Part shown: positions 1 to 64,000 of the stretch, one piece after another
How the letters are laid out: the number at the start of each line of letters is the position of its first letter
Position numbering within the stretch: position 1 is the first letter of the stretch
Source of the DNA: Quadrisphaera setariae
GTDB taxonomy: Bacteria > Actinomycetota > Actinomycetes > Actinomycetales > Quadrisphaeraceae
Assembly: GCF_008041935.1 (NCBI RefSeq)
Contig: NZ_VKAC01000001.1
Location: 558,001 to 622,000 of the forward strand
Direction: 5' to 3'
DNA length: 64,000 nucleotides
Made by a program: the position numbers and the translations under genes
The notes under the pieces: generated by a model
Told to the model about the DNA's origin: nothing
The model's database searches: none
What the model saw: only the letters and a program-made list of their open reading frames with translations

Positions 1-79
1 GCTTCGCCAGCTCGCGCTCCGCCGCGCGGCGCGCCTCGTCAGCGCCCGGCGCCAGCGGGGCGCCGGCGAGCAGCGTCAC
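1..79 (-). CDS. N-terminal fragment, possible DUF4129-type protein
   Basis: Only the first 26 codons lie in the window; the gene runs off the left edge. A GTG start shares four bases (GTGA) with the stop of the upstream membrane-protein gene, so the two are translationally coupled. The visible residues include EARRAAERELAK, which resembles the start of actinobacterial DUF4129 proteins, often found in the gene cluster upstream of mtrA. The assignment rests on that short segment and on context, so it is tentative. Confidence 0.45.
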   Translation of the reverse strand, partial: MTLLAGAPLAPGADEARRAAERELAK

Positions 80-1197
80 TGGGCCGCGGAGCGGGCGAGC
101 TCCACGTCGAGGCCCTCCTGGCGCATGCGCTGGTCGACGTAGAGCAGCGCCGTCACCGCCGACTGCAGCGGGTACACGACGGTGGAGACCAGCGCGGTCC
201 CGATGCCGGTGATGCCCAGCGTCACGGGCAGGTAGAGCGGGCTGCCGATGCCGACGGCCATGCCCGCCAGCCCCCCGACGATCGAGAAGGGGGCACCGAC
301 GACGCCCGAGACCACGGCGATGCACACCGCCGTCAGCAGCCAGATGCCCAGCAGCCTCCAGAAGCCGCGGCGCGACAGCGCCCACGCTCGCTTGACCGCC
401 CCGCCGACGCCCTGCCCCTCGAGGATGAGGGCCGCCGGCGCCAGCAGCAGCCGGGTGGCGAGCCAGAGGCCGAGGGCCACCGCCACCAGGCCGCCGAGCA
501 GCAGGAGCGCGACACCGCCGGCCACCGAGCCACCGCTGCCGCCGACGGCTCCACCCACCGTCAGGACGAGCCCGGGCACCAGCAGGGCCGCCACGGCGAT
601 CCCGGGGACCACCGAGATGAGCACCGACAGGCCGACCAGCGCCCAGAGCCGCTCGCGCACCCGGCGCCACAGCTCCGCTCCCGGGGTGCGGCGCCCCAGC
701 ACCGCGGTGCTGACGGAGACCGTGACCACGCCCGTGAGCACCGCCGTGGCCACCAGGCTCAGCACGGTGGTGAGCACGTAGCCGCCGACGAGCCCCGGGG
801 CGTCCGCGCCGAAGGCGCTGAGGACCTGCTCGGGCGACGCCGTCGGGTCCTGCTCGAGGGAGAGCACCCGCCCCTGGAGGATCCCCGAGAGCACCATCGA
901 GGCCGCCGTGATGATGACGACGACGACGGCCGAGAAGCCCAGCAGAGGCTTCGGGTTGGAGCGCACCGCGCGGAAGGCGCCGTCCCACAGCTCCCCGAGG
1001 GACAGCGGCCGCAGCGGGATGATGCCCGGCCGGGGCGCGGCCGGCGCCCAGGAGCCGCCCGGGGCCCCCGCCGGCTGCCCCCAGCCACCGGGGCTGGGTG
1101 GCTGCGGTGCCTTCTGAGGTGCTCCCTGGGGCGGGACGGGCTGCTGCCCTCCGGTGCCGGGCGCGGTCCAGCTCGGCGGCTCGCTCATGCCTCCCAT
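76..1197 (-). CDS. multi-pass membrane protein, glycerophosphoryl diester phosphodiesterase membrane-domain type
   Basis: About 373 residues. A Pro/Gly/Gln-rich cytoplasmic N-terminus of about 80 residues leads into RPLSLGELWDGAFRAVRSNPK, a signature of proteins annotated as GDPD membrane-domain proteins. Five or six hydrophobic helices follow (for example around PLLGFSAVVVVIITAASMVL and GGVALLLLGGLVAVALGLWL). There is no catalytic GDPD domain, so an enzyme activity should not be assumed; a role in membrane lipid or envelope homeostasis is inference. The start ATG at 1197 has a GGGGGG stretch at a workable distance; an in-frame ATG at 1188 is the alternative. It is divergent from mtrA and overlaps the next gene by four bases. 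Confidence 0.75.
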   Translation of the reverse strand: MGGMSEPPSWTAPGTGGQQPVPPQGAPQKAPQPPSPGGWGQPAGAPGGSWAPAAPRPGIIPLRPLSLGELWDGAFRAVRSNPKPLLGFSAVVVVIITAASMVLSGILQGRVLSLEQDPTASPEQVLSAFGADAPGLVGGYVLTTVLSLVATAVLTGVVTVSVSTAVLGRRTPGAELWRRVRERLWALVGLSVLISVVPGIAVAALLVPGLVLTVGGAVGGSGGSVAGGVALLLLGGLVAVALGLWLATRLLLAPAALILEGQGVGGAVKRAWALSRRGFWRLLGIWLLTAVCIAVVSGVVGAPFSIVGGLAGMAVGIGSPLYLPVTLGITGIGTALVSTVVYPLQSAVTALLYVDQRMRQEGLDVELARSAAQ

Positions 1198-1224
1198 CGT
1201 GGCACCCCCCGGCCGTCCACCGGG

Positions 1225-1248
1225 CGCAGCGCTCACCCGAGCGCTGCG
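1225..1248. promoter_or_regulatory. 9-bp inverted repeat between divergent membrane-protein gene and mtrA
   Basis: CGCAGCGCT and AGCGCTGCG form a perfect 9-bp inverted repeat around a 6-base spacer, 43 bases before the mtrA start and 28 bases before the divergent gene. It may be an operator or a leader hairpin. Nothing in the sequence tells which. Confidence 0.4.
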
Positions 1249-1290
1249 GTGCTCGGGGAACTCCCAGCGCCGGTCAGGCAGACTGTGGGG

Positions 1291-1968
1291 GTGAAGGGAC
1301 GGGTCCTCGTCGTCGATGACGACACCGCGCTCGCCGAGATGATCGGCATCGTGCTCGGCGCGGAGGGGCTCGAGGTCTCCTTCTGCGCCACCGGCAGCGG
1401 CGCCGTCACGGCGTTCCGCGAGGCCCGGCCCGACCTCGTGCTGCTGGACCTCATGCTGCCGGGCATCGACGGCATCGAGGTCTGCCGCCGCATCCGCGCC
1501 GAGTCCGGCGTCCCCATCGTCATGCTCACCGCCCGCACGGACAGCATCGACGTGGTGGCGGGGCTGGAGTCCGGCGCCGACGACTACGTGCCCAAGCCGT
1601 TCAAGCCCAAGGAGCTCGTGGCGCGCGTGCGCGCCCGCCTGCGCCGCAACGACACCCCCGAGCAGGAGGTGCTGCGGATCGGGCCGGTGACCATCGACGT
1701 CGCCGGTCACGCCGTTCACCGGGGTGACGAGCCCGTCAACCTCACCCCGCTGGAGTTCGACCTGCTGCTGGCGCTCGCGCGCCGCCCCTGGCAGGTCTTC
1801 AGCCGCGAGGTGCTCCTCGAGCAGGTGTGGGGCTACCGCCACGCCGCCGACACCCGCCTGGTCAACGTCCACGTGCAACGGCTGCGCTCCAAGGTCGAGA
1901 CCGACCCCGAGCACCCCGAGGTGGTGCTGACGGTGCGCGGCGTCGGCTACAAGGCCGGCCCGCCCTGA
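1291..1968 (+). CDS. mtrA: two-component response regulator MtrA
   Basis: OmpR/PhoB-type regulator of 225 residues. The receiver domain begins GRVLVVDDDTALAEM, with the phospho-acceptor Asp at residue 53 (LLDLMLPG) and the conserved Lys at 102 (KPFKPKE). A winged-helix effector domain follows, ending in VVLTVRGVGYKAGPP, nearly identical to mycobacterial MtrA. In mycobacteria MtrA is essential and controls cell-wall hydrolases, division and replication genes. The GTG at 1291 gives the family N-terminus; a GTG two codons earlier is possible. mtrB follows after 32 bases and lpqB overlaps mtrB, the standard mtrA-mtrB-lpqB order, so one transcript is likely. Confidence 0.97.
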   Translation: MKGRVLVVDDDTALAEMIGIVLGAEGLEVSFCATGSGAVTAFREARPDLVLLDLMLPGIDGIEVCRRIRAESGVPIVMLTARTDSIDVVAGLESGADDYVPKPFKPKELVARVRARLRRNDTPEQEVLRIGPVTIDVAGHAVHRGDEPVNLTPLEFDLLLALARRPWQVFSREVLLEQVWGYRHAADTRLVNVHVQRLRSKVETDPEHPEVVLTVRGVGYKAGPP

Positions 1969-2000
1969 CCGGAGCCGGTCACCAGCCGGGCGCCCTGCCG

Positions 2001-3695
2001 GTGCTGCGCCCCACCCCCGAGGCGCCCGGGCGGTGGCGCGCGCGGTGGCAGGCGCTGCTGTCGGGACCCGGCCCGCGGAGGCGCTGGCGGCGCTCCCTGC
2101 AGCTGCGCGTCGTCGCCACCACCACCCTGCTGACCCTCCTGGCGGTGGCGCTCGCGGGCGCCTACCTCGCGGGGCGCATCAGCGACCAGCTCTTCGACAG
2201 CCGCCGCGACCAGGCCCTCACGGAGGCGCTGCGCGGCGCGCAGGACGCGCAGACGCGGTTCGACCAGTTCACCGCCCAGAACTCCTACGAGGTCCAGCTG
2301 CAGACGCAGACCCTGCTGGGACAGCTGGAGGGGGTCGGCCTCGACCGCGACCGCACGGTGCTGCTCCTGCAGCCCCCGGGCGGCCGGCCGCAGACGTCCA
2401 TCGGCACCGCGCTCTTCAGCGCCTCCAACGGCCCCCTCACCGTGCCCGAGGAGCTGCGCGCCGCGGTGCGCAAGGGGGGCAAGACCCAGCAGTACCAGTC
2501 CATCAGCGTGGACGTCGGGGGTCGGGAGCGCCCGTGGCTGGCCGTCGGGTCGATGGTCACGGTGCCGATCGCCGGCGACTACGAGCTGTACTTCCTCTTC
2601 GACCTCTCGCGGGAGCAGGCCACCCTCGACGCCGTGCAGCGCACGCTGCTGGTGGGGGCCTCCGTGCTGGTGCTGCTCGTGGGGGTGGTCACCGCCGTCG
2701 TCGTCCACCAGGTGGTCGAGCCGGTCCGCGCGGCCGCGGCCGTCGCGTCGCGGATGGGCGACGGGCACCTGGGCGACCGGATGGAGGTCAAGGGCGAGGA
2801 CGACCTCGCCCGCCTCGCGGCGTCGTTCAACACGATGGCGGCGAGCCTGGAGCAGCAGATCACCGAGCTGGAGCAGCTGGGCACGCTGCAGCAGCGCTTC
2901 GTCTCCGACGTCTCCCACGAGCTGCGCACCCCGCTGACCACCATCCGCATGGCCGGGGAGGTGCTCCACGACGCCCGCGAGGACTTCCCGCCCGCGGTGG
3001 CCCGCTCCGCGGAGCTGCTGTACACCCAGCTGGACAGGTTCGAGGACCTGCTGGCCGACCTGCTGGAGATCAGCAGGTACGACGCCGGCGCCGCCAACCT
3101 CGACCTCGAGCGCGTGGACGTCGGAGCGCTGGCGCACCGGGCGGTGGAAGGGGCGCTGCCGCTGGCCGAGCGCACCGGCAGCGCGCTGCGGGTGACGGTC
3201 CACCCGGTCCCGCGCGGTCTCGGCGCGGACCCTCGGGACGACGGCGGTACGGACGCCGGCGCGCCGGGGACCTGCACCGCCGAGGTGGACCGCCGCCGGG
3301 TCGAGCGGGTGCTGCGCAACCTCGTGGTCAACGCCGTCGAGCACGGCGAGGGCCGGCCGGTGGAGGTCGACGTCGCCGCGGACGACGTCGCCGTCGCGGT
3401 GCGGGTCCGCGACCACGGCGTCGGCCTGACACCCACCGACGCCGCACGCGTCTTCGACAGGTTCTGGCGCGCCGACCCGGCCCGCGCGCGCACCACGGGG
3501 GGCACCGGCCTCGGGCTGGCGATCTCCAAGGAGGACGCCCTCCTGCACCGCGGGCGCCTGGAGGTCACCGGCCGGCCCGGGGAGGGCGCGACGTTCCTCC
3601 TGACGCTGCCGCGCACCCGCGAGGCGCAGCTGGGCGCCGGGTCGCCGCTGCCGCTGCGCCCGATGCTGCAGATCACGGCGGCGCCCCGTGCGTGA
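2001..3695 (+). CDS. mtrB: sensor histidine kinase MtrB
   Basis: 564 residues; membrane kinase that phosphorylates MtrA. Transmembrane helix 1 lies near residues 36-58 and helix 2 near 215-240, bracketing an extracytoplasmic sensor region of about 155 residues. A HAMP domain follows, then the dimerisation helix with phospho-acceptor His306 (SDVSHELRTPLTTIRM). The ATP-binding domain has N box NLVVNAVEHG (about 440), DHGVGL (about 471) and GTGLGLA (about 500). An insertion of about 20 Asp/Gly/Pro-rich residues precedes the N box. The GTG start at 2001 gives a short basic cytoplasmic tail before helix 1. The end overlaps lpqB by eight bases. Confidence 0.96.
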   Translation: MLRPTPEAPGRWRARWQALLSGPGPRRRWRRSLQLRVVATTTLLTLLAVALAGAYLAGRISDQLFDSRRDQALTEALRGAQDAQTRFDQFTAQNSYEVQLQTQTLLGQLEGVGLDRDRTVLLLQPPGGRPQTSIGTALFSASNGPLTVPEELRAAVRKGGKTQQYQSISVDVGGRERPWLAVGSMVTVPIAGDYELYFLFDLSREQATLDAVQRTLLVGASVLVLLVGVVTAVVVHQVVEPVRAAAAVASRMGDGHLGDRMEVKGEDDLARLAASFNTMAASLEQQITELEQLGTLQQRFVSDVSHELRTPLTTIRMAGEVLHDAREDFPPAVARSAELLYTQLDRFEDLLADLLEISRYDAGAANLDLERVDVGALAHRAVEGALPLAERTGSALRVTVHPVPRGLGADPRDDGGTDAGAPGTCTAEVDRRRVERVLRNLVVNAVEHGEGRPVEVDVAADDVAVAVRVRDHGVGLTPTDAARVFDRFWRADPARARTTGGTGLGLAISKEDALLHRGRLEVTGRPGEGATFLLTLPRTREAQLGAGSPLPLRPMLQITAAPRA

Positions 3696-5538
3696 CCCGG
3701 GGCGCCGTGCGGTCCTGCTCGCCCTGACGGGCGCGCTGGGGGCCGCCGCCGCGGGGTGCGCGCGGATCCCGGTGACGGGACCGGTCCGCCAGGGCCGGGT
3801 GGTCCAGGCGGACCCCGAGCCCGGCTACCGCGTCGACCCGGTGGGTCCGGTGCCGGGAGCCACCCCCGAGGAGGTCGTGCGGGGGTTCCTCCTGGCCGGG
3901 GTCGGTGTGGACGAGGAGTTCCAGGCGGCGCGCGCCTTCCTCAGCTCCACGCGCCGCGCCAGCTGGAGGCCCACGGCGCTCACCGTCGTGCTGCCGGTGG
4001 GGACCCTCACGGTCGTGCAGCAGCAGCAGCCTGCGTCGGCGGCGTCGCCGTCGGTGTCGGCGTCGGAGGGGCAGCAGCAGCCGGAGGCCGCCGGGCAGGT
4101 GGCGGTGGTGGCCGTCGGGGCACCGGAGCTGGCCCAGGTCGACCCGACAGGCCTCTACCGGCCCTCACCGGTGGGCCAGCGGCGCGATTTCCTCGTGACG
4201 CTGAGGCCGGAGGAGGGGCAGTGGCGCATCGACGACGCCCCCGACCTGCTGGTGCTGGACGAGGCCCGCTTCCAGCAGACCTTCACCCAGCGACCGGTGA
4301 TGTTCGTCGCGCGCCCCGACGGCGACGCCCTCGTCCCCGACCCGCGCTGGCTGCTGGACCGCCCGGCCACGGCCACCACCCTCGTGGAGCAGGTGCTGGC
4401 CGGACCACCGGCGCAGCTGGCGGCGGCCACCAGCAGCGGCGCCCCCAGCGGCACCGACCTCCCGTCGAACAGCGTCAGCATCGCGCTGGGGATCGCCGCG
4501 GTGGACCTGCCCGGTGAGCTCCAGCGGCAGCGCGCCGCCCAGCTGCGCCAGCTGCAGCAGCAGGTCAGCGCCACCCTCCTCGCCTCGGGCCTGGGGATCA
4601 CCCAGGTGGTGACGAGCCTGGACGGCGGCGAGCTGACCCCCATGGCCCCGCTGCCCCTGCCGGTGCCCCCCGACGAGGACTCGCCCCTGGTCCTGTCGCA
4701 GGACCGGGTCTGCCGGCTCGTCGGCTCCCAGCTGGTCCCGCTCGAGGGGGTGCCCGCCGTGCCCGGGGCGTCCTCGCCCGCGGTCCGGGGCGACGACCTC
4801 GTGGTCCTCGTCGCCGGCCGCACGGCGCTGCAGCGGCTGAGCGCCGCAGCCCTCGACGGGGCCGCCCAGGCGCTGCCCGCCGCGGTGCCACTGGGCGCGG
4901 GCCTGACACCCCCGTCGATCGACACCGCCGGCTGGACGTGGACCACGCCCGCCGCCTGCACCGGCGTCGTGCTCGCGGTGTCCGGGGAGGACGCCGTGGC
5001 GCAGGTGACCGCCCCGTGGCTCGCCGGGCGCACGGTGCTGGGGGTGCGCGCGGCGGAGGACACCGCTCGGCTGCTCGTCACGTCCACCGGGGCGCCGGGT
5101 CAGCCCGATGCCGTCCGGGTGGACGTGGTGGGCGTGGAGAGGTCCGCCAGCGGTGCGCCGGTGTCGCTGACCGCCTCGCAGGACCCGCCGACCCCCTGGC
5201 TGTCCGCGGTCGCGGGGGCCGTGTGGGTGGGTCCGACCACCGTGGCCGTCCTCGGGGCGGTCGCACCCGGAAGCGCCCAGGCCGAGTCGGCGGCGGGCCA
5301 GGCCGGGGGCGACGCGGCGCCGCTCGGCGCACCGGCCGTGTGGCTGGTCGACGGGGGGCGCGTGACCTACCTGGGCGGGCCTCCCCGCGAGGCGGGCGCT
5401 GTGACCATCGCCGGCGGCGCCGGGAGGCAGTCGCTGATCGTCGGGGGCGGTGACGGGCGCATCTGGCCGCGCGAGGGCTCGCGGTGGCTGCCGGTGGCGT
5501 CGCTGCCCCCCGCCTTCGACCCGGTCTACCCCGGCTGA
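3688..5538 (+). CDS. lpqB: lipoprotein LpqB, accessory to MtrAB
   Basis: 616 residues. The N-terminus MRDPGRRAVLLALTGALG followed by AAAAGC is a lipoprotein signal peptide with the lipidated Cys at residue 24, so the protein is anchored outside the membrane. The middle part matches a GerMN (sporulation/spore germination) domain and the C-terminal half a LpqB beta-propeller-like region. LpqB binds the MtrB sensor domain in mycobacteria and tunes MtrA output and cell-wall homeostasis. A Gln/Ser/Val-rich low-complexity stretch near residues 110-130 (CAG and GTCGGCG runs) is variable linker. The GTG start overlaps the mtrB end by eight bases. Confidence 0.95.
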   Translation: MRDPGRRAVLLALTGALGAAAAGCARIPVTGPVRQGRVVQADPEPGYRVDPVGPVPGATPEEVVRGFLLAGVGVDEEFQAARAFLSSTRRASWRPTALTVVLPVGTLTVVQQQQPASAASPSVSASEGQQQPEAAGQVAVVAVGAPELAQVDPTGLYRPSPVGQRRDFLVTLRPEEGQWRIDDAPDLLVLDEARFQQTFTQRPVMFVARPDGDALVPDPRWLLDRPATATTLVEQVLAGPPAQLAAATSSGAPSGTDLPSNSVSIALGIAAVDLPGELQRQRAAQLRQLQQQVSATLLASGLGITQVVTSLDGGELTPMAPLPLPVPPDEDSPLVLSQDRVCRLVGSQLVPLEGVPAVPGASSPAVRGDDLVVLVAGRTALQRLSAAALDGAAQALPAAVPLGAGLTPPSIDTAGWTWTTPAACTGVVLAVSGEDAVAQVTAPWLAGRTVLGVRAAEDTARLLVTSTGAPGQPDAVRVDVVGVERSASGAPVSLTASQDPPTPWLSAVAGAVWVGPTTVAVLGAVAPGSAQAESAAGQAGGDAAPLGAPAVWLVDGGRVTYLGGPPREAGAVTIAGGAGRQSLIVGGGDGRIWPREGSRWLPVASLPPAFDPVYPG

Positions 5539-5549
5539 CCCCCGCGGGC

Positions 5550-5611
5550 CTGTCCACAGGTCCGTCCACAGGCGTGCACAGCCAGGGCCGGCCTCCGCCC
5601 CGCTGTCCACA
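5550..5611 (+). promoter_or_regulatory. cluster of DnaA-box-like nonamers downstream of lpqB
   Basis: The actinobacterial DnaA box is close to TTGTCCACA. Just after the lpqB stop the sequence holds CTGTCCACA (5550-5558), CCGTCCACA (5562-5570), the weaker GCGTGCACA (5572-5580) and CTGTCCACA (5603-5611), all in the same orientation. Three good matches within 62 intergenic bases are more than expected. There is no AT-rich unwinding element and no dnaA or dnaN nearby, so it is not an origin; a DnaA-titrating or regulatory site is possible. Confidence 0.4.
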
Positions 5612-5662
5612 GGGACGACGACGGGAGCGGTGACCGGCGGGCGGGCGCGCCAGGCTCGAGGG

Positions 5663-6598
5663 GTGGCGCAGCGCGCGGGGGAGCCCGCACCCCCGGTCAT
5701 CGCGACCCTGCCGACCTCGACCCCGCCGACCTCCCCCGTGCCGTCCGGAGGCACCCCCGCTCGGGTCCACCTCCTGCGGCCGCCGGGCCGGGACCGGCGC
5801 GCACCGGGTCCGCTGCGGGCTCTGGCCGGAGTCGTCTGGCCGGCGGTGTGCGCCGGCTGCGGGGCACCGGACGAGCCGCTGTGCCGGGCGTGCGCCACGG
5901 CGGTCCGCGGGAGCGGCCTGCCGGCGGCGCTGGCCGGGACCACGGTCCGCGGAGCACCGCCGACCTGGGCCGCCACCGCCTACGAGGGGGTGGTGCGCCG
6001 CGCGGTGGTGGCGTGGAAGGACCGCGACCGGGCCGACCTCGACCGCTGGCTGGCGCAGGGCCTGGCGGCCTCGGTGCTCGCCGCGCTGCAGCAGACCGAG
6101 CTGCTCGCCGGGCACCTCGCCGGGCACGCGGGCGGTCCCGGTGGTCGTCCGACGCCCGTGCTCCTCGTCCCGGTCCCCTCGCGCCGGCGGGCCGTGGCGC
6201 AGCGCGGGCGCGACGTCGTCGCCGACCTCGCCCGGTCAGCGGCGCGCACCCTCCGCCGCCAGGGCCTGCCCGTGGTGGTGGCGCCGGTGCTGCGACTTGC
6301 GAGGCGGCTGCGCGACCAGGCAGGGCTGGACGCCGCCGGCCGCGCCGGCAACCTCGAGCGGGCGCTCGTCGTGGCGCCACCCGGCCGCTGGTCCGTCGCC
6401 GCGCCTCCCCGCACCGGGGACCCGGGCGGGGAGGGGCCGGCGGGTCCCGCTTTCGTCGTCGTCGACGACGTGGTCACCACCGGGGCGACCCTCGCCGAGG
6501 CGGCCCGGGCCCTGCGCTCCGCGGGCCGTCCTCCCCTCGCGGCGGCCGTGCTGGCGGCGGCCCAGCGGCGTGGCGACGGCGAGCCGGGTGACGGCTGA
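5663..6598 (+). CDS. comF: ComF-family phosphoribosyltransferase-like protein
   Basis: About 311 residues, longer than usual because of a Pro/Thr/Arg-rich N-terminal tail of about 60 residues. A zinc-finger-like Cys cluster (CAGCGAPDEPLCRACA) is followed by the ComF core and the PRPP-binding loop VVVDDVVTTGATL near the C-terminus. ComF supports DNA uptake in naturally competent bacteria; in actinobacteria the role is unproved. In M. tuberculosis the homologue (Rv3242c) also lies between lpqB and hpf. The start is uncertain: GTG at 5663 and GTG at 5630 are in frame and neither has a strong ribosome-binding site. Confidence 0.85.
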   Translation: MAQRAGEPAPPVIATLPTSTPPTSPVPSGGTPARVHLLRPPGRDRRAPGPLRALAGVVWPAVCAGCGAPDEPLCRACATAVRGSGLPAALAGTTVRGAPPTWAATAYEGVVRRAVVAWKDRDRADLDRWLAQGLAASVLAALQQTELLAGHLAGHAGGPGGRPTPVLLVPVPSRRRAVAQRGRDVVADLARSAARTLRRQGLPVVVAPVLRLARRLRDQAGLDAAGRAGNLERALVVAPPGRWSVAAPPRTGDPGGEGPAGPAFVVVDDVVTTGATLAEAARALRSAGRPPLAAAVLAAAQRRGDGEPGDG

Positions 6599-6872
6599 CA
6601 CCCGGGACTGGTCAGGTCTGGAGGGTCCGACTAACGTCGGTCCATGGCAGCCCCGTCGCCCTCCACCCCGTCGTGGAGCCGAGCGCTGGGCGCCTCCGTC
6701 GCGAGCGCGAGGGGGTGGTCGCCGTCCTCCTGAGCGCCGTGCCGAGCACCTGATGCTCGTGGCTCTTGCACAGCGCGCCCCACGGTCCCGCCGGCTGACG
6801 CGGCTCACCCCTGGAGCCAGCGCCCGGTCCGGACCGCCATCCGTCCCCCTGCAGCATCGGAGGAGAGACATC

Positions 6873-7670
6873 GTGGAGATCGTGGTCACCGCTCGGCACA
6901 CCGAGGTGCCCGGACGGTTCCGCCGTCACCTGGACGAGAAGCTCGCCAAGGTCGAGCAGCTCGCGCCCAAGGTGCAGCGCATCGAGGTCGCCGTCAGTCA
7001 CGAGGCCAACAAGCGGCAGTCCGAGCGCTGTGAGCGCATCGAGCTGACGCTGCGCGGCGCAGGACCGGTGGTGCGCGCCGAGGCGTGCGCCGGCGACGCC
7101 TACGCCGCCCTCGACATGGCCACCACGAAGCTCATGGAACGCCTGCGACGAGCGAGCGACCGCAAGAAGGTCCACAAGGGCGGGCACGCCGGCCACCACG
7201 CGCGGGGGAGCGCGGAGCCGGTGGAGGGGGTCGCGGGCGCTCCTGCGCCGGCCGCTCCCCCCGTCGAGGACGACGCCGACGAGCTGGCGGCCGCTGGCGA
7301 GCACGTGCACAGCGCCCCGGCGCCGGCGGTGGGGGACGGCGAGTGGGTGCTGGGGGAGTCACCCGTCGTCATCCGCGACAAGGTCCACCCGGCCACGCCC
7401 ATGACGCTCGAGGCCGCGCTGGAGCAGATGGAGCTCGTCGGGCACGACTTCTACCTGTTCGTCGACGCCGAGAGCGGGCGTCCGAGCGTCGTCTACCGCC
7501 GCCGCGGCTGGAGCTACGGCGTGCTGAGGCTGGCCGGCGAGGGGGAGACCGCTGACGACGGGACGACCTCCGCCGAGTCCGCGGCGCTGGGAGCCGCCGC
7601 GCAGAACGGTGCGGGCAGCGCTTCCGCAGACCGCCGCGAGCCCGTGGCCGCCGGAGCGAGCGCCGGGTGA
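6873..7670 (+). CDS. hpf: long-form ribosome hibernation promoting factor
   Basis: 265 residues. The N-terminal S30EA/RaiA domain starts MEIVVTARHTEVPGRFRRH and ends near residue 110. A Gly/Ala/Glu-rich linker follows, then the C-terminal dimerisation domain (MTLEAALEQMELVGHDFYLF, then YRRRGWSYGVLRL). Long-form HPF binds the 30S decoding region and pairs 70S ribosomes into 100S dimers in stationary phase. The GTG start has a strong ribosome-binding site, GGAGGAGA, seven bases upstream. A 23-residue acidic/Ala tail is unusual. The 270-base gap to comF holds an imperfect hairpin (GGTCCGAC, then GTCGGTCC, around 6624-6643) and no convincing gene. Next to secA in mycobacteria, it is separated from secA here. 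Confidence 0.95.
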   Translation: MEIVVTARHTEVPGRFRRHLDEKLAKVEQLAPKVQRIEVAVSHEANKRQSERCERIELTLRGAGPVVRAEACAGDAYAALDMATTKLMERLRRASDRKKVHKGGHAGHHARGSAEPVEGVAGAPAPAAPPVEDDADELAAAGEHVHSAPAPAVGDGEWVLGESPVVIRDKVHPATPMTLEAALEQMELVGHDFYLFVDAESGRPSVVYRRRGWSYGVLRLAGEGETADDGTTSAESAALGAAAQNGAGSASADRREPVAAGASAG

Positions 7671-7678
7671 GCCCGGTC

Positions 7679-7708
7679 GGGGCGGGCGCCCGCTGAGGCG
7701 CCCGCCCC
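7679..7708 (+). terminator. rho-independent-like hairpin after hpf
   Basis: GGGGCGGGCGCC and GGCGCCCGCCCC form a perfect 12-bp stem with a six-base loop, starting eight bases after the hpf stop. No T-run follows, which is usual for actinobacterial terminators. Confidence 0.75.
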
Positions 7709-7729
7709 GGCCTCGGCCCGGCGCCGCAG

Positions 7730-7755
7730 CCGTCCGGTACGCCCGTTCCGGACGG
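7730..7755. promoter_or_regulatory. 8-bp inverted repeat upstream of response regulator gene
   Basis: CCGTCCGG, ten bases, CCGGACGG: a perfect inverted repeat with centres about two helical turns apart, roughly 170 bases before the response-regulator start. It looks like a dimeric regulator site or a leader hairpin; which cannot be decided from sequence. Confidence 0.35.
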
Positions 7756-7925
7756 ATTTCCGCCAGTTCGGCCCCGGATGTCGGCGAGTCGCCCGGGTCT
7801 GGAGGCTACGGCTGGCACGATGCTGTGGTCCGTGCGACGCGCGAGGAGCGCGCGATCTGGGACCAGTCGCCGGCGAGCCCGACGGCTGGGCACCGACGGC
7901 AGCGGGCGTGAGCGGGGGACGACGG

Positions 7926-8669
7926 GTGACGGGGTCTGGCAAGAGCGCCGAGGTCGCAGGCGGCGCGACGGGGGACGCGATCGACGTGCGGTCCACCTAC
8001 GTGCTCGGCGACACCATCCGCGTGCTCATGGCCGACGACCACGCGCTGTACCGGCGCGGCCTGGAGATGGTCCTCGACACCGAGGACGACATCGACATCG
8101 TCGGCGAGGCCGGTGACGGGCTCGAGGCGATCACCAAGGCGCGAGCGCTCCTGCCGGACATCGTGCTGATGGACCTGCGCATGCCGCGCCGCTCCGGCAC
8201 GGAGGCGTGCTCCGCCATCAAGGCCGTCGCACCCTCCACGAAGATCATCATGCTGACGATGAGCGACGAGGAGGCCGACCTCTTCGAGGCGGTCCGCGCG
8301 GGCGCCAACGGCTACCTCCTCAAGGACGTGCCCGGCGAGGACATCGCCGACGGGCTGCGCGCCGTGATGGGCGGCCAGTCGCTGATCAGCCCGTCCATGG
8401 CGGGGGCGCTGCTGTCGGAGTTCGCTGCGCTCTCGCGCGCCAGCGAGGCCCGTCCGTCGATGCCGGTGCCGCGCCTCACCGACCGGGAGGTGCAGGTGCT
8501 GGGGCTCGTGGCCCGGGGCATGGGCAACCGGGACATCGCCGCTGAGCTCTTCATCAGCGAGAACACCGTGAAGAACCACGTCCGCAACATCCTCGAGAAG
8601 CTGCAGCTGCACTCGCGGATGGAGGCGGTCATGTACGCCGTCAAGGAAGGCATGATCGAGTTCAGCTGA
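7926..8669 (+). CDS. NarL/LuxR-family response regulator (orphan)
   Basis: About 247 residues. After a variable N-terminus of about 29 residues comes a receiver domain (IRVLMADDHALYRRGLEMVL) with the phospho-acceptor Asp near residue 83 (VLMDLRMPRRSG) and the conserved Lys in GYLLKDVPGEDI. The C-terminal LuxR helix-turn-helix is complete (LTDREVQVLGLVARGMGNRD, then AAELFISENTVKNHV). No histidine kinase is adjacent, so the partner is encoded elsewhere. The GTG at 7926 has GGGGGACG in front; GTG 7908 would add six residues. Similar proteins are conserved core regulators in actinomycetes, but the target genes are unknown. Confidence 0.9.
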   Translation: MTGSGKSAEVAGGATGDAIDVRSTYVLGDTIRVLMADDHALYRRGLEMVLDTEDDIDIVGEAGDGLEAITKARALLPDIVLMDLRMPRRSGTEACSAIKAVAPSTKIIMLTMSDEEADLFEAVRAGANGYLLKDVPGEDIADGLRAVMGGQSLISPSMAGALLSEFAALSRASEARPSMPVPRLTDREVQVLGLVARGMGNRDIAAELFISENTVKNHVRNILEKLQLHSRMEAVMYAVKEGMIEFS

Positions 8670-8714
8670 CACCGGTCGCGTGGCCTGTCGGTGGCCGCTG
8701 GCAGGGTGACCGGT

Positions 8715-9977
8715 GTGACGGCGCGCAGGGCTGCTGACCTCCTCCCGGCTCCCGCGGAGCGGTGGACGGCCGCTCAGGCCCGACGCACCGCCATCGCTTC
8801 GCAGGGGCTGGCCGCGCCCCGGCCCGCGGGGCCGCCGACGGCACGCCACCTGCAGCGCGTCGTCGACGCCGTGGGCCTCCTGCAGATCGACAGCATCCAG
8901 GTGCTGGCCCGCAGCCACACCCTGCCGCTGTTCAGCCGGCTCGGCCCGTACGACCTCGACCTGCTGCGCCGCGCGGCGGAGGAGCGACCGCGCCGGCTCG
9001 TCGAGTACTGGGCGCACGAGGCCAGCTACGTGCCGCTGGCCACCCACCACCTGCTGCGGTGGCGGATGGCGCGGGCGGCCTCCGACGCCTGGGGCAGCGT
9101 GCGGAGCGTCGTCACCGAGCACCCCGGTGTCGTCGACGCGGTGCGCGCGGAGGTGGCCGCCGGCGGCCCGATGACGGCCCGCGAGCTCGAGGCGGCCCTC
9201 GCCCACGACGCACCGCGTGCCCGCGACCACTGGGGCTGGAACTGGAGCGCCGTCAAGCGCGCCTGCGAGCACCTCTTCTTCACGGGCGAGCTGACGGCTG
9301 CCGGGCGCACGGCGTCCTTCGAGCGCCGCTACGACCTCACCGAGCGCGTCCTGCCGCCCGAGGTCGCCGCCGCCCCGGACCCGGACGAGGGCGAGGCCGT
9401 CCGCGGGCTCGTCGAGGTGTCAGCGCGGGCGCTGGGGGTGGCCGACGAGCCCGCCCTGCGCGACTACTTCCGCCTCAAGCCCGGGGCGAGCCGCCGTGCT
9501 GTGGCCGAGCTGGTGGAGGCCGGGACCCTCGTTCCGGTCGAGGTGGCCGGCTGGACGAGACCCGCGTACCGGTGGGTCGGTGCCCCGCGCCCGCGGCGCG
9601 TGGCGGCGCGGGCGCTGCTCTCGCCGTTCGACTCCCTGGTCTTCTTCCGCCCGCGCACCGAGGAGGTCTTCGGGGTGCGGGTGAGGCTGGAGGTCTACAC
9701 GCCTGCCGAGCAGCGCGTGCACGGCTACTACGTGCTGCCCTTCCTCCTCGGTGACGCGGTGGTCGGCCGGGTCGACCTCAAGGCCGACCGCGCCCGCGGC
9801 GTGCTCGTGGTGCTCGCCTCCCACCGAGAGCCGTGGGCGCCGCCCGAGACCCCGGCCGAGCTGGCCGCGGAGCTGGCCTCGATGGCCAGCTGGCTCGGCC
9901 TCGGCGACGTGGAGGTGCAGCCGCGCGGAGACCTCGCCGCCGACCTCCGCGAGGCGGTCCGCTCTCACGTTCCGTGA
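8715..9977 (+). CDS. YcaQ/AlkX-family winged-helix DNA glycosylase-like protein
   Basis: About 420 residues. Tandem winged-helix domains of the HTH_42 family, whose founder E. coli YcaQ (AlkX) unhooks interstrand crosslinks and alkylated bases. The catalytic QxD-type motif is present as QIDSIQVLARSHTLPLFSRL, about 60 residues in. Other conserved blocks are LVEYWAHEASYVP, LLSPFDSLVFFRPRTEEVFG and GYYVLPFLLGDAVVGRVDLK. A role in DNA repair is inferred from the family. GTG 8715 has AGGG six bases upstream; GTG 8691 and 8706 are also in frame. It stands alone, 45 bases after the response regulator. Confidence 0.85.
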   Translation: MTARRAADLLPAPAERWTAAQARRTAIASQGLAAPRPAGPPTARHLQRVVDAVGLLQIDSIQVLARSHTLPLFSRLGPYDLDLLRRAAEERPRRLVEYWAHEASYVPLATHHLLRWRMARAASDAWGSVRSVVTEHPGVVDAVRAEVAAGGPMTARELEAALAHDAPRARDHWGWNWSAVKRACEHLFFTGELTAAGRTASFERRYDLTERVLPPEVAAAPDPDEGEAVRGLVEVSARALGVADEPALRDYFRLKPGASRRAVAELVEAGTLVPVEVAGWTRPAYRWVGAPRPRRVAARALLSPFDSLVFFRPRTEEVFGVRVRLEVYTPAEQRVHGYYVLPFLLGDAVVGRVDLKADRARGVLVVLASHREPWAPPETPAELAAELASMASWLGLGDVEVQPRGDLAADLREAVRSHVP

Positions 9978-10006
9978 GGCTGCGATCACGCTTCTGACGT
10001 GCGGCG

Positions 10007-10363
10007 ATGGGGTCCACCGGGCTGTCGGTGGTGACCTCTGGCGTCTGGGACATGACCTCCAGCGCGCCCCCGGTGCGGGCGGTCGGTGATGACGCTGACC
10101 CGCCCACCCAGCGCGCCGAGGCCTACGCCGAGGAGGGCGCCTGGGGACCTGCCACCCCCACCCGGCTGCGCGGAGGGCTCATCGAGACCGACGACCTGGG
10201 GTGCACCTGCCAGCGCTGGCACACCGCCAAGACCCACGGGGACTGGGACCTGCACCAGCCCACCCCGGGCAGCTTCACCTGGCCCTCCCCGAGCGGGCGG
10301 GTCTACCACCGCAGGTCCACCCCGCTCCTGCCCGACCTCGCCGACCTCCTCCACCGCGACTGA
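10007..10363 (+). pseudogene. C-terminal remnant of a DUF222/HNH endonuclease (13E12-repeat family)
   Basis: The last 60 codons (from about 10183) read DDLGCTCQRWHTAKTHGDWD, then LHQPTPGSFTWPSPSGRVYH. This matches the C-terminus of DUF222/HNH proteins, where the intact form is NLxCLCRRHHRxKTH. Here the HH pair is WH and the DHxxPW half of the HNH site is missing. Nothing recognisable of the approximately 300-residue DUF222 part lies upstream, so this is a truncated, decaying copy of a family that is multi-copy in many actinobacteria. An ATG at 10007 keeps the frame open but has no ribosome-binding site. Confidence 0.7.
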
Positions 10364-10417
10364 GACTGCGGCTGGGCACCGCACCGGGCGCCTCGAGCGG
10401 CGGAGCAGACGGTGGTC

Positions 10418-10816
10418 TCAGGGCAGGTAGGCGTCCCTGACCACGACCTGGCTGGGCCTGGCCGACTCGTGGTCCAGCCCCGCACCCTCGAGGGCCTCGC
10501 GCACCACGGCGAGCGCCTCCTCCTCAGCGTCCTCCTCCGTGCTCGCCTCCAGCAGGAGGACCACCTCGAGGGCGCCGCTGTCCTCCGCGGCGACCACGGC
10601 GGCGTCCCGCGAGGCGCTGTCCGTCATCGCCGGCAGCCGCGACCACGGCAGCTTGGCGGCGACGGCATCAGCCACCGCGTCGAGGCCTCCCGTGGCACCG
10701 TCGGCCGGCGCCTGCAGGTCCACCACCACGTGCACCCGTCGCAGTGACGGGTCGCCGGGGGCGGCGGTGGGAGCGGGGCCGCTCGTCGGGGCGGTCGTGC
10801 TGTTCACGTCGGTCAT
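10418..10816 (-). CDS. small hypothetical protein
   Basis: 132 residues, no family recognised. A Thr/Ala/Pro-rich N-terminus (residues 1-27) is followed by an alpha/beta-looking domain: RVHVVVDLQAPADG, then a helix-rich stretch, LEVVLLLEASTEEDAEEEAL, and a final SQVVVRDAYLP. The alternating strand and helix pattern suggests a ferredoxin-like or ACT-like fold, which is speculation. The ATG start at 10816 fits the codon bias. It lies 50 bases downstream of the GNAT gene on the same strand and may share its transcript. Confidence 0.6.
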   Translation of the reverse strand: MTDVNSTTAPTSGPAPTAAPGDPSLRRVHVVVDLQAPADGATGGLDAVADAVAAKLPWSRLPAMTDSASRDAAVVAAEDSGALEVVLLLEASTEEDAEEEALAVVREALEGAGLDHESARPSQVVVRDAYLP

Positions 10817-10869
10817 CGGGCCAGTGTGGAACCCGGACGTCCGCCGCACCTCCGGAGCCGGCAGCGTCC

Positions 10870-12105
10870 TCATGCCTGCACCCGGAGCACGTGCTGCTCC
10901 TCTCCCGCGAGGAGGTCGTAGCGGACGAAGTCGTCCACAGTCCCGTCCCGCAGCCGCTCCGCAGCCCGGTCGACCCCCACCTCGCGGAAGCCGGCCCTGA
11001 CCGCCACCCGCCGGCTGGCGGCGTTGCGGCTGGCGACGCGCATGACCACGCGCTCGAGCCCCAACCCTCCGCACTCGACCGGCGCCAGGGCGTACTGCAC
11101 CACCAGGCGCACCGCGGCGGTGGTGATGCCCCGTCCTCGGGCGCCCGGATGGCACCAGTAGCCGACCTCTCCGGTGCGCACGCCGTCTCCGAGGGTGAAG
11201 AGCCCGACCTCCGCGACGAGCGGTTCCGCGACCGGCTGGCCGTCATCGTCGTCGCCCCCGTCCCGGTCGTCTGCTGGGAGCGGGGGACCGGCGGCGGCTG
11301 CCGACCCCTCCCGGTCCGCACGGACGGCCCAGAACACCCCGGCGCCGCGGGCCTGCTCCTCCTCGCGGCCCGCGATCCAGCTGGCGGCGTCGAGCACCGT
11401 GTACGGGGCGGGCAGCGACGGCAGCCACGCCTGGGTGGACGCCGCCGAGCACGCCTCCGCCACCCGCTGCACGTCCCCGGCGACGTGCGGGCCCAGCCGG
11501 ACGCCTCCACCCGCGAGCTCCACCGGTGAGAGCCAGCGCTCGGCGCGCTGCAGGGAGGAGTCCCAGCGCCAGGTGCCCACCCACGCGTCACGCAGGTCCC
11601 CGCGCACGGGCAGCAGGCAGCGCACCGTGCCGTCGACCCCGCTGCCGCAGGCCCAGGCCAGGCGCCTCGCCGGCCACGCACCGGCCTCCACGCACCAGCG
11701 CACGGCCTGCAGGCCCAGCTCCACGAACGCCCAGGTCAGCACCAGCCGGACCGCGCCGGCCGTGGTGCCGCGGCCGCGCGCCGCCGGCGGAGCGGCGCAG
11801 GTGAGCCAGCCGCCGCCCTCGCCGTCCTCGGCGAGGAGCACGAGGCCCGCGAACTCACCGGCGACCTCCACCACGAGGCGGTGGGACGGGCCGGAGGGGC
11901 GGATCCCAGGGACCCCCAGGGCGGCCGACGCACTCGGCGCGCCCCCCGCCGCGCCCAGGTCGGGCAGCCAGCGGGCCACGTCGCGGTCGTCCAGGAGGGC
12001 CGCGACGGCGGCGGCGTCCGCGGGGCAGGCGCGGCGCACGAGCACCCCGCGCTCCCGCAGCCGAGGCCCCGCAGGCTCCGGCTCCTCAGGATCGTCGCGG
12101 ACCAT
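10870..12105 (-). CDS. tandem GNAT-family acetyltransferase
   Basis: 411 residues with two GNAT domains. The first (residues 20-190) begins [20 protein letters not shown] and has the acetyl-CoA loop region [20 protein letters not shown]. The second (about 200-405) begins [20 protein letters not shown] and has [20 protein letters not shown], followed by [20 protein letters not shown], typical of the RimJ/RimL type. An acidic loop ([12 protein letters not shown]) sits inside the second domain. Substrates are unknown; protein N-terminal or small-molecule amines are possible. It is divergent from secA with 123 bases between the starts. Confidence 0.88.
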
Positions 12106-12228
12106 CGCGGCACAGTGTGCCCTGGGCGCCTCCTGGGCAAGTGGGCCTGCGCGCAGCGGCCCGCGCCTACGATGGCAAGACCCTTTCGGGTGCTGTGCGA
12201 GTGGAGAAGAAGGAAGCGGGGAGTGACC

Positions 12229-14928
12229 GTGCCTGGTCTGCTGGAGAAGGTGCTGCGCGCCGGCGAGGGTCGGACGCTGCGCCGCCTGCAGGGGCTCGTG
12301 AAGCAGGTGAACGCCCTCGAGGACGACTTCACCCCCCTGTCCGACGCCGAGCTGGCCGAGGAGACCGACAGGTTCCGCGCCCGCTACAAGGACGGCGAGA
12401 CCCTCGACGACCTGCTCCCCGAGGCGTTCGCGGTGGTCCGCGAGGGCGCCCGCCGCGTGCTGGGCCAGCGCCCGTACGACGTGCAGCTCATGGGCGGCGC
12501 GGCCCTCCACCAGGGGAACATCGCCGAGATGAAGACCGGTGAGGGCAAGACCCTCACCGGTGTCTTCGCCGCCTACCTCAACGCGATCCCCGGCAGAGGC
12601 ACGCACGTCATCACCGTCAACGACTTCCTCGCCAGCTACCAGAGCGACCTCATGGGCCGCGTCTACCGCCACCTGGGCCTGACCAGCGGCTGCGTGCTGG
12701 ACGGCATGGCCCCGGCGGAGCGCCGCCAGCAGTACGGCGCCGACATCACCTACGGCACCAACACCCAGTTCGGGTTCGACTACCTGCGCGACAACATGGC
12801 GTGGAACGCCGGCGACCTCGTGCAGCGCGGCCACCACTTCTGCATCGTCGACGAGGTCGACTCCATCCTCATCGACGAGGCCCGCACCCCGCTGATCATC
12901 TCCGGCCCGTCGCAGGGCGACGCCTCGAAGTGGTTCGCCGAGTTCGCGCGGATCGTGCGCCGGCTGGAGCGCGAGGTCGACTACGAGGTCGACGAGAAGA
13001 AGCGCACCGTCGGCATCCTCGAGCCGGGCATCGAGAAGGTCGAGGACCAGCTCGGCATCGAGAACCTCTACGACTCGGTGAACACGCCCTACGTCGGCTA
13101 CATCAACAACGCGGTGAAGGCCAAGGAGCTCTTCAAGCGCGACAAGGACTACGTCGTCGCCGACGGCGAGGTGCTCATCGTGGACGAGCACACCGGCCGC
13201 ATCCTCGCCGGGCGCCGCTACAACGAGGGCATGCACCAGGCGATCGAGGCCAAGGAGGGCGTCGAGGTCAAGGCCGAGAACCAGACCCTCGCCACGATCA
13301 CGCTGCAGAACTACTTCCGCCTCTACGACAAGCTGTCGGGGATGACCGGCACGGCCACCACCGAGGCCGCCGAGTTCCACGGCACCTACAAGCTCGGCGT
13401 GGTGCCGATCCCCACCAACAAGCCGGTGGCCCGCACCGACCAGCCCGACCTCGTCTACAAGACCGAGGTGGCGAAGTTCGACGCCGTGGTCGAGGACATC
13501 GCCGAGCGCCACGGGACCGGGCAGCCGGTGCTGGTGGGCACCACGAGCGTGGCCAAGAGCGAGTACCTCTCCCAGCAGCTGGTGAAGAAGGGCATCCCCC
13601 ACGAGGTGCTCAACGCCAAGCAGCACGCGCGGGAGGCGGCCATCGTGGCGATGGCCGGTCGGGCCGGCGCCGTCACCGTGGCCACCAACATGGCCGGCCG
13701 CGGCACCGACATCATGCTCGGCGGCAACGCCGAGTTCCTCGCCGTGGCGGAGCTGTCCGAGCGCGGTCTCGACCCCGTCGAGGACGCCGAGGCCTACGAC
13801 GCCGCCTGGCCCGAGGCGCTGCAGCGCGCGAAGGACGCCGTGGCCGCCGACGCCGCGAAGGTCACCGAGCTGGGCGGCCTGTACGTGCTCGGCACGGAGC
13901 GGCACGAGTCGCGCCGCATCGACAACCAGCTCCGCGGCCGCTCCGGCCGCCAGGGCGACCCGGGCGAGTCCCGCTTCTACCTGTCCATGGCCGACGACCT
14001 CATGCGCCTGTTCAACTCGGGGCTGGCGGAGTCCATGCTGACCCGCGCCGGCATCCCCGACGACGTGCCGCTGGAGTCGAAGCTCGTCAGCCGCGCCATC
14101 CAGAGCGCGCAGAGCCAGGTGGAGTCCCGCAACTTCGAGATCCGCAAGAACGTCCTCAAGTACGACGACGTCCTCAACCGCCAGCGCGAGGTCATCTACG
14201 CCGAGCGCCGCCGCGTGCTCGAGGGCGAGGACCTCCACGAGCAGGTGGGCCACTTCGTCCGCGACGTGGTCACCGGCTACGTCACCTCGGCGACGTCGGA
14301 CGGCTTCGCCGAGGACTGGGACCTCGACCAGCTCTGGCAGGCCCTCAAGACCCTGTACCCGGTGTCCATCACCGTCGCCGACGTCGAGCAGGAGGCCGGG
14401 GGCCGCTCAGCGGTGACGCAGCAGATGCTCCTGGAGGAGCTGGTCTCCGACGCCGAGCAGCAGTTCCTCGAGCGCGAGCGCACCCTGGGGCCGGCCGTCG
14501 TCCGCGAGCTGGAGCGCCGGGTGGTCCTCAGCGTGCTCGACCGGAAGTGGCGCGAGCACCTCTACGAGATGGACTACCTGCAGGAGGGCATCTCGCTGCG
14601 CGCGATGGCCCAGCGCGACCCGCTGGTCGAGTACCAGCGCGAGGGCTTCCTGCTCTTCCAGGCGATGCTCGAGGGCATCAAGGAGGAGTCGGTCGGGTAC
14701 GTCTTCAACCTCGAGGTGCAGGTCCCGGCGGAGCCGGTCCGCGACGACGAGGCAGCGGTGGCCGGCGAGCAGGCTCCGGCCCTCGTGGCTCCCGGCCTCG
14801 AGGGCGGCGGGGCTCCGCAGCAGCTGCAGTACACGGCGCCGTCCGCTGACGGCGACGTCGAGGTCACCGGCGGACCCACCGCCGAGGGCGGTAGCCGCCG
14901 CGAGCGGCGCGCCCGCAAGAAGGCCTGA
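12229..14928 (+). CDS. secA: protein translocase ATPase SecA
   Basis: 899 residues; motor of the Sec pathway, driving unfolded preproteins through SecYEG. Walker A is MKTGEGKT (Lys/Thr near 102), the Walker B region [15 protein letters not shown] near 207, and [38 protein letters not shown] and the helical scaffold are all present. The protein ends in a basic tail ([10 protein letters not shown]) and lacks the C-terminal CPCGSGKK zinc motif of many SecA proteins, as in mycobacterial SecA1. Start: GTG at 12229 ([12 protein letters not shown]) with GGGGAG five bases upstream; GTG two codons earlier is possible. Confidence 0.97.
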
Positions 14929-14931
14929 GCC

Positions 14932-14949
14932 GGGAGGCAGCGGCCTCCC
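14932..14949 (+). terminator. short hairpin after secA
   Basis: GGGAGGC, loop AGCG, GCCTCCC directly after the secA stop. It lies between secA and the convergent Rv3235-like gene, so it may act on both. The stem is only 7 bp. Confidence 0.5.
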
Positions 14950-14997
14950 CGCTCCTCGCGCCACGCCCGCCCTCCGGACCGGCTGCTGCACCGTCGG

Positions 14998-15564
14998 TCA
15001 GCCGATCTGGAGGGCGGTGACGCGCCAGCGACCGTCCACGCCCTCCAGGCGCAGTGCGGCTGCGCGCACGCGCTCACCGTCGCGCACCACGACCGCCGCC
15101 TCGACGACGTCGTCGCGCGGGCAGCTGACGAGGACCCTGCGGACCACGGCCCGCGTGTGCCGGCGACGTCCACGGACCCGCTGCGCCAGCGCTGCTCGCT
15201 GCTGCAGACCGGCGTAGACGTCAGCGGTGAGCCAGCGCAGCAGCTGCGCGGCGGGTCGGGTCCCAGCGAGGACCTCGACGGCGGCGACCACCAGCCCGGC
15301 GCACAGGGGCTCCGGGTCGGGCAGGGAGGAGGACGCCGTCGGGCGGGGGGCGACCGCCGGGTCGACGCCGCGCGGGAGCCGCCCGTCCAGCACCAGCGGC
15401 AGCACCCCCTGCAGGGCGATGACCGGGGGACGACGGCGCTCGACGGGAGCCCCGAGCGCCTTCGGCTCCGACCGCGGTGCAGGGACGACGCGCAGCGCGG
15501 GCAGCGGTGCCGCGGGCACTGCGAGGTCGTCGGTGAGGGGTGTCGCTGCGCTGGAGGTGCTCAC
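14998..15564 (-). CDS. Rv3235-family (DUF6459) protein
   Basis: 188 residues. A Pro/Arg-rich variable N-terminal half is followed by a conserved C-terminal domain (LCAGLVVAAVEVLAGTRPAA, then QLLRWLTADVYAGL and RLEGVDGRWRVTALQIG) with the pattern of Rv3235-like proteins of actinobacteria, which sit near secA1 in M. tuberculosis as well. The function is unknown. The GTG start shares four bases with the stop of the upstream LysM gene, so the pair is translationally coupled. Confidence 0.75.
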   Translation of the reverse strand: MSTSSAATPLTDDLAVPAAPLPALRVVPAPRSEPKALGAPVERRRPPVIALQGVLPLVLDGRLPRGVDPAVAPRPTASSSLPDPEPLCAGLVVAAVEVLAGTRPAAQLLRWLTADVYAGLQQRAALAQRVRGRRRHTRAVVRRVLVSCPRDDVVEAAVVVRDGERVRAAALRLEGVDGRWRVTALQIG

Positions 15565-16439
15565 GGCGCCACCAGCCGCTGGCCGGGACGCAGGTGGTCG
15601 GGGTCGGAGCCGATGACGGCGCGGTTGGCGGCGTACCAGCGGGGCCACGCGGCGGCCACGGCTGCGCGGGTGCTGCCGGCGGGCAGGTTGCGGGCGGCGA
15701 TGGACCACAGGGTGTCGCCGCTGCGGACCACCACCTCGGTGGTCGTGCGGCCCGTGGCCGGGACCTGGCTCGTCCTGGGCGGTGCGGTCGAGGTCTGTGC
15801 GGTCGAGGTCTGTGCGGTCGAGGTCTGTGAGCTCGGGGTCTGTGAGCTCGGGGTCTGTGAGCTCGGGGTCTGTGGGTTCGAGGCCTCGGCAGCACGGGGA
15901 CCCGTGCCCGGACGAGCGGCCGGAGCGCTGGTCGCGGGAGCCGTCGTCGAGGTGGCGGGTGCCGGGGCGGACGTGGTGGTCGGACTGCTGCTCGGGGTGG
16001 TGGCCGGCTCGCTCGACGTGCGGCTCGTCGAGGGCCAGCTGAGCCCGCTGGCGCTCGCCGCCGCGGCAGGAGCGGGGCGGCTGCCGGCGAAGGCGGGAGC
16101 GCTGACCCCGCCGAGCACCGCGGCTCCCACGGCCGCGGCGATCAGGCGCCGAAGCAGCAGCGGGGTGGTGGCGTCGGCGACGGCGCGCAGGGCGGCCCCG
16201 GTCCTCCCGGTGGTGCCGAGCAGCACGGCGCCCACGGCGGCCGCCGACCCGGCGCACCACACGAGGAGCACCGTGCCCAGTGCCAGTCCCGCCAGGGCGG
16301 CGACGGCGGAGTCCAGGTCGGCTGGGACGTGGTCGAGGTCGCGCAGGGCCTCGACGGCCAGGAGTCCGCCCGTGGCGCCGAGCAGTGCGACGGACCCTGA
16401 CGTCAGCAGCGTCGCCATCGGCCTGGGTGTCGCCCTCAT
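15561..16439 (-). CDS. membrane protein with C-terminal LysM domain
   Basis: 292 residues. Hydrophobic helices near residues 8-30, 42-72 and 95-118 suggest three membrane spans. A long Ser/Thr/Pro/Ala linker (about 120-230) contains six five-residue repeats, and a LysM domain closes the protein (VVRSGDTLWSIAARNLPAGS, then RPGQRLVAP). LysM binds the glycan of peptidoglycan, so the linker probably spans the wall from the membrane. Such proteins pair with Rv3235-like genes in actinomycetes. The ATG start is at 16439; the end overlaps the next gene by four bases. Confidence 0.85.
   Translation of the reverse strand: MRATPRPMATLLTSGSVALLGATGGLLAVEALRDLDHVPADLDSAVAALAGLALGTVLLVWCAGSAAAVGAVLLGTTGRTGAALRAVADATTPLLLRRLIAAAVGAAVLGGVSAPAFAGSRPAPAAAASASGLSWPSTSRTSSEPATTPSSSPTTTSAPAPATSTTAPATSAPAARPGTGPRAAEASNPQTPSSQTPSSQTPSSQTSTAQTSTAQTSTAPPRTSQVPATGRTTTEVVVRSGDTLWSIAARNLPAGSTRAAVAAAWPRWYAANRAVIGSDPDHLRPGQRLVAP
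15785..15874 (-). repeat. six 15-bp tandem repeats inside the LysM gene
   Basis: Six 15-bp units (three close to GGTCGAGGTCTGTGC, three close to GCTCGGGGTCTGTGA on the plus strand) encode QTPSS three times and then QTSTA three times. The period is a multiple of three, so copy-number change would lengthen or shorten the wall-spanning linker without a frameshift. Confidence 0.85.
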
Positions 16440-16535
16440 GCGCTTGCCTTCGTTTGATGCAGTTTGCTGTTGTTCGGTGCCATGTGCGGATCATGCACGA
16501 GCGCTGGCGGCCGATCGTGGAACGGAGGGCTCCCT

Positions 16536-17135
16536 GTGGACGGCGTCCACCGCGAGGAGCAGCGCCCCTACCGTGGGCTCATGCGCTGGGACGCTCTGTT
16601 CGCCGACCTGGAGGCCCAGCTCGTCGCCGCCGACGACGACGTCGCGGCCATGCACGCCGAGCGCGTGCGCGCCGAGGTCGCCGGCGTGGAGCTGCGGGAC
16701 AGGCTGCGCGCTGCCCTGGGGCAGCGCGTGGCGCTGCGGCTGGCCGGCGGCGAGCGCGTCGACGGCGCGCTGCGGGCGGCGGGCCCCGACTGGCTGCTCG
16801 TCGAGGAGGTAGCGGGGGAGGCCCTCGTCGCGCTGCCGGCCGTGGTGCTCGCCGAGGGGCTGACGAGGTCGCTCGCGGCCCCCGCGGGCGCCGTCGAGGG
16901 TCGGCTCGGGCTGGCTGCGGCCCTGCGCGGCGTGGCGCGAGACCGGTCAGCCGTGCGGATCTGGCTGCGCGCCGAAGGGAGCGGTGTGCTGACCGGCACG
17001 GTGGACAGGGTGGGGGCGGACCACCTCGACCTGGCCCGTCACGCCGTGGACGAGGCGAGGCGCGCGGGTGCCGTGCGCGGCGTCGTCACGGTGCCGCTGC
17101 CGGCCCTGGCCTGCCTGCGGCGCTCAGCGACCTGA
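16536..17135 (+). CDS. conserved actinobacterial protein of unknown function
   Basis: About 199 residues. MRWDALFADLEAQLVAADDD begins the conserved part, followed by a barrel-like domain (LRAALGQRVALRLAGGERVD, then GALRAAGPDWLLVEE) and a C-terminal ACLRRSAT. Proteins with this pattern are common next to the small HTH gene found here, but no function is known. GTG 16536 has GGAGGG at an ideal six-base spacing and adds 15 residues to the ATG at 16581, so it is preferred; the conserved region supports the ATG equally well. It is divergent from the LysM gene and convergent with the HTH gene. Confidence 0.75.
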   Translation: MDGVHREEQRPYRGLMRWDALFADLEAQLVAADDDVAAMHAERVRAEVAGVELRDRLRAALGQRVALRLAGGERVDGALRAAGPDWLLVEEVAGEALVALPAVVLAEGLTRSLAAPAGAVEGRLGLAAALRGVARDRSAVRIWLRAEGSGVLTGTVDRVGADHLDLARHAVDEARRAGAVRGVVTVPLPALACLRRSAT

Positions 17136-17152
17136 CGGGCGGCAGGCGCGCG

Positions 17153-17404
17153 TCAACTGCGCAGCGCGTCCTCGTGCAGCGCCTCGACGTCGCCGAGGTC
17201 CGACTGCGAGGCCACGAGGGCGCGCGTCTCGGCGTACTTGCCCTGGATGTAGTCCTCCAGGACCGAGATCTCCACGCGCCACTGGCCGCGGCCGCCCACC
17301 TTGATGGCGGGCAGCTCGCCGCTGCGCACCAGCGCGTACGCCTGCGCCGCCGACACCTGGAGGGTGTCGGCCACGTCGGCGAGGGTCATGAAGCGCGCGG
17401 CCAC
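17153..17404 (-). CDS. small MerR/excisionase-type helix-turn-helix protein (BldC-like)
   Basis: 83 residues, ATG start. A single winged helix-turn-helix: MTLADVADTLQVSAAQAYAL, then VRSGELPAIKVGGRGQWRVE and LEDYIQGKYAETRAL. This is the AlpA/BldC-type excisionase-like fold. Such proteins bind DNA as small regulators, and BldC of Streptomyces controls development. It is divergent from the cpaB-like gene, with a 14-bp perfect palindrome between them, so control of the pilus genes is a reasonable but unproved idea. Confidence 0.8.
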   Translation of the reverse strand: MAARFMTLADVADTLQVSAAQAYALVRSGELPAIKVGGRGQWRVEISVLEDYIQGKYAETRALVASQSDLGDVEALHEDALRS

Positions 17405-17448
17405 CTCCGGATGGTCCCACGCCAGGAGCTTCCCGCGGCCTCGGTCCC

Positions 17449-17462
17449 CGGGTGATCACCCG
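17449..17462. promoter_or_regulatory. 14-bp palindrome CGGGTGATCACCCG in the HTH/cpaB divergent promoter
   Basis: A perfect palindrome 45 bases before the HTH gene start and 180 bases before the cpaB-like start. The same GTGATCAC core occurs twice in the promoter region of the main Tad operon (30249-30270). A hairpin GCGTCTC, 8-base loop, GAGACGC follows at 17488-17509. The rest of the 238-base gap shows no gene. Confidence 0.5.
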
Positions 17463-17642
17463 CAGTGACCAGGCGCTGCCGGCTGTGGCGTCTCCCTCCG
17501 GAGAGACGCAGGCGAGATCATCCGGTCGGGGGCGGTCGCCACCCGGACGGAGCGATCCGGCGTGCACGTCCTCGGATCCGCGACCAGCCGGCTGCCACGC
17601 TCCGTGACGTCCCTCCCGTCTCTTCCCCCGCCAGGAGCCGCC

Positions 17643-18371
17643 ATGGCCGCCACCCGCCCGACAGCGCTCACCCCGGCCTCGCCGCCTGCGGCCCGCCTTC
17701 GCGCTCCGTCGTGGCGCGACCCGCGCCTCGTCGTCGGCCTGCTGCTCGTGCTGGCCTCGGTGCTGGCCGGCGCCAGGGTGGTCTCCGCGGCGGACAGCAC
17801 GGTGCCGGTGTGGGTGGCGGCCAGCACCCTGGTGCCGGGCCAGGAGATCACCGCCGCCGACCTGCGCGCGGTCCGCGTCCACCTCGAGGGTGGCACCGGC
17901 GGCTACCTCCCGGCGGACGAGCGGGCTCCGCAGGGCGCCGTCGCCCTGCGGGAGGTCACCTCCGGTGACCTGCTGCCGCGCAGCGCGGTCGGCAGCGCCT
18001 CCGCTCTCGCCACCCGCCCCGTGGGCCTGCCGGTCACCGGTCCGCTGCCCTCCGGCCTGGTCGCCGGGGCGCTCGTGGACGTCTGGGTGACGCCCGCCCC
18101 CGCGCGGCTCGGCGCCAGCCCGGTCACCGCAGCCGGCACCTCCACCACCACCGGTGCTGGTGCGCAGGGCGCCAGCGGACCCCACCAGCTCGCCACGAGC
18201 GCGGTGGTGCACGAGGTCGTCACCGACGGGGGGTCCTTCGCCACCGGTCGCGGCGGTCTGGTGCAGGTGGACCTGCCGCCCGCCCAGCTGCAGCAGGCGC
18301 TGCAGGCCCTCGCGGCCGAGGCGACGGTCTCGCTGGTGCTCGTGCCCGGCTCGTCCCCGGCGGGCCGCTGA
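17643..18371 (+). CDS. cpaB: CpaB/RcpC-like Tad pilus assembly protein with SAF domain
   Basis: 242 residues. One membrane helix (RLVVGLLLVLASVLAGARVV, about residues 30-50) is followed by an extracytoplasmic SAF domain (VWVAASTLVPGQEITAADLR) and a C-terminal domain with a Ser/Thr/Gly-rich insert. CpaB/RcpC is a periplasmic or wall-side component of Tad pilus secretion in other bacteria. The ATG start has AGGAG eight bases upstream. The stop is followed immediately by the GTG of the CpaE-like gene. Confidence 0.85.
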   Translation: MAATRPTALTPASPPAARLRAPSWRDPRLVVGLLLVLASVLAGARVVSAADSTVPVWVAASTLVPGQEITAADLRAVRVHLEGGTGGYLPADERAPQGAVALREVTSGDLLPRSAVGSASALATRPVGLPVTGPLPSGLVAGALVDVWVTPAPARLGASPVTAAGTSTTTGAGAQGASGPHQLATSAVVHEVVTDGGSFATGRGGLVQVDLPPAQLQQALQALAAEATVSLVLVPGSSPAGR

Positions 18372-19868
18372 GTGTCCGCCGTCCCGCGCCGCGGCCCGTC
18401 GCCGCTGCCGCTGCTCACCGCTGTGCCCGGGCCCGAGGAGGCGCAGCTCGTCGCGGCCCTGGGCCGCACCCCCGGTGTCTCGGTGGTCCGCCGCTGCGCG
18501 GACCTCGGCGAGCTCCTCTCCGCCAGCGCCGCCGGCCACGGCCGCGCCGCGCTGGTCTCCGCGGACCTGCACCGGCTCGACCGCGAGGCGCTGGCCCGCC
18601 TCGAGGCGCAGGGCACGGCCGTGGTCGGGGTCCTGCCCGCCACGGGCGAGGGGGCTGCAGCCGCCCGCCTGGTGGCGCTCGGCGTGGGCCGGCACGTCGC
18701 TGCCGGTGCCTCCGGCGAGGAGGTGGCTGCAGCGGTCACCGCCGCTGTCGCCCGCCTCCTCGTGGGCCGCGCCGCCCCGGGCGGCCCTGCGCCCTCCGCC
18801 TCGACCAGCACCCGGGACGCTCCTCCGGCCGGGTCCGGCGCCGCCCCCGTACCCGCCCCCGCGCCGGTCCCCACCGCCGAGCGGGTGCGCCCCGACTCCG
18901 CGGGCGCGGCCGGCGCGTCCTCCCTCGGCGCGGCCGAGGACGACGACGAGCTGGCCGAGGTGCCGCTGCCGGAGCGGCCCGGGCGCCTCGTCGCCGTCTG
19001 GGGCGCCCCCGGAGCCCCGGGCCGTACGACCGTCGCGGTCTCGCTGGCCGCGGAGCTGGCGGCGCTGGGCGAGCGGGTGCTCCTGGTGGACGCCGACACC
19101 TGGGCCGCCAGCACCGCCCAGGTGCTCGGCCTGCTGGACGAGACGGCCGGCGTCGCCGCCGCCTGCCGCGCCGCCGCGGCCGGCACCCTCACCCCGGGAC
19201 GGCTGCTGCAGCTCGCACCCGAGGCCCTTCCGCGGGTGTCGGTGCTCACCGGGCTGCCGCGCGCTGAGCGCTGGCACGAGCTGGGAGCCGCCGCCCTCGA
19301 GGAGCTGTGGTCCACCTGCCGCTCAGCTGCCCCCTGGACCGTGGTCGACTGCGCCGCACCGCTCGAGCAGGACGAGGAGCTGGTCCTCGACACCGCCGCT
19401 CCCCGCCGCAACGCGGCGACCACCACCGCGCTGGCGGCCGCCGACGAGGTGCTCGTGGTGGGCCAGGCCGACCCCGTGGGACTGCAGCGGCTCGTCCGTG
19501 CCCTCGGCGACCTCGCCGAGGCCCAGCCGGACGTCGTCGAGCGGCGCCGCACCGTGGTCACCAAGGTCCGCTCCGCGGCCGTCGGGCACGGACCCGCCGC
19601 CCGCGTCCAGGAGGCGCTGGCCCGGTACGCCGGGGTGCGCGACGCCGTGCTCGTCCCCGACGACCGCGCCGCCTGCGACACCGCCCTGCTCACCGGCCGC
19701 ACGCTGCGCGAGTCCGCCCCCGGGTCACCCGCCCGCGCCGCGCTCGCGGCGCTCGCCGCCCAGCTGGTGGGCGCCTGCCGCGAGGAGGGGAGCACTGGCA
19801 CCCGGACCGGCGGTGGCGCGGCCCCTGCGCGCACCCGGCGCCGCGGGTGGGCCAGGATGCGCGGGTGA
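18372..19868 (+). CDS. cpaE: CpaE/TadZ-like ParA-family ATPase
   Basis: 498 residues. The N-terminal part (about 15-130) resembles the pseudo-receiver of TadZ/CpaE. A Pro/Ala/Ser linker follows, and from about residue 210 a ParA/MinD-type domain (RLVAVWGAPGAPGRTTVAVS, then LLVDADTWAASTAQVLGLLD). TadZ places the Tad machine in the cell. The deviant Walker A loop reads GAPGAPGRTT, so both signature lysines are absent: the P-loop Lys is Arg, and the KGG Lys is missing. Nucleotide binding may persist; hydrolysis is uncertain. It starts at the base after the cpaB stop and overlaps the next gene by four bases. Confidence 0.85.
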   Translation: MSAVPRRGPSPLPLLTAVPGPEEAQLVAALGRTPGVSVVRRCADLGELLSASAAGHGRAALVSADLHRLDREALARLEAQGTAVVGVLPATGEGAAAARLVALGVGRHVAAGASGEEVAAAVTAAVARLLVGRAAPGGPAPSASTSTRDAPPAGSGAAPVPAPAPVPTAERVRPDSAGAAGASSLGAAEDDDELAEVPLPERPGRLVAVWGAPGAPGRTTVAVSLAAELAALGERVLLVDADTWAASTAQVLGLLDETAGVAAACRAAAAGTLTPGRLLQLAPEALPRVSVLTGLPRAERWHELGAAALEELWSTCRSAAPWTVVDCAAPLEQDEELVLDTAAPRRNAATTTALAAADEVLVVGQADPVGLQRLVRALGDLAEAQPDVVERRRTVVTKVRSAAVGHGPAARVQEALARYAGVRDAVLVPDDRAACDTALLTGRTLRESAPGSPARAALAALAAQLVGACREEGSTGTRTGGGAAPARTRRRGWARMRG

Positions 19869-20443
19869 GCCCCTCCCTCGGCAGCCCTCCCGAGCGCGTC
19901 TACGCCGCCCTGCGGCCGGACCAGCTCGCCGAGTGCCTGCGCAGCGGGCGCCTGCCCGCCGACGCGCCGGTGCACGCCGTCACGCCCGCACTGCGGGAGC
20001 ACTACACCGAGGGCGACGCCGAGGAGCTCGAGCTCGCGGCGATGCTCGACGCCGCCGACTCCTCGCTGCGCCTCCTCGCTGACGGTCCGGCCCGGGCCGA
20101 CGGGGGTGGCGGTGGAGCGCCGGGCCGGGTGGTCGCCCGCCGGCTGGTCCTCGCCGCTGACGTCCCCGGCAGCGTGGTCTCGCCCCGGCCGGTCGGTGAC
20201 GGCGACCCCGCCGAGGCCCTCTCCCGCGTGGAGCTGGCGCAGCCGCTGCAGGTGTCCGCCGTCGTCAGCGCGCACGTCGACGAGGCGGAGGCCGTCGCCG
20301 ACGTGTCCGCCGCGGCCGCGGCGCTGCCTGCCGCTGACGCCGGCGACGACGACGCCGCCTTCGCGGTCGACGGCGCGCAGGGGCACGACCTGCTCTGGTA
20401 CGACGCCACCGAGCTGGAGGCGCTGGCCGACGAGCTCGGCTGA
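19865..20443 (+). CDS. DUF6912-family protein
   Basis: 192 residues. Conserved blocks RVYAALRPDQLAECLRSGRL, HAVTPALREHYTEGDAEELE, ARRLVLAADVP and DAAFAVDGAQGHDLLWYDA match the actinobacterial DUF6912 family, usually 150-180 residues with unknown function. The GTG start overlaps the CpaE-like stop (GTGA), so it is co-translated with the pilus genes. The family also occurs without Tad genes, so the link may be only positional. Confidence 0.8.
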   Translation: MSPSLGSPPERVYAALRPDQLAECLRSGRLPADAPVHAVTPALREHYTEGDAEELELAAMLDAADSSLRLLADGPARADGGGGGAPGRVVARRLVLAADVPGSVVSPRPVGDGDPAEALSRVELAQPLQVSAVVSAHVDEAEAVADVSAAAAALPAADAGDDDAAFAVDGAQGHDLLWYDATELEALADELG

Positions 20444-20461
20444 CCCACCGGGTCAGCCGGG

Positions 20462-20510
20462 CCGGTCGGCAGATCAACCGGTCGGCAGATCGGCCGGTCG
20501 GCCGGTCGGC
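20462..20510. repeat. short direct repeats between convergent genes
   Basis: CCGGTCGGCAGATC occurs twice (20462-20475 and 20478-20491), followed by CCGGTCGG twice. The cluster lies in the 67-base gap between the convergent DUF6912 and DUF2505 genes and may be a degenerate terminator. Confidence 0.4.
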
Positions 20511-21026
20511 TCAGGCCAGCAGCTGGCCGATCTCGCGCTCCTGGTCGCGCAGGGCGCGCACGACCGGCTCCTCGGCCGCCCGCTCGATCTTGCCGCCCAG
20601 CAGCGGGACCGCCGCTGTCAGCGTGCCGCTCACGGAGTGCTCCGTGTGCACCCCGCGGCCGGGCACCACCCCCGTGCGCACCGGCCGCAGCCCCGTCGTG
20701 GCCGTCGCGGTCACGGGCGCACCCGGCACCTGCAGCTCCGTCGTGCCGGTGCGCGAGCCGTCAGCGGCCGGGGCCTCCCACGTGTCGACCTGGCGCAGCC
20801 GCATCGAGGCGCCCACGAAGCGGCGGGCCATCTCGGGCAGCTCGTCGGTGGGCAGCACGCGCTCGATGGTCACCACGAAGCGTCCCTCGGGTCCGCCCTG
20901 GACGTCCACCTCGTGCGACAGCGCGTCGCTGGCGGTCAGCAGCCGGTCCAGCACGGCGGGGTCCGCCAGGAGCTGCGCCACCCGCTGCGGGTCGCCGGGG
21001 TAGCGGAGCAGGACGTCGAGGCGCAC
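20511..21026 (-). CDS. DUF2505-family protein (START-like)
   Basis: 171 residues. RLDVLLRYPGDPQRVAQLLA, then SHEVDVQGGPEGRFVVTIER and GTLTAAVPLLGGKIERAAEE fit DUF2505, a SRPBCC/START-like family common in actinobacteria, with a hydrophobic cavity and unknown ligand. The GTG at 21026 gives the conserved N-terminus; the frame stays open upstream without added similarity. It is divergent from pdtaS, with 71 bases between the starts. Confidence 0.8.
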   Translation of the reverse strand: MRLDVLLRYPGDPQRVAQLLADPAVLDRLLTASDALSHEVDVQGGPEGRFVVTIERVLPTDELPEMARRFVGASMRLRQVDTWEAPAADGSRTGTTELQVPGAPVTATATTGLRPVRTGVVPGRGVHTEHSVSGTLTAAVPLLGGKIERAAEEPVVRALRDQEREIGQLLA

Positions 21027-21097
21027 GGCCCCACCGTAGGCCCGGTGCCGCGGACCGCCCGCCCTGAGCACCCGCGGGCTGCCTCTAGGGTTGTCGG

Positions 21098-22591
21098 GTG
21101 CCGACCCTGAGCTCTCTCGTGCGCAGGCTGGGAGTCCTCGACGCCGCTGACGAGGAGTGGCTGCACCTGCTCGTCGGCGACTGGCAGATGCTCTCGGACC
21201 TGTCCTTCGCCGACCTGCTGCTGTGGGTGCCGGACCGCGAGGGCGGCTTCGTCGTCGTCGCCCACTGCCGCCCCAGCACCGGCGTCACCGTCCACGACGA
21301 GGACGTCGTGGGAACGCACATCGCCCCCGGCCAGCGCGAGCAGGTCGACAGGGCCTTCGCCGAGGCGCGCATCTGCCGCGACCACGACCCGGAGTGGCTG
21401 GACGGCTCCCCGGTGCGCGAGGAGACGGTGCCGGTGGTGCGCCAGGGCCGCGTCATCGCGGTGATGTCGCGCGACACGAGCCTGTCGGTGCCGCGCGCCC
21501 CCTCGCGGCTGGAGCGCAACTACCTGCAGTGCGCCGACGCCCTGGCGCGCATGGTCTCCGAGGGCACGTTCCCCCACCAGGGGGCCCCCACGGGCACCCG
21601 CCGCGGCGCCCCGCGCGTCGGCGACGGCCTGGTCCGCCTCGACGTGGAGGGCGTGGTGGTCTACGCCAGCCCCAACGCCCGCTCCGACTACCGCCGCCTG
21701 GGCTTCACCGGAGACCTCGTCGGCAGGTCGCTGGCCGAGGTCACCGCCAGCTGCCTGGACAGCACCCACCAGGTGGACGAGACGCTGCCGCTGGTGGTCA
21801 CCGGTCGCGCCCCGTGGCGCTGCGACGTGGAGTCGCGCCAGGCCGCGCTGTCGCTGCGCGCGGTGCCGCTGCTGGAGGAGGGCGTGCGCACGGGCGCGCT
21901 GGTGCTGTGCCGCGACGTCACCGAGCTGCGCCGCCGCGAGCAGGAGCTGCTCACCAAGGACGCCACCATCCGGGAGATCCACCACCGGGTGAAGAACAAC
22001 CTGCAGACCGTGTCGGCCCTGCTGCGGCTGCAGACGCGCCGCATCGAGTCCGACGCGGGGCGTGCGGCCCTCGAGGAGGCGATGCGGCGCGTCAGCACCA
22101 TCGCGCTGGTCCACGAGACGCTCTCGGCGGGGTTCGAGGAGGTCGTCGAGTTCGACGACGTCATGGAGCGCGGTCTCCAGCTCATCGTCAGCCTGGCCGC
22201 CAGCCACGGAGCGGCCAGCGTCCGGCGCATCGGCACCTTCGGGCAGGTGGGTGCCGAGGACGCGACGGCCCTCGCGCTGGTGCTCACCGAGCTGGTCACC
22301 AACGCCGTGGAGCACGGACTTCGCGGCGGCGACGGACGGGTGGAGGTGCGCGCCGAGCGCGACGGCACCGCCCTGGTGGCCACCGTCGCCGACGACGGTG
22401 CCGGCCTGCCCGAGGACTTCTCCCCGCACGCCGGCGGGCTGGGGTCGCAGATCGTGCAGGCGCTCGTGCAGGGCGAGCTGCGCGGCAGCATCGTGTGGCG
22501 CAACCGTCCCGACGGCGGCGCGGAGGCCGTGGTCAACGCCGAGCTGCACGAGCCCCGCGGGGACCGCGCAGCCGCCTCGGCCGCTGTGTGA
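21098..22591 (+). CDS. pdtaS: cytosolic sensor histidine kinase PdtaS
   Basis: 497 residues without membrane segments. A GAF-type domain (about 20-150) and a PAS domain (about 175-280) precede a HisKA_2 dimerisation helix with the phospho-acceptor at His295/His296 (REIHHRVKNNLQTVSALLRL). The ATPase domain carries LVLTELVTNAVEHGL and ADDGAGLPEDF. In M. tuberculosis PdtaS phosphorylates the RNA-binding regulator PdtaR and is inhibited by NO and copper. As in mycobacteria the neighbour is whiB1. No pdtaR is in the window. GTG start at 21098. Confidence 0.95.
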   Translation: MPTLSSLVRRLGVLDAADEEWLHLLVGDWQMLSDLSFADLLLWVPDREGGFVVVAHCRPSTGVTVHDEDVVGTHIAPGQREQVDRAFAEARICRDHDPEWLDGSPVREETVPVVRQGRVIAVMSRDTSLSVPRAPSRLERNYLQCADALARMVSEGTFPHQGAPTGTRRGAPRVGDGLVRLDVEGVVVYASPNARSDYRRLGFTGDLVGRSLAEVTASCLDSTHQVDETLPLVVTGRAPWRCDVESRQAALSLRAVPLLEEGVRTGALVLCRDVTELRRREQELLTKDATIREIHHRVKNNLQTVSALLRLQTRRIESDAGRAALEEAMRRVSTIALVHETLSAGFEEVVEFDDVMERGLQLIVSLAASHGAASVRRIGTFGQVGAEDATALALVLTELVTNAVEHGLRGGDGRVEVRAERDGTALVATVADDGAGLPEDFSPHAGGLGSQIVQALVQGELRGSIVWRNRPDGGAEAVVNAELHEPRGDRAAASAAV

Positions 22592-22616
22592 GCACGTGAC
22601 GAGCGCCGTGACGACG

Positions 22617-22652
22617 ACGAAGGGCCGCCCCCAGCAGGGGACGGCCCTTCGT
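22617..22652. terminator. bidirectional terminator between pdtaS and whiB1
   Basis: ACGAAGGGCCG and CGGCCCTTCGT form an 11-bp stem with an inner CCCC/GGGG stem, in the gap between the convergent genes, 26 bases after the pdtaS stop. Confidence 0.8.
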
Positions 22653-22697
22653 GCAGGCGCTGCGCGCGCCCGGCGTCGCGTGCCGCGGGGGGCTGGT

Positions 22698-22946
22698 TCA
22701 GCCGGCGCGGCGGGCGCGGGCGGTGCGGCGCTTGAGCGCGCGGCGCTCGTCCTCGGAGAGGCCGCCCCAGACGCCGGAGTCCTGACCGTTCTCGAGCGCC
22801 CACTTCAGGCAGGTCTCCACGACGTCGCAACGCCGGCAGATGGCCTTCGCCTCCTCGATCTGCAGCAGGGCCGGGCCCGTGTTGCCGATCGGGAAGAACA
22901 GCTCGGGGTCTTCCTCGAGGCACGCTGAGCGGTGCCGCCAGTCCAT
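22698..22946 (-). CDS. whiB1: iron-sulfur regulator WhiB1
   Basis: 82 residues. The four cluster ligands are Cys9, Cys37, Cys40 and Cys46 (AICRRCDVVETC), with the turn GVWGG and a basic tail (RRALKRRTARARRA) for DNA binding. Mycobacterial WhiB1 is essential, holds an NO-sensitive [4Fe-4S] cluster and binds SigA region 4. The strong ribosome-binding site GAGGAGC is eight bases before the ATG. Upstream lies a CRP-like site, as at M. tuberculosis whiB1. Confidence 0.96.
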   Translation of the reverse strand: MDWRHRSACLEEDPELFFPIGNTGPALLQIEEAKAICRRCDVVETCLKWALENGQDSGVWGGLSEDERRALKRRTARARRAG

Positions 22947-23275
22947 CAGTGAGCTCCTCAGTGGATCGGGGTCTCGTCCGGTCGCTCCGCTCTTGTGAAG
23001 CGGTTCACGAGTCCGAACACGTATATGGGGCGCTCAGTGGCGCCCCGTCCGCAGGTATCGTCACAGAGTCCGCTGCGTTGCACAAGGGTCAACTGCGGCG
23101 AGTCACTCGCGGGGTGTCGGGTTCTGGTACAGGTCGTGCGCGGAACATCATCGGGACGTCTCGTGCTCTGATCTGACCAACGGTGGAGCACCCCGGAGTG
23201 TTCCGCCAACCGGGAACCGATCTCGGCAGCGCTCCGGCGGGCGGACCGCCGGGCGAGCACGGGGAGGGTGGACGC
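22947..23275. other. 329-bp divergent region whiB1/membrane protein
   Basis: No gene seen. Besides the CRP-like site it holds a perfect hairpin GGGGCGC, six bases, GCGCCCC (23027-23046), next to CATATACGTG on the whiB1 strand, the most AT-rich stretch and a possible -10 region. A TTGACC on the same strand near 23085-23092 is a possible -35 element, but the spacing to CATATA does not fit one promoter. The promoter of the rightward gene was not identified. Confidence 0.45.
22994..23009 (-). promoter_or_regulatory. CRP-like site upstream of whiB1
   Basis: TGTGAAGCGGTTCACG, on the plus strand, matches the TGTGA-N6-TCACA consensus of CRP-family regulators except in the last base; inside it GTGAA-N4-TTCAC is a perfect inverted repeat. 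It lies 48 bases before the whiB1 start. In M. tuberculosis the whiB1 promoter has CRP (Rv3676) sites, so conservation of this control is likely. Confidence 0.55.
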
Positions 23276-23674
23276 GTGACGAGCGGGAAGCGGCCCACGG
23301 CGCTGGTCGTGGCCGTGGAGGCGGTCGCCGTGGAGGTGGTCGCGCTGGCCGCCGTCGTGGTCTTCTACGGCATCGAGCTGACGCGCGCCGAGGACCCCAC
23401 CGGAGCAGTCGCCACGGCCGTCCTCCTGGCCGCACTCGCCGTCGGGCTGGCGCTGTGCGCCCGGGCGCTGCTCGCCGGCCGTCGCTGGGCGCGTGCGCCG
23501 CTGCTCACCTGGCAGCTGTTCCAGGTGGTGCTCACCGCACCGCTGTTCCTGCGGCCGCAGTGGCCGGTGGCAGCGGTGTTCGTGCTCGTGGCCGTCGCGG
23601 CCGGCGTGTGCCTGGCGTCGCGGCCGCTGTCGGTGTGGGTCGGCGACGACGACGCGGAACCGCCCGTCCACTGA
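23276..23674 (+). CDS. small four-helix membrane protein
   Basis: 132 residues. About four hydrophobic segments (near residues 10-35, 43-62, 72-90 and 95-115) separated by short charged loops, ending in an acidic tail (VGDDDAEPPVH). The pattern resembles small hypothetical membrane proteins common next to whiB or sigma genes in actinomycetes; no function is known. The GTG start has GGGGAGGG seven bases upstream, a strong site. It converges on the sigma-factor gene with 32 bases between stops. Confidence 0.75.
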   Translation: MTSGKRPTALVVAVEAVAVEVVALAAVVVFYGIELTRAEDPTGAVATAVLLAALAVGLALCARALLAGRRWARAPLLTWQLFQVVLTAPLFLRPQWPVAAVFVLVAVAAGVCLASRPLSVWVGDDDAEPPVH

Positions 23675-23706
23675 CACCGGGGACCGCCCGGGCCCGCGGG
23701 CGCGGC

Positions 23707-24522
23707 TCAGCCCTGGGCGCCGTCGCCCAGCTCGGCGCGCATGGTCGCCAGCGTCCGCGTCAGCAGCCGCGAGACGTGCATCTGGGAGATGCCGACCTCC
23801 TCGGCGATCTGCGACTGCGACATCCCGCGCACGAACCGCAGCGCGATGATCCGCCGCTCCCGCGCGGGCAGCCGCGCCAGCAGGGGGCGCAGGGCCTCGC
23901 GGTCCTCCACCACCCGCAGCGCCTCGTCGTCGGTGGCGAGCCAGGCGCCGGGGGCGTCGACCTCGCCGGTGTCCAGCGGCACCGTCGTGTACGCACCGGC
24001 CGACTCCATGCCCTCCAGCACGGCGTCCTCGTCCACCTGCGCCCGCTCGGCCAGCTCGGAGACGGTGGGCGCGCGTCCCAGCTCCTGCGTCAGCTCGGTG
24101 CGGGCGTCGGCGAGCGTGCGGGAGAGCTCCTGCAGGCGGCGCGGCACGCGCACCGCCCACCCCCGGTCGCGGAAGTGCCGGCGGATCTCGCCGAGCACGG
24201 TCGGCACGGCGAACGCCGAGAACGGCACGCCGCGCTCGGGGTCGTAGCGGTCCACGGCCTTGAGCAGCCCGATGGTGCCGACCTGCACGAGGTCGTCCAT
24301 GGGCTCGCCGCGGTCGGCGTAGCGCCGCGCCAGGTGGCGCACCAGCGGCAGGTGCGACTCCACCACGCGGTTGCGCAGCGCCGTGCGCCGCGGGTCGTCC
24401 TCGGCCATCCGGGACAGCTCCAGGAGCTCCGGCGGCAGGTCGGGGTGGGGGCCGGGGTTCTGCTCGGGCACGGCCGCCCGCACCACCGACGAGGGGGAGC
24501 CCTCGGATCCCTGAGCGCTCAC
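23707..24522 (-). CDS. sigF: SigF/SigB-family RNA polymerase sigma factor
   Basis: 271 residues, group 3 sigma-70. Region 2: RVVESHLPLVRHLARRYADR, then MDDLVQVGTIGLLKAVDRYD and FSAFAVPTVLGEIRRHFRDR. Region 3: LSRTLADARTELTQELGRAP. Region 4: LPARERRIIALRFVRGMSQS followed by QIAEEVGISQMHVSRLLTRT. This is the SigF/SigB type that serves general, osmotic or stationary stress in actinobacteria. The anti-sigma gene ends 12 bases upstream, so the two form an operon. No anti-anti-sigma factor is visible in the window. The symbol follows the closest family. Confidence 0.9.
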   Translation of the reverse strand: MSAQGSEGSPSSVVRAAVPEQNPGPHPDLPPELLELSRMAEDDPRRTALRNRVVESHLPLVRHLARRYADRGEPMDDLVQVGTIGLLKAVDRYDPERGVPFSAFAVPTVLGEIRRHFRDRGWAVRVPRRLQELSRTLADARTELTQELGRAPTVSELAERAQVDEDAVLEGMESAGAYTTVPLDTGEVDAPGAWLATDDEALRVVEDREALRPLLARLPARERRIIALRFVRGMSQSQIAEEVGISQMHVSRLLTRTLATMRAELGDGAQG

Positions 24523-24534
24523 GGCGGTGCCGCG

Positions 24535-25041
24535 CTACCCGCGTCCGGGTCCGTCGTGGCGCAGCCGGATCCAGTGGCGCCCGGCGTCGTCCCGGCCGGT
24601 CTCCAGACCGCTGACCAGCGCCTCCAGCACCGCCCACGCGAAGCTGTCGCGACCCGGCAGCGTCTGCGCCGGCCCGCTGACCTGCACCTTCATACCCGGG
24701 GCCACCAGCTCGAAGACGGCCGTCAGCACCGGTGCCGAGGCGTCGGGCGCTGCGCCGGGCTCGACGGCGTGCAGGTCGGGTGAGCCGTCCAGCGCCTGCG
24801 GGCCCAGCACCAGCGCGCACGCCTCGTCGACGGCGATGCGCAGGTCCTCGATCTCGTCGATGGTGAGGTCGAGCCGCGCGGCGAGCCCGGCCGTCGCCGT
24901 CCGCAGCACCGACAGGTACTCCGGGGCGGCGGGCACCACCAGCTCGACCCGGTCACCGGACGAGGCCGTCGGGGCCACCTGGGCCGCCTGTGGCGACGCG
25001 GCTGCGGGGGCGCTGGCGGGCCGGTCTGCTGGAGCTGTCAC
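24535..25041 (-). CDS. rsbW: RsbW/UsfX-type anti-sigma factor kinase
   Basis: 168 residues. After an Ala/Pro-rich tail of about 30 residues comes a small GHKL ATPase domain (VELVVPAAPEYLSVLRTATA, then DEIEDLRIAVDEACALVLG). The N box has the EACALVL form usual for SigF-linked anti-sigma factors in actinobacteria. It would hold SigF inactive until an anti-anti-sigma factor displaces it. The GTG start at 25041 has GAGGAGG eight bases upstream. The region upstream (25042-25217) shows no gene. Confidence 0.88.
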   Translation of the reverse strand: MTAPADRPASAPAAASPQAAQVAPTASSGDRVELVVPAAPEYLSVLRTATAGLAARLDLTIDEIEDLRIAVDEACALVLGPQALDGSPDLHAVEPGAAPDASAPVLTAVFELVAPGMKVQVSGPAQTLPGRDSFAWAVLEALVSGLETGRDDAGRHWIRLRHDGPGRG

Positions 25042-25217
25042 GCCGTCGCCTCCTCGGATCGGCTCGCGCAGCCCATGACTGCACCGCGTCGTCGTCGTGT
25101 CGTCGAGGTCGTCATCGTCGCACCCGTCCTCAGGGGCGCGCAGGTGGGCCGCGCCAGCCGCCAGCGCCACGTCGACGGGTGGGCCGTCGGAGCAGACCGG
25201 CTGAGCGGGCCTGCTGA

Positions 25218-25730
25218 TCAGCTCGGCACGCTGCCGGACGCCGCGAGCGCCTCCAGCTCGGGGCCGGCGAGGCGCCAGCGCGTCCACTCCTCCAGCGGCT
25301 GGGCGCCGATGGCGGTGTAGACGGCCTGCGCGGGGGTGTTCCAGTCCAGCACCGACCACTCCAGCCGGCGGTGCCCGGCCGCCACGGCATCGGCGGCGAG
25401 GGCGGACAGCAGCGCCCGGCCCAGCCCCAGACCGCGGTGCTGGGGCCTGACGAAGAGGTCCTCCAGCCAGGTGCCGTGGCGACCCGTCCACGTGGAGTAG
25501 GTGGTGAAGGAGATCGCCGTGCCGGCCACGACCCACGTCTCGCCCTCGAGGACCTCGGCCACCAGGGCCCGCACGCGCGGGTCGGGGCCGAACAGCGCGG
25601 CGCGCAGGTCGTCCGGGGTGGCCTCCACCGCGTCGGGCTCGCGCTCGTAGACCGCCAGCTGGCGGATGAGGCCGTCGATGGCCTCCACGTCCGCCGGTCC
25701 GGCCCAGCGGACCCTCGTCCTCGGTGCCAC
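25218..25730 (-). CDS. GNAT-family acetyltransferase
   Basis: 170 residues, a single GNAT domain: RVRWAGPADVEAIDGLIRQL at the N-terminus, the acetyl-CoA loop VRPQHRGLGLGRALLSALAA, and EWSVLDWNTPAQAVYTAIGA, a pattern of the diamine/thialysine N-acetyltransferase branch (SSAT-like). The substrate is probably a polyamine or amino-acid amine. GTG at 25730 has GGAGG just upstream. The open frame continues through an 11-bp tandem repeat immediately before the start, so a longer protein cannot be excluded. Confidence 0.85.
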   Translation of the reverse strand: MAPRTRVRWAGPADVEAIDGLIRQLAVYEREPDAVEATPDDLRAALFGPDPRVRALVAEVLEGETWVVAGTAISFTTYSTWTGRHGTWLEDLFVRPQHRGLGLGRALLSALAADAVAAGHRRLEWSVLDWNTPAQAVYTAIGAQPLEEWTRWRLAGPELEALAASGSVPS

Positions 25731-25740
25731 GCGTCCTCCG

Positions 25741-25795
25741 TCGTGCCCTGGTCGTGCCCTGGTCGTGCCCTGGTCGTGCCCTGGTCGTGCCCTGG
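25741..25795. repeat. five 11-bp tandem repeats before the acetyltransferase gene
   Basis: TCGTGCCCTGG is repeated five times without error, then decays (a TCGTGCTCGGG unit follows). The array starts ten bases upstream of the GTG. The period equals about one DNA turn and is not a multiple of three. Read through on the gene strand it would encode a RPGHDQGTT-like repeat. Confidence 0.9.
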
Positions 25796-25924
25796 TCGTG
25801 CTCGGGCCGGTCCCGCTGGCGGGTGCCGTCTTCCCGTGGGAGGAACCGTAGAGGGCGGCGGGCGGCGTCTCACGCAGACCGCCCCCGGCGCGTCGCCCCC
25901 GGCTCGCCGACGTGGCCTCTCGCA

Positions 25925-28900
25925 TCAGGGCAGGGCGAGCTGGACGACGACGAGAGCGCCCGACCGGACCAGGCTCGCCCTTCCGCGTGGCCCGCCGCGC
26001 ACCACGGGGGCCCGGGCGCCCACCACCTCTGCGTCTCCGGGGGCGAGCGGGTGCAGGAGCAGGCCGGTGCGGTGGCGGCGCAGCGCCGCTGCCAGCCCCC
26101 GGTGAGTGGGCAGCAGGCCGCTCGTGCCCGCCGCCACGACGGCGCACGCGGGCCCGTCGCCGTCGGCGAGGTCGAGGAGGAGGGCCTCCAGCGGGCTGCC
26201 GAGCAGCAGCTCGGCGTCGTCGACGAGCACGAGCGGTGCGGGCGCGGGTCGGGACGGCGGCGCGGCAGCCGCTGCGAGAGCGGCGAGCAGGGCCCGGCCT
26301 GCGGCGGTGTCCGTCCCGGTCACCACGGGGACGCCCCCGGCGGCGGTCGTCGTGCGCGGGGCGCTCGTCGTGCCGGCGGTGATGGGCAGGGGCAGGCGCG
26401 GCTGCACCAGGACGCACGGCCGACCTGCAGCTGCGGCCTGGGCGGCGAGCAGACGCAGCGCGCTGGACCTGCCGGAGCCCGGTGGCCCCACCACCAGGGC
26501 GCCCGAGCCGGCTGCGAGGGGGATCTCCGTGGGAGCGGCCCGCAGGCCACCGAGACCCACGACGGGTGAGGCGGCGCCCGAGGAGGGAGCGGAGGACGGG
26601 GCGAGCGCGCGCAGCTCGGCCAGCGCCAGGTAGCTCGGCAGCGCACCGAGCCGCACCGCGCCGTCGGGGCTGGGCAGCCCCGGGCGAGGTGCCGCTGGGA
26701 CCAGGGCCCCGGGGCGGAGCAGGTCTGGGTCGAGCAGGGCCAGCTGGACCTCCCGCAGCGGCCCCGGGCGCAGGCGCAGCGCCCGCCCCGGCGGCCAGTG
26801 GACCGGCGTCGCCGCCGACGGGACCCCGGCCAGCACCGCGGCCGTGCGGTCCGCGGGCGCCAGCAGCAGCACCTCCCGCACGCTCGCCAGCGCGCGCGAC
26901 GTCAGCGAGGCGGCGTCGCAGGTGAGGAGCACGGGGGCGCCGGCGGTGACGAGACCTGCCAGCAGGTCGGCTGCGGCCTCCGCCTCGTGGCGCTGGCCGG
27001 CGGCGGCGCGCCCGGCCAGCACGCGGTCGGCGGCGTCGACGAGCAGCAGCGGCCGGGGCCCGCACGCACCGTTCCGGCGGCTGCGGGGCACGTCGGTGAG
27101 GTGCTGCAGGACGCGCAGGAGGTGCTCGCCGTCATCGGGGTCGACGGTGCTCGCGACCTGCGGCAGCGCAGCCAGGTCCGCCACCTCGGCCGGGTCGCCC
27201 ACCACGTGGACCTCGCCGGTGCTCGCCGCCGCGACCCAGCGCAGGGCGGCGGTGCGCCCCGAACCCGGACCTCCGCACACCGCCAGCGGCGCGGTGGCGT
27301 CCCAGCGCAGCACCCGCTGGGCGGGCACCTCGGGTTCGTCCAGCAGGCCGAGCGCCGTGCCCGCGGCGTCGGGCTGGTCGTCGTCGGCATCGCCGTCCTG
27401 GGCGTCGTGCGGGTGGCGCCAGGGCAGCAGGTCGGGCAGGGGCGGCAGCCACGGGGAGCTGACCCGGGGCCGCCCGGCCGCGGCTGTCCGCAGCGACGCC
27501 ACGAGCAGCGGCACCTCGTCCACGGCCTCCCCTCCCGGCGGAACCACCTGACCCACCGCCAGCACGCGCACCGGAACGGATGGCGGGCGCACCAGCGACG
27601 CCACCTGGACCGCCTCCAGCCCGCCGCCGCCGCGGCGCACCAGGGCTGCCCCCGGTCGGTCCGGCGGCAGCGCAGCAGCGCCCGGGTCGTCCAGGACGTC
27701 GAGGGAGTCCGGGGCGTCGCGCACCCGCAGGGCGATGCGCAGGTTGGTGTTGGCCCTCGCATCCGGGCTCACCGCTCCCGCCGGGCGCTGCGTGGCCAGC
27801 ACCAGGTGCACCCCCAGCGACCGCCCGACGGTCGCCAGGCGCACCAGGCCCGGCACGAGGTCCGGGACCTCGTCCACCAGCACCCGCACCTCGTCCACCA
27901 CCACGAGCAGCCGCGGCAGCAGCCGTGCGCCGTCGACGCGGCAGCGCAGCAGCTCCGCCCTGTCCGCCACCCCGTGCTCGGCCAGCACCCGCTCGCGGCG
28001 GCGCACCTCGGCGGACAGGGACGTGAGCGCCCGCTGGGCCAGGTGCTCGTCGAGGTCGGTGACGCAGCCCGCCAGGTGCGGCAGGCTCTTCAGCCGCCCC
28101 GCTGTGGCGCCGCCCTTGTAGTCGACCAGCACCACCGACAGCTCCTCCGGCGGCACCGCCACCGCCAGCGCCAGCAGCCACGCCACGAGCAGCGAGCTCT
28201 TGCCCGCCCCCGTGGTGCCCGCGACCAGCGCGTGCGGGCCGTCGCGGTCGAGGTCGAGCACCCACGGACCCCCACTGGCGCGCACGCCGACGGCCACCGC
28301 GAGGTCCCGCCCCCGCGGCCCGTCCCACCCCCGCGCCACCGCTCGCGGGTCCAGGGCGTCCAGGCCTGCCGCCCCCTCCAGGACCTCGGTCAGCGGAGGT
28401 GACGCCGGCGCGACCTGCCCCTCGGCGCTCGCGGCGGGACGCAGCGGTGCCAGTGCCCGGGCGAGGCGCTCCGCCCGCTCCTGCGTGAGGAGGTCGGTGA
28501 CGAGGGCCGTCGTCGTACCCGCGGTCGACCAGGTGGCGGCGCCGCCGCTGTCCACCAGCAGGACGGCGTCCGGCGCACCCGCACTGCGCCCGCCCTCACC
28601 ACCGGGCAGGACGACGACGGTGGTGCCCGCCCCCGTGGACGTCCACGAGCCGTCCAGGCAGTCCTGGCCGTCGCCCACGGCCACGCGGGCGACGGCGCCA
28701 CCGCGGTCGTGGCCGCCCTGGCCGTCCCGACCTCCAGCGGTGGTCCCGGCGCCCGGCGGCAGGACGTGGGGGAGCCAGCGCGCCCAGCGCCACGGCCCCG
28801 GGACCGCGGGCAGGACCAGCTCGAGGCGGTCGGGGCCGTGCAGCACCGCCAGCTGGCAGACGAGGGCACGCGCCGCGGCGTGCGCGGCCTCGGCGTCGCC

Positions 28901-30121
28901 GCGCACCTCCACGCGCCGCAGTCCGCCGAGGTCGACCACCAGGGGACCCGCCTCGTGCTCGATCGGGCTCGGCGCGCCACCACCGTCGTCGTCCTCGGCA
29001 ACGTCGCGCACCACCACACCGCTCGGCACCCGAGCCGTGCCCAGCCGGACCCTCAGGGCGCCGCCGGCGGAGCGCGGCTCCGCGGGACGGGACCACAGCA
29101 GCGGGTCCCGTGCCTCCACCAGGGCGAGCAGGGCGCCTGCAGCGGGGTGCAGCAGCTCCAGCGCGGAGCGCTCGCGGACCAGGGCCCGTTCGGCGCGTGC
29201 GTGGTGCCGGCGCACCGCATCGCGGTGGTCGGCCAGGGCGCGCACGTGGTCGCGGCGGCGGCGCCGCCGGTCTCCGGCGGCCGTCACGAGGGCCACCAGG
29301 GGGCCGGTGGTCGCCAGGAGCAGCGCCACCGGCGACCACAGGAGCGCCAGCGGCACCGCGACGAGGGCGGGGGCGAGCACCGCCGCCCAGGCCACCGGGG
29401 TCCCAGCTCTGGGCTGCGGTGGCTCAGGGAGCACCACCTCCACAGTATCCGGCGCCTCCTCGGCCGCAGGGACCTCGGAGGCGCCGAGCACGAGACGTCC
29501 GTGGCCGTCGGGTGTCGCGGGAGGGGGCGGCGGCAGCCCTGGGCCGGGAGCGGCCACCACCTGGAGCACGCCCGCGCCCACCTGCAGGAGCGCCCCCGGT
29601 GCCAGGACGGTCCACGCCTCGCCCAGGAGACGTCCGTCCAGGCGGGTGCCGTTGGCCGAGCCGGCGTCCCGCACGCGGGTGCCCGCCGGCGTGCGGTCGA
29701 GCTCGACGTGGCGCCGTGAGGCGGTCGGGTCGGTCAGGGCCACGAGCCCACCCGCGTCACGGCCGACCCAGGACCTGCCGAGCGGAACCCGGGCGCTGGA
29801 ACCGGCGTCGGGCCCTGAGAGCACGCGCAGCGCGCCCCCGGGGGACGGCGCAGCAGCGGCGCTCTCGTCGTCGTCGCCCAGCACCAGTCGCGCCCCCCGC
29901 ACCAGCGGTGGCGCCCCCAGCGGTGCGTCGTCCGCCACGCACGCCCCGCCGACCAGCACGCGAGCCGCTCCCAGTCCGCCGAGCCCCGCCGCAGCGGCCA
30001 GCTGGGGCAGCACCTCGCGCAGCGGCGTGCCGGCGGGGGCTTCCACGACGACGTCGGCGCCGGGGCCGCAGCACCCGGCGCCACCGGCGGTCAGCTCCAG
30101 GCGCACCCGTCGACCCTGCAC
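25925..30121 (-). CDS. FHA-domain FtsK/SpoIIIE ATPase, EssC-like (orphan)
   Basis: 1,398 residues. The N-terminal 90 residues are ubiquitin-like or FHA-like. An FHA domain follows at about 115-175 (VGRDAGG, then DPTASRRHVELDRTPAGTRV and DAGSANGTRLDGR). Two transmembrane helices lie at about 240-290, then three P-loop domains: GTTGAGKSS near 637 (with VVLVDYKGGATAGRLKSLPH), GGPGSGRTA near 950 and GPPGSGRSS near 1214. The layout is that of EssC/EccC, the motor of type VII secretion. Only the first site keeps the GKS lysine; the other two have Arg. No WXG100, EccB, EccD or EccE gene is in the window. It is divergent from the Tad operon. GTG start. Confidence 0.85.
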   Translation of the reverse strand: MQGRRVRLELTAGGAGCCGPGADVVVEAPAGTPLREVLPQLAAAAGLGGLGAARVLVGGACVADDAPLGAPPLVRGARLVLGDDDESAAAAPSPGGALRVLSGPDAGSSARVPLGRSWVGRDAGGLVALTDPTASRRHVELDRTPAGTRVRDAGSANGTRLDGRLLGEAWTVLAPGALLQVGAGVLQVVAAPGPGLPPPPPATPDGHGRLVLGASEVPAAEEAPDTVEVVLPEPPQPRAGTPVAWAAVLAPALVAVPLALLWSPVALLLATTGPLVALVTAAGDRRRRRRDHVRALADHRDAVRRHHARAERALVRERSALELLHPAAGALLALVEARDPLLWSRPAEPRSAGGALRVRLGTARVPSGVVVRDVAEDDDGGGAPSPIEHEAGPLVVDLGGLRRVEVRGDAEAAHAAARALVCQLAVLHGPDRLELVLPAVPGPWRWARWLPHVLPPGAGTTAGGRDGQGGHDRGGAVARVAVGDGQDCLDGSWTSTGAGTTVVVLPGGEGGRSAGAPDAVLLVDSGGAATWSTAGTTTALVTDLLTQERAERLARALAPLRPAASAEGQVAPASPPLTEVLEGAAGLDALDPRAVARGWDGPRGRDLAVAVGVRASGGPWVLDLDRDGPHALVAGTTGAGKSSLLVAWLLALAVAVPPEELSVVLVDYKGGATAGRLKSLPHLAGCVTDLDEHLAQRALTSLSAEVRRRERVLAEHGVADRAELLRCRVDGARLLPRLLVVVDEVRVLVDEVPDLVPGLVRLATVGRSLGVHLVLATQRPAGAVSPDARANTNLRIALRVRDAPDSLDVLDDPGAAALPPDRPGAALVRRGGGGLEAVQVASLVRPPSVPVRVLAVGQVVPPGGEAVDEVPLLVASLRTAAAGRPRVSSPWLPPLPDLLPWRHPHDAQDGDADDDQPDAAGTALGLLDEPEVPAQRVLRWDATAPLAVCGGPGSGRTAALRWVAAASTGEVHVVGDPAEVADLAALPQVASTVDPDDGEHLLRVLQHLTDVPRSRRNGACGPRPLLLVDAADRVLAGRAAAGQRHEAEAAADLLAGLVTAGAPVLLTCDAASLTSRALASVREVLLLAPADRTAAVLAGVPSAATPVHWPPGRALRLRPGPLREVQLALLDPDLLRPGALVPAAPRPGLPSPDGAVRLGALPSYLALAELRALAPSSAPSSGAASPVVGLGGLRAAPTEIPLAAGSGALVVGPPGSGRSSALRLLAAQAAAAGRPCVLVQPRLPLPITAGTTSAPRTTTAAGGVPVVTGTDTAAGRALLAALAAAAAPPSRPAPAPLVLVDDAELLLGSPLEALLLDLADGDGPACAVVAAGTSGLLPTHRGLAAALRRHRTGLLLHPLAPGDAEVVGARAPVVRGGPRGRASLVRSGALVVVQLALP

Positions 30122-30491
30122 CGTCGGGAGCTGGTCGCGCTGGGCGCTGCCCGCGGCCTGTGGACGACCGGTCCGCTACGCCGCTGACGTCCCGTTTCGT
30201 GGCGCAGTGTCACGGTTGCGTCCGATCCACCCCGATGTGCGGGGTCGCCGTGATCACGGTGAGTGATCACCCGTCGTCTCTCGGTCGGGGGACGCCCGGC
30301 TCGGGCGTGACCCGTCACCCGCACGCCTGCGGTCGTCGCGCCGACCTGCCTAGCGTCCGCTGCACGCCGTCCTGGGAGCCGCGCGCCGCCGGGGACGGCG
30401 TCGCGCTGCATGGGGCTGCGTCGCTCCGCGACGCAGCGCCAGGCGGACCAGCCGACGGGTCAGCACGACGAGCAGCAGGAGGAGGACGGAC
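30122..30491. promoter_or_regulatory. 370-bp divergent promoter region, EssC-like gene/Tad operon, with paired GTGATCAC palindromes
   Basis: No gene seen. CGTGATCACG (30249-30258) and GTGATCAC (30263-30270, followed by CCG) lie 13 bases apart centre to centre. The core is the same as in the palindrome at 17449-17462 before the first Tad locus. Two copies in close phase suggest a cooperative dimeric regulator. The region near 30475-30490 carries AGGAGGAGGACGG, the ribosome-binding site of tadA. Confidence 0.5.
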
Positions 30492-31730
30492 GTGGAAGCC
30501 ACCGCGATCGTCGAGGACGAGGTCCGCGAGCTGGTGCGCCGCCGCGCCCTCGACCCCGCAGCTGACGCCGAGGTGGTGCGCCGCCTCGTCGAGGAGGTCG
30601 TCGCCGACTACGACGAGCGGTCCCTGCTGGGCGTCCTGCCCGGCCTCGTCGACCGCAGCGGCACCGTCCGCGCCGTCGTCGACGCCGTGGCCGGCCTCGG
30701 CCCGCTGCAGGTCCACCTCGACGACCCCGAGGTCGAGGAGATCTGGATCAACGAGCCCGGCAAGGTCTTCGTCGCCCGCGGCGGCCGCTCCGAGCTCACC
30801 ACCACCATCCTCACCGAGGCCGCCGTCCACGACCTCGTCGAGCGGATGCTGCGCACCACCGGCCGCCGCCTCGACCTCAGCTCGCCGTTCGTCGACGCCG
30901 CCCTGCCGTCCGGCGCGCGCCTGCACGTGGCCATCCCCGACGTCACCCGCCGCCACTGGGCGGTGAACATCCGCAAGTTCGTGGTGAAGGCCTCCCGCAC
31001 CGAGCACCTCGTGCAGCTGGGCACCCTGACGGCGAGCTGCGCGGCCTTCCTCGACGCCGCCGTCGCGTCGGGCCTCAACGTGCTGGTCGCCGGCGGCACG
31101 CAGGCCGGCAAGACGACGATGCTCAACTGCCTGTCGGGTGCCATCCCCTCCCGCGAGCGCGTCATCACGGTCGAGGAGGTCTTCGAGCTGGCCTTCCACG
31201 GCCGGGACGTGGTCGGCCTGCAGTGCCGCCAGCCCAGCCTGGAGGGCACCGGGGAGATCACGCTGCGCCGCCTGGTGAAGGAGGCGCTGCGGATGCGCCC
31301 GGACCGCCTGGTGGTGGGGGAGGTGCGCCAGGCGGAGAGCCTGGACCTGCTCATCGCGCTGAACAGCGGTCTTCCCGGCATGGCCACCGTGCACGCCAAC
31401 AGCGCCCGCGAGGCCGTCACCAAGCTGTGCACGCTGCCCCTGCTGGCGGGCCCGAACGTCACGGCGGACTTCGTCGTCCCGACGGTGGCCTCCGCGGTGG
31501 ACCTCGTGGTGCACGTGGCGCTGGAGGCCGACGGCCGCCGCCGCGTCCGCGAGGTGCTGGCGGTGCCCGGCCGCGTCGAGGGCGGTGTCATCGAGACGGG
31601 CACGGTCTTCGGCACCGTGCTCGACGGCGGCAGCCCGCGTCTGGTGCGGGGCACCGGGAGCGCACCGCACGAGGAGCGCTTCGCCCGCGCCGGCTTCGAC
31701 CTGACCGCCCTGCTGCGCCCGGAGGCCTGA
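30492..31730 (+). CDS. tadA: Tad pilus secretion ATPase TadA/CpaF
   Basis: 412 residues; hexameric type II/IV secretion ATPase that powers Tad (Flp) pilus assembly. An N-terminal helical domain with VVADYDERSLLGVL, then PEVEEIWINEPGKVFVARGG, Walker A VAGGTQAGKTTMLN at about 198-211, an Asp-box/Walker B region (RMRPDRLVVGEVRQAESLDL) and the His box GMATVHANSAREAV. The GTG start has an ideal AGGAGGAGGA site. It opens a gene string in which each next gene starts at or inside the previous stop. Confidence 0.94.
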   Translation: MEATAIVEDEVRELVRRRALDPAADAEVVRRLVEEVVADYDERSLLGVLPGLVDRSGTVRAVVDAVAGLGPLQVHLDDPEVEEIWINEPGKVFVARGGRSELTTTILTEAAVHDLVERMLRTTGRRLDLSSPFVDAALPSGARLHVAIPDVTRRHWAVNIRKFVVKASRTEHLVQLGTLTASCAAFLDAAVASGLNVLVAGGTQAGKTTMLNCLSGAIPSRERVITVEEVFELAFHGRDVVGLQCRQPSLEGTGEITLRRLVKEALRMRPDRLVVGEVRQAESLDLLIALNSGLPGMATVHANSAREAVTKLCTLPLLAGPNVTADFVVPTVASAVDLVVHVALEADGRRRVREVLAVPGRVEGGVIETGTVFGTVLDGGSPRLVRGTGSAPHEERFARAGFDLTALLRPEA

Positions 31731-32597
31731 GTGGGCGCGCTGACCGGGCTCCTGCTGGGGGCTGGCCTCTTCTGCCTCTGGTGGGCCTGCTGGGTGGACG
31801 CCCAGGACGACGACGCGACCGGGGACCGTCCCGGGCTGCGCGACCGCGCCGAGGACCTCCTGGGCAGCGCCGGCCTGACGGGACTGCCGCCGGCGGCGCT
31901 GCCCACGGCCTGCGCCGCGACCGCGCTGGCCGTGGCGGTGGCGGCCCTGCTGGTGTCCGGCTCCGCGGTGCTGGCGCTGCTGCTCGGCGCCGGCGCCTCC
32001 TGGGGGCCGGTGGCCCTCCTGCGCGCCCGTGCGCGCAGCCGCGCCGCCGCCGTGCGGGAGCTGTGGCCCGACGCCGTCGACCACCTGGCCTCCGGCGTGC
32101 GCGCAGGGCTGTCCCTGCCCGAGGCCCTCGCCGCGCTCGCGGTGCACGGCCCGGAACCGCTGCGCCCCGCGTTCGCCGACTTCGCCGACGACCACCGCGC
32201 CACCGGCCGCTTCCTGCCCGCCCTGGACCGGCTCAAGGAGGCGCTGGCCGACCCGGTGGCCGACCGCGTGGTCGAGGCGCTGCGCCTGACCCGCGAGGTC
32301 GGCGGCAGCGACCTGGGCCGGGTGCTGCGCTCGCTGTCCGCGTTCCTGCGCGACGACGCCCGCACCCGCGGGGAGCTGCTGGCCCGGCAGAGCTGGACCG
32401 TGGCCACCGCGCGCCTCGCCGTCGCCGCACCGTGGGTGGTCCTGCTCCTGCTGTGCACCCGGCCCGGGACGGTGGACGCGTTCCGCGAGCCCGCGGGCGC
32501 GCTGGTCATCGGCGCGGGGGCGGCGTGCTGCGTCCTCGCCTACGTGGTCATGCGTCGCGTCGGGCGGCTGCCCGAGGACGAGCGGGTGCTCCGGTGA
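31731..32597 (+). CDS. tadB: Tad inner-membrane platform protein TadB
   Basis: 288 residues. N-terminal helix (residues 4-22), a pair of helices at about 63-95, a T2SSF domain (VDHLASGVRAGLSLPEALAA, then LRLTREVGGSDLGRVLRSLS) and C-terminal helices at about 225-275. With TadC it forms the membrane base on which TadA acts. The GTG start is the base after the tadA stop (TGAGTG). Confidence 0.92.
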   Translation: MGALTGLLLGAGLFCLWWACWVDAQDDDATGDRPGLRDRAEDLLGSAGLTGLPPAALPTACAATALAVAVAALLVSGSAVLALLLGAGASWGPVALLRARARSRAAAVRELWPDAVDHLASGVRAGLSLPEALAALAVHGPEPLRPAFADFADDHRATGRFLPALDRLKEALADPVADRVVEALRLTREVGGSDLGRVLRSLSAFLRDDARTRGELLARQSWTVATARLAVAAPWVVLLLLCTRPGTVDAFREPAGALVIGAGAACCVLAYVVMRRVGRLPEDERVLR

Positions 32598-33562
32598 GCG
32601 CGGTGCTGGGTCCTCTGGTGGGTCCGCAGCTGAGCCCCCTGGGGGCCGGGCTGGGCCTGCTGGCGGGTGCGGGGCTGTGGCTGGTGCTGCTGGGCGTGCC
32701 GGCGTGGGCGCGGCCCTCCCTGGACGCCCGCCTGGCCCCGCACCTGGCGGACCGGCCGCGCGGGTCGCGGCTGCTCGCACCCGGCCGGGCGCCTGCAGGG
32801 GTGCTGGCGCGCCTGCTCGGCACCGCGCCCGGCGGTCTGCTCGCCCCGCTGGCCCGCGCGGCCGCGCGGCGCTCCCCGAGCACCGCCGCCGTCTCGCGGC
32901 GCCTGCTGCAGGCCGGCAGCGCCACCACGGTGGAGCACTACCGCGCCGAGCAGGTGGTGTGGGGAGCCCTGGGCGGCGCGGCGGGGCTGCTGCTCGCGCT
33001 CGGCGTGGTCGCCCGGGGCGGTCCGCTGCTCGCCGCGGTGCTCCTGGTGCCCACCGGTGTGCTCGGCGGGGTGCTGGGCCGGGACCAGGCGCTCGGACGC
33101 GCGGTGCGCCGCCGCGAGGAGCGCCTCCTGGCCGAGCTCCCCACCGTCGCGGAGCTGCTCGCGCTCGCCGTCGGCGCCGGTGAGGGCGCCGTCGGTGCGC
33201 TCCACAGGGTCGCTCGCACCTGCCGCGGGGAGCTGTCGGCGGAGCTGGGCGCCACCCTCGCCGACGCCCGCTCGGGCACCCCGCTGGTGGCGGCGCTGGC
33301 GCGGATGGGGGAGCGCACCTCCGCGGAGCCGCTCACCCGCTTCGTGGACGGCATCGCCGTGGCCGTGGAGCGCGGCTCGCCGCTGGCCGACGTCCTCGCC
33401 GCGCAGGCCCAGGACGTGCGCCAGCTCGCCCGTCGCCGGCTCGTGGAGGCCGGAGGCCGCAAGGAGCTGGCCATGATCGTCCCGGTGGTGTTCCTCGTGC
33501 TCCCGGTGACCGTCGTCTTCGCCGTCTACCCCGGTCTGGCCGTCCTGAGGATGTCGCCCTGA
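32594..33562 (+). CDS. tadC: Tad inner-membrane platform protein TadC
   Basis: 322 residues. Hydrophobic helices near residues 15-38, 120-155 and 295-318 and a T2SSF domain (ELLALAVGAGEGAVGALHRV, then RFVDGIAVAVERGSPLADVL). It ends MIVPVVFLVLPVTVVFAVYP, the usual last membrane helix. The GTG start overlaps the tadB stop by four bases. Confidence 0.92.
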   Translation: MSAVLGPLVGPQLSPLGAGLGLLAGAGLWLVLLGVPAWARPSLDARLAPHLADRPRGSRLLAPGRAPAGVLARLLGTAPGGLLAPLARAAARRSPSTAAVSRRLLQAGSATTVEHYRAEQVVWGALGGAAGLLLALGVVARGGPLLAAVLLVPTGVLGGVLGRDQALGRAVRRREERLLAELPTVAELLALAVGAGEGAVGALHRVARTCRGELSAELGATLADARSGTPLVAALARMGERTSAEPLTRFVDGIAVAVERGSPLADVLAAQAQDVRQLARRRLVEAGGRKELAMIVPVVFLVLPVTVVFAVYPGLAVLRMSP

Positions 33563-33629
33563 CCCGGCCCTGACCTCGACCCGCCCCGCTCACCCCCTCG
33601 AGAACCCGCAGAGAACCACGGAGGACCCG

Positions 33630-33851
33630 ATGTCCCGCCTCACCGCCCTGCTCCTGACCGCCCTCACCGCCGCCTCGGCCACCTCCGCGACCGCTCTGGC
33701 GCGGCCCGCCGACCGCGAGCGCGGTGACGTGCCCGGCTGGGTGCTCGTCACCGTCATGACGGCCGGCATCGTCGTCGGGCTCGCGGCGGTGGCCCAGCCG
33801 ATGCTCGTCCAGATGTTCCAGAGCGCCATCTCCGCCGTGACGGTCAAGTGA
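33630..33851 (+). CDS. Flp-type pilin-like small membrane protein
   Basis: 73 residues. A hydrophobic N-terminal segment (LTALLLTALTAASATSATAL), then DRERGDVPGWVLVTVMTAGI leading into a second hydrophobic helix (about 40-68). Its position, size and the GDVPGW...MTAG block match the pilin-like gene of actinobacterial Tad operons; the exact processing site is unclear. No prepilin peptidase (TadV) is in the window. The ATG has GGAGG seven bases upstream, the only new strong ribosome-binding site inside the operon, as expected for a highly made pilin. Confidence 0.75.
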   Translation: MSRLTALLLTALTAASATSATALARPADRERGDVPGWVLVTVMTAGIVVGLAAVAQPMLVQMFQSAISAVTVK

Positions 33852-34288
33852 GGCGGCCTCCGGCCGCCGGTCCTCCCCGCGCCCAGAACCCCTCCGGGAA
33901 CTGCTCCGAGGCGCCTCGCGGCGACGCGGGCGCCGCCGTCGCCGAGTCCGTCATGGTGATGGCGCTCGTCTCGGTCCTCTTCGCCGGTCTGCTCCAGCTG
34001 GGTCTCGCGCTCCACCTGCGCGGGACGCTGGTCGACTGCGTCGGCGAGGGCGCCCGCTTCGGGGCCCTGGCCGACCGGACGCCCGCCGACGGCGCCGAGC
34101 GCGCCCGCGAGCTGGTCCGCGCCTCGCTGCCGGCGAGCTACGCCGACACCGTCACTGCTGCCGAGGTCCACCGCGGCGGCCTCGACGTGGTGGAGGTCAC
34201 CGCCACCGTCCCGCTGCCGCTGGTCGGCTGGTTCGGCGGCGGCACCATGACGGTGCGCGGGCACGGGCTCGTGGAGGTGCTCCCGTGA
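33848..34288 (+). CDS. tadE: TadE-like pseudopilin
   Basis: 146 residues. A 35-residue basic leader, then AAVAESVMVMALVSVLFAGL, the Glu-containing hydrophobic stretch of TadE-like pseudopilins, and a small extracytoplasmic domain ending TMTVRGHGLVEVLP. TadE-like minor pilins prime or regulate Flp fibre assembly. The GTG start overlaps the pilin stop (GTGA). Confidence 0.85.
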   Translation: MRRPPAAGPPRAQNPSGNCSEAPRGDAGAAVAESVMVMALVSVLFAGLLQLGLALHLRGTLVDCVGEGARFGALADRTPADGAERARELVRASLPASYADTVTAAEVHRGGLDVVEVTATVPLPLVGWFGGGTMTVRGHGLVEVLP

Positions 34289-34788
34289 GGCGGCTCCGGG
34301 CCGGCCTGCGCCGTGCTGCTCCGCGCTGTGCCCGCGGTGACGGCGGCAGCGCCTCGGTGGAGTTCATCGCGCTGGCGCTGCTCCTGCTCGTGCCCGTCGC
34401 CTACCTCGTCATGACCCTCGCCAGGGTGCAGGCCGGCGCGTACGCCGCCTCCGCGGGTGCCCGCTCCGCCGCTCGGGCCTACGTGACCGCGGCCCAGGCC
34501 GCCGAGGCGCCCGGGCGGGCGGAGGCCGCGCTGGCCCTGGCGCTCACCGACCAGGGCTTCACCCCCGCCGACGCCACCGCGGCCACCTCCTGCGAGGCCA
34601 CCGGCTGCTTCGCGCCCGACGCCGCCGTCGTCGTGACGGTCCGGGTGGACGTCCCGCTGCCGTTCGTCCCGCCGCTCCTGCGCGCCGCCGTACCCGCTCG
34701 GGTGCCCGTGGAGGCCACCGGCACCGCGGTGGTCGACAGGTTCGCGGCCCTGCCCGCGACGAGGACGACGACGGGCGCGGGCCGGTGA
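34285..34788 (+). CDS. TadE/TadF-like pseudopilin
   Basis: 167 residues. The hydrophobic segment GGSASVEFIALALLLLVPVA has the conserved Glu at the fifth position of the TadE motif. An extracytoplasmic domain with two Cys (TSCEATGCF) that could form a disulfide follows. It overlaps tadE upstream and the next gene downstream by four bases each. Confidence 0.83.
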   Translation: MRRLRAGLRRAAPRCARGDGGSASVEFIALALLLLVPVAYLVMTLARVQAGAYAASAGARSAARAYVTAAQAAEAPGRAEAALALALTDQGFTPADATAATSCEATGCFAPDAAVVVTVRVDVPLPFVPPLLRAAVPARVPVEATGTAVVDRFAALPATRTTTGAGR

Positions 34789-35270
34789 GGCCGGTGCGGC
34801 GCGCCCGGCGGGCTGCCGCCGCGGTGGGGGACGACGGCTCGGTGACGCCGCTCGTCGTGGCCGACGCTCTCGTCGTCGTCGCCCTCGTGCTCGTCGGAGC
34901 CGCGGCCACCGAGCTGCACCTCGCCCGCACCCACCTGCTGTCCGTGGCCGACTCCGCCGCGCTCGACGCCGCGGACGCCCTCGACGAGGCCGCCTACTAC
35001 CGCGACGGCGTGGTGCCCGGCCAGGGCGTGCCCCTCGACGACGCCGGCGTGCGGCGCAGCGCCGCGGACCTGCTGGCTCGCACGCCCCACCCGGCAGACC
35101 TCCTCGGACTGGCCGTGGTCGCCCCGACCGGCACCCCCGACGGCCTGACCGCCGAGGTGACCCTCGCCGCCAGCGTCAGGCCGGCGCTGCTGCCGGCGTG
35201 GGTCGGTGACGGAGTCACCGTGCCGCTGGAGGTGACCTCCCGCGCCCGCCAGGGCCTGGTCCTGCCCTGA
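34785..35270 (+). CDS. TadG-like/Rv3660c-cluster type membrane protein
   Basis: 161 residues. A basic leader, then DDGSVTPLVVADALVVVALV, one membrane helix, and HLLSVADSAALDAADALDEA, a pattern of TadG-like (putative Flp pilus assembly) proteins that carry an ADSAALAAA block. It is shorter than proteobacterial TadG and has no von Willebrand domain. Last gene of the Tad operon, followed by a terminator. Confidence 0.8.
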   Translation: MRPVRRARRAAAAVGDDGSVTPLVVADALVVVALVLVGAAATELHLARTHLLSVADSAALDAADALDEAAYYRDGVVPGQGVPLDDAGVRRSAADLLARTPHPADLLGLAVVAPTGTPDGLTAEVTLAASVRPALLPAWVGDGVTVPLEVTSRARQGLVLP

Positions 35271-35306
35271 CCTGGCACGTCCCTGGGAAGCCCCCTGGGA
35301 CGACGG

Positions 35307-35337
35307 AGCGCCCGCCCCCACGCGGGGAGCGGGCGCT
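35307..35337. terminator. terminator of the Tad operon
   Basis: AGCGCCCGC and GCGGGCGCT form a 9-bp stem with an inner CCCC/GGGG stem, 37 bases after the last Tad gene and just before the convergent lsr2 stop, so it can serve both. Confidence 0.75.
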
Positions 35338-35361
35338 GGCGCCGGTCGGCGAGCCGGCTGG

Positions 35362-35715
35362 TCAGCTGGCGGCGGACTGGTACTGCTCGAGCACCGTCTT
35401 GGGGATGCGACCGCGGGCCGGGACGGCCACGCCGTTGGCCGAGGCCCACGCGCGGACGGCCTTGGCGTCGTAGTCGGCGCCGCCGGAGGCGGAGGCGGAG
35501 CCGGAGCTGCGCGGGCTGCTGGCGCGGCGCGCGGTGCCGCCGCTCGCCTTGCGGGCCACCGAGAGGTAGGGCTCCAGCGCGGCCTCGAGCTTCTTCTGGT
35601 TGTCCTCGGAGAGGTCGATCTCGTAGGTGGCGCCCCACAGGCCGAACTTGACGGTCTCGGCGTCCGAGGAGCCGTCGAGGTCGTCGGTGATGTGGGTGAT
35701 GGTCTTGGTGGCCAT
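35362..35715 (-). CDS. lsr2: nucleoid-associated xenogeneic silencer Lsr2
   Basis: 117 residues. The N-terminal dimerisation domain (MATKTITHITDDLDGSSDAE, then VKFGLWGATYEIDLSEDNQK) and the C-terminal DNA-binding domain with the AT-hook-like signature ARGRIPKTVLEQY are joined by a Ser/Gly/Ala linker. Lsr2 bridges DNA and silences AT-rich, often foreign, genes. The ATG at 35715 is preferred over an upstream ATG at 35778. The 170 bases upstream are the most AT-rich stretch in the area (TTTATCGCACATC, GATGAATTCGC), which may allow self-binding. Confidence 0.95.
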   Translation of the reverse strand: MATKTITHITDDLDGSSDAETVKFGLWGATYEIDLSEDNQKKLEAALEPYLSVARKASGGTARRASSPRSSGSASASGGADYDAKAVRAWASANGVAVPARGRIPKTVLEQYQSAAS

Positions 35716-35886
35716 GCCGTCTCTCTCGCGAAGGGCTGGGAAGTGCAGCGTCCGCCGCGAGGAGGACGTGCGCAGCATTTATCGCACATCCGGTGATGAA
35801 TTCGCAATGCGAGCGCGCCGTGTCACCGGATTGGCGGCGATTTCCCAGTGACGAGCGGCATCGCGGAGCTCCGGCACTCGCGAATC

Positions 35887-37305
35887 TCAGGAGACTTCCG
35901 AGTCCTCCAGGTCCTCCTCGGCGAACTCCGGCAGGAAGTCCGACAGCACCTGCACCGCCGGGACCACGCCGCCCAGCTGGCACATGACGCCGATCCCGCC
36001 GAACCACACCCGGTGGATGAGCACGTACTCCGGAGGCAGGTTGACCTTGAGGTTGATCGTCCACTCGGGGCGCTCGCGGTCGTTCACGTGCTTGAACAGC
36101 GACTGCAGCCACGCCCTGTCGAAGCGGAACTCCTCGTGGCGCAGCGGCTCCACGAAAGGGCTGAGGTAGTCGAGCAGCTGGTCGGGGTCCACCTGGATGC
36201 GCTCGCGGATGAAGCCCTCGTCGCGCAGCCCCTCGGCCACCGTCTCGGAATCGCCGTCGAGAGCGGCCCCCAGGAGCCGGCCGATGGCCGGTGGCATTCC
36301 GTGCGGAAGGCGGTTCACCGCGCCGAAGTCGAGGATTCCGAAACGACCGTCAGGGGTGAGGCGGAAGTTGCCCGGGTGCGGGTCGGCGTGCAGCAGCCCG
36401 GCCCGCGCCGGGCCCAGCAGGAGCACCTCCAGGTAGCGGCGCGCCGCCAGGTCGCGCTGCTCCTGCGTGCCGTCGGCGATGACCTTCGACAGCGGCACCC
36501 CGTCGAGCCACTCGCTGACCAGCACGCGGCCGGTGGCCATGACGACCGCCGGGACGACCACCTCGTCATCGTCGGCGAAGGCGTCCGCGAACGCCTGCTG
36601 CGACGCTCCCTCGGCGCGGTAGTCGAGCTCCTCGGCCACCCGCTCGCGCAGCTCGGCGATGATCGGGCCGACCTCCATGCCGGGGATCCACCCCGCCGCG
36701 ACGCGGACGAGCCGTCCCACCTGGTCGAGGTCCCCCAGCAGCGCGTCCCCGGCGCCGGGGTACTGCACCTTGACCGCGACCTGCCGACCGTCCGACCACA
36801 CCGCCCGGTGCACCTGCCCCACGGACGCGGCAGCGGCGGGCTTCTCCTCGAAGCTCGTGAACAGCGAGCGCCAGCCCGGTCCCAGCTCGGCGGCGAGCAC
36901 GGCGCGGACCGTGGCGGCCGGCATGGGGGGAGCGGCGTCCTGCAGCTTGGTGAGCGCCGCGCGGTACGGGCCCGCCTGCTCCTCGGGCAGGGCCGCCTCG
37001 AGCACCGACAGCGCCTGCCCGACCTTCATGGCGCCGCCCTTGAGCTGACCGAGCACCTTGAAGACCTGCTCCGCGGTGGCCTGCTGCACCGAGGCCTGCA
37101 CGTCGGCCTGCGAGCGGCCGCCCAGCCGGCGCCCCAGCCCCACCGCCTGGCGCCCTGCGAACGCGGCGGGCAGCTGGGCCAGCCGCAGGCCCCTGCTCAG
37201 GGAGCCACGAGGGATCGCGCCTCCCCGGCGGGCGCCGCGCTCGTCGTCGTCCTCCGCGGGGCCGTCCGGCTGGCGGTCCAGGGGGTCCTCGGCGGGTGCG
37301 TCCAC
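35887..37305 (-). CDS. ABC1/UbiB-family atypical protein kinase-like protein
   Basis: 472 residues. After an acidic low-complexity N-terminus comes the ABC1 domain: VLGQLKGGAMKVGQALSVLE (the KxGQ motif), ASVGQVHRAVWSDGRQVAVK with the ATP-binding Lys, LLHADPHPGNFRL and GILDFGAVNRLP (catalytic and metal-binding). UbiB-type proteins support quinone biosynthesis or lipid homeostasis through ATPase activity; the actinobacterial role is not settled. GTG at 37305 fits the codon bias. Confidence 0.9.
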   Translation of the reverse strand: MDAPAEDPLDRQPDGPAEDDDERGARRGGAIPRGSLSRGLRLAQLPAAFAGRQAVGLGRRLGGRSQADVQASVQQATAEQVFKVLGQLKGGAMKVGQALSVLEAALPEEQAGPYRAALTKLQDAAPPMPAATVRAVLAAELGPGWRSLFTSFEEKPAAAASVGQVHRAVWSDGRQVAVKVQYPGAGDALLGDLDQVGRLVRVAAGWIPGMEVGPIIAELRERVAEELDYRAEGASQQAFADAFADDDEVVVPAVVMATGRVLVSEWLDGVPLSKVIADGTQEQRDLAARRYLEVLLLGPARAGLLHADPHPGNFRLTPDGRFGILDFGAVNRLPHGMPPAIGRLLGAALDGDSETVAEGLRDEGFIRERIQVDPDQLLDYLSPFVEPLRHEEFRFDRAWLQSLFKHVNDRERPEWTINLKVNLPPEYVLIHRVWFGGIGVMCQLGGVVPAVQVLSDFLPEFAEEDLEDSEVS

Positions 37306-37408
37306 CCCGCCATCCTGCGACGGCTCCCCGACTCTCGCAGCGGGGGACCGATCACGGCTGACCGGCCCCCTGCCACCCGCCCGCCCACCGAGCCGGCCGC
37401 CTCGCCGG

Positions 37409-38449
37409 TCAGAGGAGCGCTGGCGCCCCACCGGCCCAGCCGTCGCTCAGCCCCTCACCCAGGTCGTCGGCCCAGGTGCAGCCGCAGGCGGGGTGCGCCG
37501 ACCAGGGCCGCACCCCCAGCGCACCGGTGAGGTCGAGCTCCACGGTCGCGTCGAGAGCGGCCGGGTCGTGCCCGAGCAGCTGTGCCACCGCCTGCTGCAC
37601 CGCCACCGCGGCGGCCAGCGCCGCCAGGTGCGGGGGTTCCGGCCGGAGCGGCCCTCCCGGCGGCGCGGCCAGCTGGGGCAGCAGGCGCGGCCACTCCGGG
37701 TCGCGGTCGGTGCGGTGCAGGTCCAGGCAGCGCAGGCACGCCCCGGCACCGGGGCGCACGAGAGGTCCCACCACGGCGGAGGTGCCCAGCTGCAGCACTC
37801 CCAGGTGCGGCACGCCCTCGCGCACCAGCGGGTCGGCGCGCCGGGCGTCGTGGGCCCCGGAGGCCACGAGGACGACGACGTCGGGGCGCACCGGTCCGGT
37901 GTTCGGCGGCCGTGTGCGCACGGCCGGGTGGTGGTGCGCCAGGGCGCGAGCGGTGGCGGCCCCGCGGGACAGGTCGAGGTCGCCCGCGCAGAACGCGCCC
38001 GGCCCCACGTCGGCCCCCGTCACGGGGGCCTCGTCCTCGACGAGCACGGTGCCCGTCCCGGCGGCCGCCAGGCCGAGGGCCACGGCCCGCCCGGTGGGGG
38101 AGGCGCCCACGACGACGGCGCACGCCCGAGCGAGCCGACCCGACGAGGCCGCCGGCGCGCTGCGGCGGGCGTCGGCGGCGCGCGGGGCGGAGTCGTCCAG
38201 GGCGCCGGCGGAGGCGAGGGCGTCGACCAGGGCGCGCGTGCGCTGGGGCGTCCCCCCGCGCAGGGCGGCGAGGCGCTGGAGCGAGGTCGGGTCGGCGCCA
38301 GCGGTCAGCGCGTCGACCACCAGCTCGTCAGCGGCGGTGAGGCCCTCCAGCACGTGGGCGCCGGTGCCCACACCGAGCTGGAGCCGGCCGGGGGAGCGCC
38401 ACGCGGTGAGGAGCCCGGGGCGCAGGCGCAGGGGAGTCGTGCCGGTCAC
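37409..38449 (-). CDS. ThiF/E1-like protein resembling TOMM leader-binding (cyclodehydratase-associated) proteins
   Basis: 346 residues. The N-terminal third has the winged-helix-like shape of a leader-peptide-binding domain (LRLRPGLLTAWRSPGRLQLG). The E1-like fold follows from about residue 130: CAVVVGASPTGRAVALGLAA, then EGVPHLGVLQLGTSAVVGPL and GACLRCLDLHRTDRDPEWPR. Cys pairs CLRC and CGC near the end could bind zinc. The Rossmann glycine loop is GASPTG, which lacks the usual GxGGxG. No azole-forming YcaO protein, dehydrogenase or precursor peptide is nearby, so a bacteriocin role is not supported; similar stand-alone genes are common in actinomycetes. GTG start. Confidence 0.75.
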   Translation of the reverse strand: MTGTTPLRLRPGLLTAWRSPGRLQLGVGTGAHVLEGLTAADELVVDALTAGADPTSLQRLAALRGGTPQRTRALVDALASAGALDDSAPRAADARRSAPAASSGRLARACAVVVGASPTGRAVALGLAAAGTGTVLVEDEAPVTGADVGPGAFCAGDLDLSRGAATARALAHHHPAVRTRPPNTGPVRPDVVVLVASGAHDARRADPLVREGVPHLGVLQLGTSAVVGPLVRPGAGACLRCLDLHRTDRDPEWPRLLPQLAAPPGGPLRPEPPHLAALAAAVAVQQAVAQLLGHDPAALDATVELDLTGALGVRPWSAHPACGCTWADDLGEGLSDGWAGGAPALL

Positions 38450-38531
38450 GGTGCGAGCGTGGCACCGACGGGCCCTGCGCCGCTGGCGCCGTCCACAGGG
38501 GAGCGGCGCCAGCGGGGCGGTGCAGGAGGGC

Positions 38532-38687
38532 TCAGGCCTTGCCGAGGATGCGGTTGAGGTTGGTGCCGCAGACGGGGCACTTCGCCTTGGCCATGCGACG
38601 GCCGTTGGTCTCCACCACACCGCCCTCGGCGTCGCGCTTCTCCTTGCACTTCACGCAGTAGAACGAACCCGAGTAGGTCTCGGCCAC
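38532..38687 (-). CDS. DUF5679 zinc-ribbon protein
   Basis: 51 residues. Two CxxC pairs (FYCVKCKEKRD and AKCPVCGTNLNRIL) form a probable zinc ribbon. The length and sequence match DUF5679, a small actinobacterial family of unknown function. The GTG at 38687 gives the family's usual length; the frame stays open to 38882 but the extra residues are low-complexity. A GAGGAGG site lies eight bases upstream. Confidence 0.88.
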   Translation of the reverse strand: MAETYSGSFYCVKCKEKRDAEGGVVETNGRRMAKAKCPVCGTNLNRILGKA

Positions 38688-39063
38688 GGGGGCCTCCTCG
38701 TGTCTGGGCCCGGGCGGGGCCCGGACCGGTGGTGCGGTCCGCGCCACCGTAGCGGCTGGTCCGGACACCACCGGCGGAACAGAAGAGTCCTCCGGCCGAG
38801 GAGCCGTGCCGCCTTCCCCTGCGGTGGGCTCCTCGACCGGAGGACTGGTGATGACGGTAGGGCCGCCAGCAGGCACCGTCAACGCGGAGACGCCCGTCTG
38901 GCCCTGTCCGCCCCGGACCGGCGGTCACGCTCCGTGGTGATCGGTGGCCCCTCGTGAGGTGCTCGCCCACCAGGCGCCCGTGCGCGGTCGCGGCCTCGCC
39001 GACCGGGGCCCCACGAGGGTGTCGTGGCCGGTGGAGAGCCCCTCGGGGCAGTAGCGTTGGTCC
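38688..39063. other. 376-bp divergent intergenic region with a 20-bp inverted repeat
   Basis: No gene recognised. Arms at 38786-38805 and 38827-38846 are 20-bp inverted repeats with one mismatch (start AGTCCTCCGG, end CCGGAGGACT) around a 21-base loop, giving a very stable hairpin if transcribed on either strand. It lies about 100 bases upstream of DUF5679 and 220 bases upstream of the peptidase gene, so it is not an obvious terminator. Confidence 0.7.
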
Positions 39064-39681
39064 ATGGCGGCGCAGGGGGCGCGAGTGGCCGGGGGTGACC
39101 CTGTGCCCGTCCCCGCGCGCTCGGAGGCCCCCGCCCTCCCTCCCGTGGAGGTGCGCCGCAGCGCCCGCCGCCGACGCACCGTGACCGCCTTCCGCGACGG
39201 CGGCACCGTGGTGGTCTGCATCCCGGCGGGGTTCACCCGTGCGCAGGAGCGCGTCTGGGTGGACCGGATGGTCACCAAGCTCGCCGCGCAGGACCAGCGC
39301 CGCCGCCCCAGCGACGACGCCCTCGCCCGGCGCGCCGCCGAGCTGAGCGCCCGCTACCTCGGGGGCCGCGCACGACCCTCCAGCGTCCGGTGGGTGGCCA
39401 ACCAGACCACCCGCTGGGGCTCCACCACCACCGCTGACGGCACCATCCGCCTGTCCGACCGGCTGCAGGGCATGCCCTCCTGGGTGGTCGACTACGTGCT
39501 CGTCCACGAGCTGGCCCACCTGCTCGAGCACGGCCACGGCGACCGCTTCTGGGAGCTCGTGGAGGCCTACCCGCGCACCGAGCGGGCCCGCGGCTACCTG
39601 GAGGGGTTCGCCACCGCGCGCGACCTGCCCATCGCTGACGTCGACGACGGCGCAGACCCCGCCGCGCAGCTGCCCGGCTGA
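39064..39681 (+). CDS. YgjP/M48-type zinc metallopeptidase
   Basis: 205 residues. The zinc site is VLVHELAHLLEHGHGDRFWE (HExxH plus a downstream His). Upstream blocks VEVRRSARRRRTVTAFRDGG and NQTTRWGSTTTADGTIRLSD are those of the YgjP-like family (DUF45), related to SprT-type peptidases. The substrate is unknown. The ATG start at 39064 lacks a clear ribosome-binding site; GTG 39085 is the next in-frame option. Confidence 0.85.
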   Translation: MAAQGARVAGGDPVPVPARSEAPALPPVEVRRSARRRRTVTAFRDGGTVVVCIPAGFTRAQERVWVDRMVTKLAAQDQRRRPSDDALARRAAELSARYLGGRARPSSVRWVANQTTRWGSTTTADGTIRLSDRLQGMPSWVVDYVLVHELAHLLEHGHGDRFWELVEAYPRTERARGYLEGFATARDLPIADVDDGADPAAQLPG

Positions 39682-39729
39682 CGGGTCCGGGGTCCGCCGG
39701 TCGGGCCCCGGTCCTCGGCCCGCCGCGGG

Positions 39730-39813
39730 TGACCGAGGTCAGGTCCGGGACTGACCGTGGTCAGGTGCGGTGGACTGGTCCTGGGCCGACGCCTCCGCAC
39801 CTGACCGAGGTCA
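39730..39813. promoter_or_regulatory. three TGACC-N2-GGTCA palindromic operators upstream of a serine hydrolase gene
   Basis: TGACCGAGGTCA (39730-39741), TGACCGTGGTCA (39752-39763) and TGACCGAGGTCA (39802-39813), each 12 bp and perfect apart from the central pair, with starts 22 and 50 bases apart (about two and five helical turns). Each is followed by a GGTCCGG, GGTGCGG or CGTGCGG tail. The last copy ends 22 bases before the gene's start. This is the picture of a cooperatively bound dimeric repressor; the regulator is unknown. Confidence 0.65.
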
Positions 39814-39835
39814 CGTGCGGTGCGAGGCTGGTGCG

Positions 39836-41323
39836 GTGGTGACCACCGACGCAGCCCACCAGTCCGACCAGCTCGACGCCGAGCACGTGCGGACCGCCGC
39901 CGCGGCGGCCGCTGACTGGCTCGAGGCCCGGCGCGACCACCTGCGCGTGCCGGGCGTGCAGGCGGCGCTGTCGCTGCGCGGGGAGCTGCTGCTGAGCACC
40001 GCGTCGGGCGTGGCGGACGAGGGGACCGGCGAGCCGCTGCGCACCGACCACCTCTTCCGGGTGGCCTCCCACTCCAAGGCCTTCGCGGCCACCCTCGTGC
40101 TGCGGCTGGCGGACGCCGGGGCGCTGTCCCTCGAAGACCGGCTCGGCCGGTGGGTGCCCGAGCTCGCCGCCGCCGGGAGCCCCGCCGCGACCGTGCCGCT
40201 GCGGGCGCTGCTGGAGCACACGGCGGGCCTGGCGCGCGACAGCGTCGAGGGGGCCGGCCACGGCGACGCCGACCACTGGCAGGGCGAGCGCCCCTTCCCC
40301 GACCGCGCCGAGCTCGTGGCGGTGCTGTCCGCGCCCGGCGTCGCCGTCCTGGGGGTCTACGAGCGGTTCAAGTACTCCAACCTCGGCTACGCCGCGCTCG
40401 GACTCGTGCTCGAGGCGGTGACCGGGCGACCGTGGGCCGAGCTGGTGCGCACCGAGCTGCTGGAGCCGCTCGGCCTGCGCCGCACGGAGCCGACGTGGGT
40501 GCCCGAGCGCGCCGCCGAGCACGCCAGCGGTCACGCCCTGCTGGCCCTCGGCGGTGCGCGCCGGCCCGTGCGCTGGGAGTCCCTCACCGCCGACGCCCGC
40601 GCCATGGACGCCGCCACCGGCGTGTCCAGCACCGCCGAGGACCTCGTCCGGTGGGCCACCGCCCACTGCGACGCCCCGGCCACCGCCCGCCGGGTGCGCC
40701 AGGACCCCGACGACGAGCGCCCGGTCCTGCCGGCCCACCTGCGCCGCCTGGCGCGGCAGGGCGCCTGGGCCACCGACGACCCCAGCGGTGGCGGTCCCGC
40801 CGCCAGCGGTGACGAGTACGGCCTGGGCTGGCAGCGGCTGACCGCCGGCGGGCGCCGCACCGTCGGCCACGGCGGGGGCTTCTTCGGGCACGCGACCCGC
40901 ACCGCCTTCGACCCGGTCACGGGCCTGGCGGTGGCCGTGTGCACCAACGCCGTCGACGGGCCGGCGCTGCCGCTGGCACGCGGCGTGCTGCGGCTCGTGG
41001 AGCTCGCCACCACCGGCACCCCCGACCCGGCCGCCGCGCGGCCCGGAGCGCTGGAGCGCTTCACCGGGCGCTTCGCGTCGCAGTGGGGCGTGCTCGACGT
41101 GGTCCGCCTCGGAGACCGGCTGGTGGCGCTCGACCCGGCAGCCGACCTCCCCGGTCCCAGCGCCGAGCTGCGGGTCGCCTCTGACGACGCGCTGCTCGTG
41201 ACGGCCGCGCCGGGCTTCGCCGCCCCGGGGGAGCTGCTGCGGTACGCCTTCGACGTCGACGGCCGCGCCGCGGCCGTGCGCGGCGCCGGTGGCATCACGC
41301 ACCGCCCCGTCTCCCGCCCCTGA
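39836..41323 (+). CDS. serine hydrolase of the beta-lactamase/PBP (class C) fold
   Basis: About 495 residues. SxxK is in FRVASHSKAFAATL (nucleophile Ser), YxN is YSNLGYAALGLVLE, and the third motif is HGG (VGHGGGFFGHATRTAF). There is no signal peptide or membrane helix, so the enzyme is probably cytoplasmic, like many esterase- or peptidase-type members of this family. A C-terminal domain of about 90 residues (LERFTGRFASQWGVLDVVRL) is the usual lipocalin-like extension. Substrate unknown. Start GTG at 39836 or the next codon. The promoter has three palindromes. Confidence 0.88.
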   Translation: MVTTDAAHQSDQLDAEHVRTAAAAAADWLEARRDHLRVPGVQAALSLRGELLLSTASGVADEGTGEPLRTDHLFRVASHSKAFAATLVLRLADAGALSLEDRLGRWVPELAAAGSPAATVPLRALLEHTAGLARDSVEGAGHGDADHWQGERPFPDRAELVAVLSAPGVAVLGVYERFKYSNLGYAALGLVLEAVTGRPWAELVRTELLEPLGLRRTEPTWVPERAAEHASGHALLALGGARRPVRWESLTADARAMDAATGVSSTAEDLVRWATAHCDAPATARRVRQDPDDERPVLPAHLRRLARQGAWATDDPSGGGPAASGDEYGLGWQRLTAGGRRTVGHGGGFFGHATRTAFDPVTGLAVAVCTNAVDGPALPLARGVLRLVELATTGTPDPAAARPGALERFTGRFASQWGVLDVVRLGDRLVALDPAADLPGPSAELRVASDDALLVTAAPGFAAPGELLRYAFDVDGRAAAVRGAGGITHRPVSRP

Positions 41324-41332
41324 GCCCCTCCG

Positions 41333-41360
41333 AACCGCAGCCGGGCGCGCGGCTGCGGTT
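41333..41360. terminator. bidirectional terminator between serine hydrolase and Nudix genes
   Basis: AACCGCAGCC and GGCTGCGGTT form a perfect 10-bp stem with an eight-base loop, starting nine bases after the hydrolase stop. A second GC-rich near-repeat (GCCCGGGCGCCCGGCTGCGG) follows at 41382-41400. Confidence 0.8.
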
Positions 41361-41417
41361 AGGACCCCTCCGGGACCGCGCCCGGGCGCCCGGCTGCGGG
41401 GACGGGGGGACCGGAGG

Positions 41418-42008
41418 TCAGGCCCGCAGGAGCGCTGAGGCCAGCGCCAGCCGCGGGGGCAGGTCGGGCGCGGTGCCGTCGGGCAGGTCGTCCACGGCGA
41501 ACCACGCCAGCCCCTCGCTCTCCTCGGAGACCACCAGCGGTGAGCCGTCGGGCACCACGAACACGTGCGCGACGTCGAGGTGCGCGGTGCACCGGCCGTA
41601 CGAGGTGGCCAGCTCGTGGCGCTGCACGTCGAGGGGCATCCCTCCGAGCGCCAGCTCCAGCAGCCCGCCCAGGCCCGTCTCCTCCGCCGCCTCCCGACGC
41701 GCCGCCGCCGCGAACGAGGCGTCGCCGGGCTCGAGGTGGCCGCCGGGCTGCAGCCACATCCCCAGGCGGCGGTGGGCCACCAGGGCAGTCCGTCGACCTG
41801 ACCGCTCGAAGACGAACGCCGTGGTGGTGAGGTGCTCGGACGTGCCGTCGCGGTCGAGCGCGCTGCCCGCGAAGGACCCTCCGGACCCGCTTCCGCCGTG
41901 CCCGGGGAAGCGGGCCAGGCGCTCGCGGAGCACCTCGCGCAGCGCCGCCTGGGCGGCGTCGCGCGGGTGCACCGCGGCGAGCTCGGCGTCGGCCTGCTCC
42001 GGAGTCAT
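41418..42008 (-). CDS. Nudix hydrolase
   Basis: 196 residues. The Nudix box is GGHLEPGDASFAAAARREAA followed by EETGL, with one residue more than the minimal consensus, as in a known subfamily. Upstream, LVAHRRLGMWLQPGGH is the usual substrate-side strand. The N-terminal 60 residues are a helical extension with a Gly/Ser loop. It probably hydrolyses a nucleotide diphosphate derivative; the substrate cannot be told. ATG start; the stop is 57 bases from a terminator. Confidence 0.9.
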   Translation of the reverse strand: MTPEQADAELAAVHPRDAAQAALREVLRERLARFPGHGGSGSGGSFAGSALDRDGTSEHLTTTAFVFERSGRRTALVAHRRLGMWLQPGGHLEPGDASFAAAARREAAEETGLGGLLELALGGMPLDVQRHELATSYGRCTAHLDVAHVFVVPDGSPLVVSEESEGLAWFAVDDLPDGTAPDLPPRLALASALLRA

Positions 42009-42029
42009 CGGTCGAGGGTCATCGAGACG

Positions 42030-43565
42030 TCACCGGGCCGGGCCGCCCGGCTCGTCGTCCCGGGTCTCCTCGGGGCGGGGGTCGTCGTCGCGGGCCTCCT
42101 CGCCGCGCAGCAGCGCCTCGAGCGCGGCGTCGACGTCGGCCGATGCGGCCTCGGCGTCGCTGCGCCGGGTGGCGAAGCCGTCGGGGTCGTCGAGGTCCGC
42201 GGCGGTGGGCAGCAGGTCGGGGTGGGCCCACACGGCGTCCCGCCCGTCCGAGCCGCGGGCGGCCTCCACCGCCTCCCACAGGCGCGAGGCCTCTCGCAGC
42301 CGGCGCGGGCGGAGCTCCAGGCCCACCAGGCCCGCCATGACGTGCTCGGCCGGCCCGCCGACGGCGCGGCGGCGGCGCACGGCCTCCCGCAGCGCCGCGC
42401 TGCTCGGCAGCGTGGACCTGGTGGCGAGGTCCACGACGTGGTCGACCCAGCCCTCCACGAGCGCCAGCGCCGTCTCCAGCCGCTCCAGCGCCGCCTGCTG
42501 CGCGGGGGTCTTCTCCGGCTCGAGCATCCCCGAGCCGAGAGCCTCCTGCAGGGCGGTCGGGTCGGAGGGGTCGATGCTGCGCACGGCCTCCTCGATCCGG
42601 CTGGTGTCCAGGGTGATGCCGCGGGCGTAGGCCTCCACCGTGCCGAGCAGGTGGCCGCGCAGCCACGGCACGCCGGCGAACAGGCGCGCGTGCGCGGCCT
42701 CGCGGGCCGCGAGGAAGAGGCGCACCTCGCCGGCGGGCACGCCCAGGCCGTCGGCGAACGCCGCGACGCCCGTCGGCAGGAGGGCGGTGGTGCTGCCGGC
42801 CACCAGCGGGATGCCGACGTCGGTGGCCGAGACGACCTCGCGGCTCAGCCCCCCGACCGCCTGGCCCAGCTGGGCGCCGAAGACGGTGCCGCCGATCGAG
42901 CGCATCACCGACGACGCGCCGGCGACCATGCCGCGGGCCTCCTCGGGCACCTGCTCGGACATGGCGGAGGCGACCGCGTCGGCGACGTGGGCGGCCACCG
43001 GCTCGGCCAGGCGCTTCCAGGTGGGCAGGGTGGCCTCCACCCACTCCGAGCGCGACCACGCACGACCGGCCGCGGCGGCGGAGGTGAGGTCGGTGACCGG
43101 GTCGAGCCACAGGTCGGCGAGGCGCAGCGCCTCGGAGACCTCCCGCTCCTCGGCGGAGCTGGGGGTCGGGTCACCGTCGGCCACCGCGGCCTGGCGAGCG
43201 ACGTCGTGGGCCAGCTGCCAGTTCACGGGGCCGTCTCCGGCCGAGGCCATGAGCTGCTGGACGGCGGCCATCGCCTGGGCCATGGCCTGGGGGTCCTTCT
43301 GGAGCTGCTCGAAGAGCTGCGCCGGGTCGATGCCGCCGGCGCCGCCCGGGCCTCCCAGCCCCCCGGCCAGACCGCCCAGGCCACCGAGCCCGCCGGGGAG
43401 CCCTCCGGCGCCTCCGGGCAGGCCGCCGCCGAGGGCGGAGAACAGCTGGGACAGCGGGTCGGTCGGGCCGTCGGAGCCACCGGCGGGACCGCCACCGGGG
43501 CGCTCGCCCTTCGCGCCCTCCTCCGGGTCCTCGTCGGGACGAGGGGGCGGCGGGGTCTCGGGCAC
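42030..43565 (-). CDS. zincin-2 (DUF2342) putative zinc-dependent metalloprotease
   Basis: About 511 residues. Residues 10-90 are Pro/Gly-rich with GGLPGG-type repeats. Conserved blocks include IDPAQLFEQLQKDPQAMAQA, VNWQLAHDVARQAAV, GAQLGQAVGGLSREVVSATD, FLAAREAAHARLFAGVPWLR and ERLETALALVEGWVDHVVD. These fit the actinobacterial DUF2342/zincin_2 family (some members are called coenzyme F420 biosynthesis-associated). The HExxH-like site is changed to REAAHARLF, so protease activity is only a family label. GTG 43565 has GGAGG five bases upstream and is preferred to TTG 43577. It is followed by the Nudix gene. Confidence 0.85.
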   Translation of the reverse strand: MPETPPPPRPDEDPEEGAKGERPGGGPAGGSDGPTDPLSQLFSALGGGLPGGAGGLPGGLGGLGGLAGGLGGPGGAGGIDPAQLFEQLQKDPQAMAQAMAAVQQLMASAGDGPVNWQLAHDVARQAAVADGDPTPSSAEEREVSEALRLADLWLDPVTDLTSAAAAGRAWSRSEWVEATLPTWKRLAEPVAAHVADAVASAMSEQVPEEARGMVAGASSVMRSIGGTVFGAQLGQAVGGLSREVVSATDVGIPLVAGSTTALLPTGVAAFADGLGVPAGEVRLFLAAREAAHARLFAGVPWLRGHLLGTVEAYARGITLDTSRIEEAVRSIDPSDPTALQEALGSGMLEPEKTPAQQAALERLETALALVEGWVDHVVDLATRSTLPSSAALREAVRRRRAVGGPAEHVMAGLVGLELRPRRLREASRLWEAVEAARGSDGRDAVWAHPDLLPTAADLDDPDGFATRRSDAEAASADVDAALEALLRGEEARDDDPRPEETRDDEPGGPAR

Positions 43566-43816
43566 CGGGTCCTCCAACCGCGCGTGAGGGGGAGCCGAGG
43601 GCGGTGCGGCGGCCGCCGCCGGGGCGAGGCGGCAGGATGTGCCTGACGCCGTCTGCCCCCACGGTACCCAGGGGCGGCGGACGGCGACCGCCCCGGAGTG
43701 ACGCTCGCAGCGAACGCACGGCGCACGCCCACCGGTCGTGCGGCGGACCCGCCGGGCGGGCGGCGGTGGGGGCTCGGTCGGAGCTCGCAGCAGCAGGGAA
43801 CGGCGGAGGAGCGCGA

Positions 43817-45019
43817 GTGGCGGACCTGGTCGACGGCGGGGCAGCGGTCCCGCTGTCCCTGGACGGCCACGTGGTGGTCACGGGCGCGCAGACCCCCGCC
43901 GGGCGGGCGCTCGCCCGCAGGCTCGCGGCGGCGGGCGCCGTCGTCGTCGCGCTCGAGGACTCCCCGGGCGCCCCCGCGGCCCGGGTGGAGGACGACCACG
44001 AGAGCCCCGCCGACGACGACGGCGCCCACCGGCCGCTGCGCGTCGCCGTGGACCTCACCGCCCCCGACGTGCTCCCCGCCATGTCCGGGGGCCCTGCGGG
44101 TGCACCGGTGGTGACCGGTGCACCGGCCGCGGTGGTGCACGTGGCCCTCGACAGCGACCTGCGCGCCGCGCTGGCCGCACCCGCCGCCCGGCGGCGCGAG
44201 CGGGCGGAGGCGTCGGTGCGGGCCGTGGTCACGGCGGCAGCGGCGGCGGGGTCGGGTCGCCTGGTGCTCGTGAGCAGCGCGATGGTGCACGGGGCGCTCC
44301 CGGACGCGCCGGTGCCGCTGCCTGACGACGCCCCGCTGCTGGCGGCCCCCGACGACGGCCTCGTGGGGGACCTGCTGGCCGTGGAGGACGTGTGGGAGCG
44401 CGCCGCGCGGGCGCTCCCGGGCGTGCCGACGGCGGTGCTGAGGCCCGCGGCCGTGGTGGGGCCCGGCGTGGACACGGTGGTGACGCGCTCCTTCGAGGTG
44501 CCGCGGCTGCTGGCGCTGCGCGAGCGGGCCCCGGTGTGGCAGTTCTGCCACGTCGACGACCTCGCCGACGCCGTCGCCGTCGTGCTGGCCGAGGGGTTGA
44601 GCGGGGCGCTGGGCGCCGGCGCCGAGGGGGTGCTGCCGCACGAGGCGCTGGAGAGGTCCTCCGGGCTGCGCTCGGTGGAGCTGCCGGCGCGGCTGGCGCA
44701 CGCGACGGCGGAGCGGCTGGCGCGGCTGGGCCTGCTGCCGACGCCCGCCGGTGACCTCGCGTACGTGGTGCACCCGTGGGCGGTGTCGTCGGAGCGGCTG
44801 CGCGCGGCGGGGTGGCGCCCGGCGCGCACCAACGAGGAGTGCCTGGCCGTGCTGCTGGAGGGCGTCGCCGAGCGCCGCTCGGGCCGCCGCAGCGCGGCGG
44901 GCGGTCCCCGGCTGCCGCGCGAGGCCGCCCTGGGCGCCGCCGGTGCCGCGGGAGCCGCCGTGGCGGTGGTCGCCACGGCCGCGGTGCTGCGCCAGGCGCG
45001 GTCGCGGCGGGGGCGGTGA
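43817..45019 (+). CDS. NAD-dependent epimerase/dehydratase family protein (extended SDR-like)
   Basis: 400 residues. A Rossmann fold with HVVVTGAQTPAGRALARRLA (GxxxxxG type), then LVLVSSAMVHGALPDAPVPL (active-site Ser strand) and TAVLRPAAVVGPG. The Tyr-xxx-Lys pair is not evident, so catalysis is doubtful. The C-terminus has one hydrophobic helix followed by Arg residues (AAVAVVATAAVLRQARSRRG), a possible membrane anchor. GTG at 43817 has GGAGGA upstream. The protease gene starts eight bases downstream, so the two are an operon. Confidence 0.8.
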   Translation: MADLVDGGAAVPLSLDGHVVVTGAQTPAGRALARRLAAAGAVVVALEDSPGAPAARVEDDHESPADDDGAHRPLRVAVDLTAPDVLPAMSGGPAGAPVVTGAPAAVVHVALDSDLRAALAAPAARRRERAEASVRAVVTAAAAAGSGRLVLVSSAMVHGALPDAPVPLPDDAPLLAAPDDGLVGDLLAVEDVWERAARALPGVPTAVLRPAAVVGPGVDTVVTRSFEVPRLLALRERAPVWQFCHVDDLADAVAVVLAEGLSGALGAGAEGVLPHEALERSSGLRSVELPARLAHATAERLARLGLLPTPAGDLAYVVHPWAVSSERLRAAGWRPARTNEECLAVLLEGVAERRSGRRSAAGGPRLPREAALGAAGAAGAAVAVVATAAVLRQARSRRGR

Positions 45020-45026
45020 TCCGCCG

Positions 45027-46178
45027 GTGAGCGAGCCGCGTCCGGAGGAGCCGGTCGAGGAGCCGGCCGAGGAGCGCGGCGCCGAGCCGGACGACGCGGA
45101 CGACCTGCCCCCGGCGACGCGGGCGCAGGTGCGCGCGTCGGCGCGTGCGGTCGCCGCGCTGGTCTGCGGCGCCGCGTCCGTCGCCCTGGTCTCGGTGGTC
45201 GCCCTGCTGCCGGTGCCGTTCGCCGTGGAGGGCCCCGGGCCCGTGCGCGACGTCCTGTCCGGCGAGGGCGACCAGCGCCTGATCACCATCACCGGCGCGC
45301 AGACCTACCCGACCACGGGCTCGCTCGACCTCACCACCGTCAGCGTCCGCGGCGGCCCGGGCCGCTCCCTCGACCTGGGCGGCCAGGTGGCCGCCTGGCT
45401 CGACGACGACAGCGCCGTGCTGCCGGAGGCCGCGCTGTTCCCGCCCGGGGCCACGGAGCAGCAGGTCGACGAGAGCAACGCCGCGGCGTTCACCGACTCC
45501 CAGCAGTCGGCGACCGTCGCGGCGCTCACCGAGCTCGGCTACGACGTGCCCGTGCAGGTGGTCGTCACCGACGTCGTCGACAGCTCCGGGGCGGCCGGGA
45601 AGCTGCGCGACGGCGACGTCGTCACCGCCGTCGACGGCGGCGCCGTCACCGACGCCGCGGTGCTGCGCGACGCCGTGAGGGCGGTGGGGGTCGGGAAGGA
45701 CGCCGACGTGCGCGTGGAGCGCGACGGGAGGGCGGTGGACGTCGCGGTCCCGGTGGGGGCGGGGCAGGACGGCTCGCCCGTCCTGGGCGTGCTGGTGCGC
45801 GAGCGCGCCGAGCCGCCCGTGGACGTGAAGATCGCCGTCGACCAGATCGGCGGGCCCAGCGCCGGCATGGTGTTCGCCCTCGGCGTCGTGGACCTGCTGA
45901 CCCCGGGAGACATGACCGGCGGGAAGCGGTTCGCGGGCACGGGCACCATCGACTCCGCCGGGACCGTCGGCGCCATCGGCGGGATCCGGCAGAAGCTGCT
46001 CGGGGCGCGCGCCGCCGGCGCGGAGGTCTTCCTCGCCCCGCAGGCGAACTGCGGCGAGGTGACCGGGCACGTCCCGGACGGGCTGCGGGTGGTGGCGGTG
46101 TCCACGCTCGCGGACGCTCGGCGTGCGGTGGAGGAGCTCGGGAAGGGGCAGGGCCAGGACCTGCCCGGCTGCTCCTGA
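45027..46178 (+). CDS. membrane-anchored PDZ domain/Lon-type (S16) serine protease
   Basis: 383 residues. A cytoplasmic acidic tail of about 40 residues, one transmembrane helix (VAALVCGAASVALVSVVALL), then a PDZ domain (about 180-260; GKLRDGDVVTAVDGGAVTDA) and an S16 Lon-type protease domain with the catalytic Ser in GGPSAGMVFALGVVDLLTPG and Lys in GGKRFAGTGTIDSAG. It belongs to the YlbL-like family of extracytoplasmic quality-control proteases. GTG start, eight bases after the epimerase gene. Confidence 0.9.
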   Translation: MSEPRPEEPVEEPAEERGAEPDDADDLPPATRAQVRASARAVAALVCGAASVALVSVVALLPVPFAVEGPGPVRDVLSGEGDQRLITITGAQTYPTTGSLDLTTVSVRGGPGRSLDLGGQVAAWLDDDSAVLPEAALFPPGATEQQVDESNAAAFTDSQQSATVAALTELGYDVPVQVVVTDVVDSSGAAGKLRDGDVVTAVDGGAVTDAAVLRDAVRAVGVGKDADVRVERDGRAVDVAVPVGAGQDGSPVLGVLVRERAEPPVDVKIAVDQIGGPSAGMVFALGVVDLLTPGDMTGGKRFAGTGTIDSAGTVGAIGGIRQKLLGARAAGAEVFLAPQANCGEVTGHVPDGLRVVAVSTLADARRAVEELGKGQGQDLPGCS

Positions 46179-46364
46179 CTCCCCGGCGTCCGCAGCACCG
46201 AGCACCTCCCAGCGACCCCGAGAGCCGTTCTCAGCGAGCCGTGACCCTCCTGTGATGCGAGGACGGGCCTCTGCGGCGGAGGGGGCCAGGTGGCCGTGCG
46301 ACGATCGGACCCCGCCCCGAGCCGCCCGTCGCAGGTCTGACGGGCTTGATGGAGGAAGAGCCCG

Positions 46365-49300
46365 GTGACGTCGCCACCGCCCCGCCCACCACGACCGGGC
46401 GCGCCCGGCACGCCTCGGGGGGGCCCGCAGCGGCGCCGCCCTCTCGTGCCCGTGCTCGTCGGCGTCGCCGTCCTGGTGCTGCTCGTCAGCCTGGTCGCGT
46501 CCGTGGCCACCGAGGTCCTCTGGTTCAACCAGCTCGGCTTCAGCAGGGTCTACCTGACCCAGCTGGCCCTGCGCGTGGGCCTGTTCGTCGTGGCCGGCGC
46601 GCTCATGGCCGCCGCCGTGGTGGTGAGCATGACGCTCGCCTACAAGCACCGGCCCGTCTACGCGCCCGTGCCCGGGCCCGCCGCAAGCCTCGACAGGTAC
46701 CGCGAGGGCCTGGAGCCGCTGCGCCGCGTGCTCACCGTGGTGCTCCCGCTGCTGCTCGGCCTGTTCGCCGGGTCCGCCGCGTCCAGCCGGTGGGAGACCG
46801 TGCTGCTGTGGTGGAACCGCACCTCGTTCGGCCAGGTCGACCCCGTGTTCGGCCACGACATCGGCCTGTACGTCTTCACCATCCCGTTCGTGCGCTTCGC
46901 CGTCGGGCTGCTCACGGCGGTCGTGCTGCTGGCGGGCATCGCCGGCGCCATCACGCTGTACCTGTACGGCGCGCTGCGCCTGTCCGGCCCCGGTGCTCGC
47001 ACCACGGTGGCCGCCCGCGTGCAACTGGCCTCCACCGCAGCGGTGCTCGTGGGCCTGCAGGCCGTCAGCTACTGGCTCGACAGGTACTCCACGCTCACCA
47101 ACACCCACGTCCGCTTCGCGGGCGCCAGCTACACCGACGTGGCCGTGGTGGTGCCCGCTCGCGGCATCCTCGCGATCGCCGCGGTCATCTGCGCGGTCCT
47201 CTTCGTCGTCACCGCCGTGCGCGGCGGCTGGCGCTTCCCGGCTGCGGGCGTGGGCCTGCTCGTCGTCGTCGCCGTGGTGGCCGCGGGCATCGTGCCGGCG
47301 GTGGTCCAGCGCGTGCAGGTGGTGCCCAACGAGGCCCGCGTCGAGGCGCCGTACATCGAGGACAACATCCGGGCCACGCGGGCGGCGTTCGGCCTCGACG
47401 GCACCGACGTCACCCAGTACGACCCGGCGCAGACGGCGGCCCCCGGTGCGCTGTCCGCGGACGCCGGCACCACCGCGAGCATCCGCATCATGGACCCCGC
47501 CGTGGTGAGCCCCACCTTCGGCCAGAACCAGCAGGTCAGGAACTTCTACCAGTTCGCCAGCCCGCTGGACGTCGACCGGTACGCCATCGAGGGTCGCGAC
47601 CAGGACGTCGTGGTGGCCCTGCGCGAGCTCAACCTCAACAACGTCGGCAACCAGTCGTGGGTCAACACCCGCACCCAGTACACGCACGGGTACGGCCTCG
47701 TGGCTGCAGCCGGCAACCAGCAGGGCACCAACGGCCTGCCCGACTACCTCGAGGGCGGCATCCCCAGCACCGGCTCGCTGCCGGAGTACGAGCCGCGCAT
47801 CTACTTCGGGGAGTACAGCCCGGAGTACTCCATCGTCGGAGGCCCGGCGGCCGCGCCGGGCGACGGCAACGAGATCGACTACCCCACCGAGAGCGGCGAG
47901 GCCCGCTACACGTTCCAGGGGAGCGGCGGACCCGGCGTGGGCAACATCGTGGAGCGGGCGCTGTACGCGATCAAGTTCCGCGACGCCAACATCCTCCTGT
48001 CCAGCGCCATCAACCCCCAGAGCCAGATCCTCTACGACCGCAACCCCCGCGAGCGGGTGCAGAAGGTCGCGCCGTTCCTCACCCTCGACGGCGACCCGTA
48101 CCCGACGATCGTCGGCGACCGGATCAAGTGGGTCGTCGACGGCTACACCACGTCGGAGGAGTACCCCTACTCCCAGCCGCAGGTGCTGCAGGACGCCACG
48201 CAGGACACGCTCACCACCCCCACCGGCACCATCGCCGCCCTGCCCCCCAACCAGGTCAACTACCTGCGCAACTCCGTCAAGGCGACGGTGGACGCCTACG
48301 ACGGCAGCGTGGAGCTGTACGCGTGGGACGAGTCCGACCCGGTCCTGCGCGCCTGGCAGAAGGCCTTCCCCGACGCCGTGAAGCCGCTGCAGCAGATGTC
48401 GGGCGACCTCATGGCGCACGTGCGCTACCCCGAGGACCTCTTCAAGGTCCAGCGCACCGTGCTGTCCAGCTACCACGTGACCGACCCGGGCTCGTTCTTC
48501 TCCCAGCAGGACTTCTGGCGCGTCCCCGACGACCCGACGCGCCAGGGGACGGCCCCCGGCGGCGGCACGGAGGCCGCAGCGCAGCCGCCGTACTACCTGA
48601 CGCTGCAGATGCCCGGCCAGGGCGAGGAGGCGTTCTCGCTGACCTCGACCTACATCCCCCGGAGCCAGCAGGGACAGGCGGGGCGCAACATCCTCACCGG
48701 CTTCCTCGCTGTGGACGCCGACGCCGGCTCCACGGACGGGCAGAAGAAGCCCGGTTACGGGCAGCTCCGCCTCCTGCAGATGCCGACCGACGGCACCGTG
48801 GAGGGTCCCGGCCAGGTGCAGGCGGACATCAACTCCAACACCGAGATCTCCCAGGAGCTGAACCTGCTGCGGCAGGGAGGCACCGAGGTCATCAACGGCA
48901 ACCTGCTGACGCTGCCCGTCGGTGACGGCCTCCTCTACGTGCAGCCGGTCTACATCCGCTCCACCGGAGAGACGTCCTACCCGGTGCTGCGCCGGGTGAT
49001 CACCTCCTTCGGAGACCAGATCGGCTTCGCCCCCACCCTCGACGAGGCGCTGGACGAGGTCTTCGGCGGCAACTCCGGGGTGACCGGTCCGGATGCCGGG
49101 CAGGGCTCGGGCGACCAGCCCGCGCCGGGTGCCTCGGGGTCGCCGGGAGCCTCGCCGAGCCAGGGCACCTCGCCCTCGCAGGCGCCGAGCAGCAGCGCCA
49201 CCGGGGCACCAGTGCCCGAGAGCGTCCGCGCGGCGCTGCAGGAGGCCGTGGCCGCCGAGGGCGAGGCGCAGCGCGCCTTGCAGAACGGCGACTTCGCCGC

Positions 49301-49400
49301 GTACGGGCAGGCGCAGGCGAAGCTCAAGGCGGCGCTCGACAAGGCGGTGGCCGCTGAGGCGGCCGCCACCGCCTCGCCGTCGGCGACACCCGCCGGCTGA
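46365..49400 (+). CDS. UPF0182-family large membrane protein
   Basis: 1,011 residues. About seven transmembrane helices in the first 330 residues (VPVLVGVAVLVLLVSLVASV is the first), with the family motif TEVLWFNQLGFSRVYLTQLA. A large extracytoplasmic domain of about 600 residues (NNVGNQSWVNTRTQYTHGYG) and a Ser/Pro/Ala-rich C-terminal tail follow. UPF0182 is widespread in actinobacteria and function is unknown. The GTG start has GGAGGAAG eight bases upstream. It is followed by a very strong terminator. Confidence 0.94.
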   Translation: MTSPPPRPPRPGAPGTPRGGPQRRRPLVPVLVGVAVLVLLVSLVASVATEVLWFNQLGFSRVYLTQLALRVGLFVVAGALMAAAVVVSMTLAYKHRPVYAPVPGPAASLDRYREGLEPLRRVLTVVLPLLLGLFAGSAASSRWETVLLWWNRTSFGQVDPVFGHDIGLYVFTIPFVRFAVGLLTAVVLLAGIAGAITLYLYGALRLSGPGARTTVAARVQLASTAAVLVGLQAVSYWLDRYSTLTNTHVRFAGASYTDVAVVVPARGILAIAAVICAVLFVVTAVRGGWRFPAAGVGLLVVVAVVAAGIVPAVVQRVQVVPNEARVEAPYIEDNIRATRAAFGLDGTDVTQYDPAQTAAPGALSADAGTTASIRIMDPAVVSPTFGQNQQVRNFYQFASPLDVDRYAIEGRDQDVVVALRELNLNNVGNQSWVNTRTQYTHGYGLVAAAGNQQGTNGLPDYLEGGIPSTGSLPEYEPRIYFGEYSPEYSIVGGPAAAPGDGNEIDYPTESGEARYTFQGSGGPGVGNIVERALYAIKFRDANILLSSAINPQSQILYDRNPRERVQKVAPFLTLDGDPYPTIVGDRIKWVVDGYTTSEEYPYSQPQVLQDATQDTLTTPTGTIAALPPNQVNYLRNSVKATVDAYDGSVELYAWDESDPVLRAWQKAFPDAVKPLQQMSGDLMAHVRYPEDLFKVQRTVLSSYHVTDPGSFFSQQDFWRVPDDPTRQGTAPGGGTEAAAQPPYYLTLQMPGQGEEAFSLTSTYIPRSQQGQAGRNILTGFLAVDADAGSTDGQKKPGYGQLRLLQMPTDGTVEGPGQVQADINSNTEISQELNLLRQGGTEVINGNLLTLPVGDGLLYVQPVYIRSTGETSYPVLRRVITSFGDQIGFAPTLDEALDEVFGGNSGVTGPDAGQGSGDQPAPGASGSPGASPSQGTSPSQAPSSSATGAPVPESVRAALQEAVAAEGEAQRALQNGDFAAYGQAQAKLKAALDKAVAAEAAATASPSATPAG

Positions 49401-49428
49401 GCCGGTCGAGCACCTCCGCGTGCACCCG

Positions 49429-49464
49429 AACGGGCCCCCTCGGCAGCTGCCGAGGGGGCCCGTT
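49429..49464. terminator. 36-bp perfect palindrome terminator after the UPF0182 gene
   Basis: A perfect 36-bp palindrome: arms AACGGGCCCCCTCGGC and GCCGAGGGGGCCCGTT around AGCT, followed by TGGTTCTC. It lies 28 bases after the UPF0182 stop and 41 bases before the tRNA gene. Confidence 0.92.
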
Positions 49465-49504
49465 TGGTTCTCCGCCAGGGGTCGGGTAATGTTCTGTTCA
49501 CCGA

Positions 49505-49578
49505 CGCGGGGTGGAGCAGCTCGGTAGCTCGCTGGGCTCATAACCCAGAGGCCGCAGGTTCAAATCCTGCCCCCGCTA
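49505..49578 (+). tRNA. initiator tRNA-fMet (CAT)
   Basis: A full cloverleaf: acceptor CGCGGGG with CCCCGCT, D arm GTGGAGCAGCTCGGTAGC, anticodon stem and loop CTGGG CTCATAA CCCAG, T arm GCAGG TTCAAAT CCTGC, discriminator A. The three G:C pairs of the anticodon stem and the C1:T72 mismatch are initiator hallmarks. CCA is not encoded. It ends in ACT and is followed by its own terminator. Confidence 0.97.
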
Positions 49579-49586
49579 CTCCTGAC

Positions 49587-49619
49587 GAAGGCCGCCGATC
49601 CTCTGGATCGGCGGCCTTC
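49587..49619 (+). terminator. terminator of the initiator tRNA gene
   Basis: GAAGGCCGCCGATCC, loop TCT, GGATCGGCGGCCTTC: a perfect 15-bp stem starting eight bases after the tRNA. Confidence 0.93.
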
Positions 49620-49677
49620 GTGCTGTTCGGGCTCCCTCACCTGCGGAACCCGGTACCGGTCCGTCCCGGGAGGTCCC

Positions 49678-50880
49678 GTGTCCGGTGAGCACCCCTGGCG
49701 CTGGCGGCTGGCCGCAGCGGCGTTCGCGTTCTGGGCCACGATGCTCGGCACCACGCTGCCGACCCCGCTCTACGGCCTCTACACGCAGCGCCTCGGGCTG
49801 TCCGCCCTGCTGCAGACCACCGTCTTCGCCGCCTACGCCCTCGGCGTGGTCGCCGCGCTCGTCGCCGCCGGGCAGGCCAGCGACAGGTTCGGCCGGCGCC
49901 CGGTGCTGGCCGTCGGCCTGGGCTTCGCCGCGGCGTCCGCCGTCGTCTTCCTCCTGCCGCCGACGGTGCCGGGGCTGCTGCTCGGGCGGGTGCTGTCGGG
50001 GGTGTCCGCGGGCCTGTTCACCGGTGCCGCGACCGCGCTCGTCTCCGAGCTGGCACCCCCTCGCTCGGCCCGCGCCGCCTCCCTCGTGGCCACCGCCGCC
50101 AACATCGGCGGGCTCGGCTCCGGGCCGCTGCTCGCCGGCGCCGTGGCCCAGCTCGACTGGGCCCCGCTGGTGGTGCCCTACGCGGTGCACCTCGCGCTGC
50201 TGGCGCTGGCCGGGGCCGCGCTCGTCGTCGTCCCCGAGACCGTCAGCGGACCGGTGGGGGAGCGCCCCGCCTGGCGCCCGCTGCGACCGGCCGTGCCGAG
50301 CCGGGCGCGGGCGGCGTTCGTGCCGGCGGCCGTGAGCGGCTTCGCGGGGTTCGCCTGCCTCGGGCTGTACTCCGCGGCGGAGCCGCGCGTGCTGGGCCAG
50401 CTGCTGGACGTCAGCGCCCCGCTCGCCGCCGGAGCCGTGGCAGCGCTCATCTTCGCGGCCTCGGTGGGCGGCCAGGTCGCCACGGCGCGCCTGGCGCCCG
50501 CGAGCGTGCTCCCCGCCGGCTGCGCCGCCCTCCTGGCGGGCACCGCTCTGCTCGCGGCGAGCCTCGAGCTGGTCTCGCTGCCGCTGCTCCTGCTCGCCAC
50601 CGCGGTGCTCGGTGCGGCGCAGGGCGCGTGCTTCCGCGCCGGGGTGGCCGAGGTGGGTGCGGCGGCACCGCCGCAGCGCCGGGCGGAGGTGGTCTCCACG
50701 CTGTTCGTCGTCTTCTACGTCGCCATCTCCGTGCCCGTGGTGGGGGTCGGGGCCCTGGCCGACTCCGCGGGGCTGCGCGTCGCCGTGCTCGCCCTGGCAG
50801 GGCTCGCGGGCGGGCTCGCGGCGGCCGCCCTCGTCCTGCTGCTCGTGCGCCGCCGCCGGACCGCGGTGACGCAGGGGTAG
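49678..50880 (+). CDS. MFS transporter
   Basis: 400 residues, about 12 transmembrane helices. The MFS loop 2-3 signature is GQASDRFGRRPVLAVGLGFA, and the motif-C-like helix 5 reads ATAANIGGLGSGPLLAGAVA, which suggests a drug/proton antiporter of DHA1 type. The substrate is unknown. GTG start at 49678. It is followed by a SAM-IV riboswitch, which controls the next transcript, not this one. Confidence 0.9.
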   Translation: MSGEHPWRWRLAAAAFAFWATMLGTTLPTPLYGLYTQRLGLSALLQTTVFAAYALGVVAALVAAGQASDRFGRRPVLAVGLGFAAASAVVFLLPPTVPGLLLGRVLSGVSAGLFTGAATALVSELAPPRSARAASLVATAANIGGLGSGPLLAGAVAQLDWAPLVVPYAVHLALLALAGAALVVVPETVSGPVGERPAWRPLRPAVPSRARAAFVPAAVSGFAGFACLGLYSAAEPRVLGQLLDVSAPLAAGAVAALIFAASVGGQVATARLAPASVLPAGCAALLAGTALLAASLELVSLPLLLLATAVLGAAQGACFRAGVAEVGAAAPPQRRAEVVSTLFVVFYVAISVPVVGVGALADSAGLRVAVLALAGLAGGLAAAALVLLLVRRRRTAVTQG

Positions 50881-50952
50881 GGGACGCGCGGCCGCAGGGA
50901 GGGCGGAAGGGGCTTGACCCGCCCCGCCGGGTGTCCCTACGGTGATCGACGT

Positions 50953-51067
50953 CGGTCATGAGTGGCAGCGGCAAGCCCTGGCTCGCTGTCCAGCAACCCC
51001 CCTCCGCGGCGGGGTGCTCCAGGTGAAGACCGGGCAGGACGCAGCCGCGATCCTGTCAGCGCGAGGT
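50953..51067 (+). ncRNA. SAM-IV riboswitch
   Basis: GGTCATGAGTGGCAGCG, then CAAGCCCTGGCTCGCTG, CCAGCAACCCCCCTCCGCGG, CGGGGTGCTCCAGGTGAAGA and CCGG match the actinobacterial SAM-IV aptamer core block by block. P1 is CGGTC (50953-50957) with GACCG (51028-51032); the pseudoknot side continues to AGCGCGAGGTC. TCCTGTC (51051-51057) is exactly complementary to GACAGGA (51083-51089), which contains the ribosome-binding site of the leader ORF, with a GTCCC/GGGAC hairpin in between. That suggests translational control by site sequestration. Confidence 0.9.
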
Positions 51068-51096
51068 CCCCCAGAGGGACGAGACAGGAGCTCCCC

Positions 51097-51186
51097 ATGA
51101 GCCTTCCTCCCCGCACGTCCGAGGTCCTCACCCGCAGGCTCGTCGTCGACCTGGGCCGGACGTCGTCCACGCGCTGTCGCGCCTGA
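51097..51186 (+). CDS. Cys-containing leader peptide
   Basis: 29 residues, ATG start with AGGAG seven bases upstream. The C-terminal part RLVVDLGRTSSTRCRA fits the actinobacterial putative leader peptides found before sulfur-assimilation genes (consensus R..VDL.R.SS..CR). The single Cys codon is TGT, a rare codon here, at position 27 of 29. About 78 C-rich, G-poor bases follow before the next gene, a layout compatible with a Rho-dependent attenuator. This points to control by cysteinyl-tRNA level, on top of the SAM riboswitch. Confidence 0.75.
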   Translation: MSLPPRTSEVLTRRLVVDLGRTSSTRCRA

Positions 51187-51264
51187 CGACGCCACCGAGC
51201 CCTCCCCCCGACGACCACCCTCCCGGCGCCCCCGCGTGCGCCCCGACGACCTCCGGAGCACCCG

Positions 51265-52611
51265 ATGACCCTCCTCGACGACGCCCTGTCCAGCACGTCC
51301 TCCCGCACGGCGCCCACCTCGACCGCGTCGACCGCGTCGACCGCCGGCACGGGCCCGGTCCGCAGCGGCCGGCCCGCGGTCGGCCACCTCATCGCCGGCG
51401 CCGAGCACTGGCGCACGTCACCCCGCCCCTCCGACGCCGCGGGCTGGCTCCTGCGCGCCGAGGACGTCGCCGCGCAGCTGCGCCGCGGCGCCGTCGAGCG
51501 CGACCGCGCCGGCGGGCACCCCCGCGAGGAGGTCGACCTGCTCAAGGCCTCCGGCCTGGTCACCCTCCTCGGCCCGGCCGAGCACGGCGGAGCCGCCCAG
51601 AGCTGGGAGACCGCCCTGCGCGTGGTGCGGACCGTGGCCCGCGGCGACGGCTCGATCGGGCAGCTCCTCGGCTACCACTACCTGTGGGCGTGGGCGGCGA
51701 GGCTGGTCGGCACCGAGGAGCAGATCACCGCGGTCGAGCAGCTGTACACGGCAGGGGAGCTGCTCTTCGGCGGAGCCGTCAACCCCCGCGACGGCGACCT
51801 CGTCATCACCGAGGACGGCGACGAGCTCGTCTTCCACGGCCGCAAGTCGTTCTCCACCGGTGGCGTGGTCTCCGACCTCACCGTGCTCGAGGGCGTCGTC
51901 GACGGCACGGACACCCACGTCTTCGCGATCGTGCCGACCGACCAGCCCGGCATCGTCTTCAACGACGACTGGGACAACCTCGGGCAGCGGCTCACCGAGA
52001 GCGGCTCGGTGCGGGTCGACGGGGTCCGCGTGCCCTGGGCGGCCGCGGCCGGGTTCGTCGACGGGGTGTTCCAGCCGCTGACGTACAACACGCTCAACGT
52101 GCCGACCATCCAGGTCGTCTTCGCCAACTTCTACCTGGGCATCGCCCAGGGTGCCCTGCAGCGGGCCGCGGAGTACACCCGCACCACCACCCGCGCCTGG
52201 CCGTACGGCGGTGACGACAAGGAGTCCGCCACGCAGGAGTGGTACGTGCTGGAGGGCTACGGCGAGCTCGCCACGAAGCTGTGGGCCGACGAGGCCCTGC
52301 TCGACGCCGTGGGCGCCGAGGCGAGCGCGGTGCTCCACGCACCGCGCGAGGGGCTCACCGAGCGTCGCCGCGGTGAGCTGGCGGTCCGCATCGCGGCCGC
52401 CAAGGTCCGCACCGTCGACGACGGCCTGGAGGTGGCCACCAAGGTGTTCGAGCTGACCGGAGCCCGGGCCAGCGCCAACGCCGTCGGGCTGGACGTGCAC
52501 TGGCGCAACCTGCGCACCCACAGCCTCCACGACCCGCTGCCGTACAAGAAGCGGGAGGTGGGGGGCTTCGTGCTGCTCGACGAGGTGCCCGAGCCGACCT
52601 GGTACACGTGA
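51265..52611 (+). CDS. acyl-CoA-dehydrogenase-fold flavin monooxygenase, SfnB/DszC-like
   Basis: 448 residues. An acyl-CoA dehydrogenase fold with a variable 60-residue N-terminus. RRGAVERDRAGGHPREEVDL starts the helical domain, then SIGQLLGYHYLWAWAARLVG, the flavin region FHGRKSFSTGGVVSDLTVLE and the C-terminal WRNLRTHSLHDPLPYKKREV. The THSLHDP end is typical of FMNH2-dependent sulfur-scavenging oxygenases (SfnB, DszC, SsuD-partner type), not of true acyl-CoA dehydrogenases. The riboswitch and leader support a role in desulfurising organosulfur compounds. ATG start; CCGGAG lies eight bases upstream. Confidence 0.85.
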   Translation: MTLLDDALSSTSSRTAPTSTASTASTAGTGPVRSGRPAVGHLIAGAEHWRTSPRPSDAAGWLLRAEDVAAQLRRGAVERDRAGGHPREEVDLLKASGLVTLLGPAEHGGAAQSWETALRVVRTVARGDGSIGQLLGYHYLWAWAARLVGTEEQITAVEQLYTAGELLFGGAVNPRDGDLVITEDGDELVFHGRKSFSTGGVVSDLTVLEGVVDGTDTHVFAIVPTDQPGIVFNDDWDNLGQRLTESGSVRVDGVRVPWAAAAGFVDGVFQPLTYNTLNVPTIQVVFANFYLGIAQGALQRAAEYTRTTTRAWPYGGDDKESATQEWYVLEGYGELATKLWADEALLDAVGAEASAVLHAPREGLTERRRGELAVRIAAAKVRTVDDGLEVATKVFELTGARASANAVGLDVHWRNLRTHSLHDPLPYKKREVGGFVLLDEVPEPTWYT

Positions 52612-52622
52612 CCTGCTGACCG

Positions 52623-52674
52623 CGCTCGTCGTCGTCCTGGGCCGTCCCCGGGGGACTCAGGACGACGACGAGCG
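52623..52674. terminator. 17-bp stem terminator between convergent genes
   Basis: CGCTCGTCGTCGTCCTG and CAGGACGACGACGAGCG form a perfect 17-bp stem with an inner GTCCC/GGGAC stem, exactly filling the gap between the convergent oxygenase and hisN stops. Confidence 0.9.
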
Positions 52675-53472
52675 TCAGCGCCGCTGCAGCAGCCCCAGCA
52701 CCTCGTCGTGCAGCAGCCCGTTGGTGGCCACCGCGTTGCCGCCGTGCGGACCGTCCTCACCGGCCAGCGACGTGAACCGGCCGCCCGCCTCGGTCACCAC
52801 CGGGACGAGCGCGGCCATGTCGTACAGCTCCAGCTCGGGCTCGCAGGCGATGTCCGCGGCGCCCTCGGCCACCAGGACGTAGCTCCAGAAGTCGCCGTAG
52901 CCGCGGGTGCGCCACACCTTCTTGGTGAGGTCCAGGAAGCCCTCCAGCCGGCCCGCCTCCTCCCACTCCCAGATCTCGGAGTGCGACAGGCTCGCGTCCG
53001 ACAGGGCGGCGACCCTGGACACCTGCAGCCGCTTCGCCGAGCTCAGCCGCGGCCCGGTGTACGCGCCGGTGCCCTGCGCCGCCCACCAGCGCCGGTTCAG
53101 CGCCGGGGCGGACACCACGCCGAGCACGGGCACACCGTCGTCGAGGAGGGCGATGAGCGTGGCCCACACGGGTACTCCGCGCACGAAGTTCTTGGTGCCG
53201 TCGATCGGGTCGACCACCCACTGGCGCCCCGAGGAGCCCTTCGAGACCCCGCTCTCCTCGCCCACGAAGCCGTCGCGGCTGCGGGTGCGGCTCAGCTGCG
53301 ACCTGACGATCTCCTCCGCCGCCCTGTCGGCGTCGGTGACGGGGGTCAGGTCGGGCTTCGTGTCGACCACGAGGTCGCGGGCCTTGAAGCGGGTGGTGGT
53401 GAGGTTGTCCACGGCGTCGGCGATGACGTGCGCGAGCCTCAGGTCGTCGTCATAACCGGGCACACCTCGCAC
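52675..53472 (-). CDS. hisN: histidinol-phosphatase (inositol monophosphatase family)
   Basis: 265 residues. IMPase-family motifs: GFVGEESG (Glu/Glu metal site), WVVDPIDGTKNFVRGVPVWA (DPIDGT) and ELYDMAALVPVVTEAGGRF (WD-type motif as YD). The sequence fits HisN (Rv3137-like), which removes phosphate from histidinol phosphate. GTG start at 53472. The next gene is divergent, with only 28 bases between the starts. Confidence 0.9.
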   Translation of the reverse strand: MRGVPGYDDDLRLAHVIADAVDNLTTTRFKARDLVVDTKPDLTPVTDADRAAEEIVRSQLSRTRSRDGFVGEESGVSKGSSGRQWVVDPIDGTKNFVRGVPVWATLIALLDDGVPVLGVVSAPALNRRWWAAQGTGAYTGPRLSSAKRLQVSRVAALSDASLSHSEIWEWEEAGRLEGFLDLTKKVWRTRGYGDFWSYVLVAEGAADIACEPELELYDMAALVPVVTEAGGRFTSLAGEDGPHGGNAVATNGLLHDEVLGLLQRR

Positions 53473-53500
53473 CGTATCGGTCGCTCCTACCCTGGGTGAC

Positions 53501-53845
53501 GTGGTCCCCGCACCTCACGGCAGCTCGAGCGGCAGCACCGACGGCGCCATCGGCGAACCGCTGCAGCAGGCCCTGGCCGCTCGGGAGAAGGTGCTGCGCG
53601 CCTTCCTGGACGCCGACGGGCGCCTGACCTCCATCCCCGTCAAGCGCGCGAAGCGCCTCGTGGTGCTCGACCTCATCGCCAGGGTCTTCGAGCCGGGGGA
53701 GCGCTACCCCGAGCTGGAGGTCAACGCGCTCCTGCGGGCCTTCCACGACGACGTCGCCGCACTGCGCCGCTACCTCGTCGACGAGGGCTTCCTCGACAGG
53801 GCCGACGGCGTCTACTGGCGCACCGGCGGTTCGGTCGACCTCTGA
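53501..53845 (+). CDS. DUF2087 domain protein
   Basis: 114 residues. VLRAFLDADGRLTSIPVKRA, then RLVVLDLIARVFEPGERYPE and VNALLRAFHDDVAALRRYLV (typically in DUF2087 proteins, many annotated as transcriptional regulators), ending GVYWRTGG. The domain is probably a winged helix that binds DNA or RNA. A Ser/Gly N-terminus of about 20 residues is variable. GTG start with a weak ribosome-binding site. Confidence 0.85.
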   Translation: MVPAPHGSSSGSTDGAIGEPLQQALAAREKVLRAFLDADGRLTSIPVKRAKRLVVLDLIARVFEPGERYPELEVNALLRAFHDDVAALRRYLVDEGFLDRADGVYWRTGGSVDL

Positions 53846-53852
53846 CCCCTCG

Positions 53853-54589
53853 CCGTGGTCGTGGACTTCCCGAGCGCTTTCCAGTCGTGATCATGGACCT
53901 CCGGAACAGGATCGGGGGGTGCCGCTCCAGCCGTACGCCGCCAGCACCGCCCGACGCGCCCGCCAGGTGACCGCCGACGTCGCCGTCCTGGTCTGGGCGG
54001 TGGTCTGCGCGGGCACGGGCGTGGTGGTCCACGGCGCCGTCGCCGCCCTCGCCGACCCGGCGCGGTCCCTGTCGAGCGGGGCCGGGGGGCTGCGCGACCA
54101 GCTGGGCGGGGCTGCCGACGCCGCGGGGCGCGTCCCGCTGGTGGGCGACCGGCTGTCGGCCCCGCTCGACGGTGCCAGCGGCTCCGCGGGCGACCTCGCC
54201 ACCGCCGGCGCCGACCTGGCGACGACGATCGACCACCTGGCCGCCGTGCTGGGCCTCGCGGTCGCGGTGCTCCCCGTGCTGCTGGTGGTGGCGCTGTGGC
54301 TGCCGGTCAGGCTCCGCTTTGCGCGCCGGGCGGGCGCCGCGCGGGCCTGGCTCGAGGGCGACGCAGCCACCTCCGCCTCGACCGGGCGCAGCCGCACCGA
54401 GCTGCTCGCCTGGCGCGCCCTGGCCAGCCAGCCGCTCTCGGCGCTGGCCGCCGTCAGTCCCGACCCCCTCGCCGACGTCCGCGGCGGGGACCCGCGCACC
54501 ACGGCGGCGCTGGCCGCGCTGGAGCGCCGCTCGCTGGGCCTGGCCCCCTGAGCGGGAGCGGAGGGTGTTCTGGAAGTCCACGACCACGG
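53853..54589. repeat. 18-bp perfect inverted repeat flanking one gene
   Basis: CCGTGGTCGTGGACTTCC (53853-53870) and its exact reverse complement (54572-54589) bracket the membrane-protein gene. A diverged copy, GTCGTGATCATGGACCTCCGG-like (53886-53906), follows the left arm in the same orientation. No transposase is inside, so a mobile unit is not supported; a dispersed intergenic repeat family is more likely. Confidence 0.7.
53919..54551 (+). CDS. two-helix membrane protein of unknown function
   Basis: 210 residues. Helix 1 (about 20-45: TADVAVLVWAVVCAGTGVVV) and helix 2 (about 105-128: [20 protein letters not shown]) flank an Ala/Gly/Asp-rich extracytoplasmic segment. A cytoplasmic C-terminal part begins RLRFARRAGAARAWLEGDAA and ends GGDPRTTAALAALERRSLGL. 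Similar proteins exist in Kineosporiales-like actinobacteria; no function is known. The GTG start at 53919 is preceded by GATCGGGGG. Confidence 0.75.
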   Translation: MPLQPYAASTARRARQVTADVAVLVWAVVCAGTGVVVHGAVAALADPARSLSSGAGGLRDQLGGAADAAGRVPLVGDRLSAPLDGASGSAGDLATAGADLATTIDHLAAVLGLAVAVLPVLLVVALWLPVRLRFARRAGAARAWLEGDAATSASTGRSRTELLAWRALASQPLSALAAVSPDPLADVRGGDPRTTAALAALERRSLGLAP

Positions 54590-54593
54590 TCGG

Positions 54594-55709
54594 TCAGCGG
54601 AGGTCGGCCTCCCCGGAGCGGCTGCGCAGCAGGCGCCGCAGCGAGTCCAGGCGCGCCGGGCCGGCCTCCCCGGCCGCCCCGGAGGCCACGTAGGCGTCGA
54701 GCGCGCACCCGGTGCTCTCGGCGTCGTCGTGGGTGCACCCGCGCGGGCAGTCGGCCGTGCCGGGCTCCAGGTCGCTGAAGGCGCGCAGCAGGCGCTCCGG
54801 CGTGAGGTGGGCCAGCCCGAAGCTGCGCACGCCGGGGGTGTCCACCACCCAGCCGACGCGCCGGCCCGAGGCGTCGCGCAGCGACAGGGCCACGGCCGAG
54901 CTGGACGTGTGCCGACCCCGCCCCGTGTTCTCGTTGACGGTGCCCGTGGCCCGGCCCGCGCCGGGCACGAGCGCGTTGACCAGCGTCGACTTCCCCACGC
55001 CGGAGGGGCCGACGAGCACGCTCTCGTGGCCGGTCAGCCGCTCGCGCACGGCGTCCACGCCCTCCAGCGCGCGCGTGCCGTCCTCCAGCACCCGGCGGCG
55101 CACCACGAGGACGGGCACGTCGAGCGCCGACCACGCGGCCAGCGCCTCGGCGGGGTCGCCGAGGTCGGCCTTGGTGAGCACGAGCACCGGCTGCAGCCCG
55201 CCGTCGTAGGCGGCGGCCAGGCACCTGTCGACCATGCGCTGCACCGGTGCCGGGTCGGCCACGGCCGTCACCACGAGCAGCTGGTCGGCGTTCCCGACGA
55301 GCACCCGCTCGACCGGGTCGGTGTCGTCGGCGGTGCGCCGCAGCACCGAGCTGCGCTCCTCGATCCGCACGATGCGGGCGAGGGCGTCCACCTCGCCGCT
55401 GGTGTCGCCGACCACGCCCACGCGGTCGCCCACCGCGATGCCCGCCCGCCCCAGCTCACGGGCCCGCATCGCGACCACCTCGCGCTCGCCTCTGCCCCCG
55501 GACCCCTCGGCTCCTTCATCGACAAGGGTGGTGATGCGGCCCCTGTCGATGGTGAGCACGCGCGCCGGCACGGCGTCGGCGTGGTCGGGACGGTCCTTGG
55601 TGCGCGGTCGCGAGCCGCGCCGGTTGGGCCTGACCCGCACGTCGCGCTCGTCGTACCCGGAGGCGCGCCGGCGCTCGTCGCCCATCTGCCTGTCGGAGCG
55701 TCCGGCCAT
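54594..55709 (-). CDS. rsgA: ribosome small subunit-dependent GTPase RsgA
   Basis: 371 residues. Circularly permuted GTPase: G4 VLTKADLGD comes first, then G1 [15 protein letters not shown] and G3 [12 protein letters not shown]. The zinc-binding C-terminus is [19 protein letters not shown]. An N-terminal OB-fold ([20 protein letters not shown]) is preceded by a long basic tail. RsgA checks late 30S assembly. The ATG overlaps the aroA stop (ATGA), the same aroA-rsgA pair as Rv3227-Rv3228. Confidence 0.94.
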
Positions 55710-57070
55710 CAGCCCGCGAGCATCCCCGTCCACAGGCCCGGGAAGTCGGGCAGCGTCTTGGCGGTGGTGCCCACGTCGAGGACGACGACGCCGGGCACGG
55801 CCAGCCCGAGCACGGCCGCCGCCGTCGCCATCCGGTGGTCGCCGTAGGTGGAGAACCTGCCGCCGTGCAGCGGGCGCGGCCGGATGAGCAGGCCGTCCTC
55901 CGTCTCGGAGACGTCGCCGCCGAGGGCGTTGAGCTCGGTGGCCAGGGCCGCCAGCCGGTCGGTCTCGTGCCCGCGCAGGTGCGCGATGCCCCGCAGGCGC
56001 GTGGGGGTGTCGGCGAGGGCCGCCACGGCGGCCAGCACGGGGGTGAGCTCGCCGACGTCGTGCAGGTCGGCGTCGATGCCCGAGACGCCGTCCCCGCCGC
56101 GCACGGTGAGGCCCTCGGGGGTGAGGTCGACGTCGGCGCCCATCTCGTCGAGCAGGTCGCGCAGCGCGTCGCCGGCCTGCGTGGTGCGCTGGGGCCAGCC
56201 CGGCACCGTGACGCGGCCGCCCGTCACCAGGGCGGCGGCCAGGAACGGCGCGGCGTTGGACAGGTCGGGCTCGACGTCCACGTCGAGGGCGCCCACGCGT
56301 CCGGGCGCCACCCGCCAGCGGGTCCCCGAGGCGCCCCCGGTGGTGGCGAGGTCGGACTCGACCTCCACGCCGGCGTCGCGCAGCACCTGCTGGGTCATGA
56401 CCAGGTGCGGCGCGCTCGGGACGGGCTCGCCCTCGTGCACCACCTCGACGCCGGCGTCGCTGCGCGCCGCCGCCAGCAGCAGGGCGGAGACGAACTGGCT
56501 GGAGGCGCTGGCGTCCATGACCGTGCGACCGCCGGGCAGGTGGCCGGTGCCGCGCACGGTGAAGGGCATGAGGCCGCGGCCGTCGTCGTCGACGCGGGCA
56601 CCGAGGTCGCGCAGGGCGCCGAGCAGGGGAGCCATGGGGCGGGTGCGGGCGTGCGGGTCTCCGTCGAACGTCGTGCCGCCCGAGGCCAGCGCCGCCACCG
56701 GCGGCAGGAAGCGCATGACCGTTCCCGCCAGGCCGCAGTCGAGCGGGCCGGCACCGCGCAGGGCTCCGGGCTCCACCCGCCAGCCGGGGACCTCGGTGGG
56801 GTCGCTCGCGGGGACGTCGCTGACGCGCGCCCCCAGCGAGGCCACCGCCGCCGCCATGAGCAGCGTGTCGCGCGAGCGCAGCGGAGCGCGCAGCTCCGAG
56901 GGGCCCTCCGCGAGGGCCGCCAGCACGAGGTAGCGGTTGGTCAGCGACTTCGAGCCCGGGAGGCGGACGTCGGCGTCGACGGGGGCCTCGCTCAGGGGCG
57001 CCGCCCAGTCGAGGGGGGCGCCGCCCGTGCTGGTCGCGGTGCTGGTCGTCGTGCTGGCGGAGGGGCTCAT
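55709..57070 (-). CDS. aroA: 3-phosphoshikimate 1-carboxyvinyltransferase (EPSP synthase)
   Basis: 453 residues. The substrate-binding N-terminal motif is [20 protein letters not shown], followed by [20 protein letters not shown] (the LGNAGT-type loop as CGLAGT) and [20 protein letters not shown] near the C-terminus. It makes EPSP in the shikimate pathway. A Ser/Thr-rich tail of about 25 residues precedes the core. The ATG at 57070 is preferred; one upstream ATG at 57109 is in frame. Overlaps rsgA by one base. Confidence 0.94.
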
Positions 57071-57151
57071 CACCGCCGAGCCTACGGCGCGGCCGGTGCC
57101 CTCGGCCACGAGCGAGCGGCCGCGCGGGTGGGGGAGGGGCCAGGGACGACG

Positions 57152-57191
57152 ACGGGCCGGCCCCCGCGGCGCTGCGCGGGAGCCGGCCCGT
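57152..57191. terminator. terminator after the DoxX-like gene
   Basis: ACGGGCCGGC and GCCGGCCCGT form a 10-bp stem with a GC-rich inner hairpin, 23 bases after the DoxX-like stop on its strand and upstream of aroA. Confidence 0.7.
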
Positions 57192-57214
57192 CGGCCGGAG
57201 GGGTCGGCGTCGGG

Positions 57215-57781
57215 TCAGTCGAGGGCCTTGTGCAGCCTCTTCTGGGCGCGCTGAGCGCTCTTGCGCGCCTTCTTCTGCGCCCGCTTGGCCGAGGCGGAGC
57301 CCGCGGCGGTGGCGACCTTCACCGAGCGCTGCGTGGTCTTCGCGGCGTGCTGCGCGCGCCAGGCCAGGCCCGGCTTGCCGTCGAGGTCGACGGCGGCGAT
57401 GAGCAGGCCGCCGAAGAGCGCGGCGTTCTTCAGCGCCTGCACCAGCTGCAGCTGGCGGGTCTTGGCGTCGGGGGCCTCCCAGAACCGGTGCCCGGTCAGG
57501 GTGGTGGGCACGAGCGAGGCGGCCAGCACGGCGGAGGACACCCGCGGCGCCTTGCCCACCGCCAGGGCCAGGCCGGCGGTGGTCATGAGGGCTCCGTTGA
57601 GGCGCACCAGGCCGGCGTCGTCGCTGGGGAGGGTCACCGGCCCCACCGACAGGCCCTTGAGCGCCGGGATGACCGGGCCGCCGCCGTCGGTCTTGGCGGA
57701 GGGCTTGCGGAGCTGGTCGATGCCGCCGTAGACGAACGGGGCCGCGAGCAGCGGTCGGGCGAGACGACGGACGAGGCTCAT
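57215..57781 (-). CDS. DoxX-family membrane protein
   Basis: 188 residues. [20 protein letters not shown], then [20 protein letters not shown] and [20 protein letters not shown] are the DoxX-family helices (about four). The C-terminal 50 residues form a Lys/Ala/Arg-rich helix ([20 protein letters not shown]), likely to bind nucleic acid or the membrane face. The mycobacterial relative (MRC, with SodA and SseA) is linked to oxidant detoxification. ATG start. Divergent from sigH. Confidence 0.85.
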
Positions 57782-57893
57782 GCAGCCGGTCTACCGCACC
57801 GGCGGACCGCTCGCCACCACGGGTGGTCGACTCCGGCGGGCGGGGCGCGGGCCCGCCCGCCGGACCCGGCGGGGCGAGGGCCGCGACGAAGGC

Positions 57894-57920
57894 CGGAACA
57901 AGGGCCGGGCGGGTGGCGTT
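57894..57920 (+). promoter_or_regulatory. SigH/SigR-type promoter of the sigH operon
   Basis: CGGAAC, 18 bases, GTT matches the SigH consensus (GGAAC, 17-22 bases, GTT) of M. tuberculosis and the SigR consensus (GGAAT-N18-GTT) of Streptomyces. It lies about 108 bases before the sigH start, so sigH probably drives its own transcription. Confidence 0.7.
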
Positions 57921-58027
57921 GCACGGCGTGGCGGACACCCGACCCGCCGGAGCAGGAGGAGCGCGTGCTCGTCGCCGAACCGCTGGGAGAGGCCCTCGTG
58001 CCACCCCCGCGACTACTGTGGGGGTCG

Positions 58028-58690
58028 ATGAGCGACGACCCGGCCACCCGTGCTGATGCCGGCACCGACGAGACGGTGCGGGCACCCGAGGAGACCACGC
58101 AGGAGCGCACGGCCCGGTTCGAGGCCGAGGCGCTGCAGCACCTCGACCAGCTGTACTCCGCCGCGCTGCGCATGACGCGCAACCCCGCTGACGCGGAGGA
58201 CCTGGTGCAGGAGGCGTTCGCGAAGGCCTTCGCGAGCTTCCACCAGTACCGGCCGGGGACCAACCTCAAGGCCTGGCTCTACCGGATCCTCACCAACACG
58301 TACATCAACACCTACCGCAAGAAGCAGCGGCAGCCCCAGCAGGCGGCCACCGACGAGATCGAGGACTGGCAGCTCGCGCGCGCCGAGGCGCACAGCTCCA
58401 CCGGTCTGCGCTCGGCGGAGACCGAGGCGCTGGACCACCTGCCCGACTCCGACGTCAAGCGCGCCCTGCAGGCCGTCCCCGAGGACTTCCGCATGGCGGT
58501 CTACTACGCGGACGTCGAGGGCTTCGCGTACAAGGAGATCGCTGAGATCATGGGAACGCCGATCGGCACCGTGATGTCGCGCCTGCACCGCGGACGCCGC
58601 ATCCTGCGCCACCAGCTCGAGGACTACGCGCGCGAGCGCGGGCTCATCCCCGCCGCGACCGCTTCCGCAGGATCGGGGGACGCGTCGTGA
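58028..58690 (+). CDS. sigH: ECF RNA polymerase sigma factor SigH/SigR
   Basis: 220 residues. Region 2 ([20 protein letters not shown], then [20 protein letters not shown] and [20 protein letters not shown]) and region 4 ([20 protein letters not shown], then [15 protein letters not shown]) are those of the thiol-oxidative-stress group. It directs thioredoxin, mycothiol and proteostasis genes in relatives. The ATG start is at 58028. The anti-sigma gene overlaps by four bases. An intergenic SigH-type promoter suggests autoregulation. Confidence 0.95.
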
Positions 58691-58998
58691 GCGCCGAGTG
58701 CGACGGGGTGCTGGCCCGCATCTACGACGCGATCGACGGCGAGGCGACCTCCGCCGAGCTGGAGGAGATCCACCGCCACCTCGAGGCGTGCCCTCCCTGC
58801 CTGGAGGAGTACGAGGTCGAGGCGGCGCTGAAGGCGCTGGTGCGCCGGTGCTGCGCGGAGCAGGCCCCCGAGGCGCTGCGGGCGAAGATCGTGGCGTCCA
58901 TCACCACGGTGCAGACGGTGACGACGGTGCAGGCGCACGCCGGTGACGGCTCCGCCGTGGTCACCCGGGTGACCCGCACGACCACCGTCGAGGGCTGA
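58687..58998 (+). CDS. rshA: zinc-containing anti-sigma factor RshA/RsrA
   Basis: 103 residues. The ZAS motif is [17 protein letters not shown] (HxxxCxxC), with an upstream Cys at residue 5 and Cys-Cys at 54-55 (RRCCAEQAP). Oxidation of the zinc cysteines releases SigH. A Thr/Val-rich tail of about 35 residues ([20 protein letters not shown]) is longer than usual. The GTG overlaps the sigH stop (GTGA). Confidence 0.93.
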
Positions 58999-59029
58999 CC
59001 CCACCGGCGACCCGCGCGGCAGGACGACG

Positions 59030-59069
59030 ACGAGAGGCCGGGACCCCCGACGGGGTCCCGGCCTCTCGT
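59030..59069. terminator. 18-bp stem terminator, sigH-rshA operon/bL37
   Basis: ACGAGAGGCCGGGACCCC, loop CGAC, GGGGTCCCGGCCTCTCGT: a perfect 18-bp stem, between the convergent rshA and bL37 genes. Confidence 0.92.
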
Positions 59070-59098
59070 GCTCACAGCGGCGGGTCGCCGCCCCTCCC

Positions 59099-59173
59099 TC
59101 AGGAGTTGGGGCGCTTGCCGTGGTTGGCGCCGCCCTTCTTCCGGTCGCGGCGCTTGCGTGCACGCTTGCTCAT
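59099..59173 (-). CDS. ribosomal protein bL37 (24 residues)
   Basis: MSKRARKRRDRKKGGANHGK followed by RPNS: the whole protein. The ANHGKRPN end matches the tiny bL37 protein seen in mycobacterial 50S structures. AGGAGGT, seven bases before the ATG, is one of the strongest ribosome-binding sites in the window. It shares the bidirectional terminator with rshA. In Mycobacterium the gene also lies near sigH/rshA. Confidence 0.9.
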   Translation of the reverse strand: MSKRARKRRDRKKGGANHGKRPNS

Positions 59174-59268
59174 GGGGGACCTCCTCTCGAGACTCAGCTG
59201 GTGCCGTCAGGCTCCTCCGATGGTCCCACAGGCTCAGGGGGGCGCCGTCACGAGCCGATGGCCGTGGG

Positions 59269-60447
<1,179 letters not shown>

Positions 60448-60538
60448 GACGGCCCTCGGTCACGACGACGACGACGCGCCGGTGGCGTCCTGCGGCTCCG
60501 CCGCCGCGCGCGCTGCCCGGACAGGAGAGCATGGGCGT

Positions 60539-61441
60539 GTGAGCACGGTGGTGGCGCGGCAGGAGCGCCGGTCGGGCCGAGCGGCCTGGCGGGAGGTGCT
60601 GGGCGCGCTGCCCTGGGCCGTGAGGTCCCAGCTGAGCCGGCAGGACCTCCTCCTGCACGGCGCCGCCGTCACCTTCTACGCCGCCATCGCCGGCGTCCCC
60701 ATGCTCATGCTGGCCGTGCGCCTGGCCACGCTCGTCGTCGGCGAGGAGCGGATCAGGTACCTGTCCACCACGCTGGAGGCCGCGCTGCCTCGCGGGTCCG
60801 GTGCGGGACCGGTGGCCCGCACGGTCATCGACCAGGCGGCCTCCACCAGCTGGTTCGTGGCGCTGTTCGCGGCCTTCGCGGCCAGCCTGTACGGGGAGGG
60901 CCTGCGGCGCGCGTACGGGTCGCTGGACCGGGTCACCGAGAGCCGCACCGGGTGGCGCGGGCGCATCGCCGTCCTCCCGGTCCTGGCAGCCGCCCCGCTG
61001 CTGCTGCTGGCGGTGCTGGGGATCACCCCGCTGCTCGCCACCCTCTTCTCCGAGGGGCGGCCCGCGGCCACGGCGCTGGGCGTGTACGTGGCGCTCAACG
61101 TCGACTGGATCGCGGTGTCCGTGCCGCTGGCGTGGTCCTTCCGGGTGGTGGCCCCCGACCCGCCGTCCTGGCGGCTGGCGCTGGTGGGCGGGTTCGCCAC
61201 AGGGGCGTTCATCTCCGGGTTCCTCCAGGGCTTCACGCTCTTCCTGTGGCTGCCCATCGACCTGGGCGCGCCGTTCGGCGGCAACCAGGCCGTGGGCGGG
61301 TGGACGGCCGTGCTGCTGTGGGTGTGGCTGCTGCACCTCGTGGCGCTGCTCGGGTACGTGGCCACCCAGCAGGCCGGGCGGCTCATCGCCACCCGCCGGG
61401 AGGTGGCCGAGATCGTGCGCCGGGGCGAGCCCGTCCCCTGA
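60539..61441 (+). CDS. YihY/virulence factor BrkB family membrane protein
   Basis: 300 residues, about six transmembrane helices. RQDLLLHGAAVTFYAAIAGV, then FVALFAAFAASLYGEGLRRA and GGNQAVGGWTAVLLWVWLLH are typical of the YihY/BrkB (UPF0761) family, often mislabelled ribonuclease BN. The function is unknown. The GTG at 60539 has AGGAGA ten bases upstream. The next gene starts 16 bases after the stop. Confidence 0.88.
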   Translation: MSTVVARQERRSGRAAWREVLGALPWAVRSQLSRQDLLLHGAAVTFYAAIAGVPMLMLAVRLATLVVGEERIRYLSTTLEAALPRGSGAGPVARTVIDQAASTSWFVALFAAFAASLYGEGLRRAYGSLDRVTESRTGWRGRIAVLPVLAAAPLLLLAVLGITPLLATLFSEGRPAATALGVYVALNVDWIAVSVPLAWSFRVVAPDPPSWRLALVGGFATGAFISGFLQGFTLFLWLPIDLGAPFGGNQAVGGWTAVLLWVWLLHLVALLGYVATQQAGRLIATRREVAEIVRRGEPVP

Positions 61442-61457
61442 CGGCTAGCGTGGCCGG

Positions 61458-62444
61458 ATGCTGGCTGCTCGCGCCGTGCGCCCCCTCGACGCCCCGCCGT
61501 CCACCGGAGCCGACGACGACCCGCTCCAGTTCCTCGAGGTGGCCGAGCGCGAGCCCGCTCCCGTCCCCGACGCCTGGGTGCCGGTGCGGGTGCGCGCTGC
61601 CGCCCTGAACCGCCACGACCTGTGGACCCTGCGCGGGGTGGGCGTGCACCCCGAGGCGCTGCCGGTGGTGCTGGGCTGCGACGCCGCCGGCACCACCGAG
61701 GACGGGCGCGACGTGGTCGTCCACGCCGTGCTGTCGGACGCGGACTGGGCGGGGGAGGAGACCCTCGACCCGGGGCGGACGCTGCTGTCCGAGCGCTGGC
61801 CCGGCACGCTCGCACCGGTGGTGCGGGTGCCCGCGCGCAACCTCGTGGACAAGCCGGCCGAGCTGAGCTTCGAGGAGGCCGCCTGCCTGCCCACCGCGTG
61901 GCTGACCGCCTACCGGATGCTCTTCACGAACTCCGGGACGTCACCGGGGGACACGGTCCTGGTGCAGGGCGCCGGAGGCGGCGTCTCCACCGCGCTCGTG
62001 GCGCTCGGGGCGGCCGCCGGGCTGCGGGTGTGGGTGACGAGCCGCTCGGAGGAGCGCCGCGCCCGCGCGCTCGAGCTGGGCGCGCACGCGGCCTTCGCGC
62101 CGGGGGAGCGGCTGCCCGAGCGCGTCGACGCGGTGCTCGAGAGCGTGGGCAGGGCCACGTGGGCCCACTCGCTGCGCTCCCTCAAGCCCGGCGGGACCGT
62201 GGTGGTGTGCGGCGCGACCACGGGTGACGCCCCCGCCGAGCTCAACCGGGTGTTCTTCACGCAGCTGCGCGTGGTCGGCTCGACGATGGGCAGCCGCGAC
62301 GAGCTGCGCCGCCTGGCGCAGCTGTGCGCCGCCACGGGGGTGCGCCCCCTCGTCGACGACGTGCTGCCGCTGGCGGAGACCGCCGAGGGACTGCGCCGGC
62401 TGGAGGCCGGCGAGGTCTTCGGCAAGCTCGTCATCCGCCCCTGA
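61458..62444 (+). CDS. zinc-binding-type MDR oxidoreductase (quinone oxidoreductase-like)
   Basis: 328 residues. The N-terminal GroES-like domain (VRAAALNRHDLWTLRGVGVH, then VLGCDAAGTTEDGRDVVVHA) is followed by the Rossmann domain (TVLVQGAGGGVSTALVALGA). The catalytic zinc His/Cys pair is only partly present, so a quinone-oxidoreductase or enoyl-reductase activity is more likely than an alcohol dehydrogenase. NADPH is the probable cofactor. ATG start. Confidence 0.88.
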   Translation: MLAARAVRPLDAPPSTGADDDPLQFLEVAEREPAPVPDAWVPVRVRAAALNRHDLWTLRGVGVHPEALPVVLGCDAAGTTEDGRDVVVHAVLSDADWAGEETLDPGRTLLSERWPGTLAPVVRVPARNLVDKPAELSFEEAACLPTAWLTAYRMLFTNSGTSPGDTVLVQGAGGGVSTALVALGAAAGLRVWVTSRSEERRARALELGAHAAFAPGERLPERVDAVLESVGRATWAHSLRSLKPGGTVVVCGATTGDAPAELNRVFFTQLRVVGSTMGSRDELRRLAQLCAATGVRPLVDDVLPLAETAEGLRRLEAGEVFGKLVIRP

Positions 62445-62458
62445 CCCGACCCCCTCCT

Positions 62459-62603
62459 CGCACTTGCCGCGGAAAGTGCGAGACGGGAGGCGTGGGAGCC
62501 GCACTTGCCGCGGAAAGTGCGGCTCCGAGGAGGCGGGTGGCGCACTTGCCGCGGAAAGTGCGGCTCCGAGGAGGCGGGTGGCGCACTTGCCGCGGAAAGT
62601 GCG
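62459..62603. repeat. four 41-bp-period copies of a 22-bp near-palindrome
   Basis: Identical 22-bp elements at 62459-62480, 62500-62521, 62541-62562 and 62582-62603, each with arms CGCACTT and AAGTGCG around a CCGCGG core and the same G/A mismatch. Spacers are 19 bp; the second and third are identical (GCTCCGAGGAGGCGGGTGG) and the first differs. The array fills the gap between the convergent oxidoreductase and SGNH genes. Confidence 0.93.
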
Positions 62604-62613
62604 GGCAGAGGTG

Positions 62614-63219
62614 TCAAGGGGTGAGGGGCAGGCCCAGCCAGGCGTGCCAGCCGCCGTGCAGCACCAGCCACGCCAGCAGGCCGTAGCCCACCTGGCCGGG
62701 GTGCACGCCGTCACCCGCCTCGAGGTCGGCGATCCACTGGTCGTGGGACAGCAGCGGGCTGAAGCAGTCGACGTAGGGCACGCCGCGCCGGCTGGACACG
62801 TCGGCCCAGCCGCCCGCCAGCTCGGACACCGCCGCACGCAGCGACGGGTCGAGCGGCGGCGGCGGACCCACCACGAACGCCGGCACGTCGGCGGCAGCAG
62901 CGGTGTCGAGCACGTCGGCGAGGTTCAGCCGGCTGCGGGCCAGCGACGACCCGGCCGCCGCGTCGGCGTGGCCCAGAGCCACCACCAGGCGGTCGTCGGC
63001 ACCGCCCCAGCGGCGAGCCGCCTCGGGGTACCAGCGCTCGCGCAGGGCCGAGGTCGACTCGCCGGGCACGCCCAGCGCCATGACGGTGGCGGCGACCGCG
63101 TCGTGCTCGGTGCGGGTGCGGGCGGCGACCCGCCCGACCCACCCGAGCGCGCGCGGGTCGCCCACCCCGGCGACGAGGTCGTCACCGACCACGCAGACCC
63201 GCGTGGCCGGTGCCCTCAC
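62614..63219 (-). CDS. SGNH-fold (GDSL-like) protein with altered nucleophile
   Basis: 201 residues. Block I reads VCVVGDDLVAGVGDPRALGW, with Asp where a GDSL hydrolase has its catalytic Ser. Block III is ALGHADAAAGS (GxND altered to GHAD). Block V is GDGVHPGQVGYGL with Asp and His kept. A usual Ser-based esterase activity is therefore unlikely, though the Asp-His pair might be used differently. GTG start. It is 34 bases downstream of kgd on the same strand. Confidence 0.8.
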   Translation of the reverse strand: MRAPATRVCVVGDDLVAGVGDPRALGWVGRVAARTRTEHDAVAATVMALGVPGESTSALRERWYPEAARRWGGADDRLVVALGHADAAAGSSLARSRLNLADVLDTAAAADVPAFVVGPPPPLDPSLRAAVSELAGGWADVSSRRGVPYVDCFSPLLSHDQWIADLEAGDGVHPGQVGYGLLAWLVLHGGWHAWLGLPLTP

Positions 63220-63253
63220 CTGGAGTCACCCCGGGCGAGGGCCGACGACCGGG

Positions 63254-64000
63254 TCAACGGTCGAAGGCTTCCGAGACCAGGCTCTTCTGCTCCACGGCGT
63301 GCACCTTGGACCGCCCGGTGGCCGGCGAGGCCGACGCCGGACGGCTGATGCGCCGCACCGACCTGTCGGCCAGCACCTCCGCCAGCGCGTAGCCGAGGAA
63401 CGGCCACGCGCCCTGGTTGGCCGGCTCCTCCTGGACCCACACCAGCTCGGCGGAGGACGGGAAGGCCGACAGCGCCTCGTCCAGCGCGCGGGCGTCGAGC
63501 GGGTACAGCTGCTCGAGGCGGACGACGGCCGTGCGCCGGTCGCCGCGGCGCTCGCGCTCGGCCAGCAGGTCGTAGGCGACCTTGCCCGAGCACAGCAGCA
63601 CCCTGTCGACGGAGGAGGCGTCCACGGAGCCCGGGGCGTCACCGAGCACGGGCTGGAACCCGCCCTCGGTGAAGGCGGACACCGGCGAGCCCGCGGCCTT
63701 GAGCCGCAGCATCGACTTGGGCGTGAACACCACCAGTGGACGGCGGGGCCGCGCGTACGCCTGGCGGCGCAGCAGGTGGAAGTGCGACGCGGGCGTGGAG
63801 GGCATCGCCACGGTCATGTTCTCCTCGGCGCACAGCTGGAGGAACCGCTCGATGCGCGCCGAGGAGTGGTCCGGCCCCTGCCCCTCGTAGCCGTGGGGGA
63901 GCAGCAGCACCACGGAGGAGCGCTGCGCCCACTTCTGCTGGGAGGAGGAGATGAACTCGTCGATGATGGTCTGGGCGCCGCCGGCGAAGTCGCCGAACTG
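63254..64000 (-). CDS. kgd: C-terminal part of 2-oxoglutarate dehydrogenase E1/decarboxylase (KGD)
   Basis: The last 248 codons; the gene continues beyond the right edge. QFGDFAGGAQTIIDEFISSS, then VVLLLPHGYEGQGPDHSSAR and FTPKSMLRLK belong to the thiamine-diphosphate E1 C-terminal domains. In actinobacteria the full gene (about 1,250 residues) fuses an E2-like domain to E1 and feeds the TCA cycle; only the E1 end is visible here. The end CDR-type EQKSLVSEAFDR is the family terminus. Confidence 0.93.
   Translation of the reverse strand, partial: QFGDFAGGAQTIIDEFISSSQQKWAQRSSVVLLLPHGYEGQGPDHSSARIERFLQLCAEENMTVAMPSTPASHFHLLRRQAYARPRRPLVVFTPKSMLRLKAAGSPVSAFTEGGFQPVLGDAPGSVDASSVDRVLLCSGKVAYDLLAERERRGDRRTAVVRLEQLYPLDARALDEALSAFPSSAELVWVQEEPANQGAWPFLGYALAEVLADRSVRRISRPASASPATGRSKVHAVEQKSLVSEAFDR

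Follow-up and report, generated by a model that had tools for sequence, protein, structure and literature searches.

Organization of the locus

The window, a 64,000-nt stretch of the Quadrisphaera setariae contig NZ_VKAC01000001.1, carries on its plus strand a SAM-IV riboswitch aptamer (50954-51067), a leader open reading frame (51097-51186) and a monooxygenase gene starting at 51265, in that order, with the leader ATG at 51097 lying 29 nt past the 3' end of the SAM-IV match. The features of the locus are the following:

50914..50943 (+): promoter candidate TTGACC, 18 nt, TACGGT, kept as TTGACCCG...CCCTACGGT in three orthologs
50954..51067 (+): SAM-IV riboswitch aptamer (RF00634, 95.3 bits, E 4.5e-16)
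51033..51057 (+): aptamer hairpin P5, GGCAGGA (51033-51039) with TCCTGTC (51051-51057), from the cmscan structure line
51060..51063 (+): candidate 3' strand of pseudoknot PK-2, CGCG, with its partner in the P3 loop; placed after P5 following PMC6890682, the pairing being our own reading
51066..51080 (+): small hairpin GTCCC-CCAGA-GGGAC between aptamer and ribosome-binding site (RBS), from comparison by eye
51083..51090 (+): leader Shine-Dalgarno sequence (SD) GACAGGAG, same letters in three orthologs
51097..51186 (+): leader ORF of 29 codons, MSLPPRTSEVLTRRLVVDLGRTSSTRCRA, ATG 51097 to TGA 51186, from ORF reading, motif and the below-cut-off NF042934 match of an ortholog
51175..51177 (+): candidate control codon UGU (Cys), ten residues after the V of VDL; UGU in 30 of 31 leaders
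51187..51264 (+): leader-enzyme spacer, C-rich and G-poor (45 C, 19 G), rut-like, GC skew -0.41
51265..52611 (+): DszC/SfnB/MsuC-like flavin monooxygenase, 448 aa, from family and PDB matches
52623..52674 (+): 17-bp inverted repeat 3' of the enzyme gene, candidate transcript end, seen by eye in the sequence

An Rfam scan of the window returned a single SAM-IV aptamer (50954-51067, plus strand, E 4.5e-16), and its 95.3 bits stand against a gathering score of 38 for RF00634. An earlier note on this DNA had proposed a SAM-IV riboswitch with all aptamer blocks present; the match is significant and covers the full model (1-116), bearing out both points. The aptamer, which would bind SAM, is one of ten SAM-IV copies in the Q. 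setariae genome, and its helix P5 and pseudoknot PK-2 are named here as in PMC6890682. The promoter candidate was missed by the promoter scan, whose consensus is of the E. coli type, and a scan for T-tailed terminators returned nothing at the inverted repeat.

The gene at 51265-52611 encodes a protein with acyl-CoA-dehydrogenase-type domains (Pfam). Its scores against the NCBIfam models for DszC (NF043015, 257.4 bits, equivalog cut-off 850) and SfnB (TIGR04022, 244.2 bits, equivalog cut-off 430.9) both fall below the curated cut-offs, so that the SfnB/DszC-like oxygenase of the earlier note holds in the sense of a relative, not of an assigned SfnB. The best PDB match is 6u76, a methanesulfinate monooxygenase (E 5e-68), and the enzyme is predicted to be an organosulfur monooxygenase.

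Most of 80 loci encoding related enzymes had neither a SAM-IV riboswitch nor a Cys leader by the scans used. SAM-IV was detected by profile at three of the 80 (L011, L012 and L050), and at L050, from Arthrobacter sp. H14, it precedes the enzyme gene by about 790 nt, with another ORF between. Cys leaders without SAM-IV by profile were present 1.1-1.4 kb upstream of the enzyme at six Saccharopolyspora loci (L054, L066, L070, L076, L082 and L085); a gene of about 370-420 codons lies between leader and enzyme at L054, L066, L070 and L085, and by its start it encodes an LLM monooxygenase at the last three of these. At the Amycolatopsis locus L075 a leader without SAM-IV is found about 110 nt upstream of the enzyme match, and the leader candidates near enzyme loci L056 and L072 were rejected as false. 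A second SfnB-like enzyme of the Q. setariae genome (L010, G000:C1:140521) is preceded by SAM-IV but not by a leader of this motif. Just upstream of that enzyme gene, and overlapping its start, is an ORF of 12 codons that contains a TGT codon and ends in ERCR.

Conservation and family of the leader peptide

The closest of the 80 enzyme loci belong to Streptomyces sp. NP160 (L011), at 89% identity, and to Quadrisphaera granulorum (L012), at 86%. Across the three orthologous loci (window, L011 and L012) the alignment is close in the promoter-like TTGACCCG...CCCTACGGT, in the aptamer and in both RBS and leader, and the Shine-Dalgarno sequence GACAGGAG at 51083-51090, which includes the GACAGGA that the earlier note had read as the RBS of the leader, is identical in all three. 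In the small hairpin preceding it, comparison by eye shows that L012 has GACCCC...GGGGTC, with both strands changed from U-A to A-U. Between the window and L011 the leader differs at one position in 90 nt, while the spacer is identical at 48 of 78 positions and different at 30, which argues that the leader is not a chance ORF. The comparison with L012 yields 17 nucleotide changes in the leader (six at first, four at second and seven at third codon positions), with six codons changed silently and eight non-silently, and we therefore claim no proof from codon bias for this pair. Conservation in two further Quadrisphaera-type genomes, together with recurrence of the leader motif on the sense strand only (11 of 143 against 0 antisense, see below), speaks for a real 29-codon leader as first proposed. 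The locus was seen in three of the six genomes of the genus; in the other three (G010-G012), the window-region matches among those listed are short or cover the riboswitch part only.

The window leader returned no NCBIfam or Pfam match and falls outside NF042934, the 'putative leader peptide' family, by its curated cut-off of 27 bits. The Cys-rich leader families Ms5788A (NF042933) and Ms4527A (NF042936), each with a cut-off of 45 bits, gave no match either for this leader, which has one Cys. The L012 ortholog scores 19.6 bits against NF042934 (E 5e-4), under the cut-off, and leaders behind SAM-IV at other loci score 40.2 (L199), 33.7 (L112), 33.3 (L104), 27.1 (L226), 25 (L006) and 11.8 bits (L230), with no match for L116. 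Weak matches alone are uninformative, since a search of the Q. setariae genome at E up to 10 gave five matches, none above cut-off, and NF042934 at this threshold also fires in 10 of 14 control genomes. By our own description of NF042934-type leaders (a short ORF with a basic pair, VDL and, near the stop, a Cys, located upstream of a sulfur gene) the window leader fits. Although itself below detection, it thus resembles the known family, as judged from the motif and through its ortholog.

Recurrence of SAM-IV riboswitches followed by Cys leaders

The comparative analysis covered 143 SAM-IV instances distinct in their first 90 nt, drawn from 13 family genomes including that of Q. setariae, 98 class genomes (56 of them with a match) and from the enzyme loci; copies repeated identically in sister genomes were merged, four instances missed by the quick profile were added by coordinates, and two lack full downstream sequence. 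The strict leader motif occurs within 350 nt downstream of SAM-IV on the sense strand in 11 of the 143 and on the antisense strand in none, and upstream of SAM-IV in 0 of 74 on either strand. It occurs in 9 of 2630 background tiles, seven of which we read as genuine leaders. Five further instances (L159, L160, L207, L221 and L239) passed a loose leader filter and were rejected as false.

The 11 tandems represent nine different loci: that of the window, L011 and L012 (one locus in three species), L006, L104, L112, L116 (at its second aptamer), L199, L210, L226 and L230. L006 is the other SAM-IV tandem of the Q. setariae genome, and L284, found later and outside the 11, adds another Cys-bearing one. 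The genes after the leader differ. At L006 the product is an amino-acid-type ABC permease (glutamate/aspartate 116 bits, cystine 103 bits, both below cut-off), at L104, L226 and L230 an SBP_bac_5 binding protein, at L112 a TauE/SafE protein and at L199 an MsnO8-type LLM monooxygenase; the gene at L210 has no Pfam match.

A DNA pattern for the leader that is blind to the riboswitch matched 43 places in 35 of 148 genomes. The 30 places fetched contained 12 distinct short leader ORFs, with SAM-IV upstream of L006 only, and one of the 13 unfetched places (G052:C16:2377) is the L199 tandem. An exact SAM-IV-plus-leader pattern, too strict for an estimate of frequency, matched 15 places in 14 of 394 genomes, with SAM-IV confirmed by profile only in the window and at L284. 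By these counts, the tandem is a minority arrangement for both elements but not one of chance. The search for the same order in other actinobacterial genomes that the earlier note had called for thus returned it at nine loci with SAM-IV and, as described below, at three with SAM-I. Separately, SAM riboswitches were observed in back-to-back divergent pairs about 100 nt apart at L003/L009 (G000:C11:49524 and 49730), L093, L199 and L320; these pair SAM-IV with SAM-IV, but SAM-I with SAM-IV at L320.

A position-specific UGU codon

Among 35 short VDL ORFs, taken without requiring a Cys, 31 have Cys exactly ten residues after the V (V+10). The exceptions are L072 (likely a chance ORF), the Cys-less L231 and L233, and L245. 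The V+10 Cys codon is UGU in 30 of these 31 leaders, all from high-GC actinobacteria, whereas the remaining Cys codons of these leaders comprise 12 UGC and two UGU (Fisher p 4e-8); the 31 leaders share ancestry and do not amount to 31 independent events. The non-Cys codons of these leaders have a GC3 of 0.92, and the ORFs of the window (n = 25) use UGC 156 times and UGU 23 times. Six leaders behind SAM-I riboswitches, one of them already among the 31, likewise have UGU at V+10. Since the codons neighbouring V+10 vary, the constraint looks like one of codon choice and not of RNA pairing. The UGU at V+10 points to a probable codon-level mark of the sensor position in this leader family, and a wobble-read UGU may be more sensitive to a shortage of Cys-tRNA.

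Cys-less relatives of the leader

Two of the 143 SAM-IV instances, L231 and L233, are followed by a Cys-less relative of the leader. A pattern derived from these copies located a related leader, LTRRLHIDLLRVxSA, in 17 of 121 genomes of one Streptomyces-like genus (g25). Cys at V+10 is absent from all 17: in seven a Cys stands at V+6, and in the other ten the core is followed by none. The stop codon itself occupies V+10 in seven of the 17 (L294, L295, L297, L298, L304, L305 and L309), and all of these except L309 end in ...LTRRLHIDLLRVSSAY-stop and lie 70-94 nt past a SAM-IV match. L295 and L297 correspond to L233 and L231, respectively, and L308, with Cys at V+6, lies 150 nt past SAM-IV. Rfam confirms SAM-IV at L294, L298, L304, L305 and L308, and RF00634 also brought in the L295 and L297 places; the remaining ten of the 17 showed no SAM-IV on the leader strand by profile, and at one of them, L299, Rfam gave no match either.

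Scanning the ORFs after six of these leaders revealed a GST domain above the Pfam cut-off at L294, L298, L305 and L308 and just below it at L304; the ORF after the L302 leader, which has no SAM-IV, had no Pfam match. The GC skew of the 80 nt after the stop is negative in all 17 and weaker than in the Cys-bearing leaders (-0.03 to -0.36). That the six ...SAY-stop peptides keep the core without a Cys favours a role of the peptide itself and argues, for that branch, against sensing by a Cys codon alone. Leaders of this type behind SAM-IV raise the question of what the peptide really senses. As a side observation, a Streptomyces lividans leader listed as the methionine-dependent metL leader (PMC8079986, Table 4) ends in GARCMCRRMCAF, with three Cys, and may be a Cys leader instead of a Met leader.

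SAM-I tandems and the direction of the switch

A SAM-I (S-box, RF00162) riboswitch lies directly before another leader of the Q. setariae genome (L243/L324, G000:C16:13818-13912), at 47.5 bits against a cut-off of 44.4; the Rfam scan placed none before L241, a further leader of this genome. The gene after the L324 leader starts like, and is presumably, an O-acetylhomoserine sulfhydrylase gene. Among 30 SAM-I loci examined, from 42 matches listed for the 13 family genomes, six have a leader downstream and none has one in antisense; four of the 30, L327 included, score just under the Rfam cut-off. The six tandems (L315, L320, L321, L324, L325 and L327) amount to three different loci, because L315, L321, L324 and L325 carry a near-identical leader in four genomes of the genus and evidently represent one locus.

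The leader Shine-Dalgarno sequence overlaps the 3' strand of helix P1, which reads GATGGAGG or GATGGGAG, in all six SAM-I tandems; 5 to 8 nt past that strand, again in all six, stands a start codon in the leader's reading frame. In the alignments of five of the six, GATGG pairs with CCATC in P1 and the last bases of the SD are partly paired. The four leaderless SAM-I loci taken for comparison have GATGGAGG in two cases and an SD located after P1 in the other two. SAM stabilises helix P1 in this riboswitch class, and with the SD inside P1 it would be expected to close the leader RBS at the SAM-I loci. These tandems provide the best evidence that the leaders may be direct riboswitch outputs and that SAM would turn them off, and from them, by analogy, we infer the same OFF direction for the SAM-IV copy of the window.

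The earlier note had suggested that the leader, if real, is the direct output of the SAM-IV riboswitch, and that TCCTGTC (51051-51057) can pair with GACAGGA (51083-51089). The first part of this view is supported by position: in six tandem leaders whose SD could be recognised, three being orthologs, the start codon lies 19-44 nt past the aptamer, as against 15-80 nt for the starts of 70 ordinary genes, so that the leader occupies the place of an ordinary regulated gene, and the geometry of the SAM-I tandems agrees. The pairing fared less well. The 7-nt complementarity exists, but TCCTGTC is the 3' arm of aptamer helix P5 in the cmscan alignment, complementarity runs of this length occur in 8-12% of shuffles of the three orthologs, and covariation is absent from these orthologs, whose letters are identical. 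Over 121 SAM-IV loci, runs of 7 occur at 12 (the three orthologs included) and runs of 8 at six, and a run of 7 is absent from all five other SAM-IV/leader loci analysed (L006, L104, L112, the second aptamer of L116, and L199). The pairing belongs to the unconstrained minimum-free-energy (MFE) fold in the window; in the two orthologs it costs 2.2 and 2.9 kcal/mol relative to the minimum. When forced, it gives a fold 2.6-6.7 kcal/mol below a forced aptamer-like fold, energies that leave out SAM and two pseudoknots, and this difference would fit an ON switch. If formed, the pairing would make the leader RBS inaccessible when SAM is absent, whereas an ordinary OFF switch works the other way round. 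After the shuffles and the constrained folding, it is retained as no more than a possible switch.

Folding at the window locus gave no SAM-dependent closure of the leader RBS, the trend being if anything reversed: mean openness of the SD over the three orthologs was 0.16-0.39 in the bound-like segment and 0.06-0.08 in the free one. A general approach to predicting the direction of SAM-IV switches from SD openness with and without the P5 and pseudoknot strands was dropped, as no consistent shift emerged across six leaders and 70 genes, a set that left out L006 (which has no SD of at least four consensus bases), L210, L226 and L230 (probably for want of the GACC anchor used) and L104.

A C-rich spacer downstream of the leader

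The spacer between leader and enzyme (51187-51264) has a GC skew of -0.41; equally low values occur in six of 4918 overlapping window tiles, some of which share sequence with the spacer itself. Neither its sequence nor its length (78, 78 and 125 nt in the window, L011 and L012) is conserved, and the skew of the L012 spacer is weaker (-0.17). The 80 nt after the leader stop have a mean skew of -0.28 in the 11 SAM-IV tandems and also in 22 other leaders, with negative values in 33 of 33, against a mean of -0.01 (sd 0.13) for window tiles. As a control resembling 5' UTRs, the 80 nt before 77 enzyme homologues are mildly C-rich (mean skew -0.12); values of -0.28 or lower occur in 16% of these upstream regions and in 2% of window tiles. 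A C>G bubble downstream of the leader stop, one mark of a Rho-dependent attenuator, is found at the window locus, and the C>G stretch after every leader measured would suit Rho-dependent termination. As a trait of the leader family, the skew lends support to a putative Rho mechanism.

A consensus scan of positions 50860-52760 detected no intrinsic terminator, a GC-rich hairpin followed by a T run, in the region separating leader and gene. An attenuator hairpin between the leader and the enzyme RBS was also considered and rejected, as folding leader and spacer of the three orthologs gave no consistent stall-dependent opening of the enzyme SD. The study that predicted candidate Cys leaders before cys genes in 2005 suggested a Rho mechanism, with the caveat that the polyY motifs were not conserved and the prediction was weak (PMC1262725), whereas the cysteine genes of Mycobacterium smegmatis are described as being under translation attenuation in PMC13236596, which cites Canestrari 2020.

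A proposed two-signal relay and its alternatives

These observations are best accommodated by a two-step relay responding to sulfur starvation through two signals, in which the SAM-IV riboswitch gates the leader and the Cys leader gates the enzyme, a reading whose chances we consider evenly balanced. In the first step, SAM would keep the leader RBS closed, and scarcity of SAM would open it. In the second, a ribosome on the leader would read the single UGU near the stop. With plentiful Cys-tRNA it would finish and leave, and the bare C-rich spacer would let Rho stop transcription before the enzyme gene; with scarce Cys-tRNA it would stall beside the spacer and shield it, and the enzyme would be made. 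Rho would also prevail on an untranslated leader, and the enzyme would consequently be produced only when SAM and cysteine are both low (NOR logic). A single Cys codon would be a weaker sensor than the mycobacterial Cys runs of PMC1262725, which counts against the relay, as do the folding results at the window locus, the mild C-richness before enzyme homologues, the weaker skew of the L012 spacer, the lack of Cys at V+10 in the 17 related leaders and the rarity of either element at the 80 enzyme loci. A tentative extension, which we regard as somewhat unlikely, is that one and the same leader module has repeatedly been taken up as the output of SAM riboswitches from two classes, giving Actinobacteria a dedicated SAM-to-cysteine relay, and that this module goes beyond a hungry codon: its nascent RR-x-H-V/I-D-L-x-R-x-x-S, at a fixed distance of ten residues, would help to arrest the ribosome at the UGU or, in the Streptomyces-like Cys-less ...HIDLLRVSSAY-stop form, at the stop codon located there, making it a riboswitch-gated, tunnel-assisted arrest peptide.

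The first step might run the other way, with SAM stabilising P5, freeing the leader RBS from TCCTGTC and turning leader translation on; a leader being translated would then repress the enzyme except at low cysteine, so that the enzyme would be off only when SAM and cysteine are both plentiful. Presence of the TCCTGTC:GACAGGA pairing in the window MFE fold, its cost in the orthologs (2.2 and 2.9 kcal/mol) and the identity of its letters in the three would fit this order of events, as would the M. tuberculosis metE uORF, whose translation suppresses MetE (PMC11260477). We nonetheless judge it unlikely: the pairing does not rise above shuffles (0.08-0.12), its run of 7 is missing from the five other loci and it shows no covariation in the three orthologs, P5 is transcribed before the RBS, and OFF is the direction indicated by the SAM-I tandems within this bacterial family. 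Fairly unlikely, too, is an arrangement in which the two controls act in parallel, the riboswitch on transcription or RNA stability and the Cys leader on the enzyme RBS by translational attenuation, the leader then not being an output of the riboswitch. Such attenuation has been described for M. smegmatis cysteine genes (PMC13236596), and each element is also found alone at or close to related enzymes; yet the leader start sits where an ordinary SAM-IV-controlled gene would begin and the SD overlaps P1 in the SAM-I tandems, while the spacer is not conserved and folds into no consistent stall-dependent RBS structure.

That the leader is a relic or a chance ORF, leaving the riboswitch to control the enzyme across a 200-nt UTR, is very improbable. 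The window leader taken alone lacks a family match and has a single Cys, as such an ORF might, but the motif count (11 of 143 sense against 0 antisense), the one change in 90 nt relative to L011 next to a spacer identical at just 48 of 78 positions, and the UGU at V+10 in 30 of 31 leaders all argue against it.

Relation to known systems

In E. coli tnaC, a ribosome stalled at the end of the leader shields the adjacent rut site from Rho, and the spacing between peptide core and stall site is fixed. The likeness to the relay lies in the proposed shielding of a rut site by a stalled ribosome and in the fixed spacing; tnaC senses tryptophan through the nascent chain, and the comparison is one of analogy only. 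The tna operon is also the analogy drawn for Cys leaders in PMC1262725.

The Q. setariae aptamer scores far above the threshold of the SAM-IV family (RF00634) and differs from the ordinary arrangement in that the first ORF downstream is a leader peptide, not the enzyme. With known actinobacterial Cys leaders (NF042934, NF042933 Ms5788A, NF042936 Ms4527A; PMC1262725) the window leader shares an RRxHVDLxRxxSxxCR-like motif near the stop, a sulfur gene downstream and a pyrimidine-rich spacer; here, however, the leader stands behind a SAM riboswitch and has one Cys instead of a run, and the choice of UGU goes unmentioned in the passages of PMC1262725 that treat these leaders. The Mbox-uORF of M. 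tuberculosis, with Rho-dependent termination (PMC12810186), and the uORFs of B12 riboswitches (PMC11260477) likewise place a small uORF between riboswitch and gene as part of the control. These uORFs are not described as amino-acid sensors in the relevant parts of the two papers, whereas the uORF here would add a second sulfur signal. SAM-I/T-box Met tandem logic gates (PMC9481103) also combine SAM with a tRNA-charging signal in one 5' UTR, but there a T-box reads the tRNA, and here a leader undergoing translation would do so; neither 'leader peptide' nor 'uORF' appears as a term in the main text of that review. A Xanthomonas SAM-I riboswitch that also senses uncharged initiator tRNA (PMC7270179) unites two sulfur-related inputs in one leader RNA, with the difference that one expression platform binds the tRNA; the abstract of that report mentions no leader peptide.

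The leader family, SAM-IV, riboswitch-to-uORF control with Rho (PMC12810186) and SAM/T-box gates (PMC9481103) are thus already known. The statement of the earlier note that each element is known alone is right for each, and is to be amended in that control of a uORF by a riboswitch is also known for other riboswitches (PMC12810186, PMC11260477). As for its remark that it knew of no description of the combination, the literature searched, which covered part of the field, contained no report of a SAM riboswitch joined to an amino-acid leader ORF, and a SAM riboswitch feeding a Cys leader would be new as a variant on known parts.

If the relay is true, a single mRNA would take in two sulfur inputs one after the other and need no regulatory protein. 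Recurrence of the arrangement in several actinobacteria with different target genes makes it look like a design instead of a one-locus curiosity, and the position-specific UGU points to the probable sensor codon of the leader family.
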